Source of the DNA: Flavobacteriaceae bacterium PS02336
GTDB lineage: Bacteria; Bacteroidota; Bacteroidia; Flavobacteriales; Flavobacteriaceae
Reading direction: 5' to 3'
DNA length: 64,000 nt
Assembly: GCA_029960065.1 (NCBI GenBank)
Contig: JASCOF010000005.1
Span: 124,001 to 188,000, forward strand
Below are positions 1 to 64,000 of this stretch, piece by piece. The notes below the pieces were generated by a model, which was not told the DNA's origin, made no database searches, and was given only the letters and a program-made list of their open reading frames with translations. The number at the start of each line of letters is the position of its first letter. Position 1 is the first letter of the stretch. The position numbers and the translations under genes are program-made.

Positions 1-679
1 CGTCTTTCTTATACGTATAAACCTTGAGTTTTTCTGAGCTCAATGCTAATGACGGCGGACTGTCATTATGAATAGTTTGAACGATATGTTTTTCAAATAT
101 TTCAAATAGAACATCGTAAAGGTTGACATTTTGACCAGATTTATTTTTAAATTGTAAGTTAGATAAGTCTACTGTTTTTTCATTCAAATTACCATTTTCA
201 TCAGAAACATAAAATTTAAGGATACTGGTATTTTTGACAATGGTAATAAGATAAAAAGTATTATTTATCGTAATCTCTTTAATTACTTTTTCTTTTTTAA
301 ACTCTAAATTGATAGGTGTATTTCTAGTTTCTTTTTTTTGAAAATTAAAATACTGAACATCGATTTCTTTTCTGTCTTTTGATGCCCAAAAAACAAAATA
401 ATCTTGCTCTTTTTGACTGTATCCAATAATTTCATTGTATTTCTTTTCTGGTCGAAGTGTCGACAAAGAATCTTTAATTTCAAATTTATCACTGAATCTG
501 ATGGAAGATACTTTTTCTTTGTCATTCAAAAATAAAATTACTTCTTTATCTGCTTCGTTTGTCACCTGAAAAAAGTCTCTTTTGCTTTGTAATTTAAGAT
601 CAAATTCTTTTACAACTTCTTGAGAAAAGGAGTTTGAGAAGAAAAATAAAAATCCAAGAAGAATATAGTTTTTTAGCAT
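1..679 (-). CDS. Secreted protein of unknown function, truncated by window edge
   Basis: An open frame runs from an ATG at 679 leftwards off the window, giving about 226 residues with no stop. The N-terminus is a hydrophobic signal peptide (MLKNYILLGFLFFFS, then NSFSQ), so the product is probably exported. The mature part is rich in Lys, Glu, Phe and Asn with alternating short beta-like stretches, and I recognise no family motif. It points away from the flotillin operon terminator at 745-791, so it is its own transcription unit. Only the N-terminal part is visible, so the function cannot be called. Confidence 0.75.
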   Translation of the reverse strand, partial: MLKNYILLGFLFFFSNSFSQEVVKEFDLKLQSKRDFFQVTNEADKEVILFLNDKEKVSSIRFSDKFEIKDSLSTLRPEKKYNEIIGYSQKEQDYFVFWASKDRKEIDVQYFNFQKKETRNTPINLEFKKEKVIKEITINNTFYLITIVKNTSILKFYVSDENGNLNEKTVDLSNLQFKNKSGQNVNLYDVLFEIFEKHIVQTIHNDSPPSLALSSEKLKVYTYKKD

Positions 680-744
680 AAAAATAGTTTTCGGAAATAT
701 AGAGTTTCGATTGCAAATCTAAAGACTTTTAAACATTCTCAAAG

Positions 745-791
745 AAAAAAGCGCGAACCAATTAAAAACTATAATCAATTCACGCTTTTTT
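745..791 (-). terminator. Rho-independent terminator after flotillin operon
   Basis: Read on the minus strand, GCGTGAA pairs with TTCGCGC (one mismatch) around an AT-rich loop and is followed by a T run. It lies 18 nt beyond the flotillin stop codon. Confidence 0.7.
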
Positions 792-808
792 TATTAAAAG
801 AAGACTTC

Positions 809-2326
809 TTATTCTTTCGTTTCTTCAACTTCAATAGTTGGTGGAACTTCTGGAGGAGTATCTTCACCTTTTAAATAATTAGGAAGATTTAATCCTGCCA
901 TATTGAATAAATCGTTTAATGGCGGAACTGTTTTCATCATTCCAGAAACAAAGTTGGCAGTTGAACCATTTTCGCCCTGACCGTTTCCAGAATCCCAAAC
1001 CGTGATTTTATCAATTTTGATGTTTTTAACAGCTTCAACTTGTGTTTTAACCAATTCAGGAAGTTTTTCCAATAACAAAAGCTGGAATGCTTTGCTTGGA
1101 TCTCCGCCTGCTGCAGCCACAACTTCTTTGTAACCTTCTGCCTGTTTGGTTAAGATTTCTAATAAACCTTTTGCTTCGGCTTCCATTTTAGCAAAAATAG
1201 CATCAGCTTCTCCTTTTGCATTTTCTCTAATGGTTTCGGCAGCAGCTTGCGCTTCAATAATGGCTCTTTGTTTGGCAATTTCGGCAGGAATCACAATGTT
1301 GGCAATTTGAGTAGAACGCTCTCTTTCAGAACGCGCAAGCTCTGCTTTTTGTTCAGCCAAATAAGATTCTTCAAGTGCTTTTGCCTGCTGTACTTTTTCT
1401 GCAGCAATTGCAATACGCAAAGATTCTGCTTCTTTCTCTCTACGAATAGCTTCAGAATTTGCAATGGCAATTTTTGCCTCATTTTCTCCCTGAATCGCTA
1501 TGGCGTTGGCTTCAGAAGTTTTTACCCTTGTATCTCTCGCTGCTTCAGCTTTTCCAATTGTTTCGTCTTTAGCAGCCGTTGCAATACTAATTTCACGGTC
1601 TTTTTGTGTAATGGCGATTTTTACATCTCTGTCTCTGTGCGTCTCAGCAATTTGAGTATCTTTTTCTCTGTCAGCAAGAGCTTTACCAGTTTCTCCTATT
1701 TTTTCCTGCTCTGCAACGCTGATTTTTGCTTCGTTAATCGCTTTTGCTGCAGCTTCTTTTCCTAAAGCTTCAATATAACCAGATTCGTCACGAATATCCG
1801 TAACGTTTACGTTGATTAATTTTAAACCGATTTTCTTTAATTCGCTGTCAACGTTTTTAGAAATATTGTCCAAGAATTTATCACGGTCTGAGTTGATTTC
1901 TTCAATCGTCATTGTTGCAATTACCAAACGCAATTGACCAAACAAAATATCTTTTGCCAATTCTTGAACTTGTTCTGATGATAAACCTAATAATCTCTCT
2001 GCAGCAGTATTCATACTGTCAGATTCTGTAGAAATTGCAATGGTGAATCGACACGGAACATCGACTCTAATGTTCTGACGGCTTAAGGCATTAGTCAGAT
2101 TGGCTTCGATAGAAAGCGGTTTTAAATCTAGAAAAGAGTAATCCTGAATTACAGGCCAGATAAAAGCACCTCCGCCGTGAACACATCTTGCTGAAGTGCC
2201 GCCGGTGCGTCCGTAAATGACTAAGATTTTATCTGAAGGACAGCGCTTGTACCTCGAGATTAATGCTGAAATGGTTACGAATAGAACGATTGCCGCAACT
2301 GCAATCAAAATAATTGGGTTGATCAT
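809..2326 (-). CDS. Flotillin-family SPFH protein
   Basis: Flotillin-like membrane scaffold, expected at the inner membrane in lipid microdomains. The 505 residues begin with one transmembrane segment (about residues 4-24), then an SPFH/Band 7 domain (about 30-200), then a long Ala/Glu/Lys-rich coiled coil (about 190-400) with the repeated EA pattern typical of flotillins, and a short Pro/Glu-rich tail ending EVPPTIEVEETKE. The length is close to FloT/YqiK-type flotillins. It starts 11 nt after the stop of an NfeD-like gene. That gene pair (as in yuaF-yuaG of Bacillus subtilis) is a known association, which supports the call. The alanine- and glutamate-rich coil produces long antisense open frames that are not genes. 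Confidence 0.93.
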   Translation of the reverse strand: MINPIILIAVAAIVLFVTISALISRYKRCPSDKILVIYGRTGGTSARCVHGGGAFIWPVIQDYSFLDLKPLSIEANLTNALSRQNIRVDVPCRFTIAISTESDSMNTAAERLLGLSSEQVQELAKDILFGQLRLVIATMTIEEINSDRDKFLDNISKNVDSELKKIGLKLINVNVTDIRDESGYIEALGKEAAAKAINEAKISVAEQEKIGETGKALADREKDTQIAETHRDRDVKIAITQKDREISIATAAKDETIGKAEAARDTRVKTSEANAIAIQGENEAKIAIANSEAIRREKEAESLRIAIAAEKVQQAKALEESYLAEQKAELARSERERSTQIANIVIPAEIAKQRAIIEAQAAAETIRENAKGEADAIFAKMEAEAKGLLEILTKQAEGYKEVVAAAGGDPSKAFQLLLLEKLPELVKTQVEAVKNIKIDKITVWDSGNGQGENGSTANFVSGMMKTVPPLNDLFNMAGLNLPNYLKGEDTPPEVPPTIEVEETKE

Positions 2327-2337
2327 TATAATTTATG

Positions 2338-2913
2338 TTATATGGTTTCTACGATTAGGAGGTTGTTGTTTTCTATTTTGATGACTTTTACGGCACTTCC
2401 AGACGGAATTCTTTCGTTTTCTGTCATCGCTTCCAGTTCATGAAAAGCGCCGTTTACGCTGATCATGATTTTACCTTTTCCCGTTTTGTTTTCAGGAATA
2501 GTCAAATAAACTTCGGCAGTTTTATGGAGTGTATTGGTTAATTTAAACGAATTATCTTCGGCTAGTTTTTGTACTTGTTTGATCACGAAGAAAAACAAAA
2601 GCACGAATAAAACACCAACAACAAGAGCAGTAATGATTAGAAAAACGGGCTTTTCGCCAAGCGTAGAATAAAAAGAAATTCCAGTCCAGCTGAAGCCTAA
2701 CAAAAAGTTAATCAGGTTTCGTAATGAAAAAAGCTGGAAATCGCCGCCGTCATGAACATCTGCATTAAAATCGGTATCAAAACCGTCCGCGACATCCAGA
2801 CCCGAAAAGGTAATAATGGTTTGAATAAGAAAAATCAAACTTGTTGGAATCGCGATGTACCAAAAAGATTTAAGCAACGTAGGTAAACTGTCTAATAGCT
2901 CCATAATTTTCAA
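2338..2913 (-). CDS. NfeD-like membrane protein, flotillin partner
   Basis: 191-residue membrane protein. Hydrophobic segments lie at about residues 17-38, 66-82 and 88-112 (FLIITALVVGVLFVLLFFF). The C-terminal 75 residues (TAEVYLTIPENKTGKGKI onwards) read as the small OB-fold beta-barrel of the NfeD family. An Asp-rich loop (DVADGFDTDFNADVHDGGD) separates the first two segments. It is the first gene of a two-gene operon with the flotillin downstream. Known NfeD proteins work with SPFH proteins at the membrane, so a shared microdomain role is inferred. It lacks a ClpP-like serine protease domain and so belongs to the short, non-proteolytic class. Confidence 0.85.
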   Translation of the reverse strand: MKIMELLDSLPTLLKSFWYIAIPTSLIFLIQTIITFSGLDVADGFDTDFNADVHDGGDFQLFSLRNLINFLLGFSWTGISFYSTLGEKPVFLIITALVVGVLFVLLFFFVIKQVQKLAEDNSFKLTNTLHKTAEVYLTIPENKTGKGKIMISVNGAFHELEAMTENERIPSGSAVKVIKIENNNLLIVETI

Positions 2914-3002
2914 TTTTTCGAATAACTTTTGGCGCTAATATCTCATTTTTTTTGTAAGAAAACTAATTTTAAAGAAAAATGTGCTTTACGGTATTTGTAC
3001 CA

Positions 3003-3037
3003 TAAAAAAAACGTGAAATCAAATATCAATTTCACGC
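3003..3037 (-). terminator. Terminator of the small gene at 3055
   Basis: CGTGAAAT at 3012-3019 pairs with ATTTCACG at 3029-3036 around a short loop. On the minus strand the stem is followed by eight T residues, 18 nt past the stop codon. Confidence 0.75.
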
Positions 3038-3054
3038 TTTAGTTTAGTTGTCAT

Positions 3055-3333
3055 TTAAGCAAAAGTAAATTTACTGCAGGCTTTCTGAATTTGTTTATCC
3101 GAAAACCGTTCAAGTGTTTTGGCAAGCATTTCACTAGTTTTGATGCATTCCATCATTTTTGATCTTAGCTCTTTGTCATCTCCCAATTCTGTTTCAAGAA
3201 TTCGATTGAAAATTTCAGATAGATAATTGGGTTGTTCTCTAAAATCTCCTTCAAACCAAAGGTCTGAAAGGAATTTTGCCATCGATGGCATCACATCGTG
3301 GTGTGTCGGTTTTTGATTTTCGCTTTTTTGCAT
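3055..3333 (-). CDS. Small conserved-looking protein of unknown function
   Basis: 92-residue soluble protein that I do not recognise. It has no signal peptide or membrane segment. The sequence is predicted largely helical, with a mid-region LSDLWFEGDF and several charged helices, and ends KACSKFTFA. It has its own downstream terminator (3003-3037) and sits 141 nt upstream of the NfeD-flotillin operon on the same strand. A repeat-rich spacer separates it from metG. The ATG at 3333 gives a clean N-terminus and codon use matches the neighbours, so I take it as a real gene. Confidence 0.7.
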   Translation of the reverse strand: MQKSENQKPTHHDVMPSMAKFLSDLWFEGDFREQPNYLSEIFNRILETELGDDKELRSKMMECIKTSEMLAKTLERFSDKQIQKACSKFTFA

Positions 3334-3355
3334 AAACCTGAAAATATTAAACGCA

Positions 3356-3443
3356 CGAATCCCTCGTTTTAGATGTGCAAAAAATACCCCATAGGGATAG
3401 GTTTTCCCATTGTTTCCGCAGGGACATCATGACGAGGGATTCG
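3356..3443. repeat. Inverted repeat, 12-nt arms
   Basis: CGAATCCCTCGT (3356-3367) is perfectly complemented by ACGAGGGATTCG (3432-3443) around a 64-nt interior that itself holds CCCATAGGGATAGG-like sequence. It sits just upstream of the small gene at 3333, in a spacer of 374 nt that contains no gene. Confidence 0.6.
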
Positions 3444-3574
3444 CTTATGTTAACTTTGTTTGAAAGTTTCTAAATAAATCCTATAGTGTATTTTTTGCAG
3501 AACAAACTTACAAATATAAATTTGAAAGAAAGAATAAAATGTAGGAATTTTAATCTGTTTTTGTTTTGCAATCT

Positions 3575-3675
3575 TGTCATTTCGAGGAACGAGAAATCTT
3601 CGCGAGAAGCTCGACAAAGATTGGATTTTCATTGCGGAGTTACTTGCGAAGATTTCTCGTTCCTCGAAATGACAA
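3575..3675. repeat. Palindromic repeat element with 30-nt perfect arms
   Basis: The left arm (3575-3604, beginning TTGTCATTTCGAGGAACGAG) is the exact reverse complement of the right arm (3646-3675), around a 41-nt interior containing AGCTCGACAAAGATTGG. The element fills the end of the spacer just after the metG stop. A second copy of the left half plus interior lies at 5972-6022, on the other side of metG. There is no open frame and no transposase, so I call it a REP-like or MITE-like intergenic palindrome. Confidence 0.85.
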
Positions 3676-3707
3676 ACTATATGTTTAGATATGTAAAATC
3701 AGTTTAG

Positions 3708-5843
3708 TTAGTTTACCGTTTCTCCATTTGGCGCGTCAGCATCTGGATTTACAAAAACCAGTTTTCCTTCTGCATTTGTTGTCATTAAGATCATTCCTTG
3801 ACTTTCAACTCCGCGTAAAGCTCTTGGAGCAAGATTTGCTAATACAGAAACACGTTTTCCGATGATTTCTTCTGGAGAAAAACTCTCTGCAATTCCCGAA
3901 ACAATCGTACGAACATCAATTCCGGTATCTACTTTAAGAACCAAAAGTTTGTTTGCTTTTGGCATTTTTTCAGCCTCCAAAATAGTTCCGATACGAATAT
4001 CCATTTTCGCAAAATCTTCAAACTGAATTAAATCTTTTTGCGGTTCTGGTTGTTTGCTTTCAGCTAAATTAGCCGTTTTTGTTGCTTCCAATTTGTCTAT
4101 TTGTTTTTGTATTTCTTCGTCTTCAATCTTAGCGAAAAGCAATTCTGCTTCACCAATTTTATGTCCCGCCGGAATTAAATCTGAATTTTCAGAAATGTCA
4201 TTCCAATCCAATTTTTTATCGATAATAATATCTTTTGCATCACGATCTTTCTCTTTCAAAAACTTACTGAATCCAGCAAAATGTTCTTTAAGATCTCCTA
4301 AATTTAAGATTTTAGAAAGTTTAGCAGAAGTAAATGGTAAAAATGGTTCGGCCAAAACACTCAAAGCTGTAGCAATTTGCAATGCCACATACATTTGTGT
4401 CTTTACACGCTCTGGATTGTCTTTCATTACTTTCCAAGGCTCTTCGTCTGCCAAATATTTATTTCCTAAACGAGCAACATTCATCAATTCGCCCAAAGCT
4501 TCACGGAATCTGTAACGTTCCACCGAACTTGAAATCACAGCTGGATACGCTTTTAATTCGGCTAAAGTTGCTTCATCAACTTCAGAAAATTCGTTTGGTG
4601 TTGGAATTATTCCATCGTAATATTTGTTGGTTAAAACCACAACACGATTGATGAAGTTTCCAAAAACAGCAACCAATTCGTTGTTATTTCTAGCTTGGAA
4701 ATCTTTCCAAGTAAAATCGTTATCTTTTGTTTCCGGCGCGTTTGATGTTAACGCATAACGCAAAACATCCTGCTTGTCTGGAAACTCTTCTAAATATTCG
4801 TGCAACCAAACTGCCCAGTTTTTAGAAGTCGAAAGTTTGTTTCCTTCTAAATTCAAAAACTCATTTGCAGGAACGTTGTCTGGTAAAATATAACTTCCTT
4901 CAGCTTTTAGCATCGCTGGGAAAATAATACAGTGAAAAACAATATTGTCTTTCCCGATAAAGTGAACCAATTTGGTTTCTTCATCTTTCCAATATGGTTC
5001 CCAATCTTTTCCTTCGCGCGCAGCCCATTCTTTTGTAGAAGAAATGTAACCAATTGGCGCATCAAACCAAACGTATAATTTTTTTCCTTCGGCACCTTCA
5101 ACAGGAACGTCAATTCCCCAATCAAGGTCACGCGTTACTGCACGAGGTTCTAAACCGCCGTCGATCCAAGATTTTACTTGACCGTAAACGTTAGGTTTCC
5201 AATCGTTTTTATGACCTTCTAAAATCCATTTGGTTAAGAAATCAGAATATCTATCTAAAGGTAAAAACCAGTGTTTTGTTTCTTTTAAAATTGGAGTTTC
5301 GCCTGTAATTGTCGATTTCGGGTTAATCAAATCAGTCGCGTTCAAAGTAGATCCGCAATTTTCGCACTGATCTCCATAAGCTCCATCATTGCCACATTTA
5401 GGGCAAGTTCCAACCACAAAACGGTCTGCTAAAAACTGATTTGCTTTTGCATCGTACAATTGTTCGGTAACTTCTTCAATAAAATCGCCTTTATCATACA
5501 AAGTTCTAAAGAATTCCGAAGCCGTATCATGATGAATTTTTGCCGAAGTTCTAGAATAATTGTTGAATGAAATTCCGAAATCTGAAAACGATTTACGGAT
5601 AATTCCATCATATTTATCAATAACTTCTTGTGGTGTAATTCCTTCTTTTTTTGCTTTCATCGAAATTGCAACGCCGTGTTCATCGCTTCCGCAGATAAAT
5701 GCTACATCTTTTCCTTGCAATCTTAAGTATCTCGAATATATATCTGCAGGCACGTAAACCCCCGCCAAATGCCCAATATGGATTGGTCCATTAGTGTAAG
5801 GTAATGCCGCCGTGATCGTATATCTCTTTGGATTCTGTGTCAT
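3708..5843 (-). CDS. metG: Methionine--tRNA ligase
   Basis: Class I aminoacyl-tRNA synthetase charging tRNA-Met in the cytoplasm. The 711 residues show the HIGH signature (PIHIGHLAG, about residue 20), a zinc-binding knuckle with two CxxC pairs (CPKCG and CENCG, about residues 146-162), and a KMSKS variant KLSTSKNW (about residue 337). A C-terminal tRNA-binding OB-fold domain spans about residues 605-711 ([20 protein letters not shown]). The length fits the dimeric, Escherichia coli-like MetG with a fused Trbp111-type domain. It stands alone between two spacers filled with palindromic repeats. A TATTTTTG -7 element lies 20 nt upstream of the start. Confidence 0.98.
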
Positions 5844-5862
5844 AACTCAATTTTATTGAGTG

Positions 5863-5870
5863 CAAAAATA
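5863..5870 (-). promoter_or_regulatory. Probable -7 element for metG
   Basis: TATTTTTG on the minus strand matches the known flavobacterial -7 consensus TAnnTTTG and lies 20 nt from the metG start. I see no clear -33 TTG at standard spacing. Confidence 0.45.
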
Positions 5871-5971
5871 AGCAATAGAATTGAGATTTTGTTATTACAC
5901 AAAGATTCGCTTTTATTTTCACAGAGATTCGCAGAGGATTTCGCAGAGATTCTCTAAGTTTTTCCTCAATC

Positions 5972-6022
5972 TTGTCATTTCGACGTAAGGAGAAATCTTC
6001 GCAAGTAGCTCGACAAAGATTG
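5972..6022. repeat. Second copy of the metG-flanking repeat (half element)
   Basis: The 51 nt beginning TTGTCATTTCGACGTAAGG and ending AGCTCGACAAAGATTG match the left arm and interior of the 3575-3675 palindrome with a few changes. The right arm is absent here. The 411-nt spacer 5844-6254 also holds CAGAGATTCGCAGAG-like words near 5920-5955 and the nested palindrome at 6041-6202. No gene is seen in it. Confidence 0.75.
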
Positions 6023-6040
6023 ACTTATTTTTGTTTAGCA

Positions 6041-6202
6041 ACAGATTACAGGATTAAAATGATTTTAGTTTGAAATGTCAATTGTTTTCAACTTTAACCA
6101 AACACACGCACATTTGGCTAAAGCCATTTTGGTGCATCATTATTATTACATCCAGCTAAAGCTGGACGCAATTCAAAAATCATTTTAATCCTTTTAATCT
6201 GT
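6041..6202. repeat. Nested palindrome upstream of GH43 gene
   Basis: The outer arms ACAGATTACAGGATTAAAAT... (6041-6066) and its near complement (6176-6202) enclose two small hairpins, TGGCTAAAGCCA and CCAGCTAAAGCTGG. The outer arms differ by a few bases. No open frame is present. This looks like a composite intergenic repeat, possibly of a dispersed family. Confidence 0.65.
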
Positions 6203-6230
6203 GGCATATTTTACTTATGGTCTATTTGAC

Positions 6231-6238
6231 TATATTTG
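6231..6238 (+). promoter_or_regulatory. Probable -7 element for the GH43 gene
   Basis: TATATTTG is an exact TAnnTTTG match 16 nt before the ATG at 6255. No convincing -33 box is visible. Confidence 0.45.
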
Positions 6239-6254
6239 AAAAAAATATCAAAAC

Positions 6255-7754
6255 ATGAAAAAAATATATATAACCATTTTAGTTTTGTTTTCGCTTTGCG
6301 GGTTTTCTCAATCACAACCAGAAAAAAGTTTAAAACAAGGACAATATTCAAACCCAATTTTTGCGGGAGATTATCCTGATCCGAGTTTGCTTCGCGATGG
6401 AAAAGATTATTATGTCGTTCATTCGTCATTCGATTATTATCCGGGACTTTTAATATGGCATTCGACCGATTTAATGAATTGGGAACCGGTTACAAATGCA
6501 CTTCATAAATATGTTGGAGCTGTTTGGGCGCCTGATTTAATTAAGTACAACAATAAATATTACATCTATTTTCCTGCGAATAATACCAATTTCGTAGTTT
6601 CAGCCGATTCCATTAACGGACCTTGGAGCGAACCTATAGATTTAAAAATTGGAAATATAGATCCCGGACATATAACAGACGATAAAGGAAACCGATTTTT
6701 GTATTTCAGCAATGGCGGTTATGTGGCGTTATCAAAAGACGGACTTTCGGTAACAAGTGAATTAAAACATGTTTATGATGGATGGAAAATTCCGCGCGAA
6801 TGGAGCATTGAATGTTTTTGCATGGAAGGACCAAAATTGTTTAAACGAGGGGAATATTATTATTTAACCGTTGCCGAAGGCGGAACGGCAGGCCCAGCAA
6901 CAAGTCATATGGTAATTTCGGCAAGATCAAAATCACCGCTTGGACCTTGGGAAAACTCGCCTCATAATCCGATTGTGCGAACCAACAGCAGTTCTGAAAC
7001 TTGGTGGTCAAAAGGACACAGCACCGTTTTTGAAGATGCAAACGGAAAATGGTGGATGCTTTTTCATGGTTACGAAAAAGACTATTACAATTTAGGAAGA
7101 CAGACTTTATTGCAGCCTGTTGAATGGACAAAAGACGGCTGGTATAAAATTCCAGATAACATTCAAACAGACAAACCAATTGCGAAACCAGAAGGCAAAA
7201 CGCTTCCTGAATTTTCTTTGAGCGATAATTTTGAAGGAACAGCTTTAAAACCACAATGGAAGTTTTATAATGGAGTAGAAAAATCAAGATTTAAAGTAGC
7301 CAATAATACATTGATAATTGAAGGAAAAGGAGATGGCGTTGGAAACAGTTCGCCTCTTGTAATTGTTCCAGGCGGACATTCGTATTCAGCCGAAGTTGAA
7401 GTTGAAATGGAAGGCGATGCAGTAGGAGGTTTGGTGCTTTTTTATGATAACAAATATTACTCAGGAATACTAGCAGATCAAAGCAACATTTTGGCGAATT
7501 TGAGAGGATGGCAGTTTCCTACTGAGAAAAATACGCATACGCGAAAAGTCTTTCTTCGACTTAAAAACATCAAAAATACAGTCGATATGTTTTACAGCGT
7601 TGACGGAAAAGATTGGAAGAAAATTGAAAATTCTGTAGAAGTTTCAGGGTATAATCATAATGTCTTAAGTGGATTTTTAGGATTAAGAATTGGTCTTTGT
7701 TCGATTGGAAAAGGAAGTGTGAAGTTTAAGAATTTTGTTTATAAGGCGCTTTAG
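6255..7754 (+). CDS. Secreted GH43 family glycosidase (beta-xylosidase/arabinofuranosidase type)
   Basis: Predicted exported glycoside hydrolase acting on xylose- or arabinose-containing polysaccharide. A signal peptide ends CGFSQ at about residue 20. The five-bladed propeller follows with GH43 landmarks: the general-base Asp in AGDYPDPSLLRDG, WAPDLIKYNNKYYIYF, the modulator Asp in IDPGHITDDKG, and the acid Glu in CMEGPKLFKRGEYYYL. A C-terminal beta-sandwich (about residues 315-499, DGVGNSSPLVIVPGGHSYSAEV) resembles the xylosidase C-terminal concanavalin-like domain. The gene is monocistronic, with no SusC/SusD pair nearby, so it is not part of an obvious polysaccharide utilisation locus here. 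The exact substrate cannot be read from the sequence. Confidence 0.9.
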   Translation: MKKIYITILVLFSLCGFSQSQPEKSLKQGQYSNPIFAGDYPDPSLLRDGKDYYVVHSSFDYYPGLLIWHSTDLMNWEPVTNALHKYVGAVWAPDLIKYNNKYYIYFPANNTNFVVSADSINGPWSEPIDLKIGNIDPGHITDDKGNRFLYFSNGGYVALSKDGLSVTSELKHVYDGWKIPREWSIECFCMEGPKLFKRGEYYYLTVAEGGTAGPATSHMVISARSKSPLGPWENSPHNPIVRTNSSSETWWSKGHSTVFEDANGKWWMLFHGYEKDYYNLGRQTLLQPVEWTKDGWYKIPDNIQTDKPIAKPEGKTLPEFSLSDNFEGTALKPQWKFYNGVEKSRFKVANNTLIIEGKGDGVGNSSPLVIVPGGHSYSAEVEVEMEGDAVGGLVLFYDNKYYSGILADQSNILANLRGWQFPTEKNTHTRKVFLRLKNIKNTVDMFYSVDGKDWKKIENSVEVSGYNHNVLSGFLGLRIGLCSIGKGSVKFKNFVYKAL

Positions 7755-7904
7755 TTTTTTTGCCGCTAAGGCACAAAGGCGCTAGATTTTTATTAAGAAT
7801 CTCAGTTAGTTATCTGTATTAATCTGCTAATATCTTTTAATCCCGATAGCTATTGGGAGCGTGAAACAATAAAACTTTGTGCCTTCGCGTCTTCGTGGCA
7901 AAAC
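7755..7904. repeat. Inverted repeat of TTTGCCNCGAAGGCAC-type words
   Basis: TTTTTTTGCCGCTAAGGCAC at 7755-7774 is mirrored by CTTTGTGCCTTCGCG and CTTCGTGGCAAAA around 7875-7903. A small internal palindrome, CCCGATAGCTATTGGG, lies near 7843-7858. The element starts immediately after the GH43 stop codon and may act as a transcript-end hairpin. Related words recur near 19045, 24595, 24655, 30646, 31730 and 31914. Confidence 0.65.
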
Positions 7905-7994
7905 TGACATAAAATAGAACCAGTTTAAACTACGTTCATTGCAAATAAATAAAGATATATTTCGCAATCTTTGCATTCGAAAAAAACAAAATTT

Positions 7995-8222
7995 ATGAGC
8001 AAGACTAAATTAATCATCAATAAAAACGGATCTATTAAAATCGAAGGCGATTTTGAAATCATGGATCCAGAAGGAGCACTTTATGGTTTACAAGGAAGAG
8101 CTGCATTAGGACTTTGCCGTTGCGGATTATCTAACAATAAACCATTTTGCGATGGAGGACATAGAAACAATTTCGAACACGATTCTGTTGCGTTTGATTT
8201 ACCGCCAATGAAAACAAACTAA
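7995..8222 (+). CDS. CDGSH iron-sulfur domain protein
   Basis: Small 75-residue protein with one CDGSH-type 2Fe-2S motif, CRCGLSNNKPFCDGGH (three Cys and one His ligands; G replaces S in the name motif). Such proteins bind a redox-active cluster and are thought to act in Fe-S or redox handling. The exact role here is unknown. I chose the ATG at 7995 (MSKTKLIINKNG). An in-frame TTG at 7971 would add eight unlikely residues. A strong terminator follows at 8247-8276. The last 17 codons, the stop and the terminator are duplicated at 8954-9063. Confidence 0.92.
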   Translation: MSKTKLIINKNGSIKIEGDFEIMDPEGALYGLQGRAALGLCRCGLSNNKPFCDGGHRNNFEHDSVAFDLPPMKTN

Positions 8223-8246
8223 GATTTTTTAGTTTAAAATATCTCG

Positions 8247-8276
8247 AAACCGCATTCAGTTTGATGCGGTTTTTTT
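8247..8276 (+). terminator. Terminator of the CDGSH gene
   Basis: AAACCGCAT pairs with ATGCGGTTT around an 8-nt loop, followed by a T run. It lies 24 nt after the stop codon and is repeated exactly at 9032-9061. Confidence 0.85.
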
Positions 8277-8285
8277 GTTTCTTAT

Positions 8286-8843
8286 TTAGATGATTTTAAT
8301 TTTAAAATACTCGTTAATAAATGACAAGACAATCAAGAAAACAGAACACAATAAAAAGCTTATTAGGTTAAATTTTAGACTAAAATGATGTTTTTTAGAA
8401 CTTTTGTAAACCAAAAAGAAAAGAAAAATACAAACGATACTAGAAAGCGTTAGAAGTCCAATACCAAAAGAAAGTCCCAATCTTCCTTCATCATTTGGCC
8501 CTAACAAGTTTGCTAAACCAGCCCAAAAACGCATTGCCAGCGGAAAAAGTAAAAAAGGGTATAATTCTTTTTTGGGATATTTATTTAATAGAAAATAAAT
8601 TAGAATGGCTTGAAGAATTGTAAACAAAGGCCCTGCTGCAGTTACAACATTTCTATTCCACTCGTTTTGGTACGATCCAGAAACTAAATTTACAGAATTC
8701 AAGGATGCTGTCATGTTATTTCCAAGTAATTCGCCTGTACACCAATGTGCTAACTCGTGGAATAAAGTGCTGAAAAAAACGGAGATTAGAATAATTAAAA
8801 TGTATTTTAAATCTATTTTATTGTGGTTAATGTTATTAGTCAT
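8286..8843 (-). CDS. M50-like intramembrane metalloprotease, putative
   Basis: 185-residue polytopic membrane protein with a zinc-protease signature HELAHW (HExxH) at the end of the first hydrophobic segment. A glycine/proline loop AAGPLFTI in the next segment resembles the conserved region of site-2-protease relatives. About five membrane segments fill the protein. It lacks the PDZ domain of RseP. The gene runs opposite to its neighbours and sits exactly between two copies of the CDGSH gene end, suggesting it arrived by a local insertion or recombination. The substrate is unknown. A metal-binding membrane protein without protease activity is an alternative. Confidence 0.7.
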   Translation of the reverse strand: MTNNINHNKIDLKYILIILISVFFSTLFHELAHWCTGELLGNNMTASLNSVNLVSGSYQNEWNRNVVTAAGPLFTILQAILIYFLLNKYPKKELYPFLLFPLAMRFWAGLANLLGPNDEGRLGLSFGIGLLTLSSIVCIFLFFLVYKSSKKHHFSLKFNLISFLLCSVFLIVLSFINEYFKIKII

Positions 8844-8953
8844 TTGCTGTAGAGCTGAGTCTTTAAGTGATGTAATTTATTTTTTGGTAATGTAAATAAA
8901 CAAATAATAATTGTAATACTATTCTTTCTGTGTGTGTTCTTGTCAATTGTAAT

Positions 8954-9063
8954 AATTTAGAACATGATTCTGTTGCGTTTGATTTACAGCCCATGAAAAC
9001 AAACTAAGATTTTTTAGTTTAAAATATCTCGAAACCGCATTCAGTTTGATGCGGTTTTTTTGT
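8954..9063 (+). pseudogene. Duplicated 3' fragment of the CDGSH gene plus terminator
   Basis: These 110 nt match 8169-8278 at a constant offset of 785 nt with four mismatches (8174/8959, 8180/8965, 8203/8988, 8207/8992). The fragment keeps the reading frame of the last 17 codons, reading NLEHDSVAFDLQPMKTN then stop, against NFEHDSVAFDLPPMKTN in the intact gene. No Fe-S motif or start codon precedes it. The last 71 nt, including the terminator, are identical. I read it as the remnant of a second CDGSH gene or of a recombination event. Confidence 0.85.
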
Positions 9064-9136
9064 GCAGTTTTTTTAAAAGTAAGTTATTACTTAGAAAAAC
9101 AATATTACATTTACGGCAACTTTTAATTTTCCAAAA

Positions 9137-10267
9137 ATGAAAAAACTAATAATACCACTGTTGTTTTTGTTTTTTAGTGCAAGTTATGCTCAAACGCAAA
9201 AAATAATTTCCAGCGATTGGACATCTTTCAATCAGACAATTGATATTCAGACTTCTAAAAAGAAAAAATTTAAGGTAATCGCTTCTGTTAAAGCCGAAAC
9301 CACTGATCCAGCATCTTGGGCTGGGGTATGGGCAAGAGTTGATACCAAAAATGATGAAGAAGGTTTTTTTGATAATATGCAGGACAGGCCAGTTAAATCT
9401 AAAGAATGGAATTCTTATACGGTTGAAGGTACTTTAGATGCCAACAGCAAATCGTTAAGTTTTGGCGGTTTGTGTATCAATAACGGAAAATTCTATTTTG
9501 ATAAATTTGAGCTGCTGATTGAAAATGATAAAGGTGTTTTTGAGCCTTTCACGGTATTAAATGCAAGTTTTGAAACTCCTGTAAAAAATGGTGATATTCC
9601 TAAATGGAGTTTGGGAACCTCAAAAGACGCTATTGTTAAAGTGAAAGAATATAAAATTTCATCTACTAATTCGGCTGTTGATGGAAAAAGCAGTATCCTA
9701 TTAGAAGGAAGTGGCATCAAACCCCGTCCAGAAGCAAGAATAGGTAATGTTGAGGGAGCTTCTCCAAAAATCGCCGACATGATTTCGATGCTGGAAGACC
9801 TTAAAGCCCGTGTCGAGCGAACAGTTAAAAACATGAGCCAATATGAAATTGATTATCTTCATGATGAAGAAGCAAATCGAATTGGAGCTTTGGTTATGCA
9901 TTTGGCTGCAGCCGAAAAATATTATCAGGTTTTTACTTTTGAAAACAGAGATTTTAATGAAGAAGAAAAGAAGATTTGGAACAACGCTTTAAATTTGGAT
10001 CAAGGAGGAAGAGATGATTTTAAAGGACATCCGATTCAATATTATTTAGATATTTATAATGAAGTAAGAGCCAAAACCATTGAAGAACTAAAGAAAAGAG
10101 ACGACGCTTGGTTTGCACAAGTTCAATTAAAATATGATATGAGTAACCAATATTGCTGGTTTCATGTTATGGAACATCAATCGAGTCATTTAGGCCAGAT
10201 TTTGTTTTTGAAAAAACGAATCCCGCCAGAGAAAAAGCAAAATTTTCAACAAGAGCTTAAGAAATAA
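9137..10267 (+). CDS. Secreted two-domain protein with a C-terminal DinB-like fold
   Basis: 376 residues. A signal peptide ends ASYAQ near residue 19. Residues about 25-150 form a beta-rich module (FKVIASVKAETTDPASWAGV, YFDKFELLIEN) resembling a carbohydrate-binding-like sandwich. Residues about 215-370 look like a DinB/DUF664 four-helix metal-binding domain, with a helix-borne His (LVMHLAAAEKYY) and a later HVMEHQSSHLGQ segment supplying candidate metal ligands. DinB-fold proteins are usually cytoplasmic thiol-dependent enzymes, so a secreted fusion is unusual. The function is not known. It is monocistronic, with a terminator at 10272-10301. Confidence 0.65.
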   Translation: MKKLIIPLLFLFFSASYAQTQKIISSDWTSFNQTIDIQTSKKKKFKVIASVKAETTDPASWAGVWARVDTKNDEEGFFDNMQDRPVKSKEWNSYTVEGTLDANSKSLSFGGLCINNGKFYFDKFELLIENDKGVFEPFTVLNASFETPVKNGDIPKWSLGTSKDAIVKVKEYKISSTNSAVDGKSSILLEGSGIKPRPEARIGNVEGASPKIADMISMLEDLKARVERTVKNMSQYEIDYLHDEEANRIGALVMHLAAAEKYYQVFTFENRDFNEEEKKIWNNALNLDQGGRDDFKGHPIQYYLDIYNEVRAKTIEELKKRDDAWFAQVQLKYDMSNQYCWFHVMEHQSSHLGQILFLKKRIPPEKKQNFQQELKK

Positions 10268-10271
10268 AATT

Positions 10272-10301
10272 AAGGCTGCATTATATATGATGCAGCTTTT
10301 T
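10272..10301 (+). terminator. Terminator after the DinB-like gene
   Basis: GGCTGCAT and ATGCAGC form a stem just after the stop codon, followed by five T residues. Confidence 0.7.
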
Positions 10302-10398
10302 GTTTTTATTATATTATCAATTTAAAAAAGAAAATCTTAAGCGATTCATTTTGAATTAATTCAACTAATTTTATGTGCTTTAAATAATGTTTTGACTT

Positions 10399-11955
10399 AT
10401 GATATTTAAAAGACTTTCTATTGCATTCTTTTTTCTTCTTTCGGTAGAGGAAGGAATCGCACAAAACAAAATAAATCTCTTTTCAGAAATCAATTACAAT
10501 TCGATTCCTGCGATCAATTTAAGCGAATACAAATCGGTTCAGGAACGAGATGCTCGATTGCAGAATCCAAATATTGCTATAGGAGTTGGTATTTCGGGCG
10601 GCGGATCGAGAGCGCAGTTTTTTAGTTTAGGCGTGCTTTTAGGTTTGGAGGAGGTTCAGGAAGAAAAGTCCAATCGTAATTTTTTAAATGAAATCGATTA
10701 TTTTTCAACGGTTTCTGGAGGCTGTTATTCGGCTGGATATTATTTAACCATTCTGAAAAACAAACTGCAGTATGACAATTGTACTTTTAATGAGTTTTAT
10801 TTTTCTAAGGCAGATGCTTTTAAATCAGATGTCAATAAATCGGCTACCCTTTTTTCTCTCTTGAATAACAGCAGAAACGAAAAAGGTGAAAAAGTTTCAA
10901 TGGCACAGCGATTAGATTTGGAGGTTTTGCAGTACGACAGCACAAATCCAGAGAATCAGAATAAGTTTCAAACGCAGATGCTGCTTTCGGATTTTTTTAT
11001 TCAGAAAGAAAGTAAATTAAATCCGCAATTGCCCATGATGGTTGCCAATGGAACGGCTTATAACAATGGAGAACGGTTTCCGTTTATGCCTCACATTATT
11101 CGGGCTTTAAAGATCAATTCTTCCTTAGCTCCCAATAAAGCGTCACTTCCGCTTGACGGAAATCAAATTAATAACGGGTATGATTTTCCGCTTACCTATG
11201 CTATTACAGCGAGTTCTGCTTTTCCAGGAGTTTTGCCTAAAACCAAATTCGGAATCAAAAATCAAGATAAGATTTTATGTGTAATTGATGGCGGAGCTTC
11301 AGACAATATGGGATATGAAACTTTGATAGAATTGCTTCATCATGACAGCAAAGTCACAGACAAGAACAAAAAAGCACTTTTTATTGATTGTTTGGGACAG
11401 GGAAAGAAATCACCTTATATAAATGATGGAAAAATTCGATTACTTTCTTTATTAGAAACGGCTTCCTTATATACCGTTCAAACACGATATATGACTTTTG
11501 AAAGAGATGTCGAAAATGCTTTGGAACGCTATAAAATTCCAACTTCAAATTATCAGATAATTGGTTTTACCACTTTAAGACATCATTTATCAAGCTTAAA
11601 TAAAGATCAGAAATACGAAGATTTGGTTACAGAATTAAAAAACAGCGATGATGAAGCCGCAACATGGCTTAAACTGCATGATGATTTTAGAGCGAAATTG
11701 ATTTCAAAATTTGGAGAAGAAAGTTTTAAAAAAGACAAAAACGGCGAATTGCAGCTTGCCAGTTTAGACAGAGAAAAGTTTAAGGATTTTGGCGCCAGCG
11801 AACTTTTAATGCTTTATGAATATACTTCTCACGTTGAAACCAAACTAAAAATTACACCCGAAGAAAAAGAAATGTTGCTGCTTTCTGGGCGTTTTGCATC
11901 CTATTTGAAGGCTGATGAATTGAAAGGATTGTTGGTTGAGAATAAAGGGTTTTAA
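10399..11955 (+). CDS. Patatin-like phospholipase family protein
   Basis: 518-residue predicted exported lipid acyl hydrolase. A signal peptide ends EGIAQ. The oxyanion loop is GVGISGGGSRAQFFSLG (about residues 62-78), the nucleophile segment is FSTVSGGCYSAGYY (about 105-118), and the catalytic Asp lies in VIDGGASDN (about residue 300). These are the patatin/cPLA2 Ser-Asp dyad elements. The C-terminal region is charged and helical. The gene is convergent with the PrcB-like gene, their stops only 3 nt apart. The substrate, phospholipid or neutral lipid, cannot be told from the sequence. Confidence 0.85.
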   Translation: MIFKRLSIAFFFLLSVEEGIAQNKINLFSEINYNSIPAINLSEYKSVQERDARLQNPNIAIGVGISGGGSRAQFFSLGVLLGLEEVQEEKSNRNFLNEIDYFSTVSGGCYSAGYYLTILKNKLQYDNCTFNEFYFSKADAFKSDVNKSATLFSLLNNSRNEKGEKVSMAQRLDLEVLQYDSTNPENQNKFQTQMLLSDFFIQKESKLNPQLPMMVANGTAYNNGERFPFMPHIIRALKINSSLAPNKASLPLDGNQINNGYDFPLTYAITASSAFPGVLPKTKFGIKNQDKILCVIDGGASDNMGYETLIELLHHDSKVTDKNKKALFIDCLGQGKKSPYINDGKIRLLSLLETASLYTVQTRYMTFERDVENALERYKIPTSNYQIIGFTTLRHHLSSLNKDQKYEDLVTELKNSDDEAATWLKLHDDFRAKLISKFGEESFKKDKNGELQLASLDREKFKDFGASELLMLYEYTSHVETKLKITPEEKEMLLLSGRFASYLKADELKGLLVENKGF

Positions 11956-11958
11956 GTC

Positions 11959-12408
11959 TTATTGCTCAAAAACAACCTTTTTGTTTGTCTTTTCTATTTT
12001 TACAATTTCATATGGTCTAGATAATCTAGACGTTAGATCTCCAGTTTTTAATTTTTCAACTTTTACAATGATGGTTTTTCGGTTTTGGCTCATTTTTACA
12101 ATATCAATAGAATGACCTCCATTGCCATTTGTTCTGTCTATAACTGCAATTATTTGATATTTATTGAAGTCAATGTTTGTCTCACTGAAGTTTTTTACTA
12201 AATCATTTGGAGCACTCATTTCTGCCAGTAGATTGTTCCATGCTTCAGTGTTTTTAATAACTAAAAATGTTGGAGTAACACTTTCGTCATAAGGAAAAGA
12301 ATCTCCTTTGGCAATTGCAGAATATTGTACATCAGAGTACGGTAATTCATCTCTATCACAGCTTGTAAGTGCAAATAGAAGAATAAAAAATAAGAAAATC
12401 TGTTTCAT
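11959..12408 (-). CDS. PrcB-like lipoprotein
   Basis: 149-residue predicted lipoprotein with lipobox LTSC (residues about 14-17) followed by DRDEL. The C-terminal half, with NGGHSIDIVKMSQN and TSRLSRPYEIVKIEKTN, resembles the PrcB C-terminal domain found in a treponemal protease complex and in many Bacteroidota lipoproteins. I infer a small beta-sandwich anchored in a membrane. The upstream spacer 12409-12659 is AT-rich with no further gene visible. The family call rests on pattern resemblance only. Confidence 0.65.
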   Translation of the reverse strand: MKQIFLFFILLFALTSCDRDELPYSDVQYSAIAKGDSFPYDESVTPTFLVIKNTEAWNNLLAEMSAPNDLVKNFSETNIDFNKYQIIAVIDRTNGNGGHSIDIVKMSQNRKTIIVKVEKLKTGDLTSRLSRPYEIVKIEKTNKKVVFEQ

Positions 12409-12659
12409 GGTTTTTTGGTTTTAGTTAGAAAATGCTTTCTATTTAACAGATGTTGTTTTTTTAAATGGTTGCGTAAGAGCTGTTTATTTTTTATTTTTAA
12501 AGTTACGAGAATATTACCGCTTTACAACAATGGATAAAAATGCTGTTTCTCGTCAAAAGTATAGTTTGTATCTTTTGCTTTTAATTCAAATTGTAAAAAG
12601 GATATATTTCAATTTTTTCCCTCAACTTTGCAAAACAATCTTTTAAAATAAACTCAAAA

Positions 12660-13199
12660 ATGGAATTCGGTAAAATTATCATTTCAGAAACGGCAGCAAA
12701 CAGTGAAAATCCTCAAGACGTCGTGAATTCGAATATTTCGGTAATCAATTTAATGCGTGAAGAAAAAATAGACGACGATTTGATTCACGAAGATGCTTTA
12801 ATGAGTTACTATTTAGATTTTTATTCTTCAAAATATGCAGAAGGAAATTTTTCGAAATTCGTGCACGATTCGGGCTGGAATAAAGAATTGAACGAATTAA
12901 TCGAAGAAGGTTTAGCTTTAATTGGTGCCGAAAAACATTTGGAACTTTTTAAAGAACAATCTCGAAAACTGCGTTTACAGAGCAGTATTAAATTAGGGAA
13001 GTTTCTGCAGGGAAAGTTTGAAACGCCAAATCCGCTTCGTGATTTTTTAAACAATAACACTTATTTTGAATTGGACGAAAATATAGTCGAGTTAAATGCC
13101 AAGTTTTTAAAATCTCATCCAGATACAGAAGTCCTTTCGGTTGATGAAATGTTTAAAACACTGGAAGAATTTATTGGGCATGAAATCAAAAGAGATTAA
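12660..13199 (+). CDS. DMP19-family protein (DUF4375-like)
   Basis: 179-residue soluble, acidic, helical protein. The segment ALMSYYLDFYSSKYAEGNFSK followed by FVHDSGW and a helix ending EEGLALIGAEKHLELF resembles the DMP19 domain. Proteins of that family have been linked to DNA mimicry in Neisseria, but most members have no tested function, and I do not extend that role to this protein. There is no signal peptide. It stands as a single gene between AT-rich spacers. Confidence 0.65.
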   Translation: MEFGKIIISETAANSENPQDVVNSNISVINLMREEKIDDDLIHEDALMSYYLDFYSSKYAEGNFSKFVHDSGWNKELNELIEEGLALIGAEKHLELFKEQSRKLRLQSSIKLGKFLQGKFETPNPLRDFLNNNTYFELDENIVELNAKFLKSHPDTEVLSVDEMFKTLEEFIGHEIKRD

Positions 13200-13266
13200 G
13201 TTTTAAAAAAGGAAAGACATATTCTTATTTAAAGGAAATTTTTTCGAGATGTTTGTAAGAAAATTA

Positions 13267-13274
13267 TATATTTG
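13267..13274 (+). promoter_or_regulatory. Probable -7 element for the lipoprotein gene
   Basis: TATATTTG matches TAnnTTTG. Transcription would begin near 13281, downstream of an in-frame TTG at 13272, which favours the ATG at 13302 or 13308 as the true start. Confidence 0.5.
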
Positions 13275-13307
13275 AAGAGCCCAAAATCTACAAATAAATT
13301 GATGCCT

Positions 13308-14219
13308 ATGAAAAAAACTATTCTCTTAAGCGGGATCTTCATGTTTTTATATGCCTGCGGAAAGAACGAAAAAATTCAAAACGAAGCAGAAAATCAGAAT
13401 CAGGAACTGCTCTCGCAGACAGAAACAGATGCTCCTTTAAATAAAAGAAAACTCGTTTTTAAAAATTTGGATGATATTCAATATTCAGAAGAATTGAATC
13501 TGCCGCTGCTTTCTAAAGTGGCTTCAAATCTTAAAATTAAATATTCCAATATTAAAATCGATGAGACAAGCTCTATAAACTACGATGATAAAACAGCTTT
13601 TTTTGTACTGACCACAGTTGAACGCAGTAAAAAAATAGCTAAATCGGATGGTTATGAAAATCTAGGAAATTATTTTCAGCGTAAATATTTATTTGTTGAT
13701 CGTGAAAACGGTAACGTAATCGCCGAAGAGTTTGACGATAATCTTGGATATTATCATAATGAAGCAATACGATTTTCAAAATCACGTATTCTAAAAGATT
13801 TGGTGTATGTGAACGAGAATACTCCAGCGATTGGTTTTTATACAGAAGCCAGTGCAAGCAGCAGAATCGTATTATATTCGGAACAAAAATTTACGCTTCT
13901 GACACTGACAGGCAATGAAATCAAGAAAGTTTTATACCAATATCCAATTCGCCTTGCCAATGGCGATTCGAACGGAAGCGGAACGTATCAAATAGAAACC
14001 TTGGAAACGGGTATGAGTTTTGGAAATCATAAAACAAACGGATTTTTTGATTTGATTGTAACCAAAAACTTTTCTTATGAAGAAGCTGTCGAAGATAGTT
14101 CAGAATACGAAATGGAAGAAAATAAGGAACTGAAAACGAAAAAAGAATCCGAGAAACTCCTGTTTAACGGCAAAGAATATGTTTTTCATAGAGACGACAG
14201 ACACCGTTTTTTAGAGTAA
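13308..14219 (+). CDS. Lipoprotein of unknown function
   Basis: 303 residues from the chosen ATG at 13308, which begins a standard lipoprotein signal (MKKTILLSGIFMF, lipobox LYAC). The ATG at 13302 would add two residues. The mature protein starts with a Gln/Glu/Asn-rich linker. A globular part follows (TAFFVLTTVERSK, NTPAIGFYTEASASSRIVLY, GTYQIETLETG), ending in a charged tail. I recognise no catalytic motif. The mid region has a faint SH3-like feel, but I do not assign it. It lies just upstream of serS with a weak hairpin at 14245-14267 between. Confidence 0.75.
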   Translation: MKKTILLSGIFMFLYACGKNEKIQNEAENQNQELLSQTETDAPLNKRKLVFKNLDDIQYSEELNLPLLSKVASNLKIKYSNIKIDETSSINYDDKTAFFVLTTVERSKKIAKSDGYENLGNYFQRKYLFVDRENGNVIAEEFDDNLGYYHNEAIRFSKSRILKDLVYVNENTPAIGFYTEASASSRIVLYSEQKFTLLTLTGNEIKKVLYQYPIRLANGDSNGSGTYQIETLETGMSFGNHKTNGFFDLIVTKNFSYEEAVEDSSEYEMEENKELKTKKESEKLLFNGKEYVFHRDDRHRFLE

Positions 14220-14244
14220 AATTCATAAATTTCAAAATAACGTC

Positions 14245-14267
14245 AAAGGCACTTTTAGAGTGCTTTT
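14245..14267 (+). terminator. Possible weak terminator before serS
   Basis: AAAGGCACT and AGTGCTTTT form a short imperfect stem with a 5-nt loop 25 nt after the lipoprotein stop. Confidence 0.4.
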
Positions 14268-14310
14268 GCTGTTTATAAGAGATTTCGGTTTTACTGCAAA
14301 ACTTTGACCT

Positions 14311-14338
14311 ATTGTTAACAAACATTTCCTTAAATTTG
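14311..14338 (+). promoter_or_regulatory. Promoter of serS
   Basis: ATTG at 14311-14314 and TAAATTTG at 14331-14338 fit the flavobacterial -33/-7 pattern with 16-nt spacing. A TTTG at 14303 with 24-nt spacing is an alternative -33. Confidence 0.6.
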
Positions 14339-14378
14339 CTTCCGTTATAAAAAATACAATAGTTATAAAAATCAAGCT

Positions 14379-15650
14379 ATGTTACAAATTGCATTTATTA
14401 GAGAAAATCAAGAGAAAGTAATCAAAGCTTTAGCAAAACGAAATATCGATGCTAAAAGCGTTGTTGAAGAGGTGGTTCAATTAGACGAAAATCGTCGTGC
14501 TGCACAGGTGGAATTAGACAATACTTTATCAGAATCTAATAAATTGTCCAAAGATATTGGTGAATTGATGAAAGCTGGCGAGAAAGCTAAAGCAGCAATC
14601 TTAAAAGAAAAAACAGTTTCACTAAAAGAAAAAAGTAAAGAACTAAGCGAAAAAGCAGAAGCTTTGGCTGTTGAGTTAACCAATAAATTATACACTTTAC
14701 CAAACCTTCCGGCAGATATTGTTCCTGAAGGAAAAACGCCAGATGATAACTTAAATGTATTCCAAGAAGGAGATATTCCGGTTTTACATGAAGGCGCACA
14801 GCCGCACTGGGAATTGGTTAAGAAATACGATATTATCGATTTCGAATTGGGTGTAAAAATTACTGGAGCAGGATTTCCTGTTTACAAAGGAAAAGGAGCT
14901 CGTTTACAGCGTGCTTTAATCAATTACTTTTTAGACAAAAATACCGCTGCAGGTTACAATGAAGTTCAAGTGCCGCATTTGGTAAACGAAGCTTCAGGTT
15001 TTGGAACAGGACAATTGCCAGACAAAGAAGGACAGATGTATCATTCTACAATCGATGATTTATATTTGATTCCAACGGCTGAGGTTCCGGTTACGAACTT
15101 GTTTCGTGATGTCATTTTAAACGAAAGTGAGCTTCCTGTTTTACATACGGCTTATACACCATGTTTCCGTCGTGAAGCGGGTTCTTATGGAGCACACGTT
15201 CGCGGATTAAACCGTTTGCACCAATTTGATAAAGTTGAAATCGTACGTGTGGAACATCCTGAAAAGTCTTATGAAGCACTTGACGGAATGGTAGAACATG
15301 TGAAAGATATTTTAAAAGAATTAAAATTACCATACCGAGTTTTACGTCTTTGCGGTGGCGATATGGGATTCACTTCTGCTTTAACGTATGATTTTGAAGT
15401 GTTTTCTACAGCTCAAGACCGCTGGTTAGAAATTAGTTCTGTTTCTAATTTTGAAACTTTCCAGGCTAATCGCTTGAAATTACGTTTTAAAGACAAAGAC
15501 GGAAAAAATCAATTGGCGCATACACTTAACGGAAGTTCATTAGCACTTCCACGTGTTTTGGCTGGAATTATTGAAAATTACCAAACTCCAGAAGGAATCG
15601 TAATTCCAGAGGTTTTACGTCCTTACTGCGGATTTGATATTATAAACTAG
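14379..15650 (+). CDS. serS: Serine--tRNA ligase
   Basis: Class II synthetase charging tRNA-Ser (and tRNA-Sec where present). 423 residues. The N-terminal antiparallel coiled-coil arm (about residues 30-105) binds the long variable arm of tRNA. The catalytic core shows motif 2 in TPCFRREAGSYG and motif 3 near NGSSLALPRVLAGIIENYQ. The TAEVPVTNL segment of the active site is also clear. Length and order are normal for SerRS. It heads a same-strand run with lgt, a TPR gene, a DUF4286 gene, rsmA and mgtE. Confidence 0.98.
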   Translation: MLQIAFIRENQEKVIKALAKRNIDAKSVVEEVVQLDENRRAAQVELDNTLSESNKLSKDIGELMKAGEKAKAAILKEKTVSLKEKSKELSEKAEALAVELTNKLYTLPNLPADIVPEGKTPDDNLNVFQEGDIPVLHEGAQPHWELVKKYDIIDFELGVKITGAGFPVYKGKGARLQRALINYFLDKNTAAGYNEVQVPHLVNEASGFGTGQLPDKEGQMYHSTIDDLYLIPTAEVPVTNLFRDVILNESELPVLHTAYTPCFRREAGSYGAHVRGLNRLHQFDKVEIVRVEHPEKSYEALDGMVEHVKDILKELKLPYRVLRLCGGDMGFTSALTYDFEVFSTAQDRWLEISSVSNFETFQANRLKLRFKDKDGKNQLAHTLNGSSLALPRVLAGIIENYQTPEGIVIPEVLRPYCGFDIIN

Positions 15651-15651
15651 T

Positions 15652-15730
15652 TTTTTAGTTTTCAGTCGCAGTTTTCAGTCTCCGTTTCATACTGGACTGA
15701 AAACTGCGACTGCGACTGAAAACTAAAAAC
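15652..15730. repeat. Word-built palindrome filling the serS-lgt spacer
   Basis: The left arm (15652-15680, TTTTTAGTTTTCAGTCGCAG then TTTTCAGTC) is complementary to the right arm (15695-15730), which carries one extra 6-nt GCAGTC unit. The arms are made of the reiterated word CAGTTTTCAGTCG. It starts 1 nt after the serS stop and ends 8 nt before the lgt start, leaving almost no unrelated spacer. The transcript would form a strong hairpin. Confidence 0.85.
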
Positions 15731-15738
15731 TCATAACA

Positions 15739-16581
15739 ATGAAAAACGGAATATTAAATTGGAACGTAGATCCTGTTATTTTCTGGATTACCGATAGTTT
15801 TCCGTTAAAATATTACGGAGCTCTTTTTGCCTGCGGACTTCTTTTAGGCTTTTATATTGTTAGAAATATTTACAAGAAAGAAAACCTTTCGCTTGATAAT
15901 CTAGACAGTCTACTTATTTATGTTATTGTCGGAACCGTTTTAGGTGCAAGACTTGGGCATTGCTTCTTTTATGAAGCCGATTATTTCTTAAAACATCCAA
16001 TCGAAATTCTGCTTCCAATACAAAAAATTAAAGGAACTTACGAATTTGTGGGTTACCAAGGTTTGGCAAGTCACGGTGGTTCTATTGGAGTAATCACGGC
16101 GATGATTTTATATTGCCGAAGATACAAAGTACAATTCTTAGGACTTCTGGATAAAATGGCGGTTGCAGTTCCTGTAACGGGTACATTTATTCGATTAGGG
16201 AATTTTATGAATTCTGAAATCTACGGAAAACCAACCAACGGAAATTGGGGAGTGGTTTTTGAAAGAGACGATTTAATTCCGAGACATCCAACTCAATTGT
16301 ATGAAGCTTTTGCTTATTTATTGATTTTCGGAATTCTGTTTTACATGTATAAATCAGAGAAAATTAGAAATACACAAGGATTAATCTTTGGAACTTTCTT
16401 AACTTTATTATTTACAGCTCGTTTTATAATTGAATTTTTTAAAGAAAATCAAGAAGCTTTTGAAAATAATATGCTGATTAATATGGGACAGATTTTAAGT
16501 ATCCCATTCATTTTAATTGGTTTAGGATTGATTTTTTGGAAAACTAAAAAAGTCTCAGTATACAGTGACAGTTTACAGTAA
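15739..16581 (+). CDS. lgt: Prolipoprotein diacylglyceryl transferase
   Basis: Inner-membrane enzyme that moves diacylglyceryl from phosphatidylglycerol to the lipobox cysteine of prolipoproteins, the first step of lipoprotein maturation. This matters here because several lipoproteins lie in the window. 280 residues with about seven membrane segments. Family motifs include GARLGHCFFYE, the His-containing SHGGSIG, the Lgt signature IRLGNFMNSEIYGKPT, and RHPTQLYEA. The final residues (VSVYSDSLQ) are encoded by CAGTTTACAGT-type repeat words that continue downstream, so the extreme C-terminus may be repeat-derived. Confidence 0.97.
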   Translation: MKNGILNWNVDPVIFWITDSFPLKYYGALFACGLLLGFYIVRNIYKKENLSLDNLDSLLIYVIVGTVLGARLGHCFFYEADYFLKHPIEILLPIQKIKGTYEFVGYQGLASHGGSIGVITAMILYCRRYKVQFLGLLDKMAVAVPVTGTFIRLGNFMNSEIYGKPTNGNWGVVFERDDLIPRHPTQLYEAFAYLLIFGILFYMYKSEKIRNTQGLIFGTFLTLLFTARFIIEFFKENQEAFENNMLINMGQILSIPFILIGLGLIFWKTKKVSVYSDSLQ

Positions 16582-16780
16582 CTTAAAAAAAAGTTACAGT
16601 TTACAGTCTCAGTTTGCAGTTTGTAAGACTGAAAACTGCGACTGAAAACTCAATAGAAAGTCTCAGTTTGCAGTAACTGAAAACCGCGACTGCGACTGAA
16701 AACTAAAAAAAGTCACAGTTTACAGTCTCAGTTTGCAGTTTGTAAGACTGAAAACCGAGACTGCGACTGAAAACTAAATA
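16551..16780. repeat. Array of CAGTTT(A/T)CAGTC words between lgt and the TPR gene
   Basis: About 230 nt of the words CAGTTTACAGTC, CAGTTTGCAGT and their complements ACTGAAAACTGCGACTG. A 41-nt block at 16596-16636 recurs identically at 16715-16755, so the array contains a tandem duplication of a hairpin unit. It begins inside the last codons of lgt and ends about 10 nt before the next ATG. There are no spacers of unique sequence, so it is not a CRISPR. Confidence 0.85.
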
Positions 16781-16789
16781 AAAGGCAGT

Positions 16790-18571
16790 ATGAAAAACAT
16801 ATTGATTGGTATCGTTTTATTATGTTCTGGTTTTGCATTTAGTCAAAACGAGCAGCTGGCTCAATATTATTATGATAAAGGCGATTTTGAAAAAGCTAAA
16901 ATCAGTTACGAGGAACTTTTAAAAAGTGCGCCTTCAAACACGCAGTATTTTTTACGAACTGTCGATTGCTATCAGCAGTTACAGCAGTTTGCGAATGCCG
17001 AAAAAGCCATCCAAGATCGTTATAATCGATATAAACAAGGTGTTTTTTTGGTTGAATTAGGATATAACTTTCAATTACAGAAAAATGATTCGAAAGCCAA
17101 AAACTATTACGAACAGGCAATCGAAAAAATAAAGGTAAATCCGAATGATGTTTACGGAATTGCCAATTCATTTGAGAAAAAAGTGTTGTTAGAATATGCT
17201 TTAAAAGCCTATCAAACTGCAATGCAGACACAGCCAAATTTTAATTTCAATTTTCAAATCGGAATGTTGTACGGTCAATTAGGTAAAACCGATCAAATGA
17301 TTGATTTGTTATTGACAGAATCTTTTGCAAATCCGCAGAACACGAGTTTGATTCAGACACAATTGTCAAGATTTATGAATGGCGAAACTGATAATACGGC
17401 TTTTAAAGATGCGATGCGAAAAGCATTAATTCTGAAAACCCAAAAAGATCAAGACGTTTTCTGGAATCACTATTTAAGCTGGTTTTATGTGCAGCAGAAA
17501 GAATTTGGTAAAGCGTTCATTCAGGAAAAAGCGATTTACAAACGTGAACCAGAATCGTTAATGAGCATCGTTAATTTGAGTCAGTTCGCGATGAATGAAG
17601 ATGATGATGAAACTGCTGTCGAAATTCTGAATTTCATTCTTCAAAACACCAAAGATCTCAACTTATTGATTCAGTCCAATGCCTATTTAATGCAGATTAA
17701 GATTGATAATGCTCAGGAAAAGGATTATCCAGCGATTAATCAAGAACTCCAGCAATTATTGGCAACTTACGAAATAAATCCTTTTACCTTATCTTTGCAA
17801 ATCATTCAAGCGCATTTTCTGGCTTTTAATTTGAAAAAACCAGAAGAAGGAAAGGCAGTTATTAAAAAGGCTTTAGAATTAAATTTAAACGAATATCAAA
17901 AAGCCGATGCTAAAATGGAATTGGCCGATATTTTGCTTTTGGAAGAAAAATACAATCAGGCGCTTATTTATTATTCGCAGATTCAATTGGATTTAAAGAA
18001 CGATGTGATGGCACACGAAGCGAGTTTAAAAGCTGCCAAAACGAGTTATTACAAAGGTGATTTTGAATGGGCGAATAAACAATTCAAAGAGTTAAAAGCA
18101 GCCAATACGCAGTTAATTGCTAATGATGCTTTAGAATATTTTCTTTTAATTAATGATAATACCGCTGCAGATTCTACTCAGGTTGCTTTGAAACAATTTG
18201 CAAAAGGTGATTTTTTAATTTACCAGAATAAAAAACAAGAAGCGATTGCACAGTTTCAGAATATTTTAAAAGCCTTTAAAGGTCAGGAAATAGAAGCGGT
18301 AACATTACTTCGTTTAGGAAAAGTTTACGAAAGCCAGAAAGATTTTGCTTCGGCTTTAAGCCAATATCAGCAAATCATAGACCATCACAGCGACGGAATT
18401 TACGTAGACGAAGCATTATTTTACTCAGCTGAAATTTACAACGACGAATTAAAAGACACAGAAAAGGCAAAACCTTTATATGAAAAGGTAATTTTCAACC
18501 ATCAAGACAGTATTTACTTTGTCGATGCCAGAAAAAAATACCGCGAGTTAAGAGGAGATAAGAATTTATAA
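16790..18571 (+). CDS. Secreted tetratricopeptide-repeat protein
   Basis: 593 residues. A signal peptide ends GFAFSQ at about residue 19. The rest is a chain of TPR helices (YYDKGDFEKAKISYEELLKS, LAQYYYDKGDFE, ALIYYSQIQLD, IEAVTLLRLGKVYESQKDFA) up to the C-terminus. TPR solenoids scaffold protein complexes, and in this phylum many are periplasmic or outer-membrane associated. No catalytic domain is visible. It lies between two word-built palindromes inside the serS-mgtE run. The partner is unknown. Confidence 0.88.
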   Translation: MKNILIGIVLLCSGFAFSQNEQLAQYYYDKGDFEKAKISYEELLKSAPSNTQYFLRTVDCYQQLQQFANAEKAIQDRYNRYKQGVFLVELGYNFQLQKNDSKAKNYYEQAIEKIKVNPNDVYGIANSFEKKVLLEYALKAYQTAMQTQPNFNFNFQIGMLYGQLGKTDQMIDLLLTESFANPQNTSLIQTQLSRFMNGETDNTAFKDAMRKALILKTQKDQDVFWNHYLSWFYVQQKEFGKAFIQEKAIYKREPESLMSIVNLSQFAMNEDDDETAVEILNFILQNTKDLNLLIQSNAYLMQIKIDNAQEKDYPAINQELQQLLATYEINPFTLSLQIIQAHFLAFNLKKPEEGKAVIKKALELNLNEYQKADAKMELADILLLEEKYNQALIYYSQIQLDLKNDVMAHEASLKAAKTSYYKGDFEWANKQFKELKAANTQLIANDALEYFLLINDNTAADSTQVALKQFAKGDFLIYQNKKQEAIAQFQNILKAFKGQEIEAVTLLRLGKVYESQKDFASALSQYQQIIDHHSDGIYVDEALFYSAEIYNDELKDTEKAKPLYEKVIFNHQDSIYFVDARKKYRELRGDKNL

Positions 18572-18574
18572 ATG

Positions 18575-18667
18575 AGATTCTTAGATTGTTAGATCTTTAG
18601 ACTTCTTAGATGAAAACAGGAAAGTCTAAAGATCTAAGATGTCTAAGAAATCTAAGAAAGTCTAAAA
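18575..18667. repeat. Word-built palindrome of TCTAAGA words
   Basis: Left words TTCTTAGATTGTTAGATC and right words GATCTAAGATGTCTAAGAAA form an inverted repeat with a perfect 15-nt core, TAGATCTTTAGACTT (18590-18604) with AAGTCTAAAGATCTA (18622-18636). It begins 4 nt after the TPR stop and ends 6 nt before the next start. The word differs from that in the preceding two gaps, but the architecture is the same. Confidence 0.85.
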
Positions 18668-18672
18668 GAAAA

Positions 18673-18984
18673 ATGATTATTTACAACGTTACCACAAACA
18701 TACACGAAAGCGTTCATGACCAATGGTTAAAATGGATGCAGGAAAAACATATACCAGAAATTTTAGCAACTCAGAAATTTTCTTCGGCAAGAATTGTAAA
18801 AGTTTTAGTTGAAGAAGAAATGGGCGGCATTACCTATTCAACTCAATACGTGACAGACAGCAAAGAAACTTTGGATAAGTTTTATATCGAAGATGAACCA
18901 GAGTTTCATAGAGAAGCATTAGGTTTATTTGCAGATAAAATGCTTTCTTTTAGAACAGAATTAGAGGTTATTTCTGAACATTAA
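18673..18984 (+). CDS. DUF4286 family protein
   Basis: 103 residues from the ATG at 18673 (MIIYNVTTNIHESVHDQWLK). The open frame continues upstream to 18610, but that part is translated repeat sequence. The sequence fits a small ferredoxin-like alpha/beta protein of the DUF4286 family, common in Bacteroidota next to rsmA. Conserved-looking features are HIPEILATQKFSSARI and YSTQYVTDSKETLDKF. No function is established for the family. It is cytoplasmic, with no signal sequence. Confidence 0.82.
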   Translation: MIIYNVTTNIHESVHDQWLKWMQEKHIPEILATQKFSSARIVKVLVEEEMGGITYSTQYVTDSKETLDKFYIEDEPEFHREALGLFADKMLSFRTELEVISEH

Positions 18985-19044
18985 TTTTATTTTTCAGTCA
19001 CAGTGGCAGTTTTCAGTTTCAGAATTGAGAAGAAAAAGACTAAG

Positions 19045-19136
19045 CATTTGTGTCTTTGCGACTTTGTGGCAAAAAAAGTTTAATAAGCTTAGTGCCTTTA
19101 ATGCAAAAAGAATACTTTTGCGCCCTCGCGGCAAAC
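19045..19136. repeat. TTTGTGTCTTTGCGACTTTGTGGCAA-type words before rsmA
   Basis: The words TGTCTTTGCGACTTTGTGGC (19051-19070) and CTTTTGCGCCCTCGCGGCAA (19115-19134) belong to the same degenerate family as the palindrome arms at 7755-7904 and 31728-31986. The whole gap 18985-19146 also starts with CAGTCACAGTGGCAG words. No gene is seen in it. Confidence 0.55.
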
Positions 19137-19146
19137 AAGAAATGAA

Positions 19147-19932
19147 ATGGAAAAAGTAAAAGCCAAAAAACATTTAGGACAGCACTTCCTTAAAGACGAA
19201 AGCGTCGCAAAAGCTATTGCAGACACTTTAAGTTTAAAAGGATACGATGAGGTTTTAGAAATAGGACCAGGGATGGGTGTGCTTACTAAGTATTTGCTTG
19301 AAAAGCCGATTACTACACACGTTATTGAAATCGATACAGAATCTGTAGCGTATTTGGATGCACATTATCCAAAATTAAAAGACAAAATTATTTCTCAGGA
19401 TTTCCTGAAGTATAATATAAATGAAGTTTACCAAGACAAACAGTTTGCTATAATTGGAAACTTTCCGTACAATATTTCTTCTCAGATTGTTTTTAGAACA
19501 TTAGATCTAAAACACCAGATTCCAGAATTTTCAGGAATGTTTCAGAAAGAAGTAGCCGAGCGTATCTGCGAAAAGAAAGGCTCGAAAACCTACGGAATAC
19601 TATCCGTTTTAGCTCAGGCTTTCTATACTACAGAGTATCTGTTTACGGTTGATGAAAACGTTTTTATTCCTCCGCCCAAGGTGAAATCGGGTGTGATGAG
19701 AATGACCCGAAAGGAAGATTACAGTCTTCCTTGCAGCGAAAGGTTGTTTTTTACTGTTGTAAAAACAGCATTTCAGCAGAGACGAAAAACATTACGTAAC
19801 AGTTTGAAAACATTAAATTTATCAGACAATTTGCGACAAGACACTATCTTTGATAAACGTCCAGAGCAGTTAAGTGTCGATGAATTTATTGAACTAACTC
19901 TAAAAATAGAAACCGATGGAGTTCAAAGTTAG
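19147..19932 (+). CDS. rsmA: 16S rRNA dimethyladenosine transferase
   Basis: SAM-dependent enzyme (KsgA) that dimethylates the two adjacent adenosines in helix 45 of 16S rRNA late in 30S assembly. 261 residues. The N-terminus [11 protein letters not shown] is the family hallmark. The SAM-binding loop is [10 protein letters not shown], and the adenine-binding motif IV is NFPYNISS. The C-terminal small helical domain carries the [11 protein letters not shown] signature. Its last 17 nt overlap the start of mgtE, indicating translational coupling. Neither gene is functionally related to the other. Confidence 0.98.
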
Positions 19933-21265
19933 TAGAGAATTTATACATCAGTTAGAAGATCTAATCAATAAGAAAAACGACAACGAACTTGAAGTTTTAC
20001 TTAATGATATGCACCATGCTGATATTGCTGAAATCTTAGATGAATTAGATTTCGACGAAGCAACCTATATCTTTAAGGTTTTAGATAGTGATAAAACAGC
20101 CGAAATTCTTCTGGAATTAGAAGAAGATCTTCGTGAAAATATCTTAAGCCGACTTTCACCAAAAGAAATTGCAGAAGAGCTTGATGAGCTTGAAACCAAT
20201 GATGCAGCCGATATTATCGCGGAACTTTCGCAAGAAATAAAAGCGGAAGTAATCTCAGAGCTAAACGATGTTGAGCACGCTAAAGACATTGTTGATCTTT
20301 TGCGTTACGATGAAAACACGGCAGGTGGTTTGATGGGAAAAGAGCTTGTAAAAGTGAATGAAAACTGGAATGTCTTGACTTGCGTAAAAGAAATGCGTAT
20401 TCAGGCAGAAAACGTTTCTAGAGTTCATTCTATTTATGTAGTTGATGATGAAAACCGATTAAAAGGAAGACTTTCACTTAAAGATTTATTGACTTCTTCT
20501 ACCAAAACTCAGATTGGGGAAGTTTATATCCGAAAATTAAATTTTGTAAATGTTGATACAGAAGATGTTGAAGTCGCACGTATCATGCAGAAATACGATT
20601 TGGAGGCAATTCCGGTTGTTGACGAATTGGGGCGCTTAGTAGGAAGAATTACTATTGATGACATCGTAGACGTAATCAAAGAAGAAGCCGATAAAGATTA
20701 CCAATTAGCAGCGGGTATTACACAAGACGTTGAATCGAATGACAGCGTTTATGAGTTAACCAAAGCACGTTTACCTTGGCTTTTGATTGGTATGGTAATC
20801 GAAATTGTGGCTTCTTTTGTTTTAAAAGGCAACGAAGCAACGTTTCAGAAATATTCAACTTTAATCATTTTTGTGCCTTTACTTTCTGCTACAGCGGGAA
20901 ATATTGGGGTTCAAGCTTCGGCAATTGTGGTACAAGGTCTGGCAAATGGTACTTTGAAGGAATTCAGCCGTGCATATTTTACTAAAGAAATTACGGTTTC
21001 GATGATTTCTGGAAGTATTATTTCATTGCTTCTGTTAGGATATCATTCTGTAATGTATCAGCAGTATTTGGTAGGTTTTGCAATTTCAATCTCAATGATT
21101 GTGGTTATTCTTTTTGCTGCCACTTTAGGAACTTTGGTGCCGCTTTTCTTAAATAAAAATAAAATTGACCCCGCAATTGCGACTGGTCCATTTATCACAA
21201 CCACTAACGACGTATTCGGGATTATGCTTTATTTCGGAGTGGCAAATTTGATTCTTGGATTTTAG
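19916..21265 (+). CDS. mgtE: Magnesium transporter MgtE
   Basis: Mg2+-gated channel of the inner membrane. 449 residues. The N-terminal superhelical domain (about residues 1-130) has repeated acidic units such as [25 protein letters not shown] pair follows (about 135-255, [20 protein letters not shown] and [15 protein letters not shown]). Five membrane helices follow from about 285, with the pore segment [19 protein letters not shown]. The C-terminus has the conserved [16 protein letters not shown]. The length is typical of MgtE. It overlaps rsmA by 17 nt. Confidence 0.97.
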
Positions 21266-21376
21266 ATTTTTGCCACAAATTAGCAGTTTACAGTGATTTA
21301 AAATCTCTAAAATCTGCGTAATTTACAGGCGGAAAATACACTGTTAGTCAGTCATCATAAATTCAAACCAAGAAGA

Positions 21377-22153
21377 ATGAAAGTACACATTATTGGAGGA
21401 GGAAACCTTGGGGTTTCTATTGCCTTGGGAATCGCTAAATTTTCGAAAAACAATCAAGTTACCGTTACAAGAAGAAACACAGCAAGTATTCAATATTTAT
21501 CTGAATACGGGATTACGGTTTCTAACGATAACAATCATAATATTCAAGAAGCTGACGTAGTTATTTTAACTATTAAACCGTATCAAGTCGATACTGTTTT
21601 GGCTGAAATTCTGCCAGTAATTAAAAACAAAACGATTGCTTCGGCAGTAAGCGGATTGTCGCTCGATATGCTTCAAACCAAAACAAATTTTGAATATCCA
21701 GTTGTACGCATTATGCCAAATATTGCAGCACAGTTTGGAGAATCAGCTACTTGTATTTCTTTTCCAGAAAAATATGCAGCAAATGCATCACCAATTGTAG
21801 ATTTGTTTCAAGATTTAGGTACAGCACCCGTAATCGACGAAAAACTAATGGATGCAGCGACAGTTTTAGGTGCATGCGGCACTGCTTATGCTTTACGCTA
21901 TATTCGTGCTTCTATGCAGGCAGGAATTGAAATTGGCTTTGATTCTAATACCGCCTTAGCAATTGCAGCTCAAACTGTAAAAGGAGCAGCTAAAATGCTT
22001 TTGGAAGAACGAGTGCACCCAGAACAATTAATCGACCGTGTAACAACACCGCAAGGCTGTACAATCGTTGGTTTAAATGAAATGGAACATAATGGTTTCA
22101 GTTCGTCTTTGATTAAAGGGATTAAGACTTCTTTGAAACAGATTAAAGGATAA
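21377..22153 (+). CDS. proC: Pyrroline-5-carboxylate reductase
   Basis: NAD(P)H-dependent last step of proline synthesis, in the cytoplasm. 258 residues. The Rossmann motif is at the N-terminus (IGGGNLGVSIALG). The mid part has VVILTIKPYQVDTVL and VRIMPNIAAQFGE. The C-terminal dimerisation helices include AQTVKGAAKMLLEE, and the P5CR signature region is near TTPQGCTIVGLNEME. The length is near that of short P5CRs. It is a single gene, separated by 111 nt from mgtE. Confidence 0.95.
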   Translation: MKVHIIGGGNLGVSIALGIAKFSKNNQVTVTRRNTASIQYLSEYGITVSNDNNHNIQEADVVILTIKPYQVDTVLAEILPVIKNKTIASAVSGLSLDMLQTKTNFEYPVVRIMPNIAAQFGESATCISFPEKYAANASPIVDLFQDLGTAPVIDEKLMDAATVLGACGTAYALRYIRASMQAGIEIGFDSNTALAIAAQTVKGAAKMLLEERVHPEQLIDRVTTPQGCTIVGLNEMEHNGFSSSLIKGIKTSLKQIKG

Positions 22154-22182
22154 TTATTTATAGATCAATATAAGAAATTCCA

Positions 22183-22220
22183 AATTCCAATTTTTGTTAG
22201 GGTCTGGAATTTTTTTTTTG
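22183..22220 (+). terminator. Terminator after proC
   Basis: AATTCCA (22183-22189) pairs with TGGAATT (22205-22211), followed by a long T run. Confidence 0.6.
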
Positions 22221-22271
22221 GTTTAGAATTTTGTTTGTTAAAAAATTAACATGAAAATCAGGCTTTTGTCT

Positions 22272-22279
22272 TAACTTTG
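22272..22279 (+). promoter_or_regulatory. Probable -7 element of the toxin-antitoxin operon
   Basis: TAACTTTG matches TAnnTTTG and lies 26 nt before the antitoxin ATG. No clear -33 element. Confidence 0.45.
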
Positions 22280-22305
22280 TTTATCAACTTTAGTAAATCA
22301 ATGTC

Positions 22306-22533
22306 ATGCAAGCAATTAATATCACAGCATATACAGAAGATGCTTCTCAAATAGAAGCCGTAAAAGCTTTTATGAAATCGCTAAAGATAAAATATGAGAT
22401 AGCAAATGTAAAGCCTTATGAGCTATCTGCTGAACAACAGGAAATTTTGAATAATCAATTAAACTCAGATAGAAGTCTTTACAAAGATGCTGAATCAGTT
22501 TATGCTGATTTAAAGAAGAAATATGAATTATAA
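22306..22533 (+). CDS. Type II antitoxin, putative
   Basis: 75-residue acidic protein directly upstream of, and overlapping by 11 nt, a RelE/ParE-fold toxin gene. The N-terminus (INITAYTEDASQIEAVKAF) could form the DNA-binding or dimerisation part. The C-terminal charged helix (DAESVYADLKKKYEL) would be the toxin-wrapping tail. Antitoxins of this shape, short, acidic and first in the operon, usually neutralise the toxin and repress the operon promoter. The exact antitoxin family is not recognisable by eye, so the call depends on the neighbour. Confidence 0.78.
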   Translation: MQAINITAYTEDASQIEAVKAFMKSLKIKYEIANVKPYELSAEQQEILNNQLNSDRSLYKDAESVYADLKKKYEL

Positions 22534-22822
22534 GATTGTTGTTTCTCCAATTGCATTAAAAAATATTGAGGATGCAGTTGAGTATTATATTCTAAAAGCT
22601 AGTAAAAAAGTAGCGTTAGATTTTCTAAATGATTATAAAAAGGTTTATAAAGCCTTGCAGATAAATCCTTTTTATCAATTGCACGATAACAATTATCGTT
22701 ATTTACCATTTAAAAAATTTCCATACATCGCATTTTTTATTGTTGATGAATTATCAAAGACCGTGTTTTTGAATGCTGTTTTTCATACTTCAAGGAATCC
22801 TGAAAAATATCCGATAAGATGA
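22523..22822 (+). CDS. RelE/ParE family toxin
   Basis: 99-residue basic protein of the RelE/ParE fold. It starts MNYKIVVSPIALKNIEDAVEYY, with an N-terminal strand and helix as in ParE, and ends with the strand region NNYRYLPFKKFPYIAFFIVDE and FLNAVFHTSRNPEKY. In this family the target is either DNA gyrase (ParE) or ribosome-bound mRNA (RelE). The C-terminal HTSRNPEKY is of the type seen in many Bacteroidota members, and the target cannot be read from the sequence. The start overlaps the antitoxin stop by 11 nt. Confidence 0.85.
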   Translation: MNYKIVVSPIALKNIEDAVEYYILKASKKVALDFLNDYKKVYKALQINPFYQLHDNNYRYLPFKKFPYIAFFIVDELSKTVFLNAVFHTSRNPEKYPIR

Positions 22823-22828
22823 TAATTT

Positions 22829-23344
22829 TCAATTGGATTTTCTCTTTTTGATAAGCTGAATATATTTCTCTCCGCATTCTGAAATCTTAGTATATGAATT
22901 CATGGCATTGCCATAATTCTGAATTGCTAAAGTGTCTTTGACGTATAAAGCATCAATTCCAACCGGGATTTCTAGTTCTTTTCGAGGAATGGAATCATTT
23001 TCTTCTTCGTTGCTGATGTCACCTTCATATTCATCCCATTGAATCCCCTCAAGAACAAGATATTTCTCTCCAGAACTGTTTTGTGTGTAATTTGCTTTGC
23101 CTTTTAAAGTTCTTATGCTTGTTTTTAAAATATAATTATAATCAGTTTTAATTTTTGAAATGATCAATGAAATAGTACAGCCATGTGCATAATAGGTTCC
23201 TTCAATTTCGTCTTTGAGTGGTAATTGGGAAGAGACAGGGGCTTCTTTCGAATTCTCATTTGAAGAAGTTTTTTCCGTCTTTTGATTACAAGAAACAAGA
23301 ACAAAATACACAGACAAAAATGTAAAAAAGAGATTTTTATTCAT
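22829..23344 (-). CDS. Lipoprotein of unknown function downstream of nhaA
   Basis: 171 residues. A lipoprotein signal with lipobox LVSC at about residues 16-19 is followed by a Ser/Glu/Lys linker (NQKTEKTSSNENSKEAPVSS). The globular part contains GTYYAHGCTISLIIS and several beta strands, with three Cys in total. It lies 10 nt after nhaA on the same strand, so it is probably co-transcribed with the antiporter, but no functional link is visible. It is convergent with the toxin gene, 6 nt apart. Not recognised. Confidence 0.75.
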   Translation of the reverse strand: MNKNLFFTFLSVYFVLVSCNQKTEKTSSNENSKEAPVSSQLPLKDEIEGTYYAHGCTISLIISKIKTDYNYILKTSIRTLKGKANYTQNSSGEKYLVLEGIQWDEYEGDISNEEENDSIPRKELEIPVGIDALYVKDTLAIQNYGNAMNSYTKISECGEKYIQLIKKRKSN

Positions 23345-23354
23345 AGTCGGTAGA

Positions 23355-24500
23355 TTAAATGGATGGTTTTTTGTTTAAGACATATTTTAGGTAAACAAAT
23401 CCCAAAAGTCCAGCCAAGAATGATGCGATAAGAATAGCTATTTTAGAGAAAACAATAATTTCTGGATTTTTAAAAGCAAGAACTGTGATAAAAATTGACA
23501 TTGTAAAACCAATACCACCGAGCATTCCGGCGCCTAAAATATGAGACCATTTTAAAGTTTTTGGCAGTAAACATAAACCTGATGTAACACCAACTGAAGA
23601 AAATAATAAAATCCCTAAAGGTTTGCCTACAACAAGTCCAAGAATTATTCCGTAAGTATTAGAATGATTCAAACCTTCGTGCCAGTTTTCGGTAATAGTT
23701 AATGCGGTATTAGCAACGGCGAATAGCGGTAATATGAACAAAGCTACAGGCTGATGTAAAAAATGCTGTAATTTATAAGAAGATGTTTTTTCTCCGCCAT
23801 CACCAAACGGAATAACAAACGCCAAAATTACTCCCGTTATCGTAGCGTGAACACCAGAATTCAGCATAAAATACCACATGATGAAGCCGCCAATTAAATA
23901 CGGGATCAGATTGTGGATTTTCATTCGGTTTAAAACAAATAAAAGACACCATATGCCGAGCGCAATTCCGAGATTTAAAAAAGAAATCGATGTTGTATAG
24001 AATACTGCAATAACGATTATAGCGCCTAAATCGTCAATGACTGCCAGTGCAGTTAAAAATACTTTTAGTGAAGCTGGAACTTTATTGCCTAATAATGATA
24101 AAATTCCAATTGCAAAAGCAATATCAGTAGCCATTGGGATTCCTGCGCCGTTTTGAGTTGTAGTTCCATAGTTTAAAACCAAAAATATAGCTGCTGGAAC
24201 AATCATGCCACCAAACGCAGCAACTATTGGTAAAGAGGCATTTTTGAAGTTGGATAATTCTCCGTGATAAATTTCACGTTCCAATTCTAATCCAATTAGA
24301 AGAAAAAAAATGGTCATCAATCCGTCATTAATCCAGTCTGTAATGGTATGTCCTGCAATTTCTTTTTCCCAAAAGGCAACATAAGGAACTTGAAAAGATG
24401 AATTGGCAAGATAAAGTGATAAGATTGTAACAAAGAGCAAGATAATTCCTCCCGATTTTTCGTTTTCAAAAAAGGCTTTAAAAGTCTTGGTTAATTTCAT
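23355..24500 (-). CDS. nhaA: Na+/H+ antiporter NhaA
   Basis: Inner-membrane sodium/proton antiporter for pH and Na+ homeostasis. 381 residues with about 12 membrane segments. Family marks include LIGLELEREIYHGELSN, the unwound-helix segment MATDIAFAIGILSLLG, and the paired ion-binding aspartates in ALAVIDDLGAIIVIAVFY. The C-terminal KPLGILLF and GGIGFTMSIFI motifs are also present. It is the first gene of a two-gene unit with the lipoprotein at 22829. Confidence 0.97.
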   Translation of the reverse strand: MKLTKTFKAFFENEKSGGIILLFVTILSLYLANSSFQVPYVAFWEKEIAGHTITDWINDGLMTIFFLLIGLELEREIYHGELSNFKNASLPIVAAFGGMIVPAAIFLVLNYGTTTQNGAGIPMATDIAFAIGILSLLGNKVPASLKVFLTALAVIDDLGAIIVIAVFYTTSISFLNLGIALGIWCLLFVLNRMKIHNLIPYLIGGFIMWYFMLNSGVHATITGVILAFVIPFGDGGEKTSSYKLQHFLHQPVALFILPLFAVANTALTITENWHEGLNHSNTYGIILGLVVGKPLGILLFSSVGVTSGLCLLPKTLKWSHILGAGMLGGIGFTMSIFITVLAFKNPEIIVFSKIAILIASFLAGLLGFVYLKYVLNKKPSI

Positions 24501-24552
24501 TTGAAAGAATTCTGAAGATTTAGAGAATGGATTTAATTAATCCGAATACTTT

Positions 24553-24560
24553 CAAAGTTA
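24553..24560 (-). promoter_or_regulatory. Probable -7 element for nhaA
   Basis: TAACTTTG on the minus strand. ATTG lies at 24578-24575, a 14-nt spacing that is shorter than usual. Confidence 0.45.
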
Positions 24561-24592
24561 AAAAAAAATATGCGCAATAAAAAGGATTTACC

Positions 24593-24690
24593 ATAAAGGC
24601 ACTAATACACGAAGTTTGATTTGTTGATGAATTTGAAAGTTTGTATTGAAAAAAACTTTGAGTCTTTGCGACTTAGCGAGATTAAATTAA
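24593..24690. repeat. Degenerate AAGGCAC / CTTTGCGACTTAGCG words
   Basis: AAAGGCACTAATACACGAAG at 24596 and CTTTGAGTCTTTGCGACTTAG near 24656 form loose inverted words of the same family as 31728-31986. They precede the dehydrogenase promoter. Confidence 0.45.
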
Positions 24691-24693
24691 CCG

Positions 24694-24701
24694 TATTTTT
24701 G
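24694..24701 (+). promoter_or_regulatory. Probable -7 element for the 2-hydroxyacid dehydrogenase
   Basis: TATTTTTG lies 21 nt before the ATG at 24723. It sits downstream of the longest possible frame start, which supports the shorter protein. Confidence 0.5.
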
Positions 24702-24722
24702 TATGTAATAAATTTAATAAAA

Positions 24723-25673
24723 ATGAGCATAAAAATTCTTCACATCGATAGTAATAACCCAATTCTGTGGAATCAATTGGAAGAAGCAGGTTTTGAAAAT
24801 CACGCTGATTTTAAATCTTCAAAAGAAGAAATAGAAGCAAAAATTCAAGAGTATAACGGAATCGTAATTAGAAGCCGTTTCAAGATTGATAAGACTTTTT
24901 TAGACAGTGCAACAAAGTTGCAATTTATTGCAAGAGTAGGAGCGGGCTTAGAAAGTATTGATTGTGAGTATGCTTCTTCAAAGGGAATTCATCTAATCGC
25001 AGCGCCCGAAGGAAACCGCAATGCTGTTGCAGAACATACATTGGGTGTGATTTTATCTTTATTTAATAATCTGAACCAAGCCGATGCCGAAGTAAAAGCA
25101 GGACAATGGAACCGAGAAAGCAATCGCGGACACGAATTGGATTTAAAAACAGTTGGTATTATCGGATATGGAAATATGGGAAAAGCTTTTGCTAAAAAAC
25201 TAAGAGGTTTTGATACAGAAGTTTTATGTTACGATATTTTGGATAATGTTGGAGACGAAAATGCAAAACAAGTTTCATTGGCAGAATTACAGGAAAAAAC
25301 AGATGTTTTAAGTCTTCACCTTCCTTGGACTCCAGAAACGGATAAAATGGTCAACAAAAGCTTTATAAATGCATTTAAAAAGCCATTTTGGATTATTAAT
25401 ACTTCTCGCGGTAAAAATATAGTTACGGCAGATTTGGTTGAAGCTATGAAAGAAAAAAAGGTTTTAGGAGCAGGTTTGGATGTTTTGGAATATGAGAAAC
25501 TTTCGTTTGAAACACTTTTTAACGATAAAAATACGCCCGAAGCTTTTCAGTATCTTCTAGAAGCAAAAAATGTTTTATTGACGCCGCACATAGCAGGGTG
25601 GACATTTGAAAGTCATGAACGACTTGCTCAGGTTATTGTAGATAAGATTAAAGCAATTTATAATGTTGGCTAA
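24723..25673 (+). CDS. D-2-hydroxyacid dehydrogenase (phosphoglycerate dehydrogenase-like)
   Basis: NAD-dependent D-isomer-specific 2-hydroxyacid dehydrogenase. 316 residues from the ATG at 24723 (MSIKILHIDS). The frame could begin at 24621, but those codons translate repeat sequence. Domain order: substrate domain, then NAD domain with GIIGYGNMGKAFAKKLRGF, and the catalytic residues in INTSRGKNIVT (Arg), the Glu of GLDVLEYEKL, and the His of TPHIAGWT. It lacks the ACT domain of classical SerA. It may be the serine-pathway enzyme or a related dehydrogenase, and no ser genes adjoin it to decide. Confidence 0.88.
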   Translation: MSIKILHIDSNNPILWNQLEEAGFENHADFKSSKEEIEAKIQEYNGIVIRSRFKIDKTFLDSATKLQFIARVGAGLESIDCEYASSKGIHLIAAPEGNRNAVAEHTLGVILSLFNNLNQADAEVKAGQWNRESNRGHELDLKTVGIIGYGNMGKAFAKKLRGFDTEVLCYDILDNVGDENAKQVSLAELQEKTDVLSLHLPWTPETDKMVNKSFINAFKKPFWIINTSRGKNIVTADLVEAMKEKKVLGAGLDVLEYEKLSFETLFNDKNTPEAFQYLLEAKNVLLTPHIAGWTFESHERLAQVIVDKIKAIYNVG

Positions 25674-25873
25674 CAAGTTAACATTGATTTCTTTTGATTT
25701 GAATTTTACATATGAATTAGTTTTGTATGTTAATTTTTAATAATATTGTTTTGAATTTTAACATAATGTTTTAATTGTTGATGCATATCATCAAAAGCAG
25801 ATAGTAATTAAATCACTATTATCGAAATTGGTTGAGGTTTTTAAGATTATTATTAACTATAAAAAGAGAAAGA

Positions 25874-26143
25874 ATGGAAAATACAAGACGAGAAGACTGG
25901 AACAATCCCCGTTATCAGCAAGAAAATAAAAAAGTTATAGCTGGAATTCTGGCTATTGTACTAGGTTCTTTTGGAATACATAAGTTTTATTTAGGATACA
26001 CCAAAGAGGGAGTAATTCAGCTTATTTTAGGCTTTTGTGGAATTGGTGGATTAATCGGATTGATCGAAGGTATTTTGTATTTGCTAAAAACTGATGAAGA
26101 GTTTTATCACACTTATCAGATTGGCTATAAAGGCTGGTTTTAA
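25874..26143 (+). CDS. TM2 domain protein
   Basis: 89 residues from the ATG at 25874, preceded by a purine-rich AAAAAGAGAAAGA. The N-terminal 25 residues are charged (RREDWNNPRYQQENKK). Two membrane helices with a short turn follow (VIAGILAIVLGSFGIHKFYLG and VIQLILGFCGIGGLIGLIEG), the TM2 pattern, ending in a Tyr/Trp-rich tail GYKGWF. TM2 proteins are of unknown function in bacteria. A paralogue follows at 26346, each with its own terminator. Confidence 0.85.
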   Translation: MENTRREDWNNPRYQQENKKVIAGILAIVLGSFGIHKFYLGYTKEGVIQLILGFCGIGGLIGLIEGILYLLKTDEEFYHTYQIGYKGWF

Positions 26144-26161
26144 ATAAAAACGATTATAGAC

Positions 26162-26194
26162 AAAAAGCCCATTCAGAAATGAATGGGCTTTTTT
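26162..26194 (+). terminator. Terminator after the first TM2 gene
   Basis: AAAAAGCCCATTC pairs with GAATGGGCTTTTTT around a 6-nt loop. Strong hairpin with a T tail. Confidence 0.9.
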
Positions 26195-26345
26195 GTGCAC
26201 AAAAATGTCTTTATCTGATATAATAAAAACTTTTCGTTCTTATTAACGGCTTTTAAAGTAAGTAATCTTGCATTTTGAAAAAAAGAAAAGGAGTAACTGA
26301 AAAGCCTTAAGAGTAGGAGATTAAAAAGAATATATTGTTAAAAAG

Positions 26346-26606
26346 ATGGAAAACACAAAATCAGATTTAGGAAAAGCAGAGAACAAAAAAGTTGTCGCTG
26401 GAGTTTTAGGAATAGTACTAGGTGCATTTGGTGCTCATAAATTTTATCTGGGATACCAAAAAGAAGGGATTATTCAATTAGTAGTTAGTATCGTTACTTG
26501 CGGTTTAGGAAGTGTTATTGGTTTTGTTGAAGGAATAATCTACTTAACAAAATCTGATGAAGAGTTTTATCAAACATATCAAGTAGGGAAAAAGCCTTGG
26601 TTTTAA
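26346..26606 (+). CDS. TM2 domain protein, paralogue
   Basis: 86 residues. Like the preceding protein it has a charged N-terminus (KSDLGKAENKK), then VVAGVLGIVLGAFGAHKFYLG and a second helix with VTCGLGSVIGFVEG, ending QVGKKPWF. The shared framework (KFYLGY, KEGIIQL, SDEEFYQTYQ) shows a tandem duplication that has since diverged. Each gene has its own terminator, so the copies can be expressed separately. Confidence 0.85.
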   Translation: MENTKSDLGKAENKKVVAGVLGIVLGAFGAHKFYLGYQKEGIIQLVVSIVTCGLGSVIGFVEGIIYLTKSDEEFYQTYQVGKKPWF

Positions 26607-26621
26607 TTAAAAACTGTAAAT

Positions 26622-26660
26622 AAAAAAAGTCCCATCTGCTTTTGCCGATGGGACTTTTTT
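26622..26660. terminator. Bidirectional terminator between TM2 and olsF genes
   Basis: AAAAAAGTCCCATC pairs with GATGGGACTTTTTT, with A and T runs on both sides. It serves the convergent TM2 and olsF genes. Confidence 0.9.
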
Positions 26661-26683
26661 ATTTTGATAACGGTAATAATAAT

Positions 26684-28492
26684 TTAATCTTCCTTTTCAG
26701 ATAATTTCTTTTCCAATTCAATCTGAAATTCTTCAATAACCGGTTTCATGGTGCTCTCTGGAATATCTGCAATTCTAATGTACATTAAACCATCGATAGC
26801 ATTATTGAATAAAGGGTCAACATTAAAAGCTACTACGCGTGCATTTTGTTTGATGTATTTCTTAATTAAAACCGGCAGACGTAAGTTTCCTGGTTCTAAT
26901 TCATCAATAATTTTATCAAACTTATTCAAGTCAGATTCTGCTTCGTCGAAGATAAAATCTTTATCAGCGTCTTTCAATTTTACTTTATACGCTTTTTTCG
27001 GATGAATATATTGCGCAATATACGGATCGTAATAGTTTGATTTCATAAACTCAATCATCAACGATTTAGAGAAATCTGAAAACTGATTACTGATACTTAC
27101 ACCGCCAACCAGATATTTATGTTCAGGATGACGTAGAGTTGTATGGATAATACCTTTCCATAACAAGAACAAAGGCATTGGTTTTTGCTGAAATTCTTTT
27201 ACAATAAAAGCACGCCCCATTTCGATCGATTTGTGCATCATATCGTGAAGTTCCGGCTCAAATCTAAAAAGATCTGTCAGGTAAAAACCTTCAATTCCGT
27301 ATTTCGGGTAAATCTCAGAACCTAATCCCATACGGTAAGCTCCTGCGATTTTTTTTGTATCATCATCCCATAAAAACATATGGTGATAATATTGATCGTA
27401 TTCGTCTAAGTCAATCGATTCGTTTGTTCCTTCACCCACTTCACGGAAAGTGATTTCGCGTAAACGACCAATTTCATGTAATATGTTCGGAATTTGTTTT
27501 GCACTTGCAAAAAATACCTCGTAGTTTTTACTCTGTAAAAATCTGCTGTCGCTGTTTCTTAAAGCCTGAACTTCATCAATTAATTTTGATTCATTGGCGG
27601 CAGTAACAATTTTCTTAGGTGTTTTTGTGATTTTAAGACTTGCTGTTGCTGTATCAATCAATTTGGTGTCTTTTTCAAAAGGATTGGCAAGCATATAGGT
27701 TTTCTTCCTTAAGAATTCTGAATATTCTTCAAAAGATTCAATTTCGTTTTGTTCATTAACAGAAATAGGTTTTCCAATACGAACTTTAATTACACGATCT
27801 TTCTGTGTTAAAAGTTCAGAAGGCAATTTTGCAGTTCTTAAAGTGTCATCAATTTTAGAAAGCCAATAAAATAATTTACTGTTTTTGGCGTGAAAATAAA
27901 TTGGAACAACAGGTACTTTTGCTTTTCTGATTAGTTTGATGGCGCCTTCTTCCCAAGGTTTATCTACCACTAACTTACCGTCTTTATAAGTAGAAACTTC
28001 TCCAGCAGGGAAAATTCCCAAAGGTTTTCCATCGCTTAAATGGCGTAAAGTTTCTTTAATGCCAATTACACTCGATTTTGCATCCTTATGGTTTTCAAAA
28101 GGATTAACCGGCATAATGTATTTTTTCATCGGAACAATTCTGTGTAACAAGAAATTGGCAATGATTTTGAAATTTGGCTCTCTTTCAAGCATCAATTTCA
28201 ATAATAAAATTCCATCAATTCCTCCTAGCGGATGATTAGAAATAGTAATGTAAGCACCATCTTTCGGCAGACGCTTTAAGTCCTCTTCAGGGATTTCGAA
28301 TTTGATTTCCATCTCATCCAAAATTCCGTTCAAAAACGCCAGGTCTTCCAAATGTTTATTACGATCGTAAATTTTATTGAGGGTAGAGATCTTAAGAACC
28401 TTCATAAGAATCCAGCCAGAAAAGGTACCGAGAACTCCGTACTTTTCAACATTTATTGCCTTTGCAACTTCTTTCGCGGTAACTAAACCCAT
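26684..28492 (-). CDS. olsF: Bifunctional ornithine-lipid acyltransferase OlsF-like
   Basis: 602-residue fusion. The N-terminal half is a PlsC-type O-acyltransferase with block I NHPLGGID (about residue 85), the FPAGE segment near residue 160, and VPVVPIYFHAKN. The C-terminal half (about residues 320-560) is an OlsB-type GNAT domain with REITFREVGEGTNESIDLDE and KIAGAYRMGLG. This order matches OlsF, which makes ornithine lipids by N- then O-acylation and has been reported in Serratia and Flavobacterium johnsoniae. The product lipid is inferred from family knowledge; a glycine or other amino acid acceptor is possible. Monocistronic, sharing a terminator with the TM2 gene. Confidence 0.85.
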   Translation of the reverse strand: MGLVTAKEVAKAINVEKYGVLGTFSGWILMKVLKISTLNKIYDRNKHLEDLAFLNGILDEMEIKFEIPEEDLKRLPKDGAYITISNHPLGGIDGILLLKLMLEREPNFKIIANFLLHRIVPMKKYIMPVNPFENHKDAKSSVIGIKETLRHLSDGKPLGIFPAGEVSTYKDGKLVVDKPWEEGAIKLIRKAKVPVVPIYFHAKNSKLFYWLSKIDDTLRTAKLPSELLTQKDRVIKVRIGKPISVNEQNEIESFEEYSEFLRKKTYMLANPFEKDTKLIDTATASLKITKTPKKIVTAANESKLIDEVQALRNSDSRFLQSKNYEVFFASAKQIPNILHEIGRLREITFREVGEGTNESIDLDEYDQYYHHMFLWDDDTKKIAGAYRMGLGSEIYPKYGIEGFYLTDLFRFEPELHDMMHKSIEMGRAFIVKEFQQKPMPLFLLWKGIIHTTLRHPEHKYLVGGVSISNQFSDFSKSLMIEFMKSNYYDPYIAQYIHPKKAYKVKLKDADKDFIFDEAESDLNKFDKIIDELEPGNLRLPVLIKKYIKQNARVVAFNVDPLFNNAIDGLMYIRIADIPESTMKPVIEEFQIELEKKLSEKED

Positions 28493-28582
28493 GTAGTACT
28501 TTTAATTTATTAGAACAGCGAACAAAGATAACAAAAAACTCTACTTTTCATTGTTTCCAAGATAAACTTTGCACTTTTTTAT

Positions 28583-28590
28583 TACATTTG
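28583..28590 (+). promoter_or_regulatory. Probable -7 element for exonuclease III
   Basis: TACATTTG lies 20 nt before the ATG at 28611, which supports that start rather than an upstream TTG at 28569. Confidence 0.5.
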
Positions 28591-28610
28591 AAATCCTAAA
28601 AAAATCACTG

Positions 28611-29372
28611 ATGAAAATTATTTCTTATAACGTAAACGGAATTCGTGCCGCAATAAACAAAGGTTTTATTGAGTGGCTGCAACAAGCCAATCCTGATGTA
28701 ATCTGTCTTCAGGAAATAAAAGCAACGCAGGATCAAATTCCGGTTGATGATATTACGGCAGCAGGATATCCGTTTCAGTATTACTATCCTGCGACAAAAA
28801 AAGGATACAGCGGCGTAGCTATTTTGTCTAAAACTAAGCCGAATAATATCGCATATGGTACGGGAATTCATCACATGGATTTTGAGGGCCGAAATCTTCG
28901 TGCTGATTTTGACGATGTTTCGGTAATGAGTTTATATCTTCCTTCTGGAACAAATATCGAAAGACTGGATCATAAGTTTATGTTTATGGATGATTTTCAA
29001 AACTATATTAACGAATTAAAAGTCACCATTCCCAATCTAGTTATTTGCGGAGATTATAATATCTGTCACGAAGCAATTGATATTCATGATCCTGTTCGTA
29101 ATAAAACAGTTTCAGGATTTCTTCCAGCAGAACGTGCTTGGTTAGATGCTTTTATGAAATCTGGTTTTATTGATAGTTTCCGCCATTTTAACAAAGATCC
29201 GCACCATTATTCTTGGTGGAGTTACCGCGCTGGAGCAAGAGGAAATAATAAAGGCTGGCGTATCGATTATAATCTGGTAAGCAATGCATTAGAAAACCGA
29301 TTAAAAAGAGCTGTTATACTGCCAGATGCCATGCATTCAGATCATTGTCCAGTTTTAGTCGAAATTGATTAA
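28611..29372 (+). CDS. xth: Exodeoxyribonuclease III
   Basis: DNA repair AP endonuclease and 3'-5' exonuclease. 253 residues from the ATG at 28611. Conserved catalytic blocks of the endonuclease/exonuclease/phosphatase fold are visible: SYNVNGIRAAINKGF, the metal-binding Glu in CLQEIKAT, GYSGVAILSK, the Asp and Asn in VICGDYNICHEAID, WWSYRAGARGNNKGWRIDYN, and the terminal SDHCPVLVEI with the catalytic Asp-His pair. The length matches ExoA/Xth enzymes. A 118-nt spacer separates it from the OmpA-like gene. Confidence 0.96.
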   Translation: MKIISYNVNGIRAAINKGFIEWLQQANPDVICLQEIKATQDQIPVDDITAAGYPFQYYYPATKKGYSGVAILSKTKPNNIAYGTGIHHMDFEGRNLRADFDDVSVMSLYLPSGTNIERLDHKFMFMDDFQNYINELKVTIPNLVICGDYNICHEAIDIHDPVRNKTVSGFLPAERAWLDAFMKSGFIDSFRHFNKDPHHYSWWSYRAGARGNNKGWRIDYNLVSNALENRLKRAVILPDAMHSDHCPVLVEID

Positions 29373-29490
29373 TTTTTGGTATTGTTCTTGCTGAATGAAT
29401 TTCAGTTTAAAATTAATAATGCAATTGGCATTGAATTTTGACATTTAAAAAGTATTAAACGCCCCGAAAATAAAAAACAATTAAAGAAAG

Positions 29491-30435
29491 ATGATTAGAA
29501 AAGCCTCCATCGGATTGCTAGTTTTAGCTTTGTCCGCAACGTCTTGTGTTTCGAAGAAAATTTACAATGACTTAGAAAGTAAGTATTCAGATTTAAAGAA
29601 AGAAAACCGTTCTATTACGGATGAAAATGATAACCTGAAAAAAGCGAAAAATCAGTTAGAACTTGACCGTGATAAACTGACTAAAGATCTGGCGAGCACA
29701 AAAGATGATTTGGCAAAACAAAAAGCAGATCTTGCAGCTGAGCAAAAAAAGTTTAAAGTTTTACAGGATTCTTACAATGCTTTAGAGAAAAACAGTAATG
29801 ATGCTTTAGAAAAAAACATGGCTAAAAATCGTGAATTGTTAGCGCAGTTGGAAGCAAAAGGAAAAGCCCTTGCAGACGAACAGGCTCGTTTGGATAAAAC
29901 AGCAAATCGTTTGAAAGAATTAGAAGATATGATTGCTGCGAAAGAAGAAGCGATGCGTAAACTGAAAGAAACTTTGTCTAAGGCTTTAAACGGATTTGAA
30001 GGTAAAGGTTTAACAGTCGAACAAAAAAATGGAAAAGTATATGTTTCTATGGAAAATAAATTACTTTTTAACTCAGGAAGCTGGGCTGTTGGATCTGAAG
30101 GAAGAAGAGCGGTTGTAGAACTTGGAAAAGTTTTGGGCGATAATCCGGATCTTTCAGTTTTAATTGAAGGACATACAGATGATGACCCGTATGCTGGTTC
30201 TGGACCAATTGCAAACAACTGGGATTTATCGACTAAAAGAGCAACTGCAATTGTAAATATTTTGAGTGAAAACCCAAAAATCAACAAACAAAAATTAACA
30301 GCAGCAGGAAGAAGCGAATTTTCTCCTTTGGCAAGCAACGCAACGCCAGAAGGGAAAGCTAAAAACCGTAGAATCGAAATCATCTTAACGCCAAGATTAG
30401 ATGAAATCGCTGAGATGCTTAATAGTATTAATTAA
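29491..30435 (+). CDS. OmpA-family lipoprotein with coiled coil
   Basis: 314 residues. A lipoprotein signal (LVLALSATSC, Cys at about 19) is followed by a long Lys/Glu/Asp/Leu coiled coil (about residues 25-165) and a C-terminal OmpA peptidoglycan-binding domain (about 190-305). The last contains LLFNSGSWAVG, IEGHTDDDPYAG, NWDLSTKRATAIVNIL and NRRIEIIL. It is probably anchored in the outer membrane and binds the cell wall non-covalently, giving structural linkage. The coil would act as a spacer. Antisense frames through the coil are shadows. A stem-loop follows at 30457-30489. Confidence 0.92.
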   Translation: MIRKASIGLLVLALSATSCVSKKIYNDLESKYSDLKKENRSITDENDNLKKAKNQLELDRDKLTKDLASTKDDLAKQKADLAAEQKKFKVLQDSYNALEKNSNDALEKNMAKNRELLAQLEAKGKALADEQARLDKTANRLKELEDMIAAKEEAMRKLKETLSKALNGFEGKGLTVEQKNGKVYVSMENKLLFNSGSWAVGSEGRRAVVELGKVLGDNPDLSVLIEGHTDDDPYAGSGPIANNWDLSTKRATAIVNILSENPKINKQKLTAAGRSEFSPLASNATPEGKAKNRRIEIILTPRLDEIAEMLNSIN

Positions 30436-30456
30436 GGTTTATAGGAACAAAGGATC

Positions 30457-30489
30457 AAAGGCTCAAAGGTTTTACTTTTGAGCCTTTTG
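30457..30489 (+). terminator. Terminator after the OmpA-like gene
   Basis: AAAGGCTCAAAGG pairs with TTTTGAGCCTTTTG around a short loop, 21 nt past the stop. Confidence 0.65.
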
Positions 30490-30491
30490 TG

Positions 30492-30583
30492 TTTCCTGCA
30501 GGTTTTCCAAATCTTGTAGGTTTGCGATAAATGTAATTAGAAGAATATAAATATTTATAAGGTTTGGAAAACCTTGCAGGAAA
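30492..30583. repeat. Inverted repeat with 20-nt arms
   Basis: TTTCCTGCAGGTTTTCCAAA (30492-30511) is complementary to TTTGGAAAACCTTGCAGGAAA (30563-30583 region) except for one inserted base. The arms flank a 50-nt AT-rich interior. The 253-nt spacer 30436-30688 holds this, the terminator, and CTTTGTACCTTTGTGACTTT words at 30646-30674. No gene. Confidence 0.7.
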
Positions 30584-30688
30584 TCGTATCAATAAAAAAT
30601 CTTGTACTTTTTTTAACCTTTATCAAATTTCAATTTGAAAATTCCCTTTGTACCTTTGTGACTTTGCAACTTTGAACCTATTAAAAAA

Positions 30689-31726
30689 ATGAAATACACT
30701 ACATTACCCAATACCGATATAAAAGTTAGTAAAATTTGCCTTGGAACAATGACTTTTGGGCGACAAAACACAGAAGCTGAAGGACACGAACAAATGGATT
30801 ACGCTTTGGAAAGAGGTATAAATTTCTTTGATACAGCCGAAATGTATTCGGTTCCTGCAAGTGAGGAAACTTACGGAAATACAGAAAAAATTATTGGAAC
30901 CTGGTTTAAGAAATCAGGAAATCGAGATAAAGTAATTTTAGCATCTAAAATTGCAGGTCCGAATCCGAATTTTGGATATATGCGCGAGAAATTGGATTTT
31001 TCTCCTTCAAGCATTAAATATGCCGTTGAAAACAGTTTAAAAAGACTGCAAACTGATTATATCGATTTGTATCAAATGCACTGGCCGGAAAGAAAAACCA
31101 ATAATTTTGGACAGCGTGCTTTTCACGGACATGATGATGTTTGGGAAGATAATTTTAGAGAAATCTTGGAAACTTTCGACGGACTAATCAAAGAAGGTAA
31201 AATCAAACATATTGGAGTTTCAAATGAAAATGCGTGGGGGATGATGCGTCTTTTAGAAGAAAGCAAATACAATAATTTACCAAGAATCAAAACCGTTCAG
31301 AATCCATATTCGTTATTGAATCGTTTGTTTGAAGTAAATTCTGCGGAAGTTTCAAAATATGAAAACGTTGGGTTATTGGGATATTCGCCTTTGGCATTCG
31401 GCGTTTTGACTGGTAAATTCTTAACAGGAGAAAGTCACCCAAAAGCCAGAGTTAATCTTTTTCCGCAATACAAACGTTACAATAGTGAGCAATGTACGCA
31501 GGCAACAAAATTGTATCAGGAAATTGCTAAAAAACACGGTTTAACTTTGACCGAATTAGCAATGGGATTTGTATTGCAGCAGCCATTTTTAACAAGTGCT
31601 ATTATTGGTGCTACAACATTGGAGCAATTAAAAGAAAACATCGATACAATTGATGTGGTGCTTTCGAAACAAATCTTAGCAGAAATAGATGCAGTTCAGG
31701 CGATTATTCCTGATCCGGCACCTTAA
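30689..31726 (+). CDS. Aldo/keto reductase (Tas-like)
   Basis: 345-residue NADPH-dependent oxidoreductase of the AKR superfamily, cytoplasmic. It shows the N-terminal KICLGTMTFGRQN, the active-site FFDTAEMYS with catalytic Asp and Tyr, a Lys in VILASKIAG, and the His in LYQMHWPER. The cofactor-binding end has FLTSAIIGATTLEQLKENI. Length and motifs resemble the E. coli Tas group. The substrate is unknown. The gene is convergent with the GT51 gene, separated by a 262-nt nested palindrome. Confidence 0.93.
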   Translation: MKYTTLPNTDIKVSKICLGTMTFGRQNTEAEGHEQMDYALERGINFFDTAEMYSVPASEETYGNTEKIIGTWFKKSGNRDKVILASKIAGPNPNFGYMREKLDFSPSSIKYAVENSLKRLQTDYIDLYQMHWPERKTNNFGQRAFHGHDDVWEDNFREILETFDGLIKEGKIKHIGVSNENAWGMMRLLEESKYNNLPRIKTVQNPYSLLNRLFEVNSAEVSKYENVGLLGYSPLAFGVLTGKFLTGESHPKARVNLFPQYKRYNSEQCTQATKLYQEIAKKHGLTLTELAMGFVLQQPFLTSAIIGATTLEQLKENIDTIDVVLSKQILAEIDAVQAIIPDPAP

Positions 31727-31727
31727 T

Positions 31728-31986
31728 TTTTTTTGCCACGAAGGCACTAAGGCTCGAAGGTTTATTCAATCTCGCAAAGACGCAGAGTCGCAAAGTTATT
31801 TTTGAAAATATAAACGCAAATCAAAGTGCTTTAGCCAAACTTTATTAGTTTGACTAAAGCACTTTTTCTATTTCGATTTTATTCCCCTAGCTTAAGCTAG
31901 GGCTATTCAGAAAGACTTTGCGACTCTGCGTCTTTGCGAGATTAAAAACATAAAAAACTTTGTGTCTTAGTACCTTTGTGGCAAAA
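31728..31986. repeat. Nested palindromic spacer between convergent genes
   Basis: The outer arms include a perfect 29-nt complement, 31768-31796 with 31915-31943, built of CGCAAAGACGCAGAGTCGCA-type words. They are extended outward by TTTTGCCACGAAGGCAC (left) and GTACCTTTGTGGCAAAAC (right). Inside lie AAAGTGCTTTAGCCAAACT (31823-31841) with its near complement (31847-31865), and the perfect palindrome CCCTAGCTTAAGCTAGGG (31885-31902). The 262-nt gap has no gene and could act as a bidirectional terminator. Confidence 0.88.
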
Positions 31987-31988
31987 CT

Positions 31989-33953
31989 CTATAAATCAAA
32001 TTCATCTTCAACAGCCAAAGAATCAGTTTTAACTGCAGTCGAATCTGGAAGTTTAATTTTAATTAACGAACGTGCATTTCCAGAAATGTAAACGGGTAGT
32101 ATTCCGATTGTATCTTCAGGGACTAAAAGTCCTCTTCTAAACATTAAATTCTTTAAAAATTTCTGATTTTTAATAGCGTAATCTTTTAAATTCCCTTGAT
32201 CATTAAACTGATACATGAATTTTCGAGGCTTCGGAATAATCGTTGCCAAGTATAAACATTCATCAATATTTAGGTCGGCTGGGTTTTTCTGGAAATAAAA
32301 ATGACTCGCTTCGCCAATTCCGTATACGTTTGGTCCCCATTCAATAATGTTGAAATATACTTCCAGCATTCTTTCTTTGCTTACAATTCGGTTGTTTTCT
32401 AAAATGTAAACCAATAGAATTTCTTCAAGCTTTCGCGAAAGCGTCTTTTCTCTCGTTAAGAATACATTTTTAATCAGCTGCATACTGATTGTACTGGCGC
32501 CGCGAGAGAATTTTTTGGTTCTGATGTTTTTTAGAATCGATTGCTTGAAAGCTTCATTAATAAAACCGCGATGAGAGAAGAAAGACGGATCTTCTGTCGT
32601 TAAAACAGATTTTCTTAAATAAGGAGAAATCTGATCCAACGGCGTGTAATTCGGATTTGCATTTCCGACCAAAACAGGTCTTTGCAGTACATTTTGAATA
32701 ATAGCGCGATAGACAAATTCACCGTTTAGTTTATTTAAATCGGCTTCGCCATATTTCGTGATTCGTAAATCTTCTTTATTCAATTTGCTATCAAAAACAA
32801 GTGTATTCGGTTTGTTTTTATTGAATTTGAAGTCTAGTTTGTAATTGAAATTTCCAGTGGACTGCATGCCTTGAAAATGCGTAAATAAACCATCGGGGAG
32901 CGAAACGATAAAATCCTGTGCTTTCATTTTTGGAATATCAACTTTTAAAGTGTAAATCGTGTCTTTTTCGGTATCATAAGAAATATAAGGACGTACCTTA
33001 ATTTTATTCAACTGCATAGTCGAAGTGCTGTCGATAGAAATAAAACTATCTCCCAGTAAAAAACGATAATCAAAACGGGCATTTTTAATTATTACATCTT
33101 TGCTCGCAATTTTTGGATGATTGATTTTAAGATTGGCAATAGAAGTATAACCGTCGATATGCAGTTCGCTGCCGCTTTTGTCAATATTTTGAACATTCAA
33201 TCGAATAGAATCAAAACTTGCTTTTAAGTTATAACGCTGATCTAAATAGGGAACACGAATCGCTCCTGTGTCAAGGTTGAAAAAACGAATATCTGCTTTT
33301 TTATTTCTTGGATCTGCAAATCCTTTTATGTTCCAGCGCTGATCAAAATCTTTGGCTTGAACATGCAGATTCGTTTCTAATTGTTTATTGCTTAAAACTA
33401 ATTTATCTACATTAATATTGGTTTGTTTTCCGTTGTCATCAATTTTGAATTTGAAGTTTTTCAAATCCATGTCCGTCGGAACGAGATTCAATACTTTTGA
33501 AATAATTCTGTAAGCAAAAGAAGCATATTTTCGTTTTTCGTTTGATTCTGTTTCTTCTCGGTCTCTTTTTAAAAAGGCATCAAAATTTCGTTTTTTACCT
33601 TTTTTTACTAACTGAATATATCCATTATCAACTTTTAAAGTCCCAACCTGCACATCTCCAATCAATAAATTACTTAAGCTGATGCTGGTTTCTACGTTTT
33701 TAATTTTACATAGTGTATCAGCATTTATGGGAGCCAAAACAACGTTGGTCAATTTTATAGTCGATAATCCATCAAAAGAAGCTGATTCTACAGAAAAATT
33801 GCTGTTGTACTGAACAGCCATTTTGTGGGTAACTTTGGCTATAGCCTGTTTTAAAAGAGAATTTCGGAAATAGTATAGTCCAATGCAAAGCAGTAATAAT
33901 AGTACTCCTACTATTTTTAGTGCTTTGTATATTTTTTGTTTTGGAAAATTCAT
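31989..33953 (-). CDS. AsmA-like domain fused to a GT51 peptidoglycan transglycosylase
   Basis: 654 residues. One N-terminal membrane helix (about 12-30) is followed by an AsmA-like beta-rich region (about 40-420). The C-terminal glycosyltransferase 51 module carries motif 1 TTEDPSFFSHRGF (catalytic Glu, about residue 450), motif 2 RGASTISMQLIKNVF, motif 3 RKLEEILLV, and motif 4 ERMLEVYFNIIEWG. There is no transpeptidase domain. It is expected to polymerise lipid II glycan strands at the periplasmic face. It is the third gene of an esterase-radA operon, starting 19 nt after radA. Confidence 0.88.
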   Translation of the reverse strand: MNFPKQKIYKALKIVGVLLLLLCIGLYYFRNSLLKQAIAKVTHKMAVQYNSNFSVESASFDGLSTIKLTNVVLAPINADTLCKIKNVETSISLSNLLIGDVQVGTLKVDNGYIQLVKKGKKRNFDAFLKRDREETESNEKRKYASFAYRIISKVLNLVPTDMDLKNFKFKIDDNGKQTNINVDKLVLSNKQLETNLHVQAKDFDQRWNIKGFADPRNKKADIRFFNLDTGAIRVPYLDQRYNLKASFDSIRLNVQNIDKSGSELHIDGYTSIANLKINHPKIASKDVIIKNARFDYRFLLGDSFISIDSTSTMQLNKIKVRPYISYDTEKDTIYTLKVDIPKMKAQDFIVSLPDGLFTHFQGMQSTGNFNYKLDFKFNKNKPNTLVFDSKLNKEDLRITKYGEADLNKLNGEFVYRAIIQNVLQRPVLVGNANPNYTPLDQISPYLRKSVLTTEDPSFFSHRGFINEAFKQSILKNIRTKKFSRGASTISMQLIKNVFLTREKTLSRKLEEILLVYILENNRIVSKERMLEVYFNIIEWGPNVYGIGEASHFYFQKNPADLNIDECLYLATIIPKPRKFMYQFNDQGNLKDYAIKNQKFLKNLMFRRGLLVPEDTIGILPVYISGNARSLIKIKLPDSTAVKTDSLAVEDEFDL

Positions 33954-33972
33954 AGTGTCTTTTTATCAGAAA

Positions 33973-35334
33973 TCAACCAAAGAGAATGCTGGCAACATCT
34001 TCAATTTTAGCAACCAATTCGATTTTAATTCCGGTATTTTTTAAAGCTATTTTATTGTATTTGGAAACAAAGATAGTATCAAAACCTAGTTTTTCGGCTT
34101 CCTGAATACGCTGATCCACTCGGTTAACTGGACGAATTTCGCCAGAAAGTCCAACTTCGCCCGCAAAACAGAAACCTTTTCCAACCGGAATATCTTCATT
34201 CGATGATAAAATCGCGGCAACAACAGCTAAGTCAATTGCTGGATCATCAACAGAAATTCCTCCAGTAACATTTAAGAAAACGTCTTTCGCACCTAAACGG
34301 AATCCGGCTCTTTTTTCTAAAACAGCCAAGATCATATTCAGCCTTTTGGCATTGTAACCTGTTGTGCTTCGTTGCGGTGTTCCGTAAACAGCCGTACTTA
34401 CTAAAGACTGTATTTCGATCATTAAAGGACGCATACCTTCAAGTGTTGTGGCAATGGCAGTTCCAGATAATTCTTCGTCTTTATGAGAAATCAGAATTTC
34501 AGATGGATTGCTTACTTCACGTAAACCGCTTCCAAGCATTTCGTAAATTCCAAGTTCGGATGTAGACCCAAAACGGTTTTTTAAGGAACGTAAAATTCGG
34601 TAAATATGATTTCGATCGCCTTCAAATTGCAAAACGGTATCTACCATATGTTCCAAAATTTTTGGTCCTGCAATGTTTCCGTCTTTGGTAATATGCCCAA
34701 TCAGTATTACTGGAATATTGGTTTCTTTAGCAAATTTTATAAGTTCGGCGGTTGTTTCTCTAATTTGAGAAATACTTCCGGCCGTCGATTCAATGTAATC
34801 GGTATGTAAAGTTTGAATGGAGTCAATTATGACAACTTCGGGCTGAATGGTTTCAATTTGCTTGAAAATATTCTGCGTTTTAGTTTCGGTTAGAATATAG
34901 CAGTTGTCGCTATTTGGAGTTATTCTTTCCGCACGCATTTTGATTTGTTTCTGACTTTCTTCTCCAGAAACGTATAATGTTTTGTAAGGTAGTTTCAGTG
35001 AAACTTGAAGTAAAAGAGTACTTTTTCCGATGCCGGGTTCTCCGCCCAAAAGCGTTAAAGATCCAGGAACTAGTCCACCGCCTAAAACACGATTCAATTC
35101 TCCGTCGGTTGTGTCCATGCGGATTTCCTGAGTCGAATCGATTTCATCAATTTTTAAAGGTCTTGGCGCTTTGTTGGTTGAAGTTGGCTCGCTTTTCCAA
35201 GCCACTTTTTCCTGCTTCTGAATTATTTCTTCGGCAATGGTATTCCATTCTTTGCATGCGTTGCACTGCCCCTGCCATTTAGAATATTGGGTGCCGCAAT
35301 TTTGACAAAAAAAGGAAGTTTTAACTTTTGACAT
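33973..35334 (-). CDS. radA: DNA repair protein RadA
   Basis: Branch-migration ATPase helping RecA in recombinational repair. 453 residues. The N-terminal zinc finger CQNCGTQYSKWQGQCNACKE is followed by the RecA-like core with Walker A GGEPGIGKST (about residue 96), Walker B VVIIDSIQTL, and the RadA-specific KNRFGS loop. The C-terminal Lon-like domain contains GGISVDDPAIDLAVVAAI. The full length is normal. It begins 3 nt after the esterase stop, and the GT51 gene follows. The three genes share no obvious pathway. Confidence 0.97.
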   Translation of the reverse strand: MSKVKTSFFCQNCGTQYSKWQGQCNACKEWNTIAEEIIQKQEKVAWKSEPTSTNKAPRPLKIDEIDSTQEIRMDTTDGELNRVLGGGLVPGSLTLLGGEPGIGKSTLLLQVSLKLPYKTLYVSGEESQKQIKMRAERITPNSDNCYILTETKTQNIFKQIETIQPEVVIIDSIQTLHTDYIESTAGSISQIRETTAELIKFAKETNIPVILIGHITKDGNIAGPKILEHMVDTVLQFEGDRNHIYRILRSLKNRFGSTSELGIYEMLGSGLREVSNPSEILISHKDEELSGTAIATTLEGMRPLMIEIQSLVSTAVYGTPQRSTTGYNAKRLNMILAVLEKRAGFRLGAKDVFLNVTGGISVDDPAIDLAVVAAILSSNEDIPVGKGFCFAGEVGLSGEIRPVNRVDQRIQEAEKLGFDTIFVSKYNKIALKNTGIKIELVAKIEDVASILFG

Positions 35335-35337
35335 TAT

Positions 35338-36489
35338 TTACTTTTTTTTCGCAAGCGTATTCATTTCGTCGATTTTCTCATACATCATATCTTTATTCAA
35401 ATCGCCAATAGGCTCCATTTGCGAAGCATTCTGATATTTTTTTGATGCATGTTTCGGATCGCCTTGTTTTTCATACATTAATCCAAGTTCATATTCGCCT
35501 AACATTGCTTTTGGATAATTTACGTTTCCTATCTCGGCCATTTTACCCAATTCACTGTAAGCATTTTTTTTCAAGATAATATTTTCAATCACTTTAAAAT
35601 CGCTCATTCTAACAGGAATTTGTACGCCTAAAACTTTCGACATTTCATTGTATTTATTTTCTAAATATTCGGCATAACCTGATTCAAGAACGGCAATTTT
35701 ATTATTGTATTCTGCAGAATTAATTGGTCTGTAAACCTCAAAAATCTGATATAAAGCACTCGGAATAGAATGCAGTACTTCTGTGTAATGTGTTGTTCCT
35801 TTAAATAATTCGTATTTGTAATTTACTAACGGATTATTTGCAATTTTAATATTGCTGTCTAATTTTTCTATCGGTTCTTTTATTTTTTTAATATCTCCAT
35901 CGGCTGCAGATAAGTAATAAAAAATAGGTTCTTTAATTTTAGCAAATTTCTCTGGTATACGAACTTCCATTTTAGGCGCCAATTCTGGGCTGAAACAGAT
36001 ATAAGCATTAAAGAGAGGCTTTTCTTTATATAAATAAAAATTAGCAAAGCTGGCTGTTAAATCATGTCCCGCAATTATTCTGAAAGGAGAGGTGCGGTAT
36101 TTTTTTTCGATGTATGGAATTAGTTCTGCTCCAACGAATTCAAAAAACTGCGCTCCTTTCTCAAAAGGAAGCCCGTTATTCTGGTCAATCGTTGTATCGT
36201 CAAAACGTTCTCCGTCTTTATTTTGGTGAATTCCTATAATAATCATTTCTGGGACATCATCCCAATAAGAGCCATAACTTACAGCTCCAGAAAAAGGATC
36301 AAATAGATAATCTCCGTCCAATAAATAAAGAACTGGATATTTTTTGTCTTTGTTTGCTTCATAAGAAGCTGGAAGTCCGATTGTAATTCTTCGTTCTTCT
36401 CCCAGTTTTTCTGATTTAATATTATCGAACGTTTTTTGGGCAAACGACGAGAATGAAATCAAAAGTGTCAGTAGGTAAACTTTTTTCAT
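35338..36489 (-). CDS. Secreted esterase-D-type alpha/beta hydrolase with TPR-like tail
   Basis: 383 residues from the ATG at 36489, which begins the signal peptide MKKVYLLTLLISFSSFAQ. The frame also has an upstream ATG at 36501 that would add four residues. The putative-esterase family features are RRITIGLPASYEANKDKKYP, VLYLLDGDYLFDP, FRIIAGHDLTASFAN (the nucleophile position reads Asp in GHDLT, where the usual serine is expected) and a late GTTHYTEVLHSIP. The C-terminal 90 residues look like a TPR pair. The Asp at the elbow may mean the enzyme is inactive. First gene of the radA operon. Confidence 0.75.
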   Translation of the reverse strand: MKKVYLLTLLISFSSFAQKTFDNIKSEKLGEERRITIGLPASYEANKDKKYPVLYLLDGDYLFDPFSGAVSYGSYWDDVPEMIIIGIHQNKDGERFDDTTIDQNNGLPFEKGAQFFEFVGAELIPYIEKKYRTSPFRIIAGHDLTASFANFYLYKEKPLFNAYICFSPELAPKMEVRIPEKFAKIKEPIFYYLSAADGDIKKIKEPIEKLDSNIKIANNPLVNYKYELFKGTTHYTEVLHSIPSALYQIFEVYRPINSAEYNNKIAVLESGYAEYLENKYNEMSKVLGVQIPVRMSDFKVIENIILKKNAYSELGKMAEIGNVNYPKAMLGEYELGLMYEKQGDPKHASKKYQNASQMEPIGDLNKDMMYEKIDEMNTLAKKK

Positions 36490-36694
36490 GATTTGTGGCA
36501 TTTCAGTAAATTAAAAACGTATTGAAAATAGTGTAGCAATATACTATTTTATTTGCTTCTTTGTTAAATGGGGTAAAAATTGAAGCACAGTATTTTAGTG
36601 TCACAACCATTTTGGATTGAGACAAAAGAAGAATTCTTTGTGCAAAATTAGCTTTTGACAAAGGAAGTAAATTCTTAAAAAATAAAGAATTGAT

Positions 36695-37045
36695 TTAGGT
36701 TAGCGAATTGTCATTTTCGTTAGGGAAAATAATCCAAGGTTTGAAGGTTTTTGCTTCTTCAAAATCCAAAGTCGCATAAGAAATGATAATAATAATATCA
36801 TCTTTCTGAACTTTTCTTGCTGCAGGACCGTTCAAAGTGATTTCGCCCGAATTTTTTTCACCTTTAATAGCGTAAGTTTCAAAACGTTCGCCATTATTAA
36901 TGTTGACAATAGATACTTTTTCGCCTTCAATAATGTTTGAAGCTTCTAGTAAAGTTTCATCAATAGTAATGCTGCCAATATAATTTAAATCGGCACCCGT
37001 TACTTTAACGCGATGAATTTTTGATTTTATAACTTGAATTTGCAT
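36695..37045 (-). CDS. panD: Aspartate 1-decarboxylase
   Basis: Makes beta-alanine from aspartate for pantothenate synthesis. 116 residues with the self-cleavage site in LNYIGSITID (Gly-Ser, about residues 24-25), whose serine becomes the pyruvoyl cofactor, and the conserved NGERFETYAIKGEKNSGEI. The double-psi barrel length is typical. It follows panC by 14 nt on the same strand, a sensible pathway pair. The spacer to the esterase (36490-36694) is AT-rich and shows nothing else. Confidence 0.97.
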   Translation of the reverse strand: MQIQVIKSKIHRVKVTGADLNYIGSITIDETLLEASNIIEGEKVSIVNINNGERFETYAIKGEKNSGEITLNGPAARKVQKDDIIIIISYATLDFEEAKTFKPWIIFPNENDNSLT

Positions 37046-37059
37046 GCTGCAAAGTTAGA

Positions 37060-37908
37060 TTAATTTAATGAAATGGTGTCTATCAGTCTTATAGAATTAA
37101 CAAATACCGCTATAAATGCACGGTAATTTTTGCCATTCTCTTTCTTATCGATAGGTAAAAGTGTTGATTCATCAGCAATAACAAAATATTCAAGGTAGAA
37201 TACTGCATTGTCTTTGAAAGAATTTTCTACGAATTCCAGCGTTTCCTGCGGACTATGATTTTGAAAAATCTCTTTAGCTTCGTTTAAAGTCTTGTATATA
37301 ATAGAAGCCTCTTTTCGCTCTTGTGCTGAAAGACGTTCGTTACGCGAACTCATAGCAAGCTGGTTTTCTTCTCTAAAAATAGGACAGCCGACAATGTTTA
37401 CAGGTAAATGTGCTTTTTCGACCATTTTTTTAACAATTTGAAGCTGCTGAAAATCTTTTTCGCCAAAATAAGCATTGGTTGGTGTTACGATTTCAAAAAG
37501 CCTTTTTACAATTGTTCCAACTCCATTAAAATGCCCCGGCCTGAATTTTCCTTCCATTTGATTTTCCAATCCATCAAAATCAAAAGTCTGAGAAATAGTA
37601 TTTCCTTCGTAAATATCTTCGACAGAAGGAGCGTATAAAATGATTTTATCACTTAATGTACGCATTTTCTTAATATCTTCTTCTAGAGTTCTAGGATATT
37701 TTGCTAAATCTTCTGGGTTGTTAAACTGAGTTGGATTGACAAAAATGCTTACAACTGTGTCGTCGTTTTCTTTAAGAGAACGCTGCATTAAAGCCAAATG
37801 TCCTTGGTGTAAAGCGCCCATTGTTGGTACAAATCCAATAGTTGAATTTGCGGTTTTGATAGTCTTAATATAAGCTATCAAAGCAGCTTTACTGTAGAAA
37901 ATGTGCAT
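37060..37908 (-). CDS. panC: Pantothenate synthetase
   Basis: ATP-dependent condensation of pantoate and beta-alanine, the last step of pantothenate synthesis. 282 residues. The HIGH-like GALHQGHLALM near residue 34, VSIFVNPTQFN, the FRPGHFNGVGTIVKRLFEIV core and GEKDFQQLQIVKKMV are diagnostic, with the KMSKS-like SSRNERLS. It is first in the operon with panD. The divergent spacer 37909-38015 carries candidate promoters for both directions. Confidence 0.98.
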   Translation of the reverse strand: MHIFYSKAALIAYIKTIKTANSTIGFVPTMGALHQGHLALMQRSLKENDDTVVSIFVNPTQFNNPEDLAKYPRTLEEDIKKMRTLSDKIILYAPSVEDIYEGNTISQTFDFDGLENQMEGKFRPGHFNGVGTIVKRLFEIVTPTNAYFGEKDFQQLQIVKKMVEKAHLPVNIVGCPIFREENQLAMSSRNERLSAQERKEASIIYKTLNEAKEIFQNHSPQETLEFVENSFKDNAVFYLEYFVIADESTLLPIDKKENGKNYRAFIAVFVNSIRLIDTISLN

Positions 37909-37931
37909 TGAGGTATTATTAAAATTTTATG

Positions 37932-37939
37932 CAAACATA
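37932..37939 (-). promoter_or_regulatory. Probable -7 element for panC
   Basis: TATGTTTG on the minus strand, 23 nt before the panC ATG, matching TAnnTTTG. Confidence 0.5.
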
Positions 37940-37970
37940 ATATATTAGTTATAAACTGCATAAAATTTTG

Positions 37971-37978
37971 TAATTTTG
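37971..37978 (+). promoter_or_regulatory. Probable -7 element for the GT5-domain operon
   Basis: TAATTTTG lies 37 nt before the ATG at 38016. It faces the panC -7 element across 31 nt, so the two promoters may overlap. Confidence 0.5.
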
Positions 37979-38015
37979 CGACGTTTTTATTACCAAAATT
38001 AAGTAAAATACTATT

Positions 38016-38822
38016 ATGAAAGATAAGAGGATATTATATGTATCATCTGAAGTCGTGCCTTATTTGGCTGAAAATGAGGTTTCTTTAATGTCTTATGACG
38101 TTCCGAAAATGATTAATGACCAAGGCGGTCAGATAAGAATTTTCATGCCAAGATACGGAAATATCAACGAACGAAGACATCAATTACACGAAGTGATCAG
38201 ACTTTCAGGGATGAATTTGGTAGTGAATGATTTAGATATGCCGTTGATTATTAAGGTAGCATCAATTCCTAAGGAAAGAATTCAGGTGTACTTTATTGAT
38301 AATGATGAATACTTTAAACGTAAAGCAACTTTCGCCGATGAGGAAGGTGTTTTATATCCTGATAATGACGAAAGAGCAATCTTCTTTGCTAAAGGTGTTG
38401 TGGAAACAGTGAAAAAATTGAACTGGGTTCCAGATATCATTCACGTTCATGGCTGGCTGGCGGCAATGCTTCCAATCTACATGAAACACTATTACAAACA
38501 TGAAGCATTATTTTCTGAAACCAAAATCATTACTTCTGTTTACGGACAGTCGTTTGATGAGAATTTGGATTTGGAGATGATAAATAAAGTTAAATTTGAC
38601 GGTGTTCCGCATGAAGCTGTATCAGATTTAGAAGTTCCAAATTACGAGAATGTTTTAAAAGCAAGCATCTTGCATTCTGATGGAGTAATCATTGCATCAG
38701 AAAATGTTTCTCCAAGTTTAACAAAATTTATAGAATCTTCAGGAAAACCTTTTTTACCTTTCGCCACGAAAGATGCATTTGCTGACGCATATACAAATTT
38801 CTATAGAACGTTTGGACTTTAA
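38016..38822 (+). CDS. Stand-alone starch/glycogen synthase N-terminal (GT5) domain protein
   Basis: 268 residues resembling only the N-terminal half of glycogen synthase. It has ILYVSSEVVPYLAENEVSLM (compare the synthase KTGGL region, here altered), the MPRYGNINERRHQL loop, DERAIFFAKGVVETVK, and DIIHVHGWLAAMLPIYMK. The C-terminal GT1-type nucleotide-binding half is missing, although the gene is intact and followed 21 nt later by the next operon gene. The KxGGL glucan-binding motif is degenerate, so a normal synthase activity is doubtful. It is co-transcribed with a DUF4270 lipoprotein and glmS, which hints at a cell-envelope sugar role. Confidence 0.8.
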   Translation: MKDKRILYVSSEVVPYLAENEVSLMSYDVPKMINDQGGQIRIFMPRYGNINERRHQLHEVIRLSGMNLVVNDLDMPLIIKVASIPKERIQVYFIDNDEYFKRKATFADEEGVLYPDNDERAIFFAKGVVETVKKLNWVPDIIHVHGWLAAMLPIYMKHYYKHEALFSETKIITSVYGQSFDENLDLEMINKVKFDGVPHEAVSDLEVPNYENVLKASILHSDGVIIASENVSPSLTKFIESSGKPFLPFATKDAFADAYTNFYRTFGL

Positions 38823-38843
38823 ATTTTAACCTTATTATAAAAC

Positions 38844-40421
38844 ATGTATAATACTTCTTTTATTAAGAGAATTCTTTTAGCTTTAATTGTTGTTTTTTTA
38901 TATTCTTGCGACAAAGATTTTAATGCAATTGGTGATGGTATAGTTGGAGATGATCATTTTGGTCTTGAACCAGAAGAGTACAGTGTTTTAGCTTTCAATC
39001 AAGAAGTAACTCCAATTCAGTCAAATAGTATGGCTGTAAATGGCTTAGGAATTTTTGATAATCCGTTGTTTGGGACTACTACAGCTAACTTTGTTACACA
39101 AGTGGGTCTTGTTTCTTATGCGCCAACAATTGGAGAAGCACCAGTAATTGAAAGTGCAGTGCTTACTATTCCTTATTTTGTTAAAAATAAAACGACGGAT
39201 GCAGCTGGCGCTAGTACTTATCAGCTTGATTCTATTTATGGAGGTCAAGGATCAGATTTTAAATTGAAATTGAGTGTTTATGAGTCGGGTTATCAGATGA
39301 GAAATAGTTACTTTGCTGGTGGATCTCAGCTTCCTCAATTTTATTATACAGATCAAAATGCAGATTATTTTAATGTTGCGAGCAAGGTATTGTTGAATAA
39401 CGCTGAAGCAGCTCAGGAAAATGAGGCATTCTTTTTTGATTCTAAAGAAATAGTGACTAAAACTACGGATCCAGATACTAAAGTAGAAACAACAACTAGA
39501 GTAGCTCCGCAAATGGTTTTGAATCTTAGAAAAGAATTTTTTCAAGAGAAAATATTAAATGCAGCGTCTTCTAAGCTTTCTACTGAGGAAATTTTTCAGG
39601 AATATTTTAGAGGTTTGTATTTTATGGTAGAAAAATCTGGAAGTTCTAAAAGTAATTTGGCTTTATTAGATTTTTCTAAAGGAGTTATTACAATTAAATA
39701 TAAAGCTAAAACAGCTTCTACAACCGATGGAGACGCAACAGAAGATAAGCAGATTCTTGTAAACTTAAAAAGTACTGCGACAAGTACGGCTAGTTTTCTT
39801 CAGGATGTTAGAAGTGCTGAATACGAAAATGCGATTAAAACAAATGTAAACAAGGTTGACGGAGACGAAAAACTTTATTTAAAAGGAGGCCAGGGATCTG
39901 TTGCAGTTGTTCGTCTTAATGGATTTGCATCGGAGTTAGAAAACATTAGAAAAACCAATTGGAAAGTTAACGAGGCAAATCTTGTTTTCTATATTGATGC
40001 TGATAAAATGGTGAATACACAAGCGCCTCTAAGAGTTTATCTGTATAATTTGACTGATAATACCATATTAGCAGATTACTCTACAGATGAGACTACGCTT
40101 GGCGGATTAATCACCCTTGACTCTAATAAAAAGGGAAAATATTATAAATTGAGAATAACGAATCATATCCGTAATCTTATTAAAGATGCGACAGCTGTAA
40201 ATGTTGATCTAGGACTTGTTGTGTCACAAGCGCCGGGAATTGGTACGTTAAATGTGCTGAAAAATAAGATTCAAATTCAAGATGATCCAGTTAAATATTT
40301 TTCTCAAGCGCCGAGAACTTCGGTGATGAGTCCTTTAGGAACAGTCTTATACGGTGGAAAATCTTCTATTCCAGTTGATAAAAGATTGAAACTTCAGGTC
40401 TACTACACGAAACCAAATTAA
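38844..40421 (+). CDS. DUF4270 lipoprotein
   Basis: 525-residue predicted lipoprotein (lipobox LYSC at about residues 19-22, then DKDFNAIG). The N-terminus NAIGDGIVGDDHFGLEPEEY and the later DNPLFGTTTANFVTQVG are typical of the DUF4270 family of Bacteroidota. The rest is beta-rich, with Lys/Thr-rich stretches. Surface or outer-membrane location is inferred. The function of the family is unknown to me. It lies 21 nt after the GT5-domain gene and 7 nt before glmS, so the three form an operon. Confidence 0.85.
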   Translation: MYNTSFIKRILLALIVVFLYSCDKDFNAIGDGIVGDDHFGLEPEEYSVLAFNQEVTPIQSNSMAVNGLGIFDNPLFGTTTANFVTQVGLVSYAPTIGEAPVIESAVLTIPYFVKNKTTDAAGASTYQLDSIYGGQGSDFKLKLSVYESGYQMRNSYFAGGSQLPQFYYTDQNADYFNVASKVLLNNAEAAQENEAFFFDSKEIVTKTTDPDTKVETTTRVAPQMVLNLRKEFFQEKILNAASSKLSTEEIFQEYFRGLYFMVEKSGSSKSNLALLDFSKGVITIKYKAKTASTTDGDATEDKQILVNLKSTATSTASFLQDVRSAEYENAIKTNVNKVDGDEKLYLKGGQGSVAVVRLNGFASELENIRKTNWKVNEANLVFYIDADKMVNTQAPLRVYLYNLTDNTILADYSTDETTLGGLITLDSNKKGKYYKLRITNHIRNLIKDATAVNVDLGLVVSQAPGIGTLNVLKNKIQIQDDPVKYFSQAPRTSVMSPLGTVLYGGKSSIPVDKRLKLQVYYTKPN

Positions 40422-40428
40422 TAAATAT

Positions 40429-42279
40429 ATGTGTGGAATTGTTGGATATATCGGTCATAGAGACGCATATCCTATTGTAATCAAGGGCTTAAAGCGTCTT
40501 GAGTACAGAGGGTATGATAGTGCCGGTGTTATGCTGTATGACGAAGAGTCTGGCATAAAAGTTTGTAAAACAAAAGGTAAAGTGTCAGACCTTGAAGCTA
40601 AAGCTAATGAAGGTTTTACAATAAACGGAAATATTGGAATTGGACATACACGCTGGGCAACACATGGTGTTCCGAATGATGTGAATTCCCATCCTCACCT
40701 TTCAAATTCTGGAGATTTAGCAATTATCCATAATGGGATTATAGAGAATTATGCTCCTTTAAAAGAAGAGTTGATCAAAAGAGGTTATACTTTTAAATCA
40801 GATACAGATACAGAGGTTTTAGTTAATTTAATAGAAGAAGTTCAAAAGAAAGAAAATATTAAATTAGGTAAAGCAGTTCAGATTGCGCTTAACCAAGTGG
40901 TTGGAGCTTATGCAATTGCTGTTTTTGATAAAAAAAATCCAAACGAACTAGTTGCGGCTAGATTAGGAAGTCCGTTAGCAATTGGAGTTGGAGAAGGCGA
41001 ATATTTTATTGCTTCTGATGCTTCACCATTTATTGAATATACTTCTAACGCAGTGTATTTGGAAGATGGCGAAATGGCTAATATTAGACTGCATAAGCCA
41101 ATCAAAATCAGAAAAATTAAAGATGACTCTTTGGTAGATCCTTATATTCAAGAACTTCAAATGAATTTGGAGCAGATTGAAAAAGGCGGTTATGATCATT
41201 TCATGCTGAAAGAAATCTACGAACAGCCAAGTGTTATTAAAGATACTTACAGAGGAAGGCTTCATGCTAATGAAGGAATTGTTCAAATGGCTGGTGTTGA
41301 AGATAATCTTGAAAAATTCTTAAACGCAAAACGTATTCTAATTGTGGCTTGCGGTACTTCATGGCATGCAGGTTTAGTGGCAGAATACATTTTTGAAGAG
41401 TTTACACGTATTCCAGTTGAAGTAGAATATGCTTCAGAATTCAGATACAGAAATCCAATTATAAATAAAGACGATGTAGTTATTGCTATTTCTCAGTCTG
41501 GTGAGACTGCAGATACAATGGCGGCTATTAAATTAGCTAAAGAAAACGGAGCTTTCGTATTTGGTGTTTGTAATGTGGTAGGTTCTTCTATTTCAAGAGA
41601 AAGCCATGCAGGTGCTTATACACACGCGGGTCCAGAAATTGGAGTGGCTTCTACAAAAGCATTTACTACTCAGATCACGGTTTTAACAATGATCGCTTTG
41701 AGATTAGGAAAAGCGAAAGGAACATTATCAAATACCGATTTCCATAGATATCTTCAAGAATTAGAAATTATTCCTGAAAAAGTTGCCGAAGCATTAGAAA
41801 CTAATGATAAAGCAAAAGAAATCGCTGCTGCTTTTAAAGATTCGCCAAACTGTCTTTATTTAGGTAGAGGATATAATTTCCCAGTTGCTTTAGAGGGTGC
41901 TTTAAAACTAAAAGAAATTTCATATATCCATGCAGAAGGTTATCCAGCTGCTGAGATGAAACATGGTCCAATTGCTTTAATTGATGAGCAAATGCCAGTT
42001 ATCGTTATTGCTCCTAAACAAGGACATTACGATAAAATTGTAAGTAATATTCAGGAGATTAAATCAAGAAGCGGGAAAATTATCGCTGTGGTTACGAAAG
42101 GTGATATTCAGGTTCGTGAATTAGCAGATTATGTAATCGAGATTCCAGAAACTTCAGATGCATTGTCTCCATTAGTTACCACAATTCCGTTGCAATTACT
42201 TTCTTATTACATTGCTGTTATGAGAGGATGTAATGTTGACCAGCCGCGAAATTTGGCAAAGTCAGTTACAGTAGAATAG
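40429..42279 (+). CDS. glmS: Glutamine--fructose-6-phosphate aminotransferase
   Basis: Makes glucosamine-6-phosphate, the first step to UDP-GlcNAc for peptidoglycan and surface glycans. 616 residues. The N-terminal glutaminase domain starts at the catalytic Cys2 (MCGIVGYIGHRDAYP) and contains IGHTRWATHG and IHNGIIENY. Two SIS isomerase domains follow, with ACGTSWHAG, ISQSGETADTM, YLGRGYNFPVALEGALKLKEI and the C-terminal DQPRNLAKSVTVE. The length is typical. No glmS ribozyme leader is seen; the start is only 7 nt from the upstream stop. A terminator follows at 42305-42336. Confidence 0.98.
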   Translation: MCGIVGYIGHRDAYPIVIKGLKRLEYRGYDSAGVMLYDEESGIKVCKTKGKVSDLEAKANEGFTINGNIGIGHTRWATHGVPNDVNSHPHLSNSGDLAIIHNGIIENYAPLKEELIKRGYTFKSDTDTEVLVNLIEEVQKKENIKLGKAVQIALNQVVGAYAIAVFDKKNPNELVAARLGSPLAIGVGEGEYFIASDASPFIEYTSNAVYLEDGEMANIRLHKPIKIRKIKDDSLVDPYIQELQMNLEQIEKGGYDHFMLKEIYEQPSVIKDTYRGRLHANEGIVQMAGVEDNLEKFLNAKRILIVACGTSWHAGLVAEYIFEEFTRIPVEVEYASEFRYRNPIINKDDVVIAISQSGETADTMAAIKLAKENGAFVFGVCNVVGSSISRESHAGAYTHAGPEIGVASTKAFTTQITVLTMIALRLGKAKGTLSNTDFHRYLQELEIIPEKVAEALETNDKAKEIAAAFKDSPNCLYLGRGYNFPVALEGALKLKEISYIHAEGYPAAEMKHGPIALIDEQMPVIVIAPKQGHYDKIVSNIQEIKSRSGKIIAVVTKGDIQVRELADYVIEIPETSDALSPLVTTIPLQLLSYYIAVMRGCNVDQPRNLAKSVTVE

Positions 42280-42304
42280 ATTTTATTTAAAATACAAATA
42301 TGTT

Positions 42305-42336
42305 AAAAAAGCGAGATTTAGGTCTCGCTTTTTTTT
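42305..42336 (+). terminator. Terminator after glmS
   Basis: AAAAAAGCGAGA pairs with TCTCGCTTTTTTTT around a 6-nt loop, with a long T tail. Confidence 0.9.
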
Positions 42337-42587
42337 ATTGTCAAAAATTTTTTTCAGCATATGTATTTTTATGAATTTTTCATTTTTTTGATTAAAATTT
42401 ATATGTATGCATAGTATATTGGTTTTTCTTCTCGATTTCTTTGTTTTTATTCTAATAAATTGAATTAGTAAATAGTTAAAAAATTGTAAAAAATGATGCT
42501 AAATAGTAATTTTATTTAACGTTTTTTTATACATATTAAAATATTTGCTTATTTTGGCTATATATACTAACGAAAAAACTAACCCAA
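42337..42587. other. AT-rich leader with no gene
   Basis: 251 nt of highly AT-rich sequence between the glmS terminator and the TonB receptor start. I see no open frame, hairpin with a T tail, or riboswitch. Sequence such as TATTTTGG near 42554 is too weak to call a promoter. Confidence 0.5.
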
Positions 42588-45356
42588 ATGAGAGTCTACT
42601 TGCTAATTATGTTGTTGTTCAGCGGAATATCTTTTGCGCAGAATACAATAACAGGTTCGGTTACAGATGGTAACAAACAATCAATTCCTGGTGCTAATAT
42701 TGTTGTTGTCGGAGAAAGCACTGGTACATCTACAGATTTCGACGGATCATTCAAATTGACAACCAATTCAAAACTGCCTCTTTCAATTAAGGTTTCTGCA
42801 GTAGGTTTTGAGTCAAAAACAATTAATGTTACTGCTGCAAATCAAAAAGTGAATGTAATTTTAAAAGATGAAGAAACTAAGCTGGATGAAATTGTAGTTT
42901 CGGCATCAAGGACTCCAGAAAGAGTAATTGAATCGCCGGTGACTATTGAGCGCATGGGGCTTCAAGAGATTAAAAACACCACGGCTGCTACTTTTTATGA
43001 TGGCTTGGAAAATTTAAAAGAGGTTAATTTTAACACCAGCAGTATTTCTTTCAAATCAATAAATACAAGAGGTTTTGCTACAGTTGCCAATACTCGTTTC
43101 ATGCAGTTGGTGGATGGAATGGATAATTCTTCTCCAGCGTTAAACTTTGTTTTGGGAAATCTTATTGGTGTTTCGGATATTGATGTTGCAAGTGTAGAGC
43201 TGCTTCCTGGAGCTTCTTCTGCTCTTTACGGAGCGAATGCTTTTAACGGGATTATGTTTATGACTAGTAAAAGTCCATTTACAAATGAAGGAATAAGTGT
43301 TTATTACAAATACGGACAAACTAGTCAAGATGCGGCGGGTACAAATGATTACAATGATTTTGGAATTAGAGCTGCTAAGGCTTTTACAAAACATTTTGCA
43401 ATGAAAGCGAATTTCACTTATATGGAAGCTAGTGAATGGATTGCGAATGATTCAAGAAGTATGACTGGAGGCTCTGTTGGGCACGCTATGAATCAGAATT
43501 ATGATGGGTTAAATATTTATGGTGACGAGGTGACAACTTTTATTCCGAATGTTGGGCAGGTTAGTAGAACAGGTTATCGTGAGCAGGACTTGACAGATAA
43601 TAAAGTTCAAAGTATGAAAGCTGATTTTAGTGCTCACATTAAACCTTGGGCAAATGATACGGAGTTTATTTTACAATATAAAATTGGTACAGGTAGTACA
43701 ATTTATCAAGGTGCAAATAGATATGCTTTGAAAGATTTCTTAATGCAGCAGGGTAAATTTGAGGTAAAAGGGAAAAACTTTTTTGGAAGAGTTTACTTTA
43801 CAAGTGAGGATGCTGGAAATTCTTATGATATGAGATTTGCGGCATGGAATGTTAACAGAGCGGCAAAATCAGATCAAGAATGGTTTACCAATTATGCAAC
43901 TGCTTATCAATATGCCGGTGCAGTTATGGGAACAAATGCTAATGAATCTGCAAATATTGCAAGAAACTTTGCAGATTATAATGTTTTACCAGCTCAGATT
44001 TCATTTATTCCTAAGCCAACAGGATCAGCAAGGTTTGAGCCAGGAAGTGCGCAGTTTAATAATGCTTTGGCGAATGTTGTGTCTAATCCTGATTTAACTC
44101 AAGGAGCAAAATTTATAGATCATTCAAAATTATACCATTCAGATGTGAATTATAATTTTAGAGATATAATTAAGTGGGCTGAAGTTCAAGTAGGAGGTTC
44201 TTGGAGAAAATATGTTATGGATTCTGAAGGGACAATCTTCACGGATTATGATGGTCCAATTGAATATAAAGAATACGGTGCTTATGCTCAATTGCAGAAA
44301 AAATTCTTAGATGATAGATTAAAGTTTACGGGATCATTACGTTATGATAAAAGCCAGAATTTTGATGGTAATATTTCTCCAAGAGTTTCTTTTGTTTATT
44401 CTGCAGGAGCTTCAAAGAATCATAATTTCAGATTGTCATATCAAACAGGTTTCCGTAACCCAACTACACAAGATCAATATATTGGTTTAGATTTAGGTCC
44501 ATTTGCTTTAATTGGATCAGCGCCAGAGAACTTAGATCGTTTTCAAGAAACAGTAAATGTTAGTGCGGGTGGACAAGCTGCGGGACACCCTGCAACAGTT
44601 AATATGTCAGGACAAAATGCTTATCGTAATGCATATACTGTATCTTCAGTTCAGGCTTTTGCAGCTTCTGGCAGTGCAGCAGATTTGCAGGTTGCTGATA
44701 TTGGTTTGGTAAAACCTGAACAGGTTCAAGCTTTTGAAGCAGGATATCGTACAGTAGTTCAAAATGACTTATCGGTAGATTTAAATGCTTACTATAATAT
44801 TTATAATGATTTTATGAATACGGCAAGGGTTATTTCTCCATATTATGGCACAGTTGGTACACCAGAATCTTATCAAGCTCTTGCTTTTGGAGATAGAAGA
44901 GTGTATCAGGTTTATACCAATACAACTGCTCAGATTTCTTCTTTTGGTTTTGGAGCTGGTTTATCTAAAAAAGTGTATAAAGATTTTGAAGTTGGAGTAA
45001 ATTATAATTATGCTCAGTTTAATTTTAATCAGGAAGATGATCCAGATTTCGTTGCTGGTTTCAATACTCCAAAACACAGGATTAAAGCTTCTTTAGGAAA
45101 TGCAAAAGTGATTAAAAATTTAGGTTTCAATGTTAATGTAAGATGGAATTCTGAGTATTTATGGGAGTCTTCTTTTGGAGACGGTATGATTCCAGAAAAC
45201 ACAGTTTTGGATGCTCAGATAAATTATGCACTTCCAAAATGGAAATCTGTTATTAAAGTTGGAGCTACAAACCTTTTTGGATCAGATTACCTTCAGGTTA
45301 TTGGGGCTGGTATGATTGGCCAGATGTGGTTTGCTTCTTGGACAATTAATCCATAA
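42588..45356 (+). CDS. TonB-dependent receptor with carboxypeptidase-regulatory domain
   Basis: 922-residue outer-membrane beta-barrel. A signal peptide ends GISFAQ. A carboxypeptidase-D-regulatory-like domain covers about residues 19-100 (ITGSVTDGNKQSIPGANIVV). The plug follows (about 100-240) with VVSASRTPERVIESPVTIER and the ALYGANAFNGIMFMTSKSP segment, then about 22 barrel strands to WFASWTINP. It may carry a ligand with energy from TonB. The ligand is not evident, since no SusD partner follows. The next gene, 84 nt away, is an SGNH lipoprotein hydrolase, suggesting lipid- or ester-bearing cargo. Confidence 0.93.
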   Translation: MRVYLLIMLLFSGISFAQNTITGSVTDGNKQSIPGANIVVVGESTGTSTDFDGSFKLTTNSKLPLSIKVSAVGFESKTINVTAANQKVNVILKDEETKLDEIVVSASRTPERVIESPVTIERMGLQEIKNTTAATFYDGLENLKEVNFNTSSISFKSINTRGFATVANTRFMQLVDGMDNSSPALNFVLGNLIGVSDIDVASVELLPGASSALYGANAFNGIMFMTSKSPFTNEGISVYYKYGQTSQDAAGTNDYNDFGIRAAKAFTKHFAMKANFTYMEASEWIANDSRSMTGGSVGHAMNQNYDGLNIYGDEVTTFIPNVGQVSRTGYREQDLTDNKVQSMKADFSAHIKPWANDTEFILQYKIGTGSTIYQGANRYALKDFLMQQGKFEVKGKNFFGRVYFTSEDAGNSYDMRFAAWNVNRAAKSDQEWFTNYATAYQYAGAVMGTNANESANIARNFADYNVLPAQISFIPKPTGSARFEPGSAQFNNALANVVSNPDLTQGAKFIDHSKLYHSDVNYNFRDIIKWAEVQVGGSWRKYVMDSEGTIFTDYDGPIEYKEYGAYAQLQKKFLDDRLKFTGSLRYDKSQNFDGNISPRVSFVYSAGASKNHNFRLSYQTGFRNPTTQDQYIGLDLGPFALIGSAPENLDRFQETVNVSAGGQAAGHPATVNMSGQNAYRNAYTVSSVQAFAASGSAADLQVADIGLVKPEQVQAFEAGYRTVVQNDLSVDLNAYYNIYNDFMNTARVISPYYGTVGTPESYQALAFGDRRVYQVYTNTTAQISSFGFGAGLSKKVYKDFEVGVNYNYAQFNFNQEDDPDFVAGFNTPKHRIKASLGNAKVIKNLGFNVNVRWNSEYLWESSFGDGMIPENTVLDAQINYALPKWKSVIKVGATNLFGSDYLQVIGAGMIGQMWFASWTINP

Positions 45357-45440
45357 GGGTAATTATTTATGTGAAATTGACATAACTTCTTTGGAGTTAT
45401 TTGTGAAAAATGAAGAGGTAATAATTTAAAAAGTACTAAC

Positions 45441-47012
45441 ATGAAAAAAAATATAAAATTGCTGTTATTGGTTTCTTTAACTTTTATGACGGCTTGTAAT
45501 AATGATGATAATGATGCGCCAGTTGAAGTTCCGGTAGTTCCTGGTTCGGCTGTTTTTACCAAATATATTGCTCTTGGAGATTCTTTTGCTGCGGGTTATA
45601 GCGATAATGCGCTGTTTAAAAAAGGACAGGAGAATTCGTATCCTAATATTTTGTCACAGCAATTTGCAGCGGCTGGAGGCGGCGCTTTTACGCAGCCGCT
45701 TACGAATGATAATATTGGAGGTTTGTTATTAGGAGGAAATGTAATCGCAGGAACTCGTCTATCTTTTGATGGGGCAACACAGACTCCGATAAATGTAGCA
45801 GGAAAACCAACAACAGAAGTAACTGCACATCTTACAGGTTCATTTGGTAATTTAGGTGTTCCGGGTGCAAAAAGTTTTCATTTATTAGCTGCGGGTTATG
45901 GTAATGTAGCTGGTGTGGCTACAGGTGCGGCGAATCCTTATTTTGCAAGGTTTTCAAGTGCTCCTTCAACGACAGTTTTGGCTGATGCTGTAGTGCAGAA
46001 CCCTACTTTTTTCTCCTTGTTTATTGGAGGAAATGATGTTTTGGCATATGCGACTTCTGGAGGAACAGGAAAAGATCAAACAGGAAATCCTAATCCAGCT
46101 ACTTACGGTTCAAATGATATTACAGATCCAGCGGTTTTTGCTTCTGTATATGGTAATTTAGTTACTGCGTTAACGGCGAAAGGAGCAAAAGGAGTTGTAG
46201 CAAATTTACCTTATATTACAGCGTTACCTCATTTTACAACAGTTCCTTACAATCCTTTAACTCCTAAAGTGATAGGAAAAAACAATGAAGCTGTTGGTGT
46301 AGCAACTATTAAAGCGCTTAATACACAGTTGTATGGACCATTAAAACAAGTGCTGACTGCTTTGAGTGCTGGAGATAGAATCAATTTGCTTTCTGAGACA
46401 GGTGCAAGTCCTTTATTAATAAAAGATGAGACGCTAACTAATTTATCTGCACAGTTAACTGCAGCATTTACACCAACATTGGGAGCGCAGAATGCAGCTT
46501 TTTATGGTGCTGTTTTCGGCCAGGCTAGACAGGCAAAATCTACTGATTTGGTTGTGCTTACAACTAGAGCAGATATTGGAACTGCTCCAACCGCGGCAAA
46601 TTCTGGAATTGGAATTGCGCCTCCGGCTCCACTAAATGCATTTGGAATATCGTACCCTTTGCAAGACAAACATGTTTTGATCCCAACTGAAATTGCAGAA
46701 GTTAAAAAAGCTACAGATGCTTACAACGTAACAATTGAAGCTATAGCTAAAGAAAAAGGATTGGCTTTTGTTGATACAAGAGCAACTTTAACGCAGTTAG
46801 CAAATGGTGGAATTAGATTTGGGAATTTTACAATGAGTTCTTCTTTTGCGACAGGCGGTGCTTTCTCTTTAGATGGAGTTCATCCAAGCGCAAGAGGTTA
46901 TGGGCTAATTGCTAATATTTTTATAGATGCTATAAATGCGACGTATGGTTCGACGCTTCGTCACGTTGATCTCGCTATTTATCCAATTCAATATCCAGCA
47001 ACAATACAATAA
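45441..47012 (+). CDS. SGNH/GDSL hydrolase-family lipoprotein
   Basis: 523 residues. The lipoprotein signal has its Cys in LTFMTACNNDD (about residue 19). SGNH blocks: block I IALGDSFAAGYSD (Ser nucleophile), block II around NLGVPGAKS, block III FIGGNDVLAYA (Asn), and block V DGVHPSARGY (Asp-His). These make an esterase/lipase likely. The 523-residue length is larger than core SGNH enzymes because of Ala/Gly/Thr-rich insertions. It follows the TonB receptor by 84 nt and is probably co-expressed. A terminator follows at 47032-47069. Confidence 0.9.
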   Translation: MKKNIKLLLLVSLTFMTACNNDDNDAPVEVPVVPGSAVFTKYIALGDSFAAGYSDNALFKKGQENSYPNILSQQFAAAGGGAFTQPLTNDNIGGLLLGGNVIAGTRLSFDGATQTPINVAGKPTTEVTAHLTGSFGNLGVPGAKSFHLLAAGYGNVAGVATGAANPYFARFSSAPSTTVLADAVVQNPTFFSLFIGGNDVLAYATSGGTGKDQTGNPNPATYGSNDITDPAVFASVYGNLVTALTAKGAKGVVANLPYITALPHFTTVPYNPLTPKVIGKNNEAVGVATIKALNTQLYGPLKQVLTALSAGDRINLLSETGASPLLIKDETLTNLSAQLTAAFTPTLGAQNAAFYGAVFGQARQAKSTDLVVLTTRADIGTAPTAANSGIGIAPPAPLNAFGISYPLQDKHVLIPTEIAEVKKATDAYNVTIEAIAKEKGLAFVDTRATLTQLANGGIRFGNFTMSSSFATGGAFSLDGVHPSARGYGLIANIFIDAINATYGSTLRHVDLAIYPIQYPATIQ

Positions 47013-47031
47013 TGATTTAAAAAAATAGAGT

Positions 47032-47069
47032 AAAAAACCGCTCATTATATAAATATGAAGCGGTTTTTT
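47032..47069 (+). terminator. Terminator after the SGNH gene
   Basis: AAAAAACCGCT pairs with AGCGGTTTTTT, with a TCATTATA/TATGA-type inner stem and a T tail. Confidence 0.85.
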
Positions 47070-47155
47070 TATTTGCTAAAAAAATGCTGTTTTTGTTATT
47101 TTTTGGGTCAGTTTTATGAATCAAACAAAATCATGCTATTTTTTATGAAAAAAAA

Positions 47156-47186
47156 ATTGATTTTATATTTTAAAAAATTATCTTTG
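47156..47186 (+). promoter_or_regulatory. Promoter of atpD
   Basis: ATTG (47156-47159) and TATCTTTG (47179-47186) are separated by 19 nt, a textbook flavobacterial -33/-7 pair. The ATG at 47248 would have about a 55-nt leader. Confidence 0.75.
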
Positions 47187-47244
47187 CGCTCTGAAAAAAG
47201 AGGTATTTTCGATAAACCTAAATAGCTATTTAATAAATACATAA

Positions 47245-48759
<1,515 letters not shown>

Positions 48760-48764
48760 TAATA

Positions 48765-48834
48765 TTGGTTGTTAGTTGTTAGTTGTCAGTTGTTAGAAAG
48801 CAACCATCAACCATCAACCATCAACTATTAACTA
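48765..48834. repeat. Word-built palindrome between atpD and atpC
   Basis: The left side reiterates TTAGTTG (GTTGTTAGTTGTTAGTTGTC from 48768), and the right side reiterates CAACCAT (CAACCATCAACCATCAACCA from 48801), giving a long imperfect hairpin. It begins 5 nt after the atpD stop and ends 8 nt before the atpC start. It may set the relative yield of beta and epsilon, though that is inference. Confidence 0.8.
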
Positions 48835-48842
48835 AAAAAAAT

Positions 48843-49124
48843 ATGATTTTAGAAATAGTATCACCAGAAGCGAAATTATTTTCAGGAGAAGTAACTTCGG
48901 TTACGCTGCCAGGAGTTGATGGAAGCTTTCAGATTTTGAATCATCACGCGCCGATTGTTTCTATTTTAGAAAAAGGAACAATTAAAATTGCAGCTCCAAG
49001 CTTCAGTTTTTCTAAGGAAGCAGCTGATAAATTCACGAAAGTTAATGACCAAACTTATACTTTAGAGATTAAGTCAGGAACTATCGAGATGAAAAACAAT
49101 AAAATAATTGTTTTAGTTGACTAA
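48843..49124 (+). CDS. atpC: ATP synthase F1 subunit epsilon
   Basis: 93 residues from the ATG at 48843 (MILEIVSPEAKLFSGEVTSV). A longer frame to 48783 would translate the repeat and is rejected. The beta-sandwich N-terminal domain has LPGVDGSFQILNHHAPIVSIL, the family hallmark. The C-terminal two-helix inhibitory arm of longer epsilon subunits is missing, as in other short epsilon subunits, so regulation of ATP hydrolysis by that arm is unlikely. A terminator follows at 49143-49175. Confidence 0.96.
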   Translation: MILEIVSPEAKLFSGEVTSVTLPGVDGSFQILNHHAPIVSILEKGTIKIAAPSFSFSKEAADKFTKVNDQTYTLEIKSGTIEMKNNKIIVLVD

Positions 49125-49142
49125 GACATTTTATGTATAAAC

Positions 49143-49175
49143 AAAAAGCCAGACAGTATTTGTCTGGCTTTTTTT
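49143..49175 (+). terminator. Terminator after atpC
   Basis: AAAAAGCCAGACA pairs with TGTCTGGCTTTTTTT around a 5-nt loop. Confidence 0.92.
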
Positions 49176-49314
49176 ATTTTTTTACTTTTGAAGTATTAAA
49201 ATCTCTTTATAAAATATTGATTCTTATTGTAAAAGCTCAGTAAGCTTTTATGTTTACGCTTTGTCGATCTGATAAAGTGCAAATTATTTATGTCAAATTT
49301 TATAAAGAATATCT

Positions 49315-49953
49315 ATGAAAAACATATCAAAAGTTGCCGTTTTAGGCGGCGGCGGGCGAACTGGCAAATTTCTTGTAAACCAGCTGCTGGAAAAAGGATT
49401 TGCTGTAAAACTTCTACTTAGAAATCCAGAAAATTTCGAAATTCAGAATAGTAAAATCGAAATTATTAAAGGTGATGCTCTCATTTTTGAAAACATACAA
49501 TTATTACTAAAAGATTCGCAGGCAGTTGTCAGTACAATTGGGCAGAGAAAAGACGAGCCCTTGGTTGCTAGTGAAGTGACAAAAAATATTTTGAAGGCAA
49601 TGAAAGAATATGAAATTGATCGTTATGTTTTACTTGCTGGACTTAATATTGATACTCCATCCGATAAAAAAAGCCCTAAAACCATTATGGCAACTGATTG
49701 GATGAAGACTAATTTTCCGATAATTCAGCAGGATCGACAAAAAGCATATACCTTTTTAGAAGAGAGTAATGTAAGTTGGACTCAGGTTCGTGTTCCGTTT
49801 ATCGAATTCGATGATAAAAATTTTGAGATAGCAGTTAGTCTTACAGACTGTTTAGGAGATAAAATAACCGCTTTAGCTATTGCAAAATTCATAGTTAAAG
49901 AAATGATTGATTCTAAATATACCAGAGAATCGCCTTTTATTAGTGGATTATAA
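49315..49953 (+). CDS. NAD(P)-binding SDR-type protein
   Basis: 212 residues. The N-terminal Rossmann glycine motif is LGGGGRTGKFLVNQL, followed by VKLLLRNPENF, typical of atypical short-chain dehydrogenases of the NmrA/biliverdin-reductase-B-like group. VVSTIGQRKDEP and YVLLAGLNIDTPS follow. There is no canonical YxxxK catalytic pair, so it may be a redox sensor or a flavin/NADPH-handling protein. It stands alone, with a terminator at 49966-49994. Confidence 0.8.
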   Translation: MKNISKVAVLGGGGRTGKFLVNQLLEKGFAVKLLLRNPENFEIQNSKIEIIKGDALIFENIQLLLKDSQAVVSTIGQRKDEPLVASEVTKNILKAMKEYEIDRYVLLAGLNIDTPSDKKSPKTIMATDWMKTNFPIIQQDRQKAYTFLEESNVSWTQVRVPFIEFDDKNFEIAVSLTDCLGDKITALAIAKFIVKEMIDSKYTRESPFISGL

Positions 49954-49965
49954 AAGTTAAACTTG

Positions 49966-49994
49966 AAAACAGCGGATTGAATATCCGCTGTTTT
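49966..49994 (+). terminator. Terminator after the NAD(P)-binding gene
   Basis: AAAACAGCGGAT pairs with ATCCGCTGTTTT. It sits just upstream of the BioF-like start. Confidence 0.85.
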
Positions 49995-50028
49995 GTTTTG
50001 TAAAACTTCAATTTTGTACTTTTACTTT

Positions 50029-51165
50029 ATGAAACTACCTGAAAATCTAAACCAGAAATTAGAAAATAGTAAACGAATAAATACCTTTCGTAAACTGCCT
50101 GCGTTTAATAATCTGATTGATTTTTCTTCTAATGATTATATTGGATTTTCGAAATCGGAAACTATTTTTAGGAATGTGCATGCTTATTTATTGGAAAATG
50201 AAATTATCCAAAATGGCGCTACTGGTTCAAGAGGTGTTTCAGGAAATCATTTGCTTTATCCAATTACAGAGGATTTTATAGCGCATTTTCATGATGTAGA
50301 AACGGCTTTAATTTTTAATTCGGGTTATGATGCCAATATTGGTTTTTTTAGCGCTGTTCCGCAAGAAAATGATGTTGTTTTGTATGATGAATTATGTCAC
50401 GCGTCAATAAAAGATGGAATTGCTATTTCACGAGCGAAATCGTATCAATTTATACACAATGATTTTGAAGACTTGGAACAGTTTATTCTAAAATTTTCAT
50501 CTTCTACTATTTATATTGTAACAGAAAGCATTTTTTCAATGGATGGAGATAGTCCAAATTTGGAGGAGTTAATTTTACTTTCTGAAAAATATAACTGCTT
50601 TTTAGTTATTGATGAAGCCCATGCACTTGGTGTCTTTGGAGAAAAAGGAGAAGGTCTTATTCAGTATTTACAATTACATAGTAGAGTTTTTGCACGTATT
50701 GTAAGTTTTGGAAAAGCTATGGGATGCCATGGAGCAGCAGTTTTAGGAAGTAGTGATCTTCGGGATTATCTAATTAATTTTGCCCAAAGCTTTATTTATA
50801 CAACTGCTTTGTCTCCTCATGCTGTTGCGACAATTTTTATGGCTTATCAGCAGTTGGAAATCGAAAAAGAGACTATTGAAAAGCTTCGTCAGAATATTGT
50901 CTTTTTTAATCGGCAAAAAAACTTATTAGGATTAAAACCAATGTTCGTTCATAGTAAGTCTACTATACATTCTGCTATTGTTCTAGGAAATGAAAACATA
51001 AAAAAACTGGTGCAGGAACTTCAAGATAAAGGGTTTGATGTGCAATCTATTCTTTCTCCGATTGTTCCAGAGGGTCAGGAACGACTTCGTTTTTGTATTC
51101 ATAGTTATAATTCGCAAGAAGAAATTAATGAGGTTTTAGAATTAGTTAGAGACTTTGTTTTTTAA
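50029..51165 (+). CDS. bioF: 8-amino-7-oxononanoate synthase-like PLP enzyme
   Basis: Alpha-oxoamine synthase family, pyridoxal-phosphate dependent, expected to make the biotin precursor 8-amino-7-oxononanoate from a pimeloyl thioester and alanine. 378 residues from the ATG at 50029. Visible: FSSNDYIGFSKSE, GATGSRGVSGNHLLYP, IDEAHALGVFGEKGEG (PLP-binding Asp and His), and the Schiff-base lysine in VSFGKAMGCHGAAVLG (about residue 228). The C-terminal RLRFCIHSYNSQEEI also fits. No other bio genes adjoin it, so a related 2-amino-3-ketobutyrate CoA ligase cannot be fully excluded. Confidence 0.82.
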   Translation: MKLPENLNQKLENSKRINTFRKLPAFNNLIDFSSNDYIGFSKSETIFRNVHAYLLENEIIQNGATGSRGVSGNHLLYPITEDFIAHFHDVETALIFNSGYDANIGFFSAVPQENDVVLYDELCHASIKDGIAISRAKSYQFIHNDFEDLEQFILKFSSSTIYIVTESIFSMDGDSPNLEELILLSEKYNCFLVIDEAHALGVFGEKGEGLIQYLQLHSRVFARIVSFGKAMGCHGAAVLGSSDLRDYLINFAQSFIYTTALSPHAVATIFMAYQQLEIEKETIEKLRQNIVFFNRQKNLLGLKPMFVHSKSTIHSAIVLGNENIKKLVQELQDKGFDVQSILSPIVPEGQERLRFCIHSYNSQEEINEVLELVRDFVF

Positions 51166-51270
51166 ATTCCGATTTTCTTCAAAAATCCTAAATTAAAAAA
51201 AAGAGCACAGTTTTTTGTAACGTTTTGTTTATTCGATTACTTACAAGTTGTAATCAAATAAAAACCACTC

Positions 51271-52134
51271 ATGAAAACTAGATTTCAATTTATATTTACT
51301 GTATTTGCATTTTTTCTTGTCTGTAAAATTGCAGCCCAGGCTAAAACTTCAAAATTAGAAAATTCACTTCTTTGGGAAATTTCAGGAAAAGGTCTTAAAA
51401 AGCCATCTTACTTATTCGGAACAATTCATATGATTTGTTCAAAAGATTATTTTTTGTCCGAAAAAACGAAAAAAGCATTTGATAAATCAGAAAAATTATA
51501 CTTAGAAATCAATTTTACGGATCCTAACGAAATGAGTCAGATGCAGCAATTAGCAATGGGAAAAGAACCGCTTAGTAAGAGATTAAGTCCAGAGCAGTTA
51601 GCCAAATTAGATTCCATTTTAAAAGAAACAACCGGAATGAGTGTACAACAGGTCGACAGTTTTAGTCTTCTGACAGTTTTGAGTCTTATTTCTATCAAAA
51701 GCTTCGGTTGTACCGATCTTAAGTTTTATGAAATGGAGTTTTCGGGCTTAGCAAAAGAGAAGAATATAACAATTTCGGGTCTTGAAACAGTTAAGGCACA
51801 ATTCGAAATTCTTGAAAACGCATATTCAAATGATGAGATTTTAAAACTTTTGGAAGAATCAACTACGGAAGAAACCATAGAATTAGTACAAGCTTATAAA
51901 TCTGAAAATATTGAGGATATGTATTCCTTAACTACAGACCTAAAAGTAACAAGTGAAAAAACTAAAAAACAGATTCTTGATGGTAGAAATATAAGCTGGG
52001 TAAAAGCAATGCCAGAACTTATGAATCAAAACAGCGTTTTCTTTGCTGTTGGGGCAGGACATTTAGGAGGGGAATATGGTGTTATTAACTTATTGAGAAA
52101 AGAAGGTTATACTGTGAAACCAATATTGAACTAG
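51271..52134 (+). CDS. TraB/GumN family protein
   Basis: 287 residues. A signal peptide ends KIAAQ. The TraB/GumN (Tiki-like) motifs are YLFGTIHMIC near the N-terminus and FFAVGAGHLGGEYGVINLL near the C-terminus, with a mid LEINFTDPNEMS Glu region. Some members of this fold are metalloproteases, but the bacterial family is mostly untested. It is probably periplasmic or envelope-bound. It is only 7 nt upstream of the ECF sigma gene, so it may be co-transcribed and reflect envelope-stress control. Confidence 0.88.
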   Translation: MKTRFQFIFTVFAFFLVCKIAAQAKTSKLENSLLWEISGKGLKKPSYLFGTIHMICSKDYFLSEKTKKAFDKSEKLYLEINFTDPNEMSQMQQLAMGKEPLSKRLSPEQLAKLDSILKETTGMSVQQVDSFSLLTVLSLISIKSFGCTDLKFYEMEFSGLAKEKNITISGLETVKAQFEILENAYSNDEILKLLEESTTEETIELVQAYKSENIEDMYSLTTDLKVTSEKTKKQILDGRNISWVKAMPELMNQNSVFFAVGAGHLGGEYGVINLLRKEGYTVKPILN

Positions 52135-52141
52135 AACTATT

Positions 52142-52645
52142 TTGAAAGAGAAAGAAAAAGAGTTTTTAAACCGGATAGAAAGTCATAAAGGAATTTTGTA
52201 CAAAGTCTCAAAAATGTACATGGACAATAATGACGATCAGCAGGATCTATTTCAGGAAATTGTATGCCAGCTTTGGAAATCATATGATACCTTTCGAAAT
52301 GAAAGTCAGTTTTCGACCTGGATGTATAGGGTTGCTATTAATACGGCTATCGTTTTTTTAAGGAAAGAGAAGAGGAAAGTAGACAAATACGAAATCGCAT
52401 CAGAAAATATCAAAGAGGATGAAAGTGATTCTCATGTTAAAGAAAGTCAGCTGGAGCATTTTTATAAAGCAGTCCATAAACTGGAGAAGATAGATAAAGC
52501 TATTATTTTCTATCAATTAGAAGGGTTTTCACATAAGGAAATAGGCGAAAATCTAGGAATATCCGAAGGAAATGCACGGGTAAAATTAAATAGGGCCAAA
52601 GAGAAATTAAAAGAAATAATTAAAAATCAAGGATATGGATTTTAA
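52142..52645 (+). CDS. ECF-type RNA polymerase sigma factor
   Basis: 167 residues. Sigma region 2 lies at about residues 15-80 (DDQQDLFQEIVCQLWKSYDTF and FSTWMYRVAINTAIVFLRK). Region 4 lies at about 105-162 with the helix-turn-helix EGFSHKEIGENLGISEGNARVKLNRAKEK shortened here to key residues. The start appears to be TTG at 52142, because the next in-frame ATG would remove most of helix 1. It lies 7 nt after the TraB/GumN gene and overlaps the following membrane gene by 11 nt, as expected for a sigma/anti-sigma pair. Confidence 0.9.
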   Translation: MKEKEKEFLNRIESHKGILYKVSKMYMDNNDDQQDLFQEIVCQLWKSYDTFRNESQFSTWMYRVAINTAIVFLRKEKRKVDKYEIASENIKEDESDSHVKESQLEHFYKAVHKLEKIDKAIIFYQLEGFSHKEIGENLGISEGNARVKLNRAKEKLKEIIKNQGYGF

Positions 52646-53249
52646 CGATATACAAAACGCATGGAATAATGAAAAACCTGAAAATGTTATTCTGCCAAAA
52701 AACTTAGAGAAAATTCAGTCGGCGAATACTCCGCTGGATAAAATTCGAAAAAATTTAAAAATTGAATTTATTTACCAAATAATCTCAATTACTTTAATTG
52801 GAATTGTGCCTTTGTTATTTGGCTTTTCTCCTAAAATGACTTTTTTTTATTATTTGCTTTTTAGTCTGTTTGTGGCCGTTTGCGTTTATTATTTAACGAA
52901 GCTTTATTTTTTTTACAAAAGATTGAATAAAATAACTTTGACAACAAAAGATAGTTTGTACGAAACCTATTTTGATATACGATTAAATATGGAACTGTAT
53001 AAAACGTTTGGATTTGCATTAACGCCGTTTTTAGTCTTGTATTTACTGGGGTTTTACTACTATAAATTTTCTAAAATTCCAGGTTTCTATGATTTGGATT
53101 TTTCTAACAGTGAGTTAATCGGATTCTTTTTAATCGTAGTTTTTGTGGTTCTTTCTATGGGGATTTCCCTAGAATGGTGGGTACATCACTTTTATGGTAA
53201 ATTTGCAAAAGAGATTAAAAAAGTAATTGATGAATTAAAAGAAGAATAA
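52635..53249 (+). CDS. Membrane protein, putative anti-sigma partner
   Basis: 204 residues. A soluble N-terminal part of about 50 residues (MDFNDIQNAWNNEKPENVIL) precedes four membrane helices (about residues 46-64, 67-91, 125-145 and 160-182). It overlaps the ECF sigma gene by 11 nt, so the two are translationally coupled. Many Bacteroidota ECF factors are controlled by a membrane protein encoded just downstream, so an anti-sigma role is the best inference. No zinc anti-sigma motif (HxxxCxxC) is visible. A strong terminator follows. Confidence 0.75.
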   Translation: MDFNDIQNAWNNEKPENVILPKNLEKIQSANTPLDKIRKNLKIEFIYQIISITLIGIVPLLFGFSPKMTFFYYLLFSLFVAVCVYYLTKLYFFYKRLNKITLTTKDSLYETYFDIRLNMELYKTFGFALTPFLVLYLLGFYYYKFSKIPGFYDLDFSNSELIGFFLIVVFVVLSMGISLEWWVHHFYGKFAKEIKKVIDELKEE

Positions 53250-53288
53250 AAATATAAAGCCCATCAAAACTGATGGGCTTTATATTTT
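53250..53288. terminator. Bidirectional terminator between sigma operon and surface gene
   Basis: AAATATAAAGCCCATCA pairs with TGATGGGCTTTATATTTT around a 4-nt loop. It serves convergent transcription units. Confidence 0.9.
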
Positions 53289-53307
53289 ATAATAATCGAA
53301 ACAAGTA

Positions 53308-56300
53308 TTAATGAATTATTTTTTTTGTTGAAATATAACCACTCTGAAGATTCGTTTTTACCAGTAAAACCTGATTTTCAGCTTGTAAATTTCGAATCTC
53401 TAAATCATTGCTGTTGACTTTCTTTTTATTGAAAATTTCCTGACCTAGGACATTATAAATAGTTACTTCATTAATTAATTCTTTTGATGAAGAAATACGA
53501 ACTACTTTGTTTTTAACAGAAATTAATATTCCGTCTTTAGTATTTTCGAAATCGTCTACTCCTAATGTTTTATTTGTATAGCTAATGACAAAACGGCTGT
53601 TGAATGATCCCGCAGCAGATGTAAATGTATAATCTGAAGTACGAAGATTGGTAATTTTTCCAGTTGTTTTATCTTCTAAAAATACGTCCTGCCCATCATT
53701 AAAAAATCCGTCAGCGTGATCGATTGTTATGGTGTAACTGCCTTCTGCAGGAAGTTTATAACCTAACGGAACTGAGTCGCTTTTATCAAAAGGAAGTGCA
53801 CGTCCTTGAATGGTTAATTTTTTAGCATTGTTGATGCTGTAGAACTCTGTTGTGCTTCCCATTGTAAGAGCATCAAAATCAGCATCGGTTGTGTTAGTTG
53901 CACCCGTTGCATATCCTAACAAAATCTGCTTAGAAACCCCGCTGTCATTTTTAAGGTTCAACCATAAACGATTTCTCTCTATCTCAGATCCGGCAGTTTT
54001 AAAGAACTCGCTGTTATTGCCATTGCGACGATTATTTCTAAAGTTGATCGTCGTTGCTCCTGCTTTTACCAGAAAACCTTGAGCCGCTGCTATGTTTCCT
54101 TGAAAAGGACCGTTGGATCCTAAACTGTTAACCACTAGATAATCGTCCATATAATAATACATACCATCTGGAAAAAGAATAGGAAGACTTTTATGTTCCC
54201 AGAAGTATAAAGCACCCATTCCAGGATTATCCGTTAAAAACTGAAGTGCATTTACAGCAGAAGGATAAGGATTACCAATTAAATACCATTTTCCACTATC
54301 TACAGTAAGCGTGAAATCTCCATTATTAGGAATACCAGTGAATACTCCAGTAAATTCATCTTTATTAGTTATAGAATGACTTTGAGGAGCCCTGATATTG
54401 TATCCTTTACCCGTAACCATTGCCAAATTCCCATTAGGAACCTCTGCCCATTTTGCTGTATTAGGATCAAAAATAAAATATTTATCTGATAAAGTATTCG
54501 GTGAGAAATGATTCATCTGAAAACCAGACTTCGTAACCGGCATTGACCAGTATGTTGCATCATAACGACGCATTAACACTTTTCTTTCGTAAACAATTTC
54601 TCCCGTGTTTACTGCATTTGTAGTCTGCACTAAACTTGAACCGCTTTTAAAAACCAGTTTTCCATTAGAGGTTACGGAGTTGGTAATGGTTAATGTCACA
54701 CCTTCTTCGATTACAACATCTGGATTTGCTGCACCAGTTGGAACATTAATGACAAGTGAACAAGCTGAAGCACTGGCCGTAAAGGGTTGATTTGCAGCAG
54801 AATTTATTATTGCTCTTCGTGTTAAGTTAGGAGGACCGTTTGACCAGCTTGTACCATTCCATGTGGTTGAAGAATCATCGGCAACGGATACACTTGCTGT
54901 TGCAGGCGAGTTACAGCCTCCGATACTTACTCTAAAAGAATAAGATCCAACTGCTAAATTTGGTACTGTAAAAGTAGATCCTGTACCGGTGTAAAAGTTT
55001 GCGGCCTGTCCTGTTTGTGTTATCTGCCAGGTTCCTGTAGCGGGAAGATTGCTTAAATCGATGCTTCCTAAACTTGGACAAGTTACATTATGAGTAGCAC
55101 TTATTGTAGGCGGTGCTAATAAAATTGTTGTGGTTGGTATATTATTGCTGTAGTCATCTCCAGAAATATCTGTAACAGTATTTAAGGCAGGATCTGTTCC
55201 AGTTACTGTAGCTGAGTTTACTATTCGTCCTGCGGTTACATCAGCTGCGGTAACCGTGTATGTTGCATTTATAGTCGCTGTTTCGCCGACTGCTAAATTC
55301 GAAATAAAATTATTTGAGAATGCAATTCCCACCATCGGATCAGAAACACTGATATTTGTTATAGGAACCTCTCCAGTATTTTTAATATCAAAAGTATAAT
55401 TGATAATATCGCCGGCTTTACCACAAGATGATAATGTGGCTTTTTTGATCATACTTAATTCGGCTAGTTTTAAAGATTTGGTATTTACAGCAATAAATGC
55501 ACAATCTGAATTTCCTGAAAAAACAACAACAAAACGATCAACTTGAGCAGCATTTGCACTAGTGATTCCAAATGAACTTGTCTCTAGACCTAACATTCTA
55601 ATTTCTCTTGTATCTGCTGCAACAAACGAAGGTGCTCCATTGCTGGCTCTAAATAAATCCAAACTATACGTTCCGATTACAGTAACAGATCCGAAATTAA
55701 CTGATATTTCATTACCCACAGTTTGACCAGCAGCATTAACAAACTTAAACACATCTGCTGTTCCGCCAGTTGCTGCAACTTGTGTTACCAATATATCTGG
55801 GATATCATCATTTATTGCCGTTAAATTTAAATTGTTTGTTCCAATTTTGAATTCAGCAGATCCGGGAGCAATATTGGCGATCCCAGTTCCCAAGCTTAAT
55901 CCGTTAATACCATCTGTAAGTCTTGCCGCCAGTTCTGCCCCAGAAGCACTGCTTCCTGCCATTGCGGGAGTTAATATTCTATTACTCAGAGACCCGTCGA
56001 TCATTGACCCCTGTAAAAAGTAGGTGTTTACATCAAAAGCTAAAGTTTGGATTTTTAAAGCTCGATATCGCTGCGCATCGTAAGAAACTAAATTGGTGGT
56101 TAGTTTCGCGTCGTCTACACCAGTTGAAAAAGTTTTACTTCTCCACTCAAATCCCAATAAATTATTCTCACTAGTTGGTTGGTTTCCAGAGAGAGTCGCA
56201 GCATTGGAAGTCCAATATCCAGTTCCTGTTCTGTTCCAATCTGTGTGGATTCTGGTTATGGTATTACTCTGACTTGTAATTTTTAATGATATTAGAAAAA

Positions 56301-56358
56301 ACAGAATGCTAATTTTTCTTAATAAATAACGAAAATTCGATGGCTTTTTTGTGCTCAT
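53308..56358 (-). CDS. Large type IX-secreted surface protein (DUF11-like domain)
   Basis: 1016 residues. A signal peptide is near residues 12-35 (RKISILFFLISLKITSQ). A DUF11-like repeat lies at about 300-390 (GDIINYTFDIKNTGEVPITN, YTVTAADVTAGRIVNSATVT). Then comes an immunoglobulin-like stretch and, from about residue 596, a module shared with the protein encoded at 56491. The final 80 residues (EVTIYNVLGQEIFN to STKKIIH) match a type IX secretion sorting domain, probably the ChiA-like type C rather than type A, as no PNP motif precedes it. Export across the outer membrane and surface attachment or release are inferred. Confidence 0.82.
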   Translation of the reverse strand: MSTKKPSNFRYLLRKISILFFLISLKITSQSNTITRIHTDWNRTGTGYWTSNAATLSGNQPTSENNLLGFEWRSKTFSTGVDDAKLTTNLVSYDAQRYRALKIQTLAFDVNTYFLQGSMIDGSLSNRILTPAMAGSSASGAELAARLTDGINGLSLGTGIANIAPGSAEFKIGTNNLNLTAINDDIPDILVTQVAATGGTADVFKFVNAAGQTVGNEISVNFGSVTVIGTYSLDLFRASNGAPSFVAADTREIRMLGLETSSFGITSANAAQVDRFVVVFSGNSDCAFIAVNTKSLKLAELSMIKKATLSSCGKAGDIINYTFDIKNTGEVPITNISVSDPMVGIAFSNNFISNLAVGETATINATYTVTAADVTAGRIVNSATVTGTDPALNTVTDISGDDYSNNIPTTTILLAPPTISATHNVTCPSLGSIDLSNLPATGTWQITQTGQAANFYTGTGSTFTVPNLAVGSYSFRVSIGGCNSPATASVSVADDSSTTWNGTSWSNGPPNLTRRAIINSAANQPFTASASACSLVINVPTGAANPDVVIEEGVTLTITNSVTSNGKLVFKSGSSLVQTTNAVNTGEIVYERKVLMRRYDATYWSMPVTKSGFQMNHFSPNTLSDKYFIFDPNTAKWAEVPNGNLAMVTGKGYNIRAPQSHSITNKDEFTGVFTGIPNNGDFTLTVDSGKWYLIGNPYPSAVNALQFLTDNPGMGALYFWEHKSLPILFPDGMYYYMDDYLVVNSLGSNGPFQGNIAAAQGFLVKAGATTINFRNNRRNGNNSEFFKTAGSEIERNRLWLNLKNDSGVSKQILLGYATGATNTTDADFDALTMGSTTEFYSINNAKKLTIQGRALPFDKSDSVPLGYKLPAEGSYTITIDHADGFFNDGQDVFLEDKTTGKITNLRTSDYTFTSAAGSFNSRFVISYTNKTLGVDDFENTKDGILISVKNKVVRISSSKELINEVTIYNVLGQEIFNKKKVNSNDLEIRNLQAENQVLLVKTNLQSGYISTKKIIH

Positions 56359-56440
56359 GAAGTTTTGGTGGTTAAGATTTGGTTAATAATGGGGCTTGTG
56401 CTGGGTATGCTTTTTAAAATATTTACGTATGTTTAATGTG

Positions 56441-56472
56441 AAAAATCCGGCATTGATTAGATGCCGGATTTT
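56441..56472 (-). terminator. Terminator after the 1385-residue surface gene
   Basis: AAAATCCGGCAT pairs with ATGCCGGATTTT around a 7-nt loop. On the minus strand a T run follows, just past the 56491 stop. Confidence 0.9.
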
Positions 56473-56490
56473 GAGTTTATACTATAACTA

Positions 56491-59400
56491 TTAGTTAAAA
56501 ATTATTTTTTTTGTGACTATTGCACCATTTTCTAAAATAACTTTTACCAATAAAACTTGGTTGCTAGATTGTAAGTTTGAAATCTGTAAATCTTTAGATT
56601 CTATTTTATTCTTAGTGTAAAGAGATTGACCTCCAACATTATAAATTTGTACTTCACTTATGTTTTCAACAGCAGAATTGATGTTTATGATTTTAGATTT
56701 AATTGAAACTAAAACACCATTTTCTACATTTTCGAAATCACCTGTTCCTAATGTTTTGTTAGTATAGCTAATTACAAAACGTTTGTTGAATGACCCAGCA
56801 GCAGATGTGAATGTATAATCTGAAGTTCGCAGGTTAGTTACGACACCTGCTGTCAGATCTTCTAAAAACACGTCTTGTCCCTCATTAAATAATCCATCTG
56901 CTTGATCAATCGTTATTGTGTAGGTGCCCTCTGCAGCAAGTTTGTATCCTAACGGAACTGAGTCGCTTTTATCAAATGGAAGCGCACGTCCCTGAATAGT
57001 TAGTTTTTTAGCATTGTTGATACTATAGAACTCTGTTGTGCTTCCCATTGTAAGAGCATCGAAATCAGCGTCGGTAGTATTCGTTGCACCTGTAGCGTAA
57101 CCTAACAAAATCTGTTTAGAAAGACCGCTGTCATTTTTAAGGTTCAACCAAATTCGGTGTCTTTCAATATCATCTAATGCAGCCGTTTTTTTGAAATCGC
57201 TATTATTCCCTTTTACACGCTGACCGTTATTAAAGTTGATCGCCGATGCAGATGCTTTTACCATAAATCCTTGAGCGGCTCCAATATATCCTGAAAAAGC
57301 ACCGTTGCTTCCTAAACTGTTATACACTATGAAATCATCCGTATAATAATACATTCCGCCTGCGCCCAGAACTGGTAGGTTTTGATGGGCCCACAAATAT
57401 ATTGCCCCAACTCCTGTATTGTTAGTAAGAAATGTGTTAGCATTTATGGCTGAAGGATAAGGATTACCAATTAAATACCATTTTCCGCTTTCAGTAGTAA
57501 CAGGGATGTTTCCATTGTTTGGAACTCCATTGAATATTCCAGTAAAGACTTCTTTGTTTTCTACAGAGTGGGTTTGAGGAGCTCTGATGCTGTATCCGAT
57601 TCCTGTTTTCATTGGCGTTGCTCCATTAGGGTCCACTGCCCATTTGCCTGTGGTAGAATCAAAATACAGATATTTATCCGATAAGGTATTCGGTGAGAAA
57701 TCGTGCATAGAAAAACCTGCTTTCGTAACTGGCATTGACCAGTAAGTAGCATCGTAACGACGCATTGAAGAATTTCTCTGAATTTCAAAAGCAGTTGCAT
57801 TTCCAGTAAACATTGTTGTGCTTGTACTAGTTTGCAGTAACGAACCGCCATCTTGTATTAATAATTTTCCTCCAGTTCCTACTGTTATGGTTTCATCAAC
57901 GGTTAGCGTTCTGTCTTTTGGAACTGTTAAAGTAAAATTCGGGTTAACAGTACAAGAGCAAACAGTTAGATCTGAGCTTAAAGTTGTGTTACTGTTAACT
58001 AGAAGATTACTGCCAGATTCGTTTCCAGCTCCGTTTGTATAAGCAACATTGGTTTTTACAAAATTAATACCAACATTCGCGTCGCCGCCGTCTTCTCTTA
58101 AACGAATTTCTACTAAAGAGTTGCTGTTTAAAGCATAAAGTGTTCCGTTATTAATTGGAAACGAAGCATTATTCCAGCCATCTGCAGCAAATATTCGAAC
58201 ATTATCGATATAGATTTCAATAGCATCATCATGATTGTTATGCTGTAATAAATAACGTCCGCAATCAAAACCTTTACGTTTAAAAACTACAGTGAAGTTA
58301 TTATCTGGTATGCTAGCACCCTGCCAAATTGTAGCAGAAGATGGAGATTTATCTCTTGTCCAATAACTTGTAGAGTATGGATTTAAATTTGGATCTACAT
58401 AATATCCTGCATATCTAACATTGCTTAATGTGATGTCGTTATTTACATATCCGTAAACATTCCAAACCTTATCTCCATATTCAGAAGGATTTCCTTTTGG
58501 TAAACCAGTGTAAAAAGAAACTCTAGATGCGCCTCCATCTTCATAGTACTCAAGTACAAAATTGTGAGAACCGACACTTAAATTTTGTGTATAATAATCT
58601 GTTGTATAGCCATGACCATTCCATCTCGTAACAACAGGCGCGGGAGCATTGTCAATATAAAGTCTAATTCCGTCATCACTTCCAAGGTCAAAACTGTAAA
58701 CTCCAGCTTCTGTAATATCTACACGCATTTTATAACGTACAAGGAAACGATCTGTAGGGGCTGTATCACATGGAATATTCGTAGTAGCACCAGCAACTGC
58801 TCCATTTCCAACATTTCTGTCAAAGTTTTTACTTTCTGTTACCGTTCCAATATAAGTTGCAATAGCAGCGCTAGGTAAATTTGGATAAGAAGTATTTGGT
58901 GGCAGTGCAGCATTGTCTGCAATTTTGTAAACATAACCAATCCAGCTATTATTCCCAAAAGAGGTTTGATCGCCTGTAGGCACGCAAGCTACTAATTCAT
59001 GTGCTCCCATGTAAGGTTTTATTCTTGCAGTATTATCAATATCAGTTGTAACGGTTGCATTTGAAATTCCTACTAATGTTTTATTCACAGCATTATTAGG
59101 GTCTAAATATAAACTGCTTTGAAATGTGGGATTTTCGTTTTTTGAATTAGTTTCTTTGGTAGTTGCTGTTCTCCATTCAGCAATAGTATTTTTGCGATTT
59201 CCAGCAGTGTAATAATTTCCAAAACAACCTAAATATTGAGAGCTGTAATAATCGTTATAATCTAAATTCGGAAATTTTGAAACATCAGAGGTTTCAAAAT
59301 AAACTGCAAAACGTGTGCTGCCTGAAGTCTGTGCATTTACAAAGATATTATTTCTAATGTCAAAACCTGATCCATCTCTAACATATAATGCAGCAGAAGA

Positions 59401-60648
59401 ACCTGAAGATTGATTTGTAATAAGTTTTACACTATTATGATACAGTTTGATATTTGAACCACTATTAATGTAAATACCAAAACCATCTTGAGAACTTGCA
59501 TTACCACCACCAGCAGAATTAACATCAAGTACAAAGTTGTTGTAAACAAGTTGATTATCTCCTGCGGTGTATATTCCAGCTGTATTTTTCCCTTGGTTGC
59601 TAATTACAGAACTGATTTTATTTCTGTAAATAGAACCATTGTCTCCTTCAAGTCTAATTCCAAACGCTCCTGTATTTGTAGATGTTGTAAATAAATTAGA
59701 AACAGTATTTTCGCTTATTATTGCAGTGTTACCTTTAACAAATATTCCATAACCGGAACCATTGCCAATTTGACTCTCTACATTTGAAACAGTATTTTTT
59801 GAGATTGTTCCAGTGTTTGCATTTTCTACATAAATTCCCGAATGATTTGTTGATCCTCCTAAATTGGACGGTAATCTAATTCCGTTAACGGTGTTTCCCG
59901 ATATATTATAGTTTGAAGCATTTAAAAGATAAATTCCTAAGAATGCTTTAGTGTTGTTGTCGGTTGATGTAATTTGATTGTTTAAAATTTTCCAGTCGGA
60001 GTTTGATGCATTTTGGCCTCTAATAATTATGGCTTGCTTAACTTTTGTAAAGGTTACATTTTGAATTGTATTATTAGGGTTGTTCCCATCAGTATTCAAT
60101 GAACTTCCACCTGCCATAATTCCGGTAGAAATTGTTCCAACATCGATTCCAACAATATTTAATTCGATATTTAAATTCTGAATGAAATTATTGTCAGAAC
60201 CGTTATAAAGTAATAAAGCACATCGATTAGTATAGCTATTATTTGTGTCATTAAATGTGTTGTAAATTTTTAATCTATTGTTAGCTATAGTATTATTACC
60301 ATCTAAGATTACATTATCTGCATCATTAAATGCAAGAACTGCACCATTACCTACATTTCCAGATATGCTAATATCTTTTGATGTATTCGGCTTTATAGTG
60401 ATTTTTTTTGAATTCGGATTCTGAAAATGAGTAATTGTTAACTGCGATGATAAATTTTGATTTTCATCTATTAAAAATTGGACATCGTTATCGATACCTA
60501 TTGCGTTTAGTCTAGCCACCGCAGCGGCAAGAGTTTTAAAATTGACATCACTATTAGCAGCGCTGATAACGTAGTCACCACTCAAACGTGTTTGGGAAAA
60601 TCCCAGAACAGGCAATAAAAACAAAAATAAAAGTAGAGTTTTTTTCAT
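56491..60648 (-). CDS. Very large type IX-secreted surface protein (beta-helix plus PA14-like)
   Basis: 1385 residues. A signal peptide ends VLGFSQ. Residues about 25-500 hold parallel beta-helix (CASH/NosD-like) turns with Asn/Gly-rich coils (GNNTIANNRLKIYN, NNFVLDVNSAGGG). A PA14-like sugar-binding domain lies at about 630-715 (YSFDLGSDDGIRLYIDN, FVLEYYEDGGASRVSFYT). From about residue 961 runs the same C-terminal module as the 53308 gene, ending in a type IX sorting domain (VQIYNVGGQSLYT, TKKIIFN). Carbohydrate binding on the cell surface is the likely theme; the target is unknown. Confidence 0.85.
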   Translation of the reverse strand: MKKTLLLFLFLLPVLGFSQTRLSGDYVISAANSDVNFKTLAAAVARLNAIGIDNDVQFLIDENQNLSSQLTITHFQNPNSKKITIKPNTSKDISISGNVGNGAVLAFNDADNVILDGNNTIANNRLKIYNTFNDTNNSYTNRCALLLYNGSDNNFIQNLNIELNIVGIDVGTISTGIMAGGSSLNTDGNNPNNTIQNVTFTKVKQAIIIRGQNASNSDWKILNNQITSTDNNTKAFLGIYLLNASNYNISGNTVNGIRLPSNLGGSTNHSGIYVENANTGTISKNTVSNVESQIGNGSGYGIFVKGNTAIISENTVSNLFTTSTNTGAFGIRLEGDNGSIYRNKISSVISNQGKNTAGIYTAGDNQLVYNNFVLDVNSAGGGNASSQDGFGIYINSGSNIKLYHNSVKLITNQSSGSSAALYVRDGSGFDIRNNIFVNAQTSGSTRFAVYFETSDVSKFPNLDYNDYYSSQYLGCFGNYYTAGNRKNTIAEWRTATTKETNSKNENPTFQSSLYLDPNNAVNKTLVGISNATVTTDIDNTARIKPYMGAHELVACVPTGDQTSFGNNSWIGYVYKIADNAALPPNTSYPNLPSAAIATYIGTVTESKNFDRNVGNGAVAGATTNIPCDTAPTDRFLVRYKMRVDITEAGVYSFDLGSDDGIRLYIDNAPAPVVTRWNGHGYTTDYYTQNLSVGSHNFVLEYYEDGGASRVSFYTGLPKGNPSEYGDKVWNVYGYVNNDITLSNVRYAGYYVDPNLNPYSTSYWTRDKSPSSATIWQGASIPDNNFTVVFKRKGFDCGRYLLQHNNHDDAIEIYIDNVRIFAADGWNNASFPINNGTLYALNSNSLVEIRLREDGGDANVGINFVKTNVAYTNGAGNESGSNLLVNSNTTLSSDLTVCSCTVNPNFTLTVPKDRTLTVDETITVGTGGKLLIQDGGSLLQTSTSTTMFTGNATAFEIQRNSSMRRYDATYWSMPVTKAGFSMHDFSPNTLSDKYLYFDSTTGKWAVDPNGATPMKTGIGYSIRAPQTHSVENKEVFTGIFNGVPNNGNIPVTTESGKWYLIGNPYPSAINANTFLTNNTGVGAIYLWAHQNLPVLGAGGMYYYTDDFIVYNSLGSNGAFSGYIGAAQGFMVKASASAINFNNGQRVKGNNSDFKKTAALDDIERHRIWLNLKNDSGLSKQILLGYATGATNTTDADFDALTMGSTTEFYSINNAKKLTIQGRALPFDKSDSVPLGYKLAAEGTYTITIDQADGLFNEGQDVFLEDLTAGVVTNLRTSDYTFTSAAGSFNKRFVISYTNKTLGTGDFENVENGVLVSIKSKIININSAVENISEVQIYNVGGQSLYTKNKIESKDLQISNLQSSNQVLLVKVILENGAIVTKKIIFN

Positions 60649-61057
60649 ACTAGATGTTTTTCTATCAGTTTGTTATGCTGGCATAATAATTAATACCCGC
60701 GCAAATATAAAGACATCTACGAGCTGGAAATCGGTAAGGTTTTTAGAATGGGTAGTTTTTCGATGAGTCGTTAAAATACTCGACGAAATGCATTAAAAAT
60801 TTTAATGTTCGACAAATATTCCTATAAAATGTTAAAAAAATATATAAGAATAATCGTAAAATTTAACATTTTTTGAAGTTGGTTTTTGAGATTTTAGATG
60901 AAAAAACGTCGCGTTTGATATAAATTCTTCAAAAAAGGAATAAAATACAACCAAAAGTTATTTGAGTTTCTGTAAGGAATTTATATATTATTTATGCAGA
61001 TAAAAATGATTTTGAAAGACTTAGAGTGCGCTCTTTTTTGAGTTAGAAAATGGAAAT
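60649..61057. other. 409-nt non-coding spacer with hairpins
   Basis: No gene is seen. Two features are noted: AAAATGTTAAA (60826-60836) pairing with TTTAACATTTT (60862-60872), and AGAGTGCGCTCT followed by T residues near 61023-61040, which looks like a small plus-strand terminator with no plus-strand gene before it. A small RNA is possible but unproven. Confidence 0.35.
60712..60719 (-). promoter_or_regulatory. Probable -7 element for the 1385-residue surface gene
   Basis: TATATTTG on the minus strand, 63 nt before the ATG, matching TAnnTTTG. The -33 element is degenerate. Confidence 0.45.
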
Positions 61058-61540
61058 TTAGTTTTGTTCGAATTCCTGAACTTTTTCGTAAACCAAATTA
61101 CTTTCGTAACCTCTTCGAAGCATATAGTCACAAAATTTTTTTCGTTTTTTTAAAGTATTAGATTCGGTCAAATTATTCCAAGCTCTTTCGGATAGTTTTT
61201 CGAAAGTTTCAAAATATTCTTCAGACGAAATTTCTTTTAGAGCCAAAGTGATGTTCGTCGATGAAATGTGCCTTGCTTTTAGTTCGCTTGTAATTCTAAT
61301 CTTGCCCCAATGTTTGATTCTGTGTTTGCCTCGTGCAAAACTACAGGCGAAACGGGTCTCATTAAGAAAATTCCCCTCAATGAGCTTTACAATGATAGTA
61401 TCAATTTCTTCAGAACTCATTTTTAAACTGTACAATTTTTCTACAACTTCGTCGTGACAGCGCTCTTGATAAGCACAAAAATGCTCTAGTTTTTGCAGGG
61501 CTTCTTTTATGGTGAAAATGCATTTCGTCGGTTTTTTCAT
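61058..61540 (-). CDS. recX: RecX-family regulatory protein
   Basis: RecX binds RecA filaments and limits recombinase activity. 160 residues, all helical, with three-helix repeats. The core FLNETRFACSFARGKHRIKHW and the following GKIRITSELKARHIS match the RecX consensus (DxxFAxxxvrxr...g..rI..eL). The N-terminus CAYQERCHDEVVEKLYSL is the family start motif. No recA gene is adjacent in this window. It lies between two surface-protein loci, on the minus strand. Confidence 0.92.
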   Translation of the reverse strand: MKKPTKCIFTIKEALQKLEHFCAYQERCHDEVVEKLYSLKMSSEEIDTIIVKLIEGNFLNETRFACSFARGKHRIKHWGKIRITSELKARHISSTNITLALKEISSEEYFETFEKLSERAWNNLTESNTLKKRKKFCDYMLRRGYESNLVYEKVQEFEQN

Positions 61541-61631
61541 TCGTTTTAACGATTAAATGTAGTAATTGTCAATAAGTTGTAAATTAATTCTAAATTTTGT
61601 TAAAATATTTTAAAAAGAAATAAATTATAAC

Positions 61632-61662
61632 CTTGTGTATTAGGCTAATTTAGATATTTTTG
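61632..61662 (+). promoter_or_regulatory. Promoter of the frameshifted surface gene
   Basis: CTTG (61632-61635) and TATTTTTG (61655-61662) are separated by 19 nt, a clean -33/-7 match. The leader to the ATG at 61822 is about 150 nt and contains a short hairpin (ACAATTCTT...AAGAATTAT, near 61741-61768). Confidence 0.7.
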
Positions 61663-61821
61663 TACGAGAATTTAACAGTTTTCTTATTCTGTTCAAAGTC
61701 AGAATTTTAACACTTTAGTTCGAGTTAAAAACTAAAAGCCACAATTCTTCGTATGTAAGAATTATAGCCATTTTTGCTTTTTAGCAACCAAAAACAAATT
61801 TAAAACAAATACCTACTGAAT

Positions 61822-62700
61822 ATGATGAGAAAATTACTTTACTCGTTTTTATTTTTTATTATTTTACATGCTGTTAGTTTTGGGCAGTGTACTTCTTATC
61901 CTACTGGCTTTACAACAAGTCAAATAAGTACGGATCAAACATTTTGTTTTGATAATAATACTAGCATGACCGTTAATAATGTTCCTGCTCAAAGGTATGT
62001 TGTCTTAAACGTAATTAGTGGATTTACTTATACTTTTAGTGTGGGTAATATATGGAATACTACAGGTGGTAGTGATATTGAATATTTAGCTGTTTTTAAT
62101 GATGCGACTGGCAATGCGTTTTTAGCGGGAAGTCCTTCTAATAATAATGGAGCGACAATTACTTGGAAATCAAATTTCTCTGGTAAGATCAGGATTTTGC
62201 TTTTAAGAGGATATTCATGTGCAAGTACTACAAGCACTTCAACAGGAACTATTACAATGACATTAAACTCTGTAGGGAATGATCTTGACGATCAGACTAT
62301 TGCAGGGACCGATGTGTGGAGAGGGCATATATATAATTGGAGCAGTGCGACTTTGCCACCAGGAGGTACATCGCCAGCAGCACCAGCTTCAACAACACCT
62401 TTTACTAGTGCAGAATATGCAGGTTATTATGATATGGGTTCGGAAACAATACCTGTAGGGTATAATTTTGGAGGGGATGGAGCTTGTTTAAATGTTTTTT
62501 CAAATAATACACAACGTGCTAGTATTTACACAGAGACTTTCGCAGTAAGATATAGAATGAAATCGAACAGAGCCGCTGGTTGTTATTTGGTTACAGTTAG
62601 AGGAGATGATGGAGTAAGACTTTATGCAGATAACGTTAGAGTTTTGATGAATGGAAACAACAGTCTACTACAGAATATGCTAATTTATTGGTTTATCTAA
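61822..62700 (+). CDS. N-terminal part of a surface protein with an interrupted PA14-like domain
   Basis: 292 residues to a stop at 62700. A signal peptide ends AVSFGQ. A beta-rich domain follows, then GTDVWRGHIYNWSS and a PA14-like domain (VRYRMKSNRAAGCYLVTVRG, DDGVRLYADNVRV) closely related to that of the 1385-residue protein. The last 16 residues (LMNGNNSLLQNMLIYWFI) look like out-of-frame translation. The domain continues in another frame from 62646, so this is either half of a frameshifted gene or a truncated protein. Confidence 0.8.
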   Translation: MMRKLLYSFLFFIILHAVSFGQCTSYPTGFTTSQISTDQTFCFDNNTSMTVNNVPAQRYVVLNVISGFTYTFSVGNIWNTTGGSDIEYLAVFNDATGNAFLAGSPSNNNGATITWKSNFSGKIRILLLRGYSCASTTSTSTGTITMTLNSVGNDLDDQTIAGTDVWRGHIYNWSSATLPPGGTSPAAPASTTPFTSAEYAGYYDMGSETIPVGYNFGGDGACLNVFSNNTQRASIYTETFAVRYRMKSNRAAGCYLVTVRGDDGVRLYADNVRVLMNGNNSLLQNMLIYWFI

Positions 62701-64000
62701 AAGGCCCCGCAGCAGGTGGAAGTGATTTAATTTTAGATTATTACGAAAATGGTGGAGGAAATCAGGTGAGTTTCAGTATTACTCCATTTGATGCGAACTC
62801 AAATACGATTGTTGCCCCTACACCGTCGTCAGTCTGTAGCAATACGCAGCCAAATACGATTGACGGATCGTCTTATTTATACAACGGTTCATCAGTAAAC
62901 CCTACAATAAAATACCAGTGGCAGAGAGCGACCAATGCTAATGGTCCGTGGTTAGATGTAGCTGGGGAAACAAATGAAGATTACAGACCTGCTGCTATAA
63001 CTACGACAACTCCGGTTGTGAATTATTATCGTAGAGTGGTTTCTGCAGCGGCTTCAAATGCTTCGGCATGTACTTGGAATAGTAATGTGATTAGTATTAC
63101 AACAGGAGCAAGTGGACCAATGACAGTTCCTGTTGCAAATGCAGCTACTGCCGTAACATGTTCTAGTTTTACAGCAAGTTGGAGTTCAATTGCTTCAGCC
63201 TCAAGTTATAGAATAGATGTAGCTACAAGTAATAGCTTTACTACAGGAAGTATTCTTCCAGCATATAATAATTTAGACTTAGGACTGGTTACGTCTTTTA
63301 ATGTAACAGGGCTAAGTACTACGAATACTACCTATTATTATAGAATAAGAGCTTATAATGTATGTGGTAATGCTACGACTGCTCCTTCCACTAGTATTAC
63401 AGTAGGTATGACTTCTCCAACAGTTACAATTGGAGGAACTACTACTGTCTGTCAAAATGCGACCTCGCCTTCAGTAAGCTTTACAAATTCACAAAATTCT
63501 GCAATTACGGTTACCTATAATATAAATGGCGGAACAAATACAACTTTAAATGTACCAGCTAATTCAGTGGTTTACGTTGTTGCTCCAACTACTGCAAGTG
63601 GTACTTTTGCATATAATTTGGTAAGTGCAGTTTATCAGGCTGTGCCAACTTGTTCACAGAATCTTACAGGTTCTGCAACAATCACCGTAAACCCAGTTCA
63701 CACTATAACCGCAGGATCAAATCAAACTGTTTGTCAGAATAATACCATGACAAACATAACGATGACATTAGGCGGAGGAGCAACAGGAGCAACTGTTACG
63801 GGATTACCTGCGGGAGTGACATATTCAGTGAGCGGAACTACTTTGACTATTAGCGGTGCACCAACCGTAAGTGGTCAATTTACTTATAATGTTACTACAA
63901 CTGGAAATTCATGTACTGTGGCAACTACAAGTGGAGTTATCACAGTTGGAGTTGGTAATAATACTATTTCATATTCAAATGGTACATCAGGATCAGTTTG
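62646..64000 (+). pseudogene. Continuation of the surface protein in another frame, open at window end
   Basis: From GAT at 62646 an open frame runs to the right edge with no stop. It continues the PA14-like domain exactly (DEWKQQSTTEYANLLVYLKG, DYYENGGGNQVSFSI), then gives Ig-like and fibronectin-like repeats rich in Thr, Ser and Asn (ASWSSIASASSYRIDV, YYRIRAYNVCGNATTAPS, SNQTVCQNN). One extra T in the run at 62642-62645 would restore one frame with the 61822 gene, reading RVFDEWKQQ. It may be a pseudogene, a phase-variable gene or a base-call error. A type IX sorting domain would be expected beyond the edge. Confidence 0.8.

Follow-up and report, generated by a model that had tools for sequence, protein, structure and literature searches.

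Gene layout at the locus

The source genome comprises 5.82 Mb in 37 contigs, and the stretch of DNA analysed here (the window, 64,000 nucleotides in length) corresponds to positions 124001–188000 of contig C33. Near the right-hand end of the window, separated from the divergent recX gene by an intergenic leader, lies a gene of ~5.1 kb that continues past the window edge (Table 1). As sequenced, the gene has one phase break, at which two coding frames that are out of phase with one another (frames A and B) meet. A preliminary description of this DNA had reported that frame A stops at 62700 and that frame B reads DEWKQQSTTEYANLLVYL from 62646; both statements were confirmed, with exact coordinates, and the run of four T residues that it had placed at the break is correct in length and position. 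Frame B had also been described as open for more than 1.3 kb to the end of the window. It is open, as claimed, and does not end there, extending 2.9 kb beyond the window to a sorting signal. Across L002:2646–6914, in the numbering of the wider contig stretch L002, frame B contains no stop codon, whereas the two alternative frames on that strand contain 96 and 116, and a second lesion was absent over the 1,425 codons downstream of the break. As an observation, the frame break is well beyond chance. A search with the 501 bases around it returned one DNA match in the source genome (40 of 65 candidates scored).

Table 1 Features at the recX-adjacent locus (window coordinates).
Feature	Coordinates	Strand	Details
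recX	61058..61540	-	160 aa, divergent neighbour; Pfam RecX_HTH2 47.4 and RecX_HTH3 32.6 bits, both above cut-offs
Conserved intergenic leader/promoter region	61541..61821	+	71.5–91.8% identity to 21 other genomes
Promoter-like pair TTG-N19-TANNTTTG	61633..61662	+	in 22/22 leaders at -186 to -193
Presumed signal peptide, starts MMRKLLYSFLFFI	61822..61887	+	judged by eye; start conserved at DNA level in leader alignment
Frame A	61822..62700	+	292 aa in the sequenced form; homologous to relatives as far as ~62640; last 19 codons out of phase
PA14-like domain, split between both frames	62400..62790	+	limits approximate, transferred from orthologue's model
Site of phase break	62641..62645	+	two conserved pieces spaced 5 bases here
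Frame B	62640..64000 within window	+	open past window edge to L002:6917 (C33:190917); 1,425 codons
fn3 domain in frame B	63144..63386	+	Pfam fn3 28.1 bits, cut-off 25

The encoded protein and the effect of the break

In addition to the fn3 domain, whose score in a scan of the whole of frame B was 25.0 bits and just equalled the cut-off, frame B gave a sub-threshold match to a SUEL lectin domain and, at its C-terminal end, a T9SS type C sorting domain (NF033708; 52.6 bits against the NCBI cut-off of 40). The presumed signal peptide (frame A) and this sorting domain (frame B) are not on the same polypeptide as sequenced. In the intact orthologue of Flavobacterium anhuiense, a signal peptide (judged by eye) and the sorting domain are present in one frame. 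Like the T9SS substrates with a type C C-terminal domain (NF033708, ChiA type; PMC10202324), frame B carries a C-terminal sorting domain above the cut-off; unlike in those substrates, its sorting domain is separated from the presumed signal peptide by the phase break. No type C wording was found in PMC12618676.

The Pfam PA14 model (PF07691) matched neither of the two separate pieces of the broken gene, and it scored 22.4 bits (cut-off 24) on the intact F. anhuiense orthologue and 40.5 bits on another homologue. When the orthologue's domain was modelled with 33 sequences (mean pLDDT 78.8), a PA14 fold was recovered, an assignment that holds for the orthologue and not for the broken protein. 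The best fold match was PDB 6m8m (Foldseek E 2.9e-7, TM 0.50/0.58), and PA14 domains made up eight of the ten top PDB matches, mostly one Marinomonas protein with different sugars. The best matches are sugar-binding adhesin domains (6m8m, an RTX adhesin; 6x8a, from Marinomonas primoryensis), to which identity is 14–16% with moderate TM-scores; sugar binding is a prediction, and the domain is split in the present gene. The break maps to residues 131–132 of the model, inside a strand (129–135) that follows a GDDG segment. The earlier claim of a one-nucleotide phase break within a PA14-like domain of a surface-type protein is supported, with the PA14 fold recovered for the orthologue. The gene is one for a large, probably sugar-binding surface protein.

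If read through, the gene would give a surface protein of modular build and ~1,700 residues, with a conserved start, a PA14-like domain, an fn3 domain and a type C T9SS sorting signal, presumably exported by Sec and then by T9SS. Translation of the gene as sequenced would end inside the PA14-like domain and yield the 292-residue fragment, which would lack a sorting signal. The earliest possible starts in frame B are TTG at 62688 and GTG at 62766, with the first ATG at 63120; by eye, none of these opens a stretch that resembles a signal peptide, and a surface protein is therefore not expected. As sequenced, the allele should be null, since the break both splits the PA14-like domain and leaves the presumed signal peptide and the sorting signal in separate frames. 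As the promoter-like leader is intact, the fragment could still be expressed and have some use.

Frame continuity and past constraint in relatives

The N-terminal piece was searched for in 150 genomes of the genus, 32 of which matched (source genome included), and its DNA was searched for in 398 genomes of the genus, a set overlapping the 150, with 73 matches (source again included); a collection of named genomes added 10 loci, all Flavobacterium, and on that basis the source genome is taken to belong to this genus. The spacing of the two conserved pieces that flank the break was then compared over 83 loci, 70 rows of which came from outside the source genome. It was divisible by three in all 66 paired rows from other genomes and was 5 in the source genome's copies; the remaining four of the 70 rows were weak, with unpaired pieces. 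Among the stronger rows, with identical ones dropped, the frame ran on without a stop in 33 of 33 distinct homologous spans. The orthologue in F. anhuiense RCM74 is syntenic, lies beside recX and forms a single ORF of 1,617 residues from an ATG. This single-ORF orthologue and the continuous spans show that intact copies exist.

Comparison with F. anhuiense gave dN/dS values of 0.32 for the whole of frame A and, for its last 115 codons, 0.24; beyond the break, the first 75 codons gave 0.08 and the first 338 gave 0.21; the value for the C-terminal 519 codons was 0.18, with synonymous sites near saturation there. These ratios reflect the long past and not the time since the break. Both halves were coding and, on these substitution patterns, under purifying selection in the past, in agreement with the suggestion of the preliminary description that the downstream frame was constrained in the past or only recently broken. 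Given the constraint on both halves and the absence of a second lesion, the break, if real, would be recent.

A recombination joint at the break was also considered, since protein identity to F. anhuiense rises there from 74% (frame A, last 115 codons) to 87% (frame B, first 75). This candidate was dropped because the synonymous difference does not fall across the break (pS 0.49 before, 0.61 after).

Origin of the break

We regard the break as an isolated, non-programmed disruption by one nucleotide, that is, a recent mutation or a sequencing or assembly error as opposed to a designed switch, with a probability of about 0.88. A frame census was made against F. anhuiense, in which 287 frames from one contig of that species were compared; 119 of them were well matched within the first 400 kb of C33. 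With filters loosened until the known break was detected, the broken gene was the only true frame change among these 119 comparable genes (46,568 codons); two junctions were flagged, the second of which, on reading, lay upstream of the start of a small gene. The census in the reverse direction (121 comparable genes) flagged four junctions, which were judged by position only; each falls within 54 residues of the beginning of a stop-to-stop frame. That one gene in 119 is broken gives mild support to a real mutation and counts against a generally poor assembly.

The GeneTack survey expects singleton frameshifts validated by homology to be sequencing errors, not true indels (PMC3711429), an expectation that speaks against a lean towards mutation. 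The present case resembles such singletons in that a frame transition confirmed by homology is absent from relatives; where the survey expects error, we weigh mutation against error at about 55 to 45 and so slightly favour a recent mutation of the sequenced strain, which is a judgement. The frame break is in either event ordinary, amounting to one disrupted or misread gene of adhesin type, and concerns mainly annotators and users of this strain.

The preliminary description had also raised phase variation, in which slipped-strand mispairing at the T run would toggle the surface protein on and off. The gene is of a surface type, its promoter-like region is intact and so is its downstream frame, all of which would suit such a switch. 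The run, though, is only four bases long, and the gene holds 32 T4 runs (break site included), nine T5, three T6 and one T7; counting A or T runs elsewhere in the same gene gives 73 of 4 or 5 bases and five of 6 or 7. No long homopolymer or short tandem repeat of the kind that marks phase-variable genes is present at the break, where a commonplace run is found instead, and PMC2831843 gives 6 bases as the shortest tract known to its authors to switch. With the frame unbroken in 33 of 33 homologous spans as well, switching at this run is very unlikely, and that part of the earlier account was not supported.

Translation of frame B as a separate working gene, by re-initiation near the frame A stop, is highly improbable: frame B does have a TTG (62688) only 13 bases short of the point where frame A ends, but the product would start in the middle of a domain and lack a signal peptide (by eye), and the homologues are single proteins. 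Programmed −1 ribosomal frameshifting that joins both frames is more improbable again, for the two long frames overlap in the required direction but the expected combination of a slippery heptamer with a stimulatory structure, conserved in relatives, was not found, with no canonical X XXY YYZ heptamer from 30 bases upstream of the site through the stop (three weaker look-alikes only), RNA around and after the site that folds worse than shuffles (z +1.33, +0.62 and +1.09) in place of a stable downstream structure, and a frame that is plainly continuous in relatives. The T run of four, the missing heptamer, the lack of stable structure and the absence of a break in relatives are what disfavour both phase variation and programmed frameshifting.

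A conserved leader next to recX

A 360-base stretch that reaches from recX into the signal peptide matched 127 of the 398 genomes at E <= 0.001 (source included), most of the matches being short, weak pieces, and 20 other genomes matched it over about 295 bases or more. These 20 together with F. anhuiense (L171–L190 and L033) form the comparison set for what follows; they were picked by leader similarity, which favours the leader. The long match is single-copy in the source genome and in 20 of 20 others, further matches being at most 68 bases among the first-look candidates scored (40 and 35 per genome); in the source genome, the only other leader match spans 40 bases (40 candidates scored). 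In all 21 other Flavobacterium genomes examined, recX lies directly upstream and is divergent. The source recX itself scored 21.7 bits for RecX_HTH1, below the cut-off of 26.

Within these leader-selected genomes, the median identity of the leader was 80.4% versus 80.5% for recX coding DNA, the leader being the higher in 12 of 21. The first 39–66 bases of the gene are nearly identical across many genomes, and the gene bodies there differ. The promoter-like pair, TTG-N19-TANNTTTG, corresponds to the Bacteroidetes promoter consensus; by itself, the TANNTTTG box is frequent by chance (115 occurrences in the window, 96.9 expected). In 19 of the 22 leaders, a palindrome-like TTAG(G/C)CTAA lies between the two promoter-like boxes. 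The possibility of a structured leader RNA was tested and rejected: none of 23 predicted pairs had changed on both sides, and the leader had no match in Rfam.

Variable ectodomains between constant ends

Of the 21 genes at this site in the comparison set, 18 are complete (1,295–2,266 residues); those of L178 and L179, which run off the stretch, and that of L175 were left out. The L175 gene, in which some bases are ambiguous and which stops early after 1,104 codons, may itself be broken. A T9SS type C domain was found in all 18 complete genes (E <= 0.001) and a PA14 match in six. With the two pieces of the source gene joined and included in the comparison, the C-terminal 300 residues matched in 342 of 342 ordered pairs, with a median identity of 61%. 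The ectodomains, by comparison, reach a mutual coverage of one half or more in 64 of 342 ordered pairs (median coverage 23%). Some ectodomain match was nevertheless seen in 341 of 342 pairs; the middles are therefore mosaics whose modules are related in part, as opposed to sequences with nothing in common. The close relatives L171 and L173 carry ~370–390 extra residues after the signal peptide, ahead of the region that is homologous to the N terminus of the source protein. These alignments point to a modular gene at a fixed position, with the same start and end and widely differing middles between species.

We tentatively suggest, at somewhat less than even odds, that the recX-adjacent position is a dedicated site of T9SS surface-protein diversification. 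One module of promoter, leader and signal peptide and a constant tail would be retained there, ectodomains would be replaced or inserted by recombination, tails would be homogenised via neighbouring paralogues, and the broken gene would be a naturally silenced occupant. The mosaic surface proteins of Porphyromonas gingivalis diversify by domain rearrangement and exchange (PMC5266723). The genes here are like them in encoding surface proteins with diversified domains; they differ in having a fixed, recX-linked 5′ module, and the present comparison is between species, not strains. No description of the recX-linked site was found in a search of the open-access literature judged on titles and abstract openings. 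A site of this kind, constant at its ends, variable in its middle and adjacent to a recombination regulator, would be of value as a natural system in which to study surface change in Bacteroidota, and this modular site is more interesting than the frame break and the part worth following.

Neighbouring type C genes

Two paralogues, at 53308–56358 (- strand) and L002:2646–6917 (+ strand; the broken gene), are ~84% identical over their C-terminal 450 residues and 88% identical in DNA over 1,190 bases. The tail of the broken gene is only 56% identical to that of the F. anhuiense orthologue. The pattern of identities suggests gene conversion, or late duplication, between paralogue tails that are inverted around recX.

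Seven type C sorting domains in the genome score above the cut-off, and five of them lie within ~21 kb (C33:177314–198490); five further matches in the genome are below the cut-off. Breakage was also considered for two of the genes above the cut-off, whose frames are short (294 and 298 codons), and was rejected, as by eye they are small genes with their own starts. Elsewhere, at L134:2176–3351, a gene that by eye is lipoprotein-like, with a thioredoxin-like second half, is apparently interrupted by an in-frame stop between its halves.
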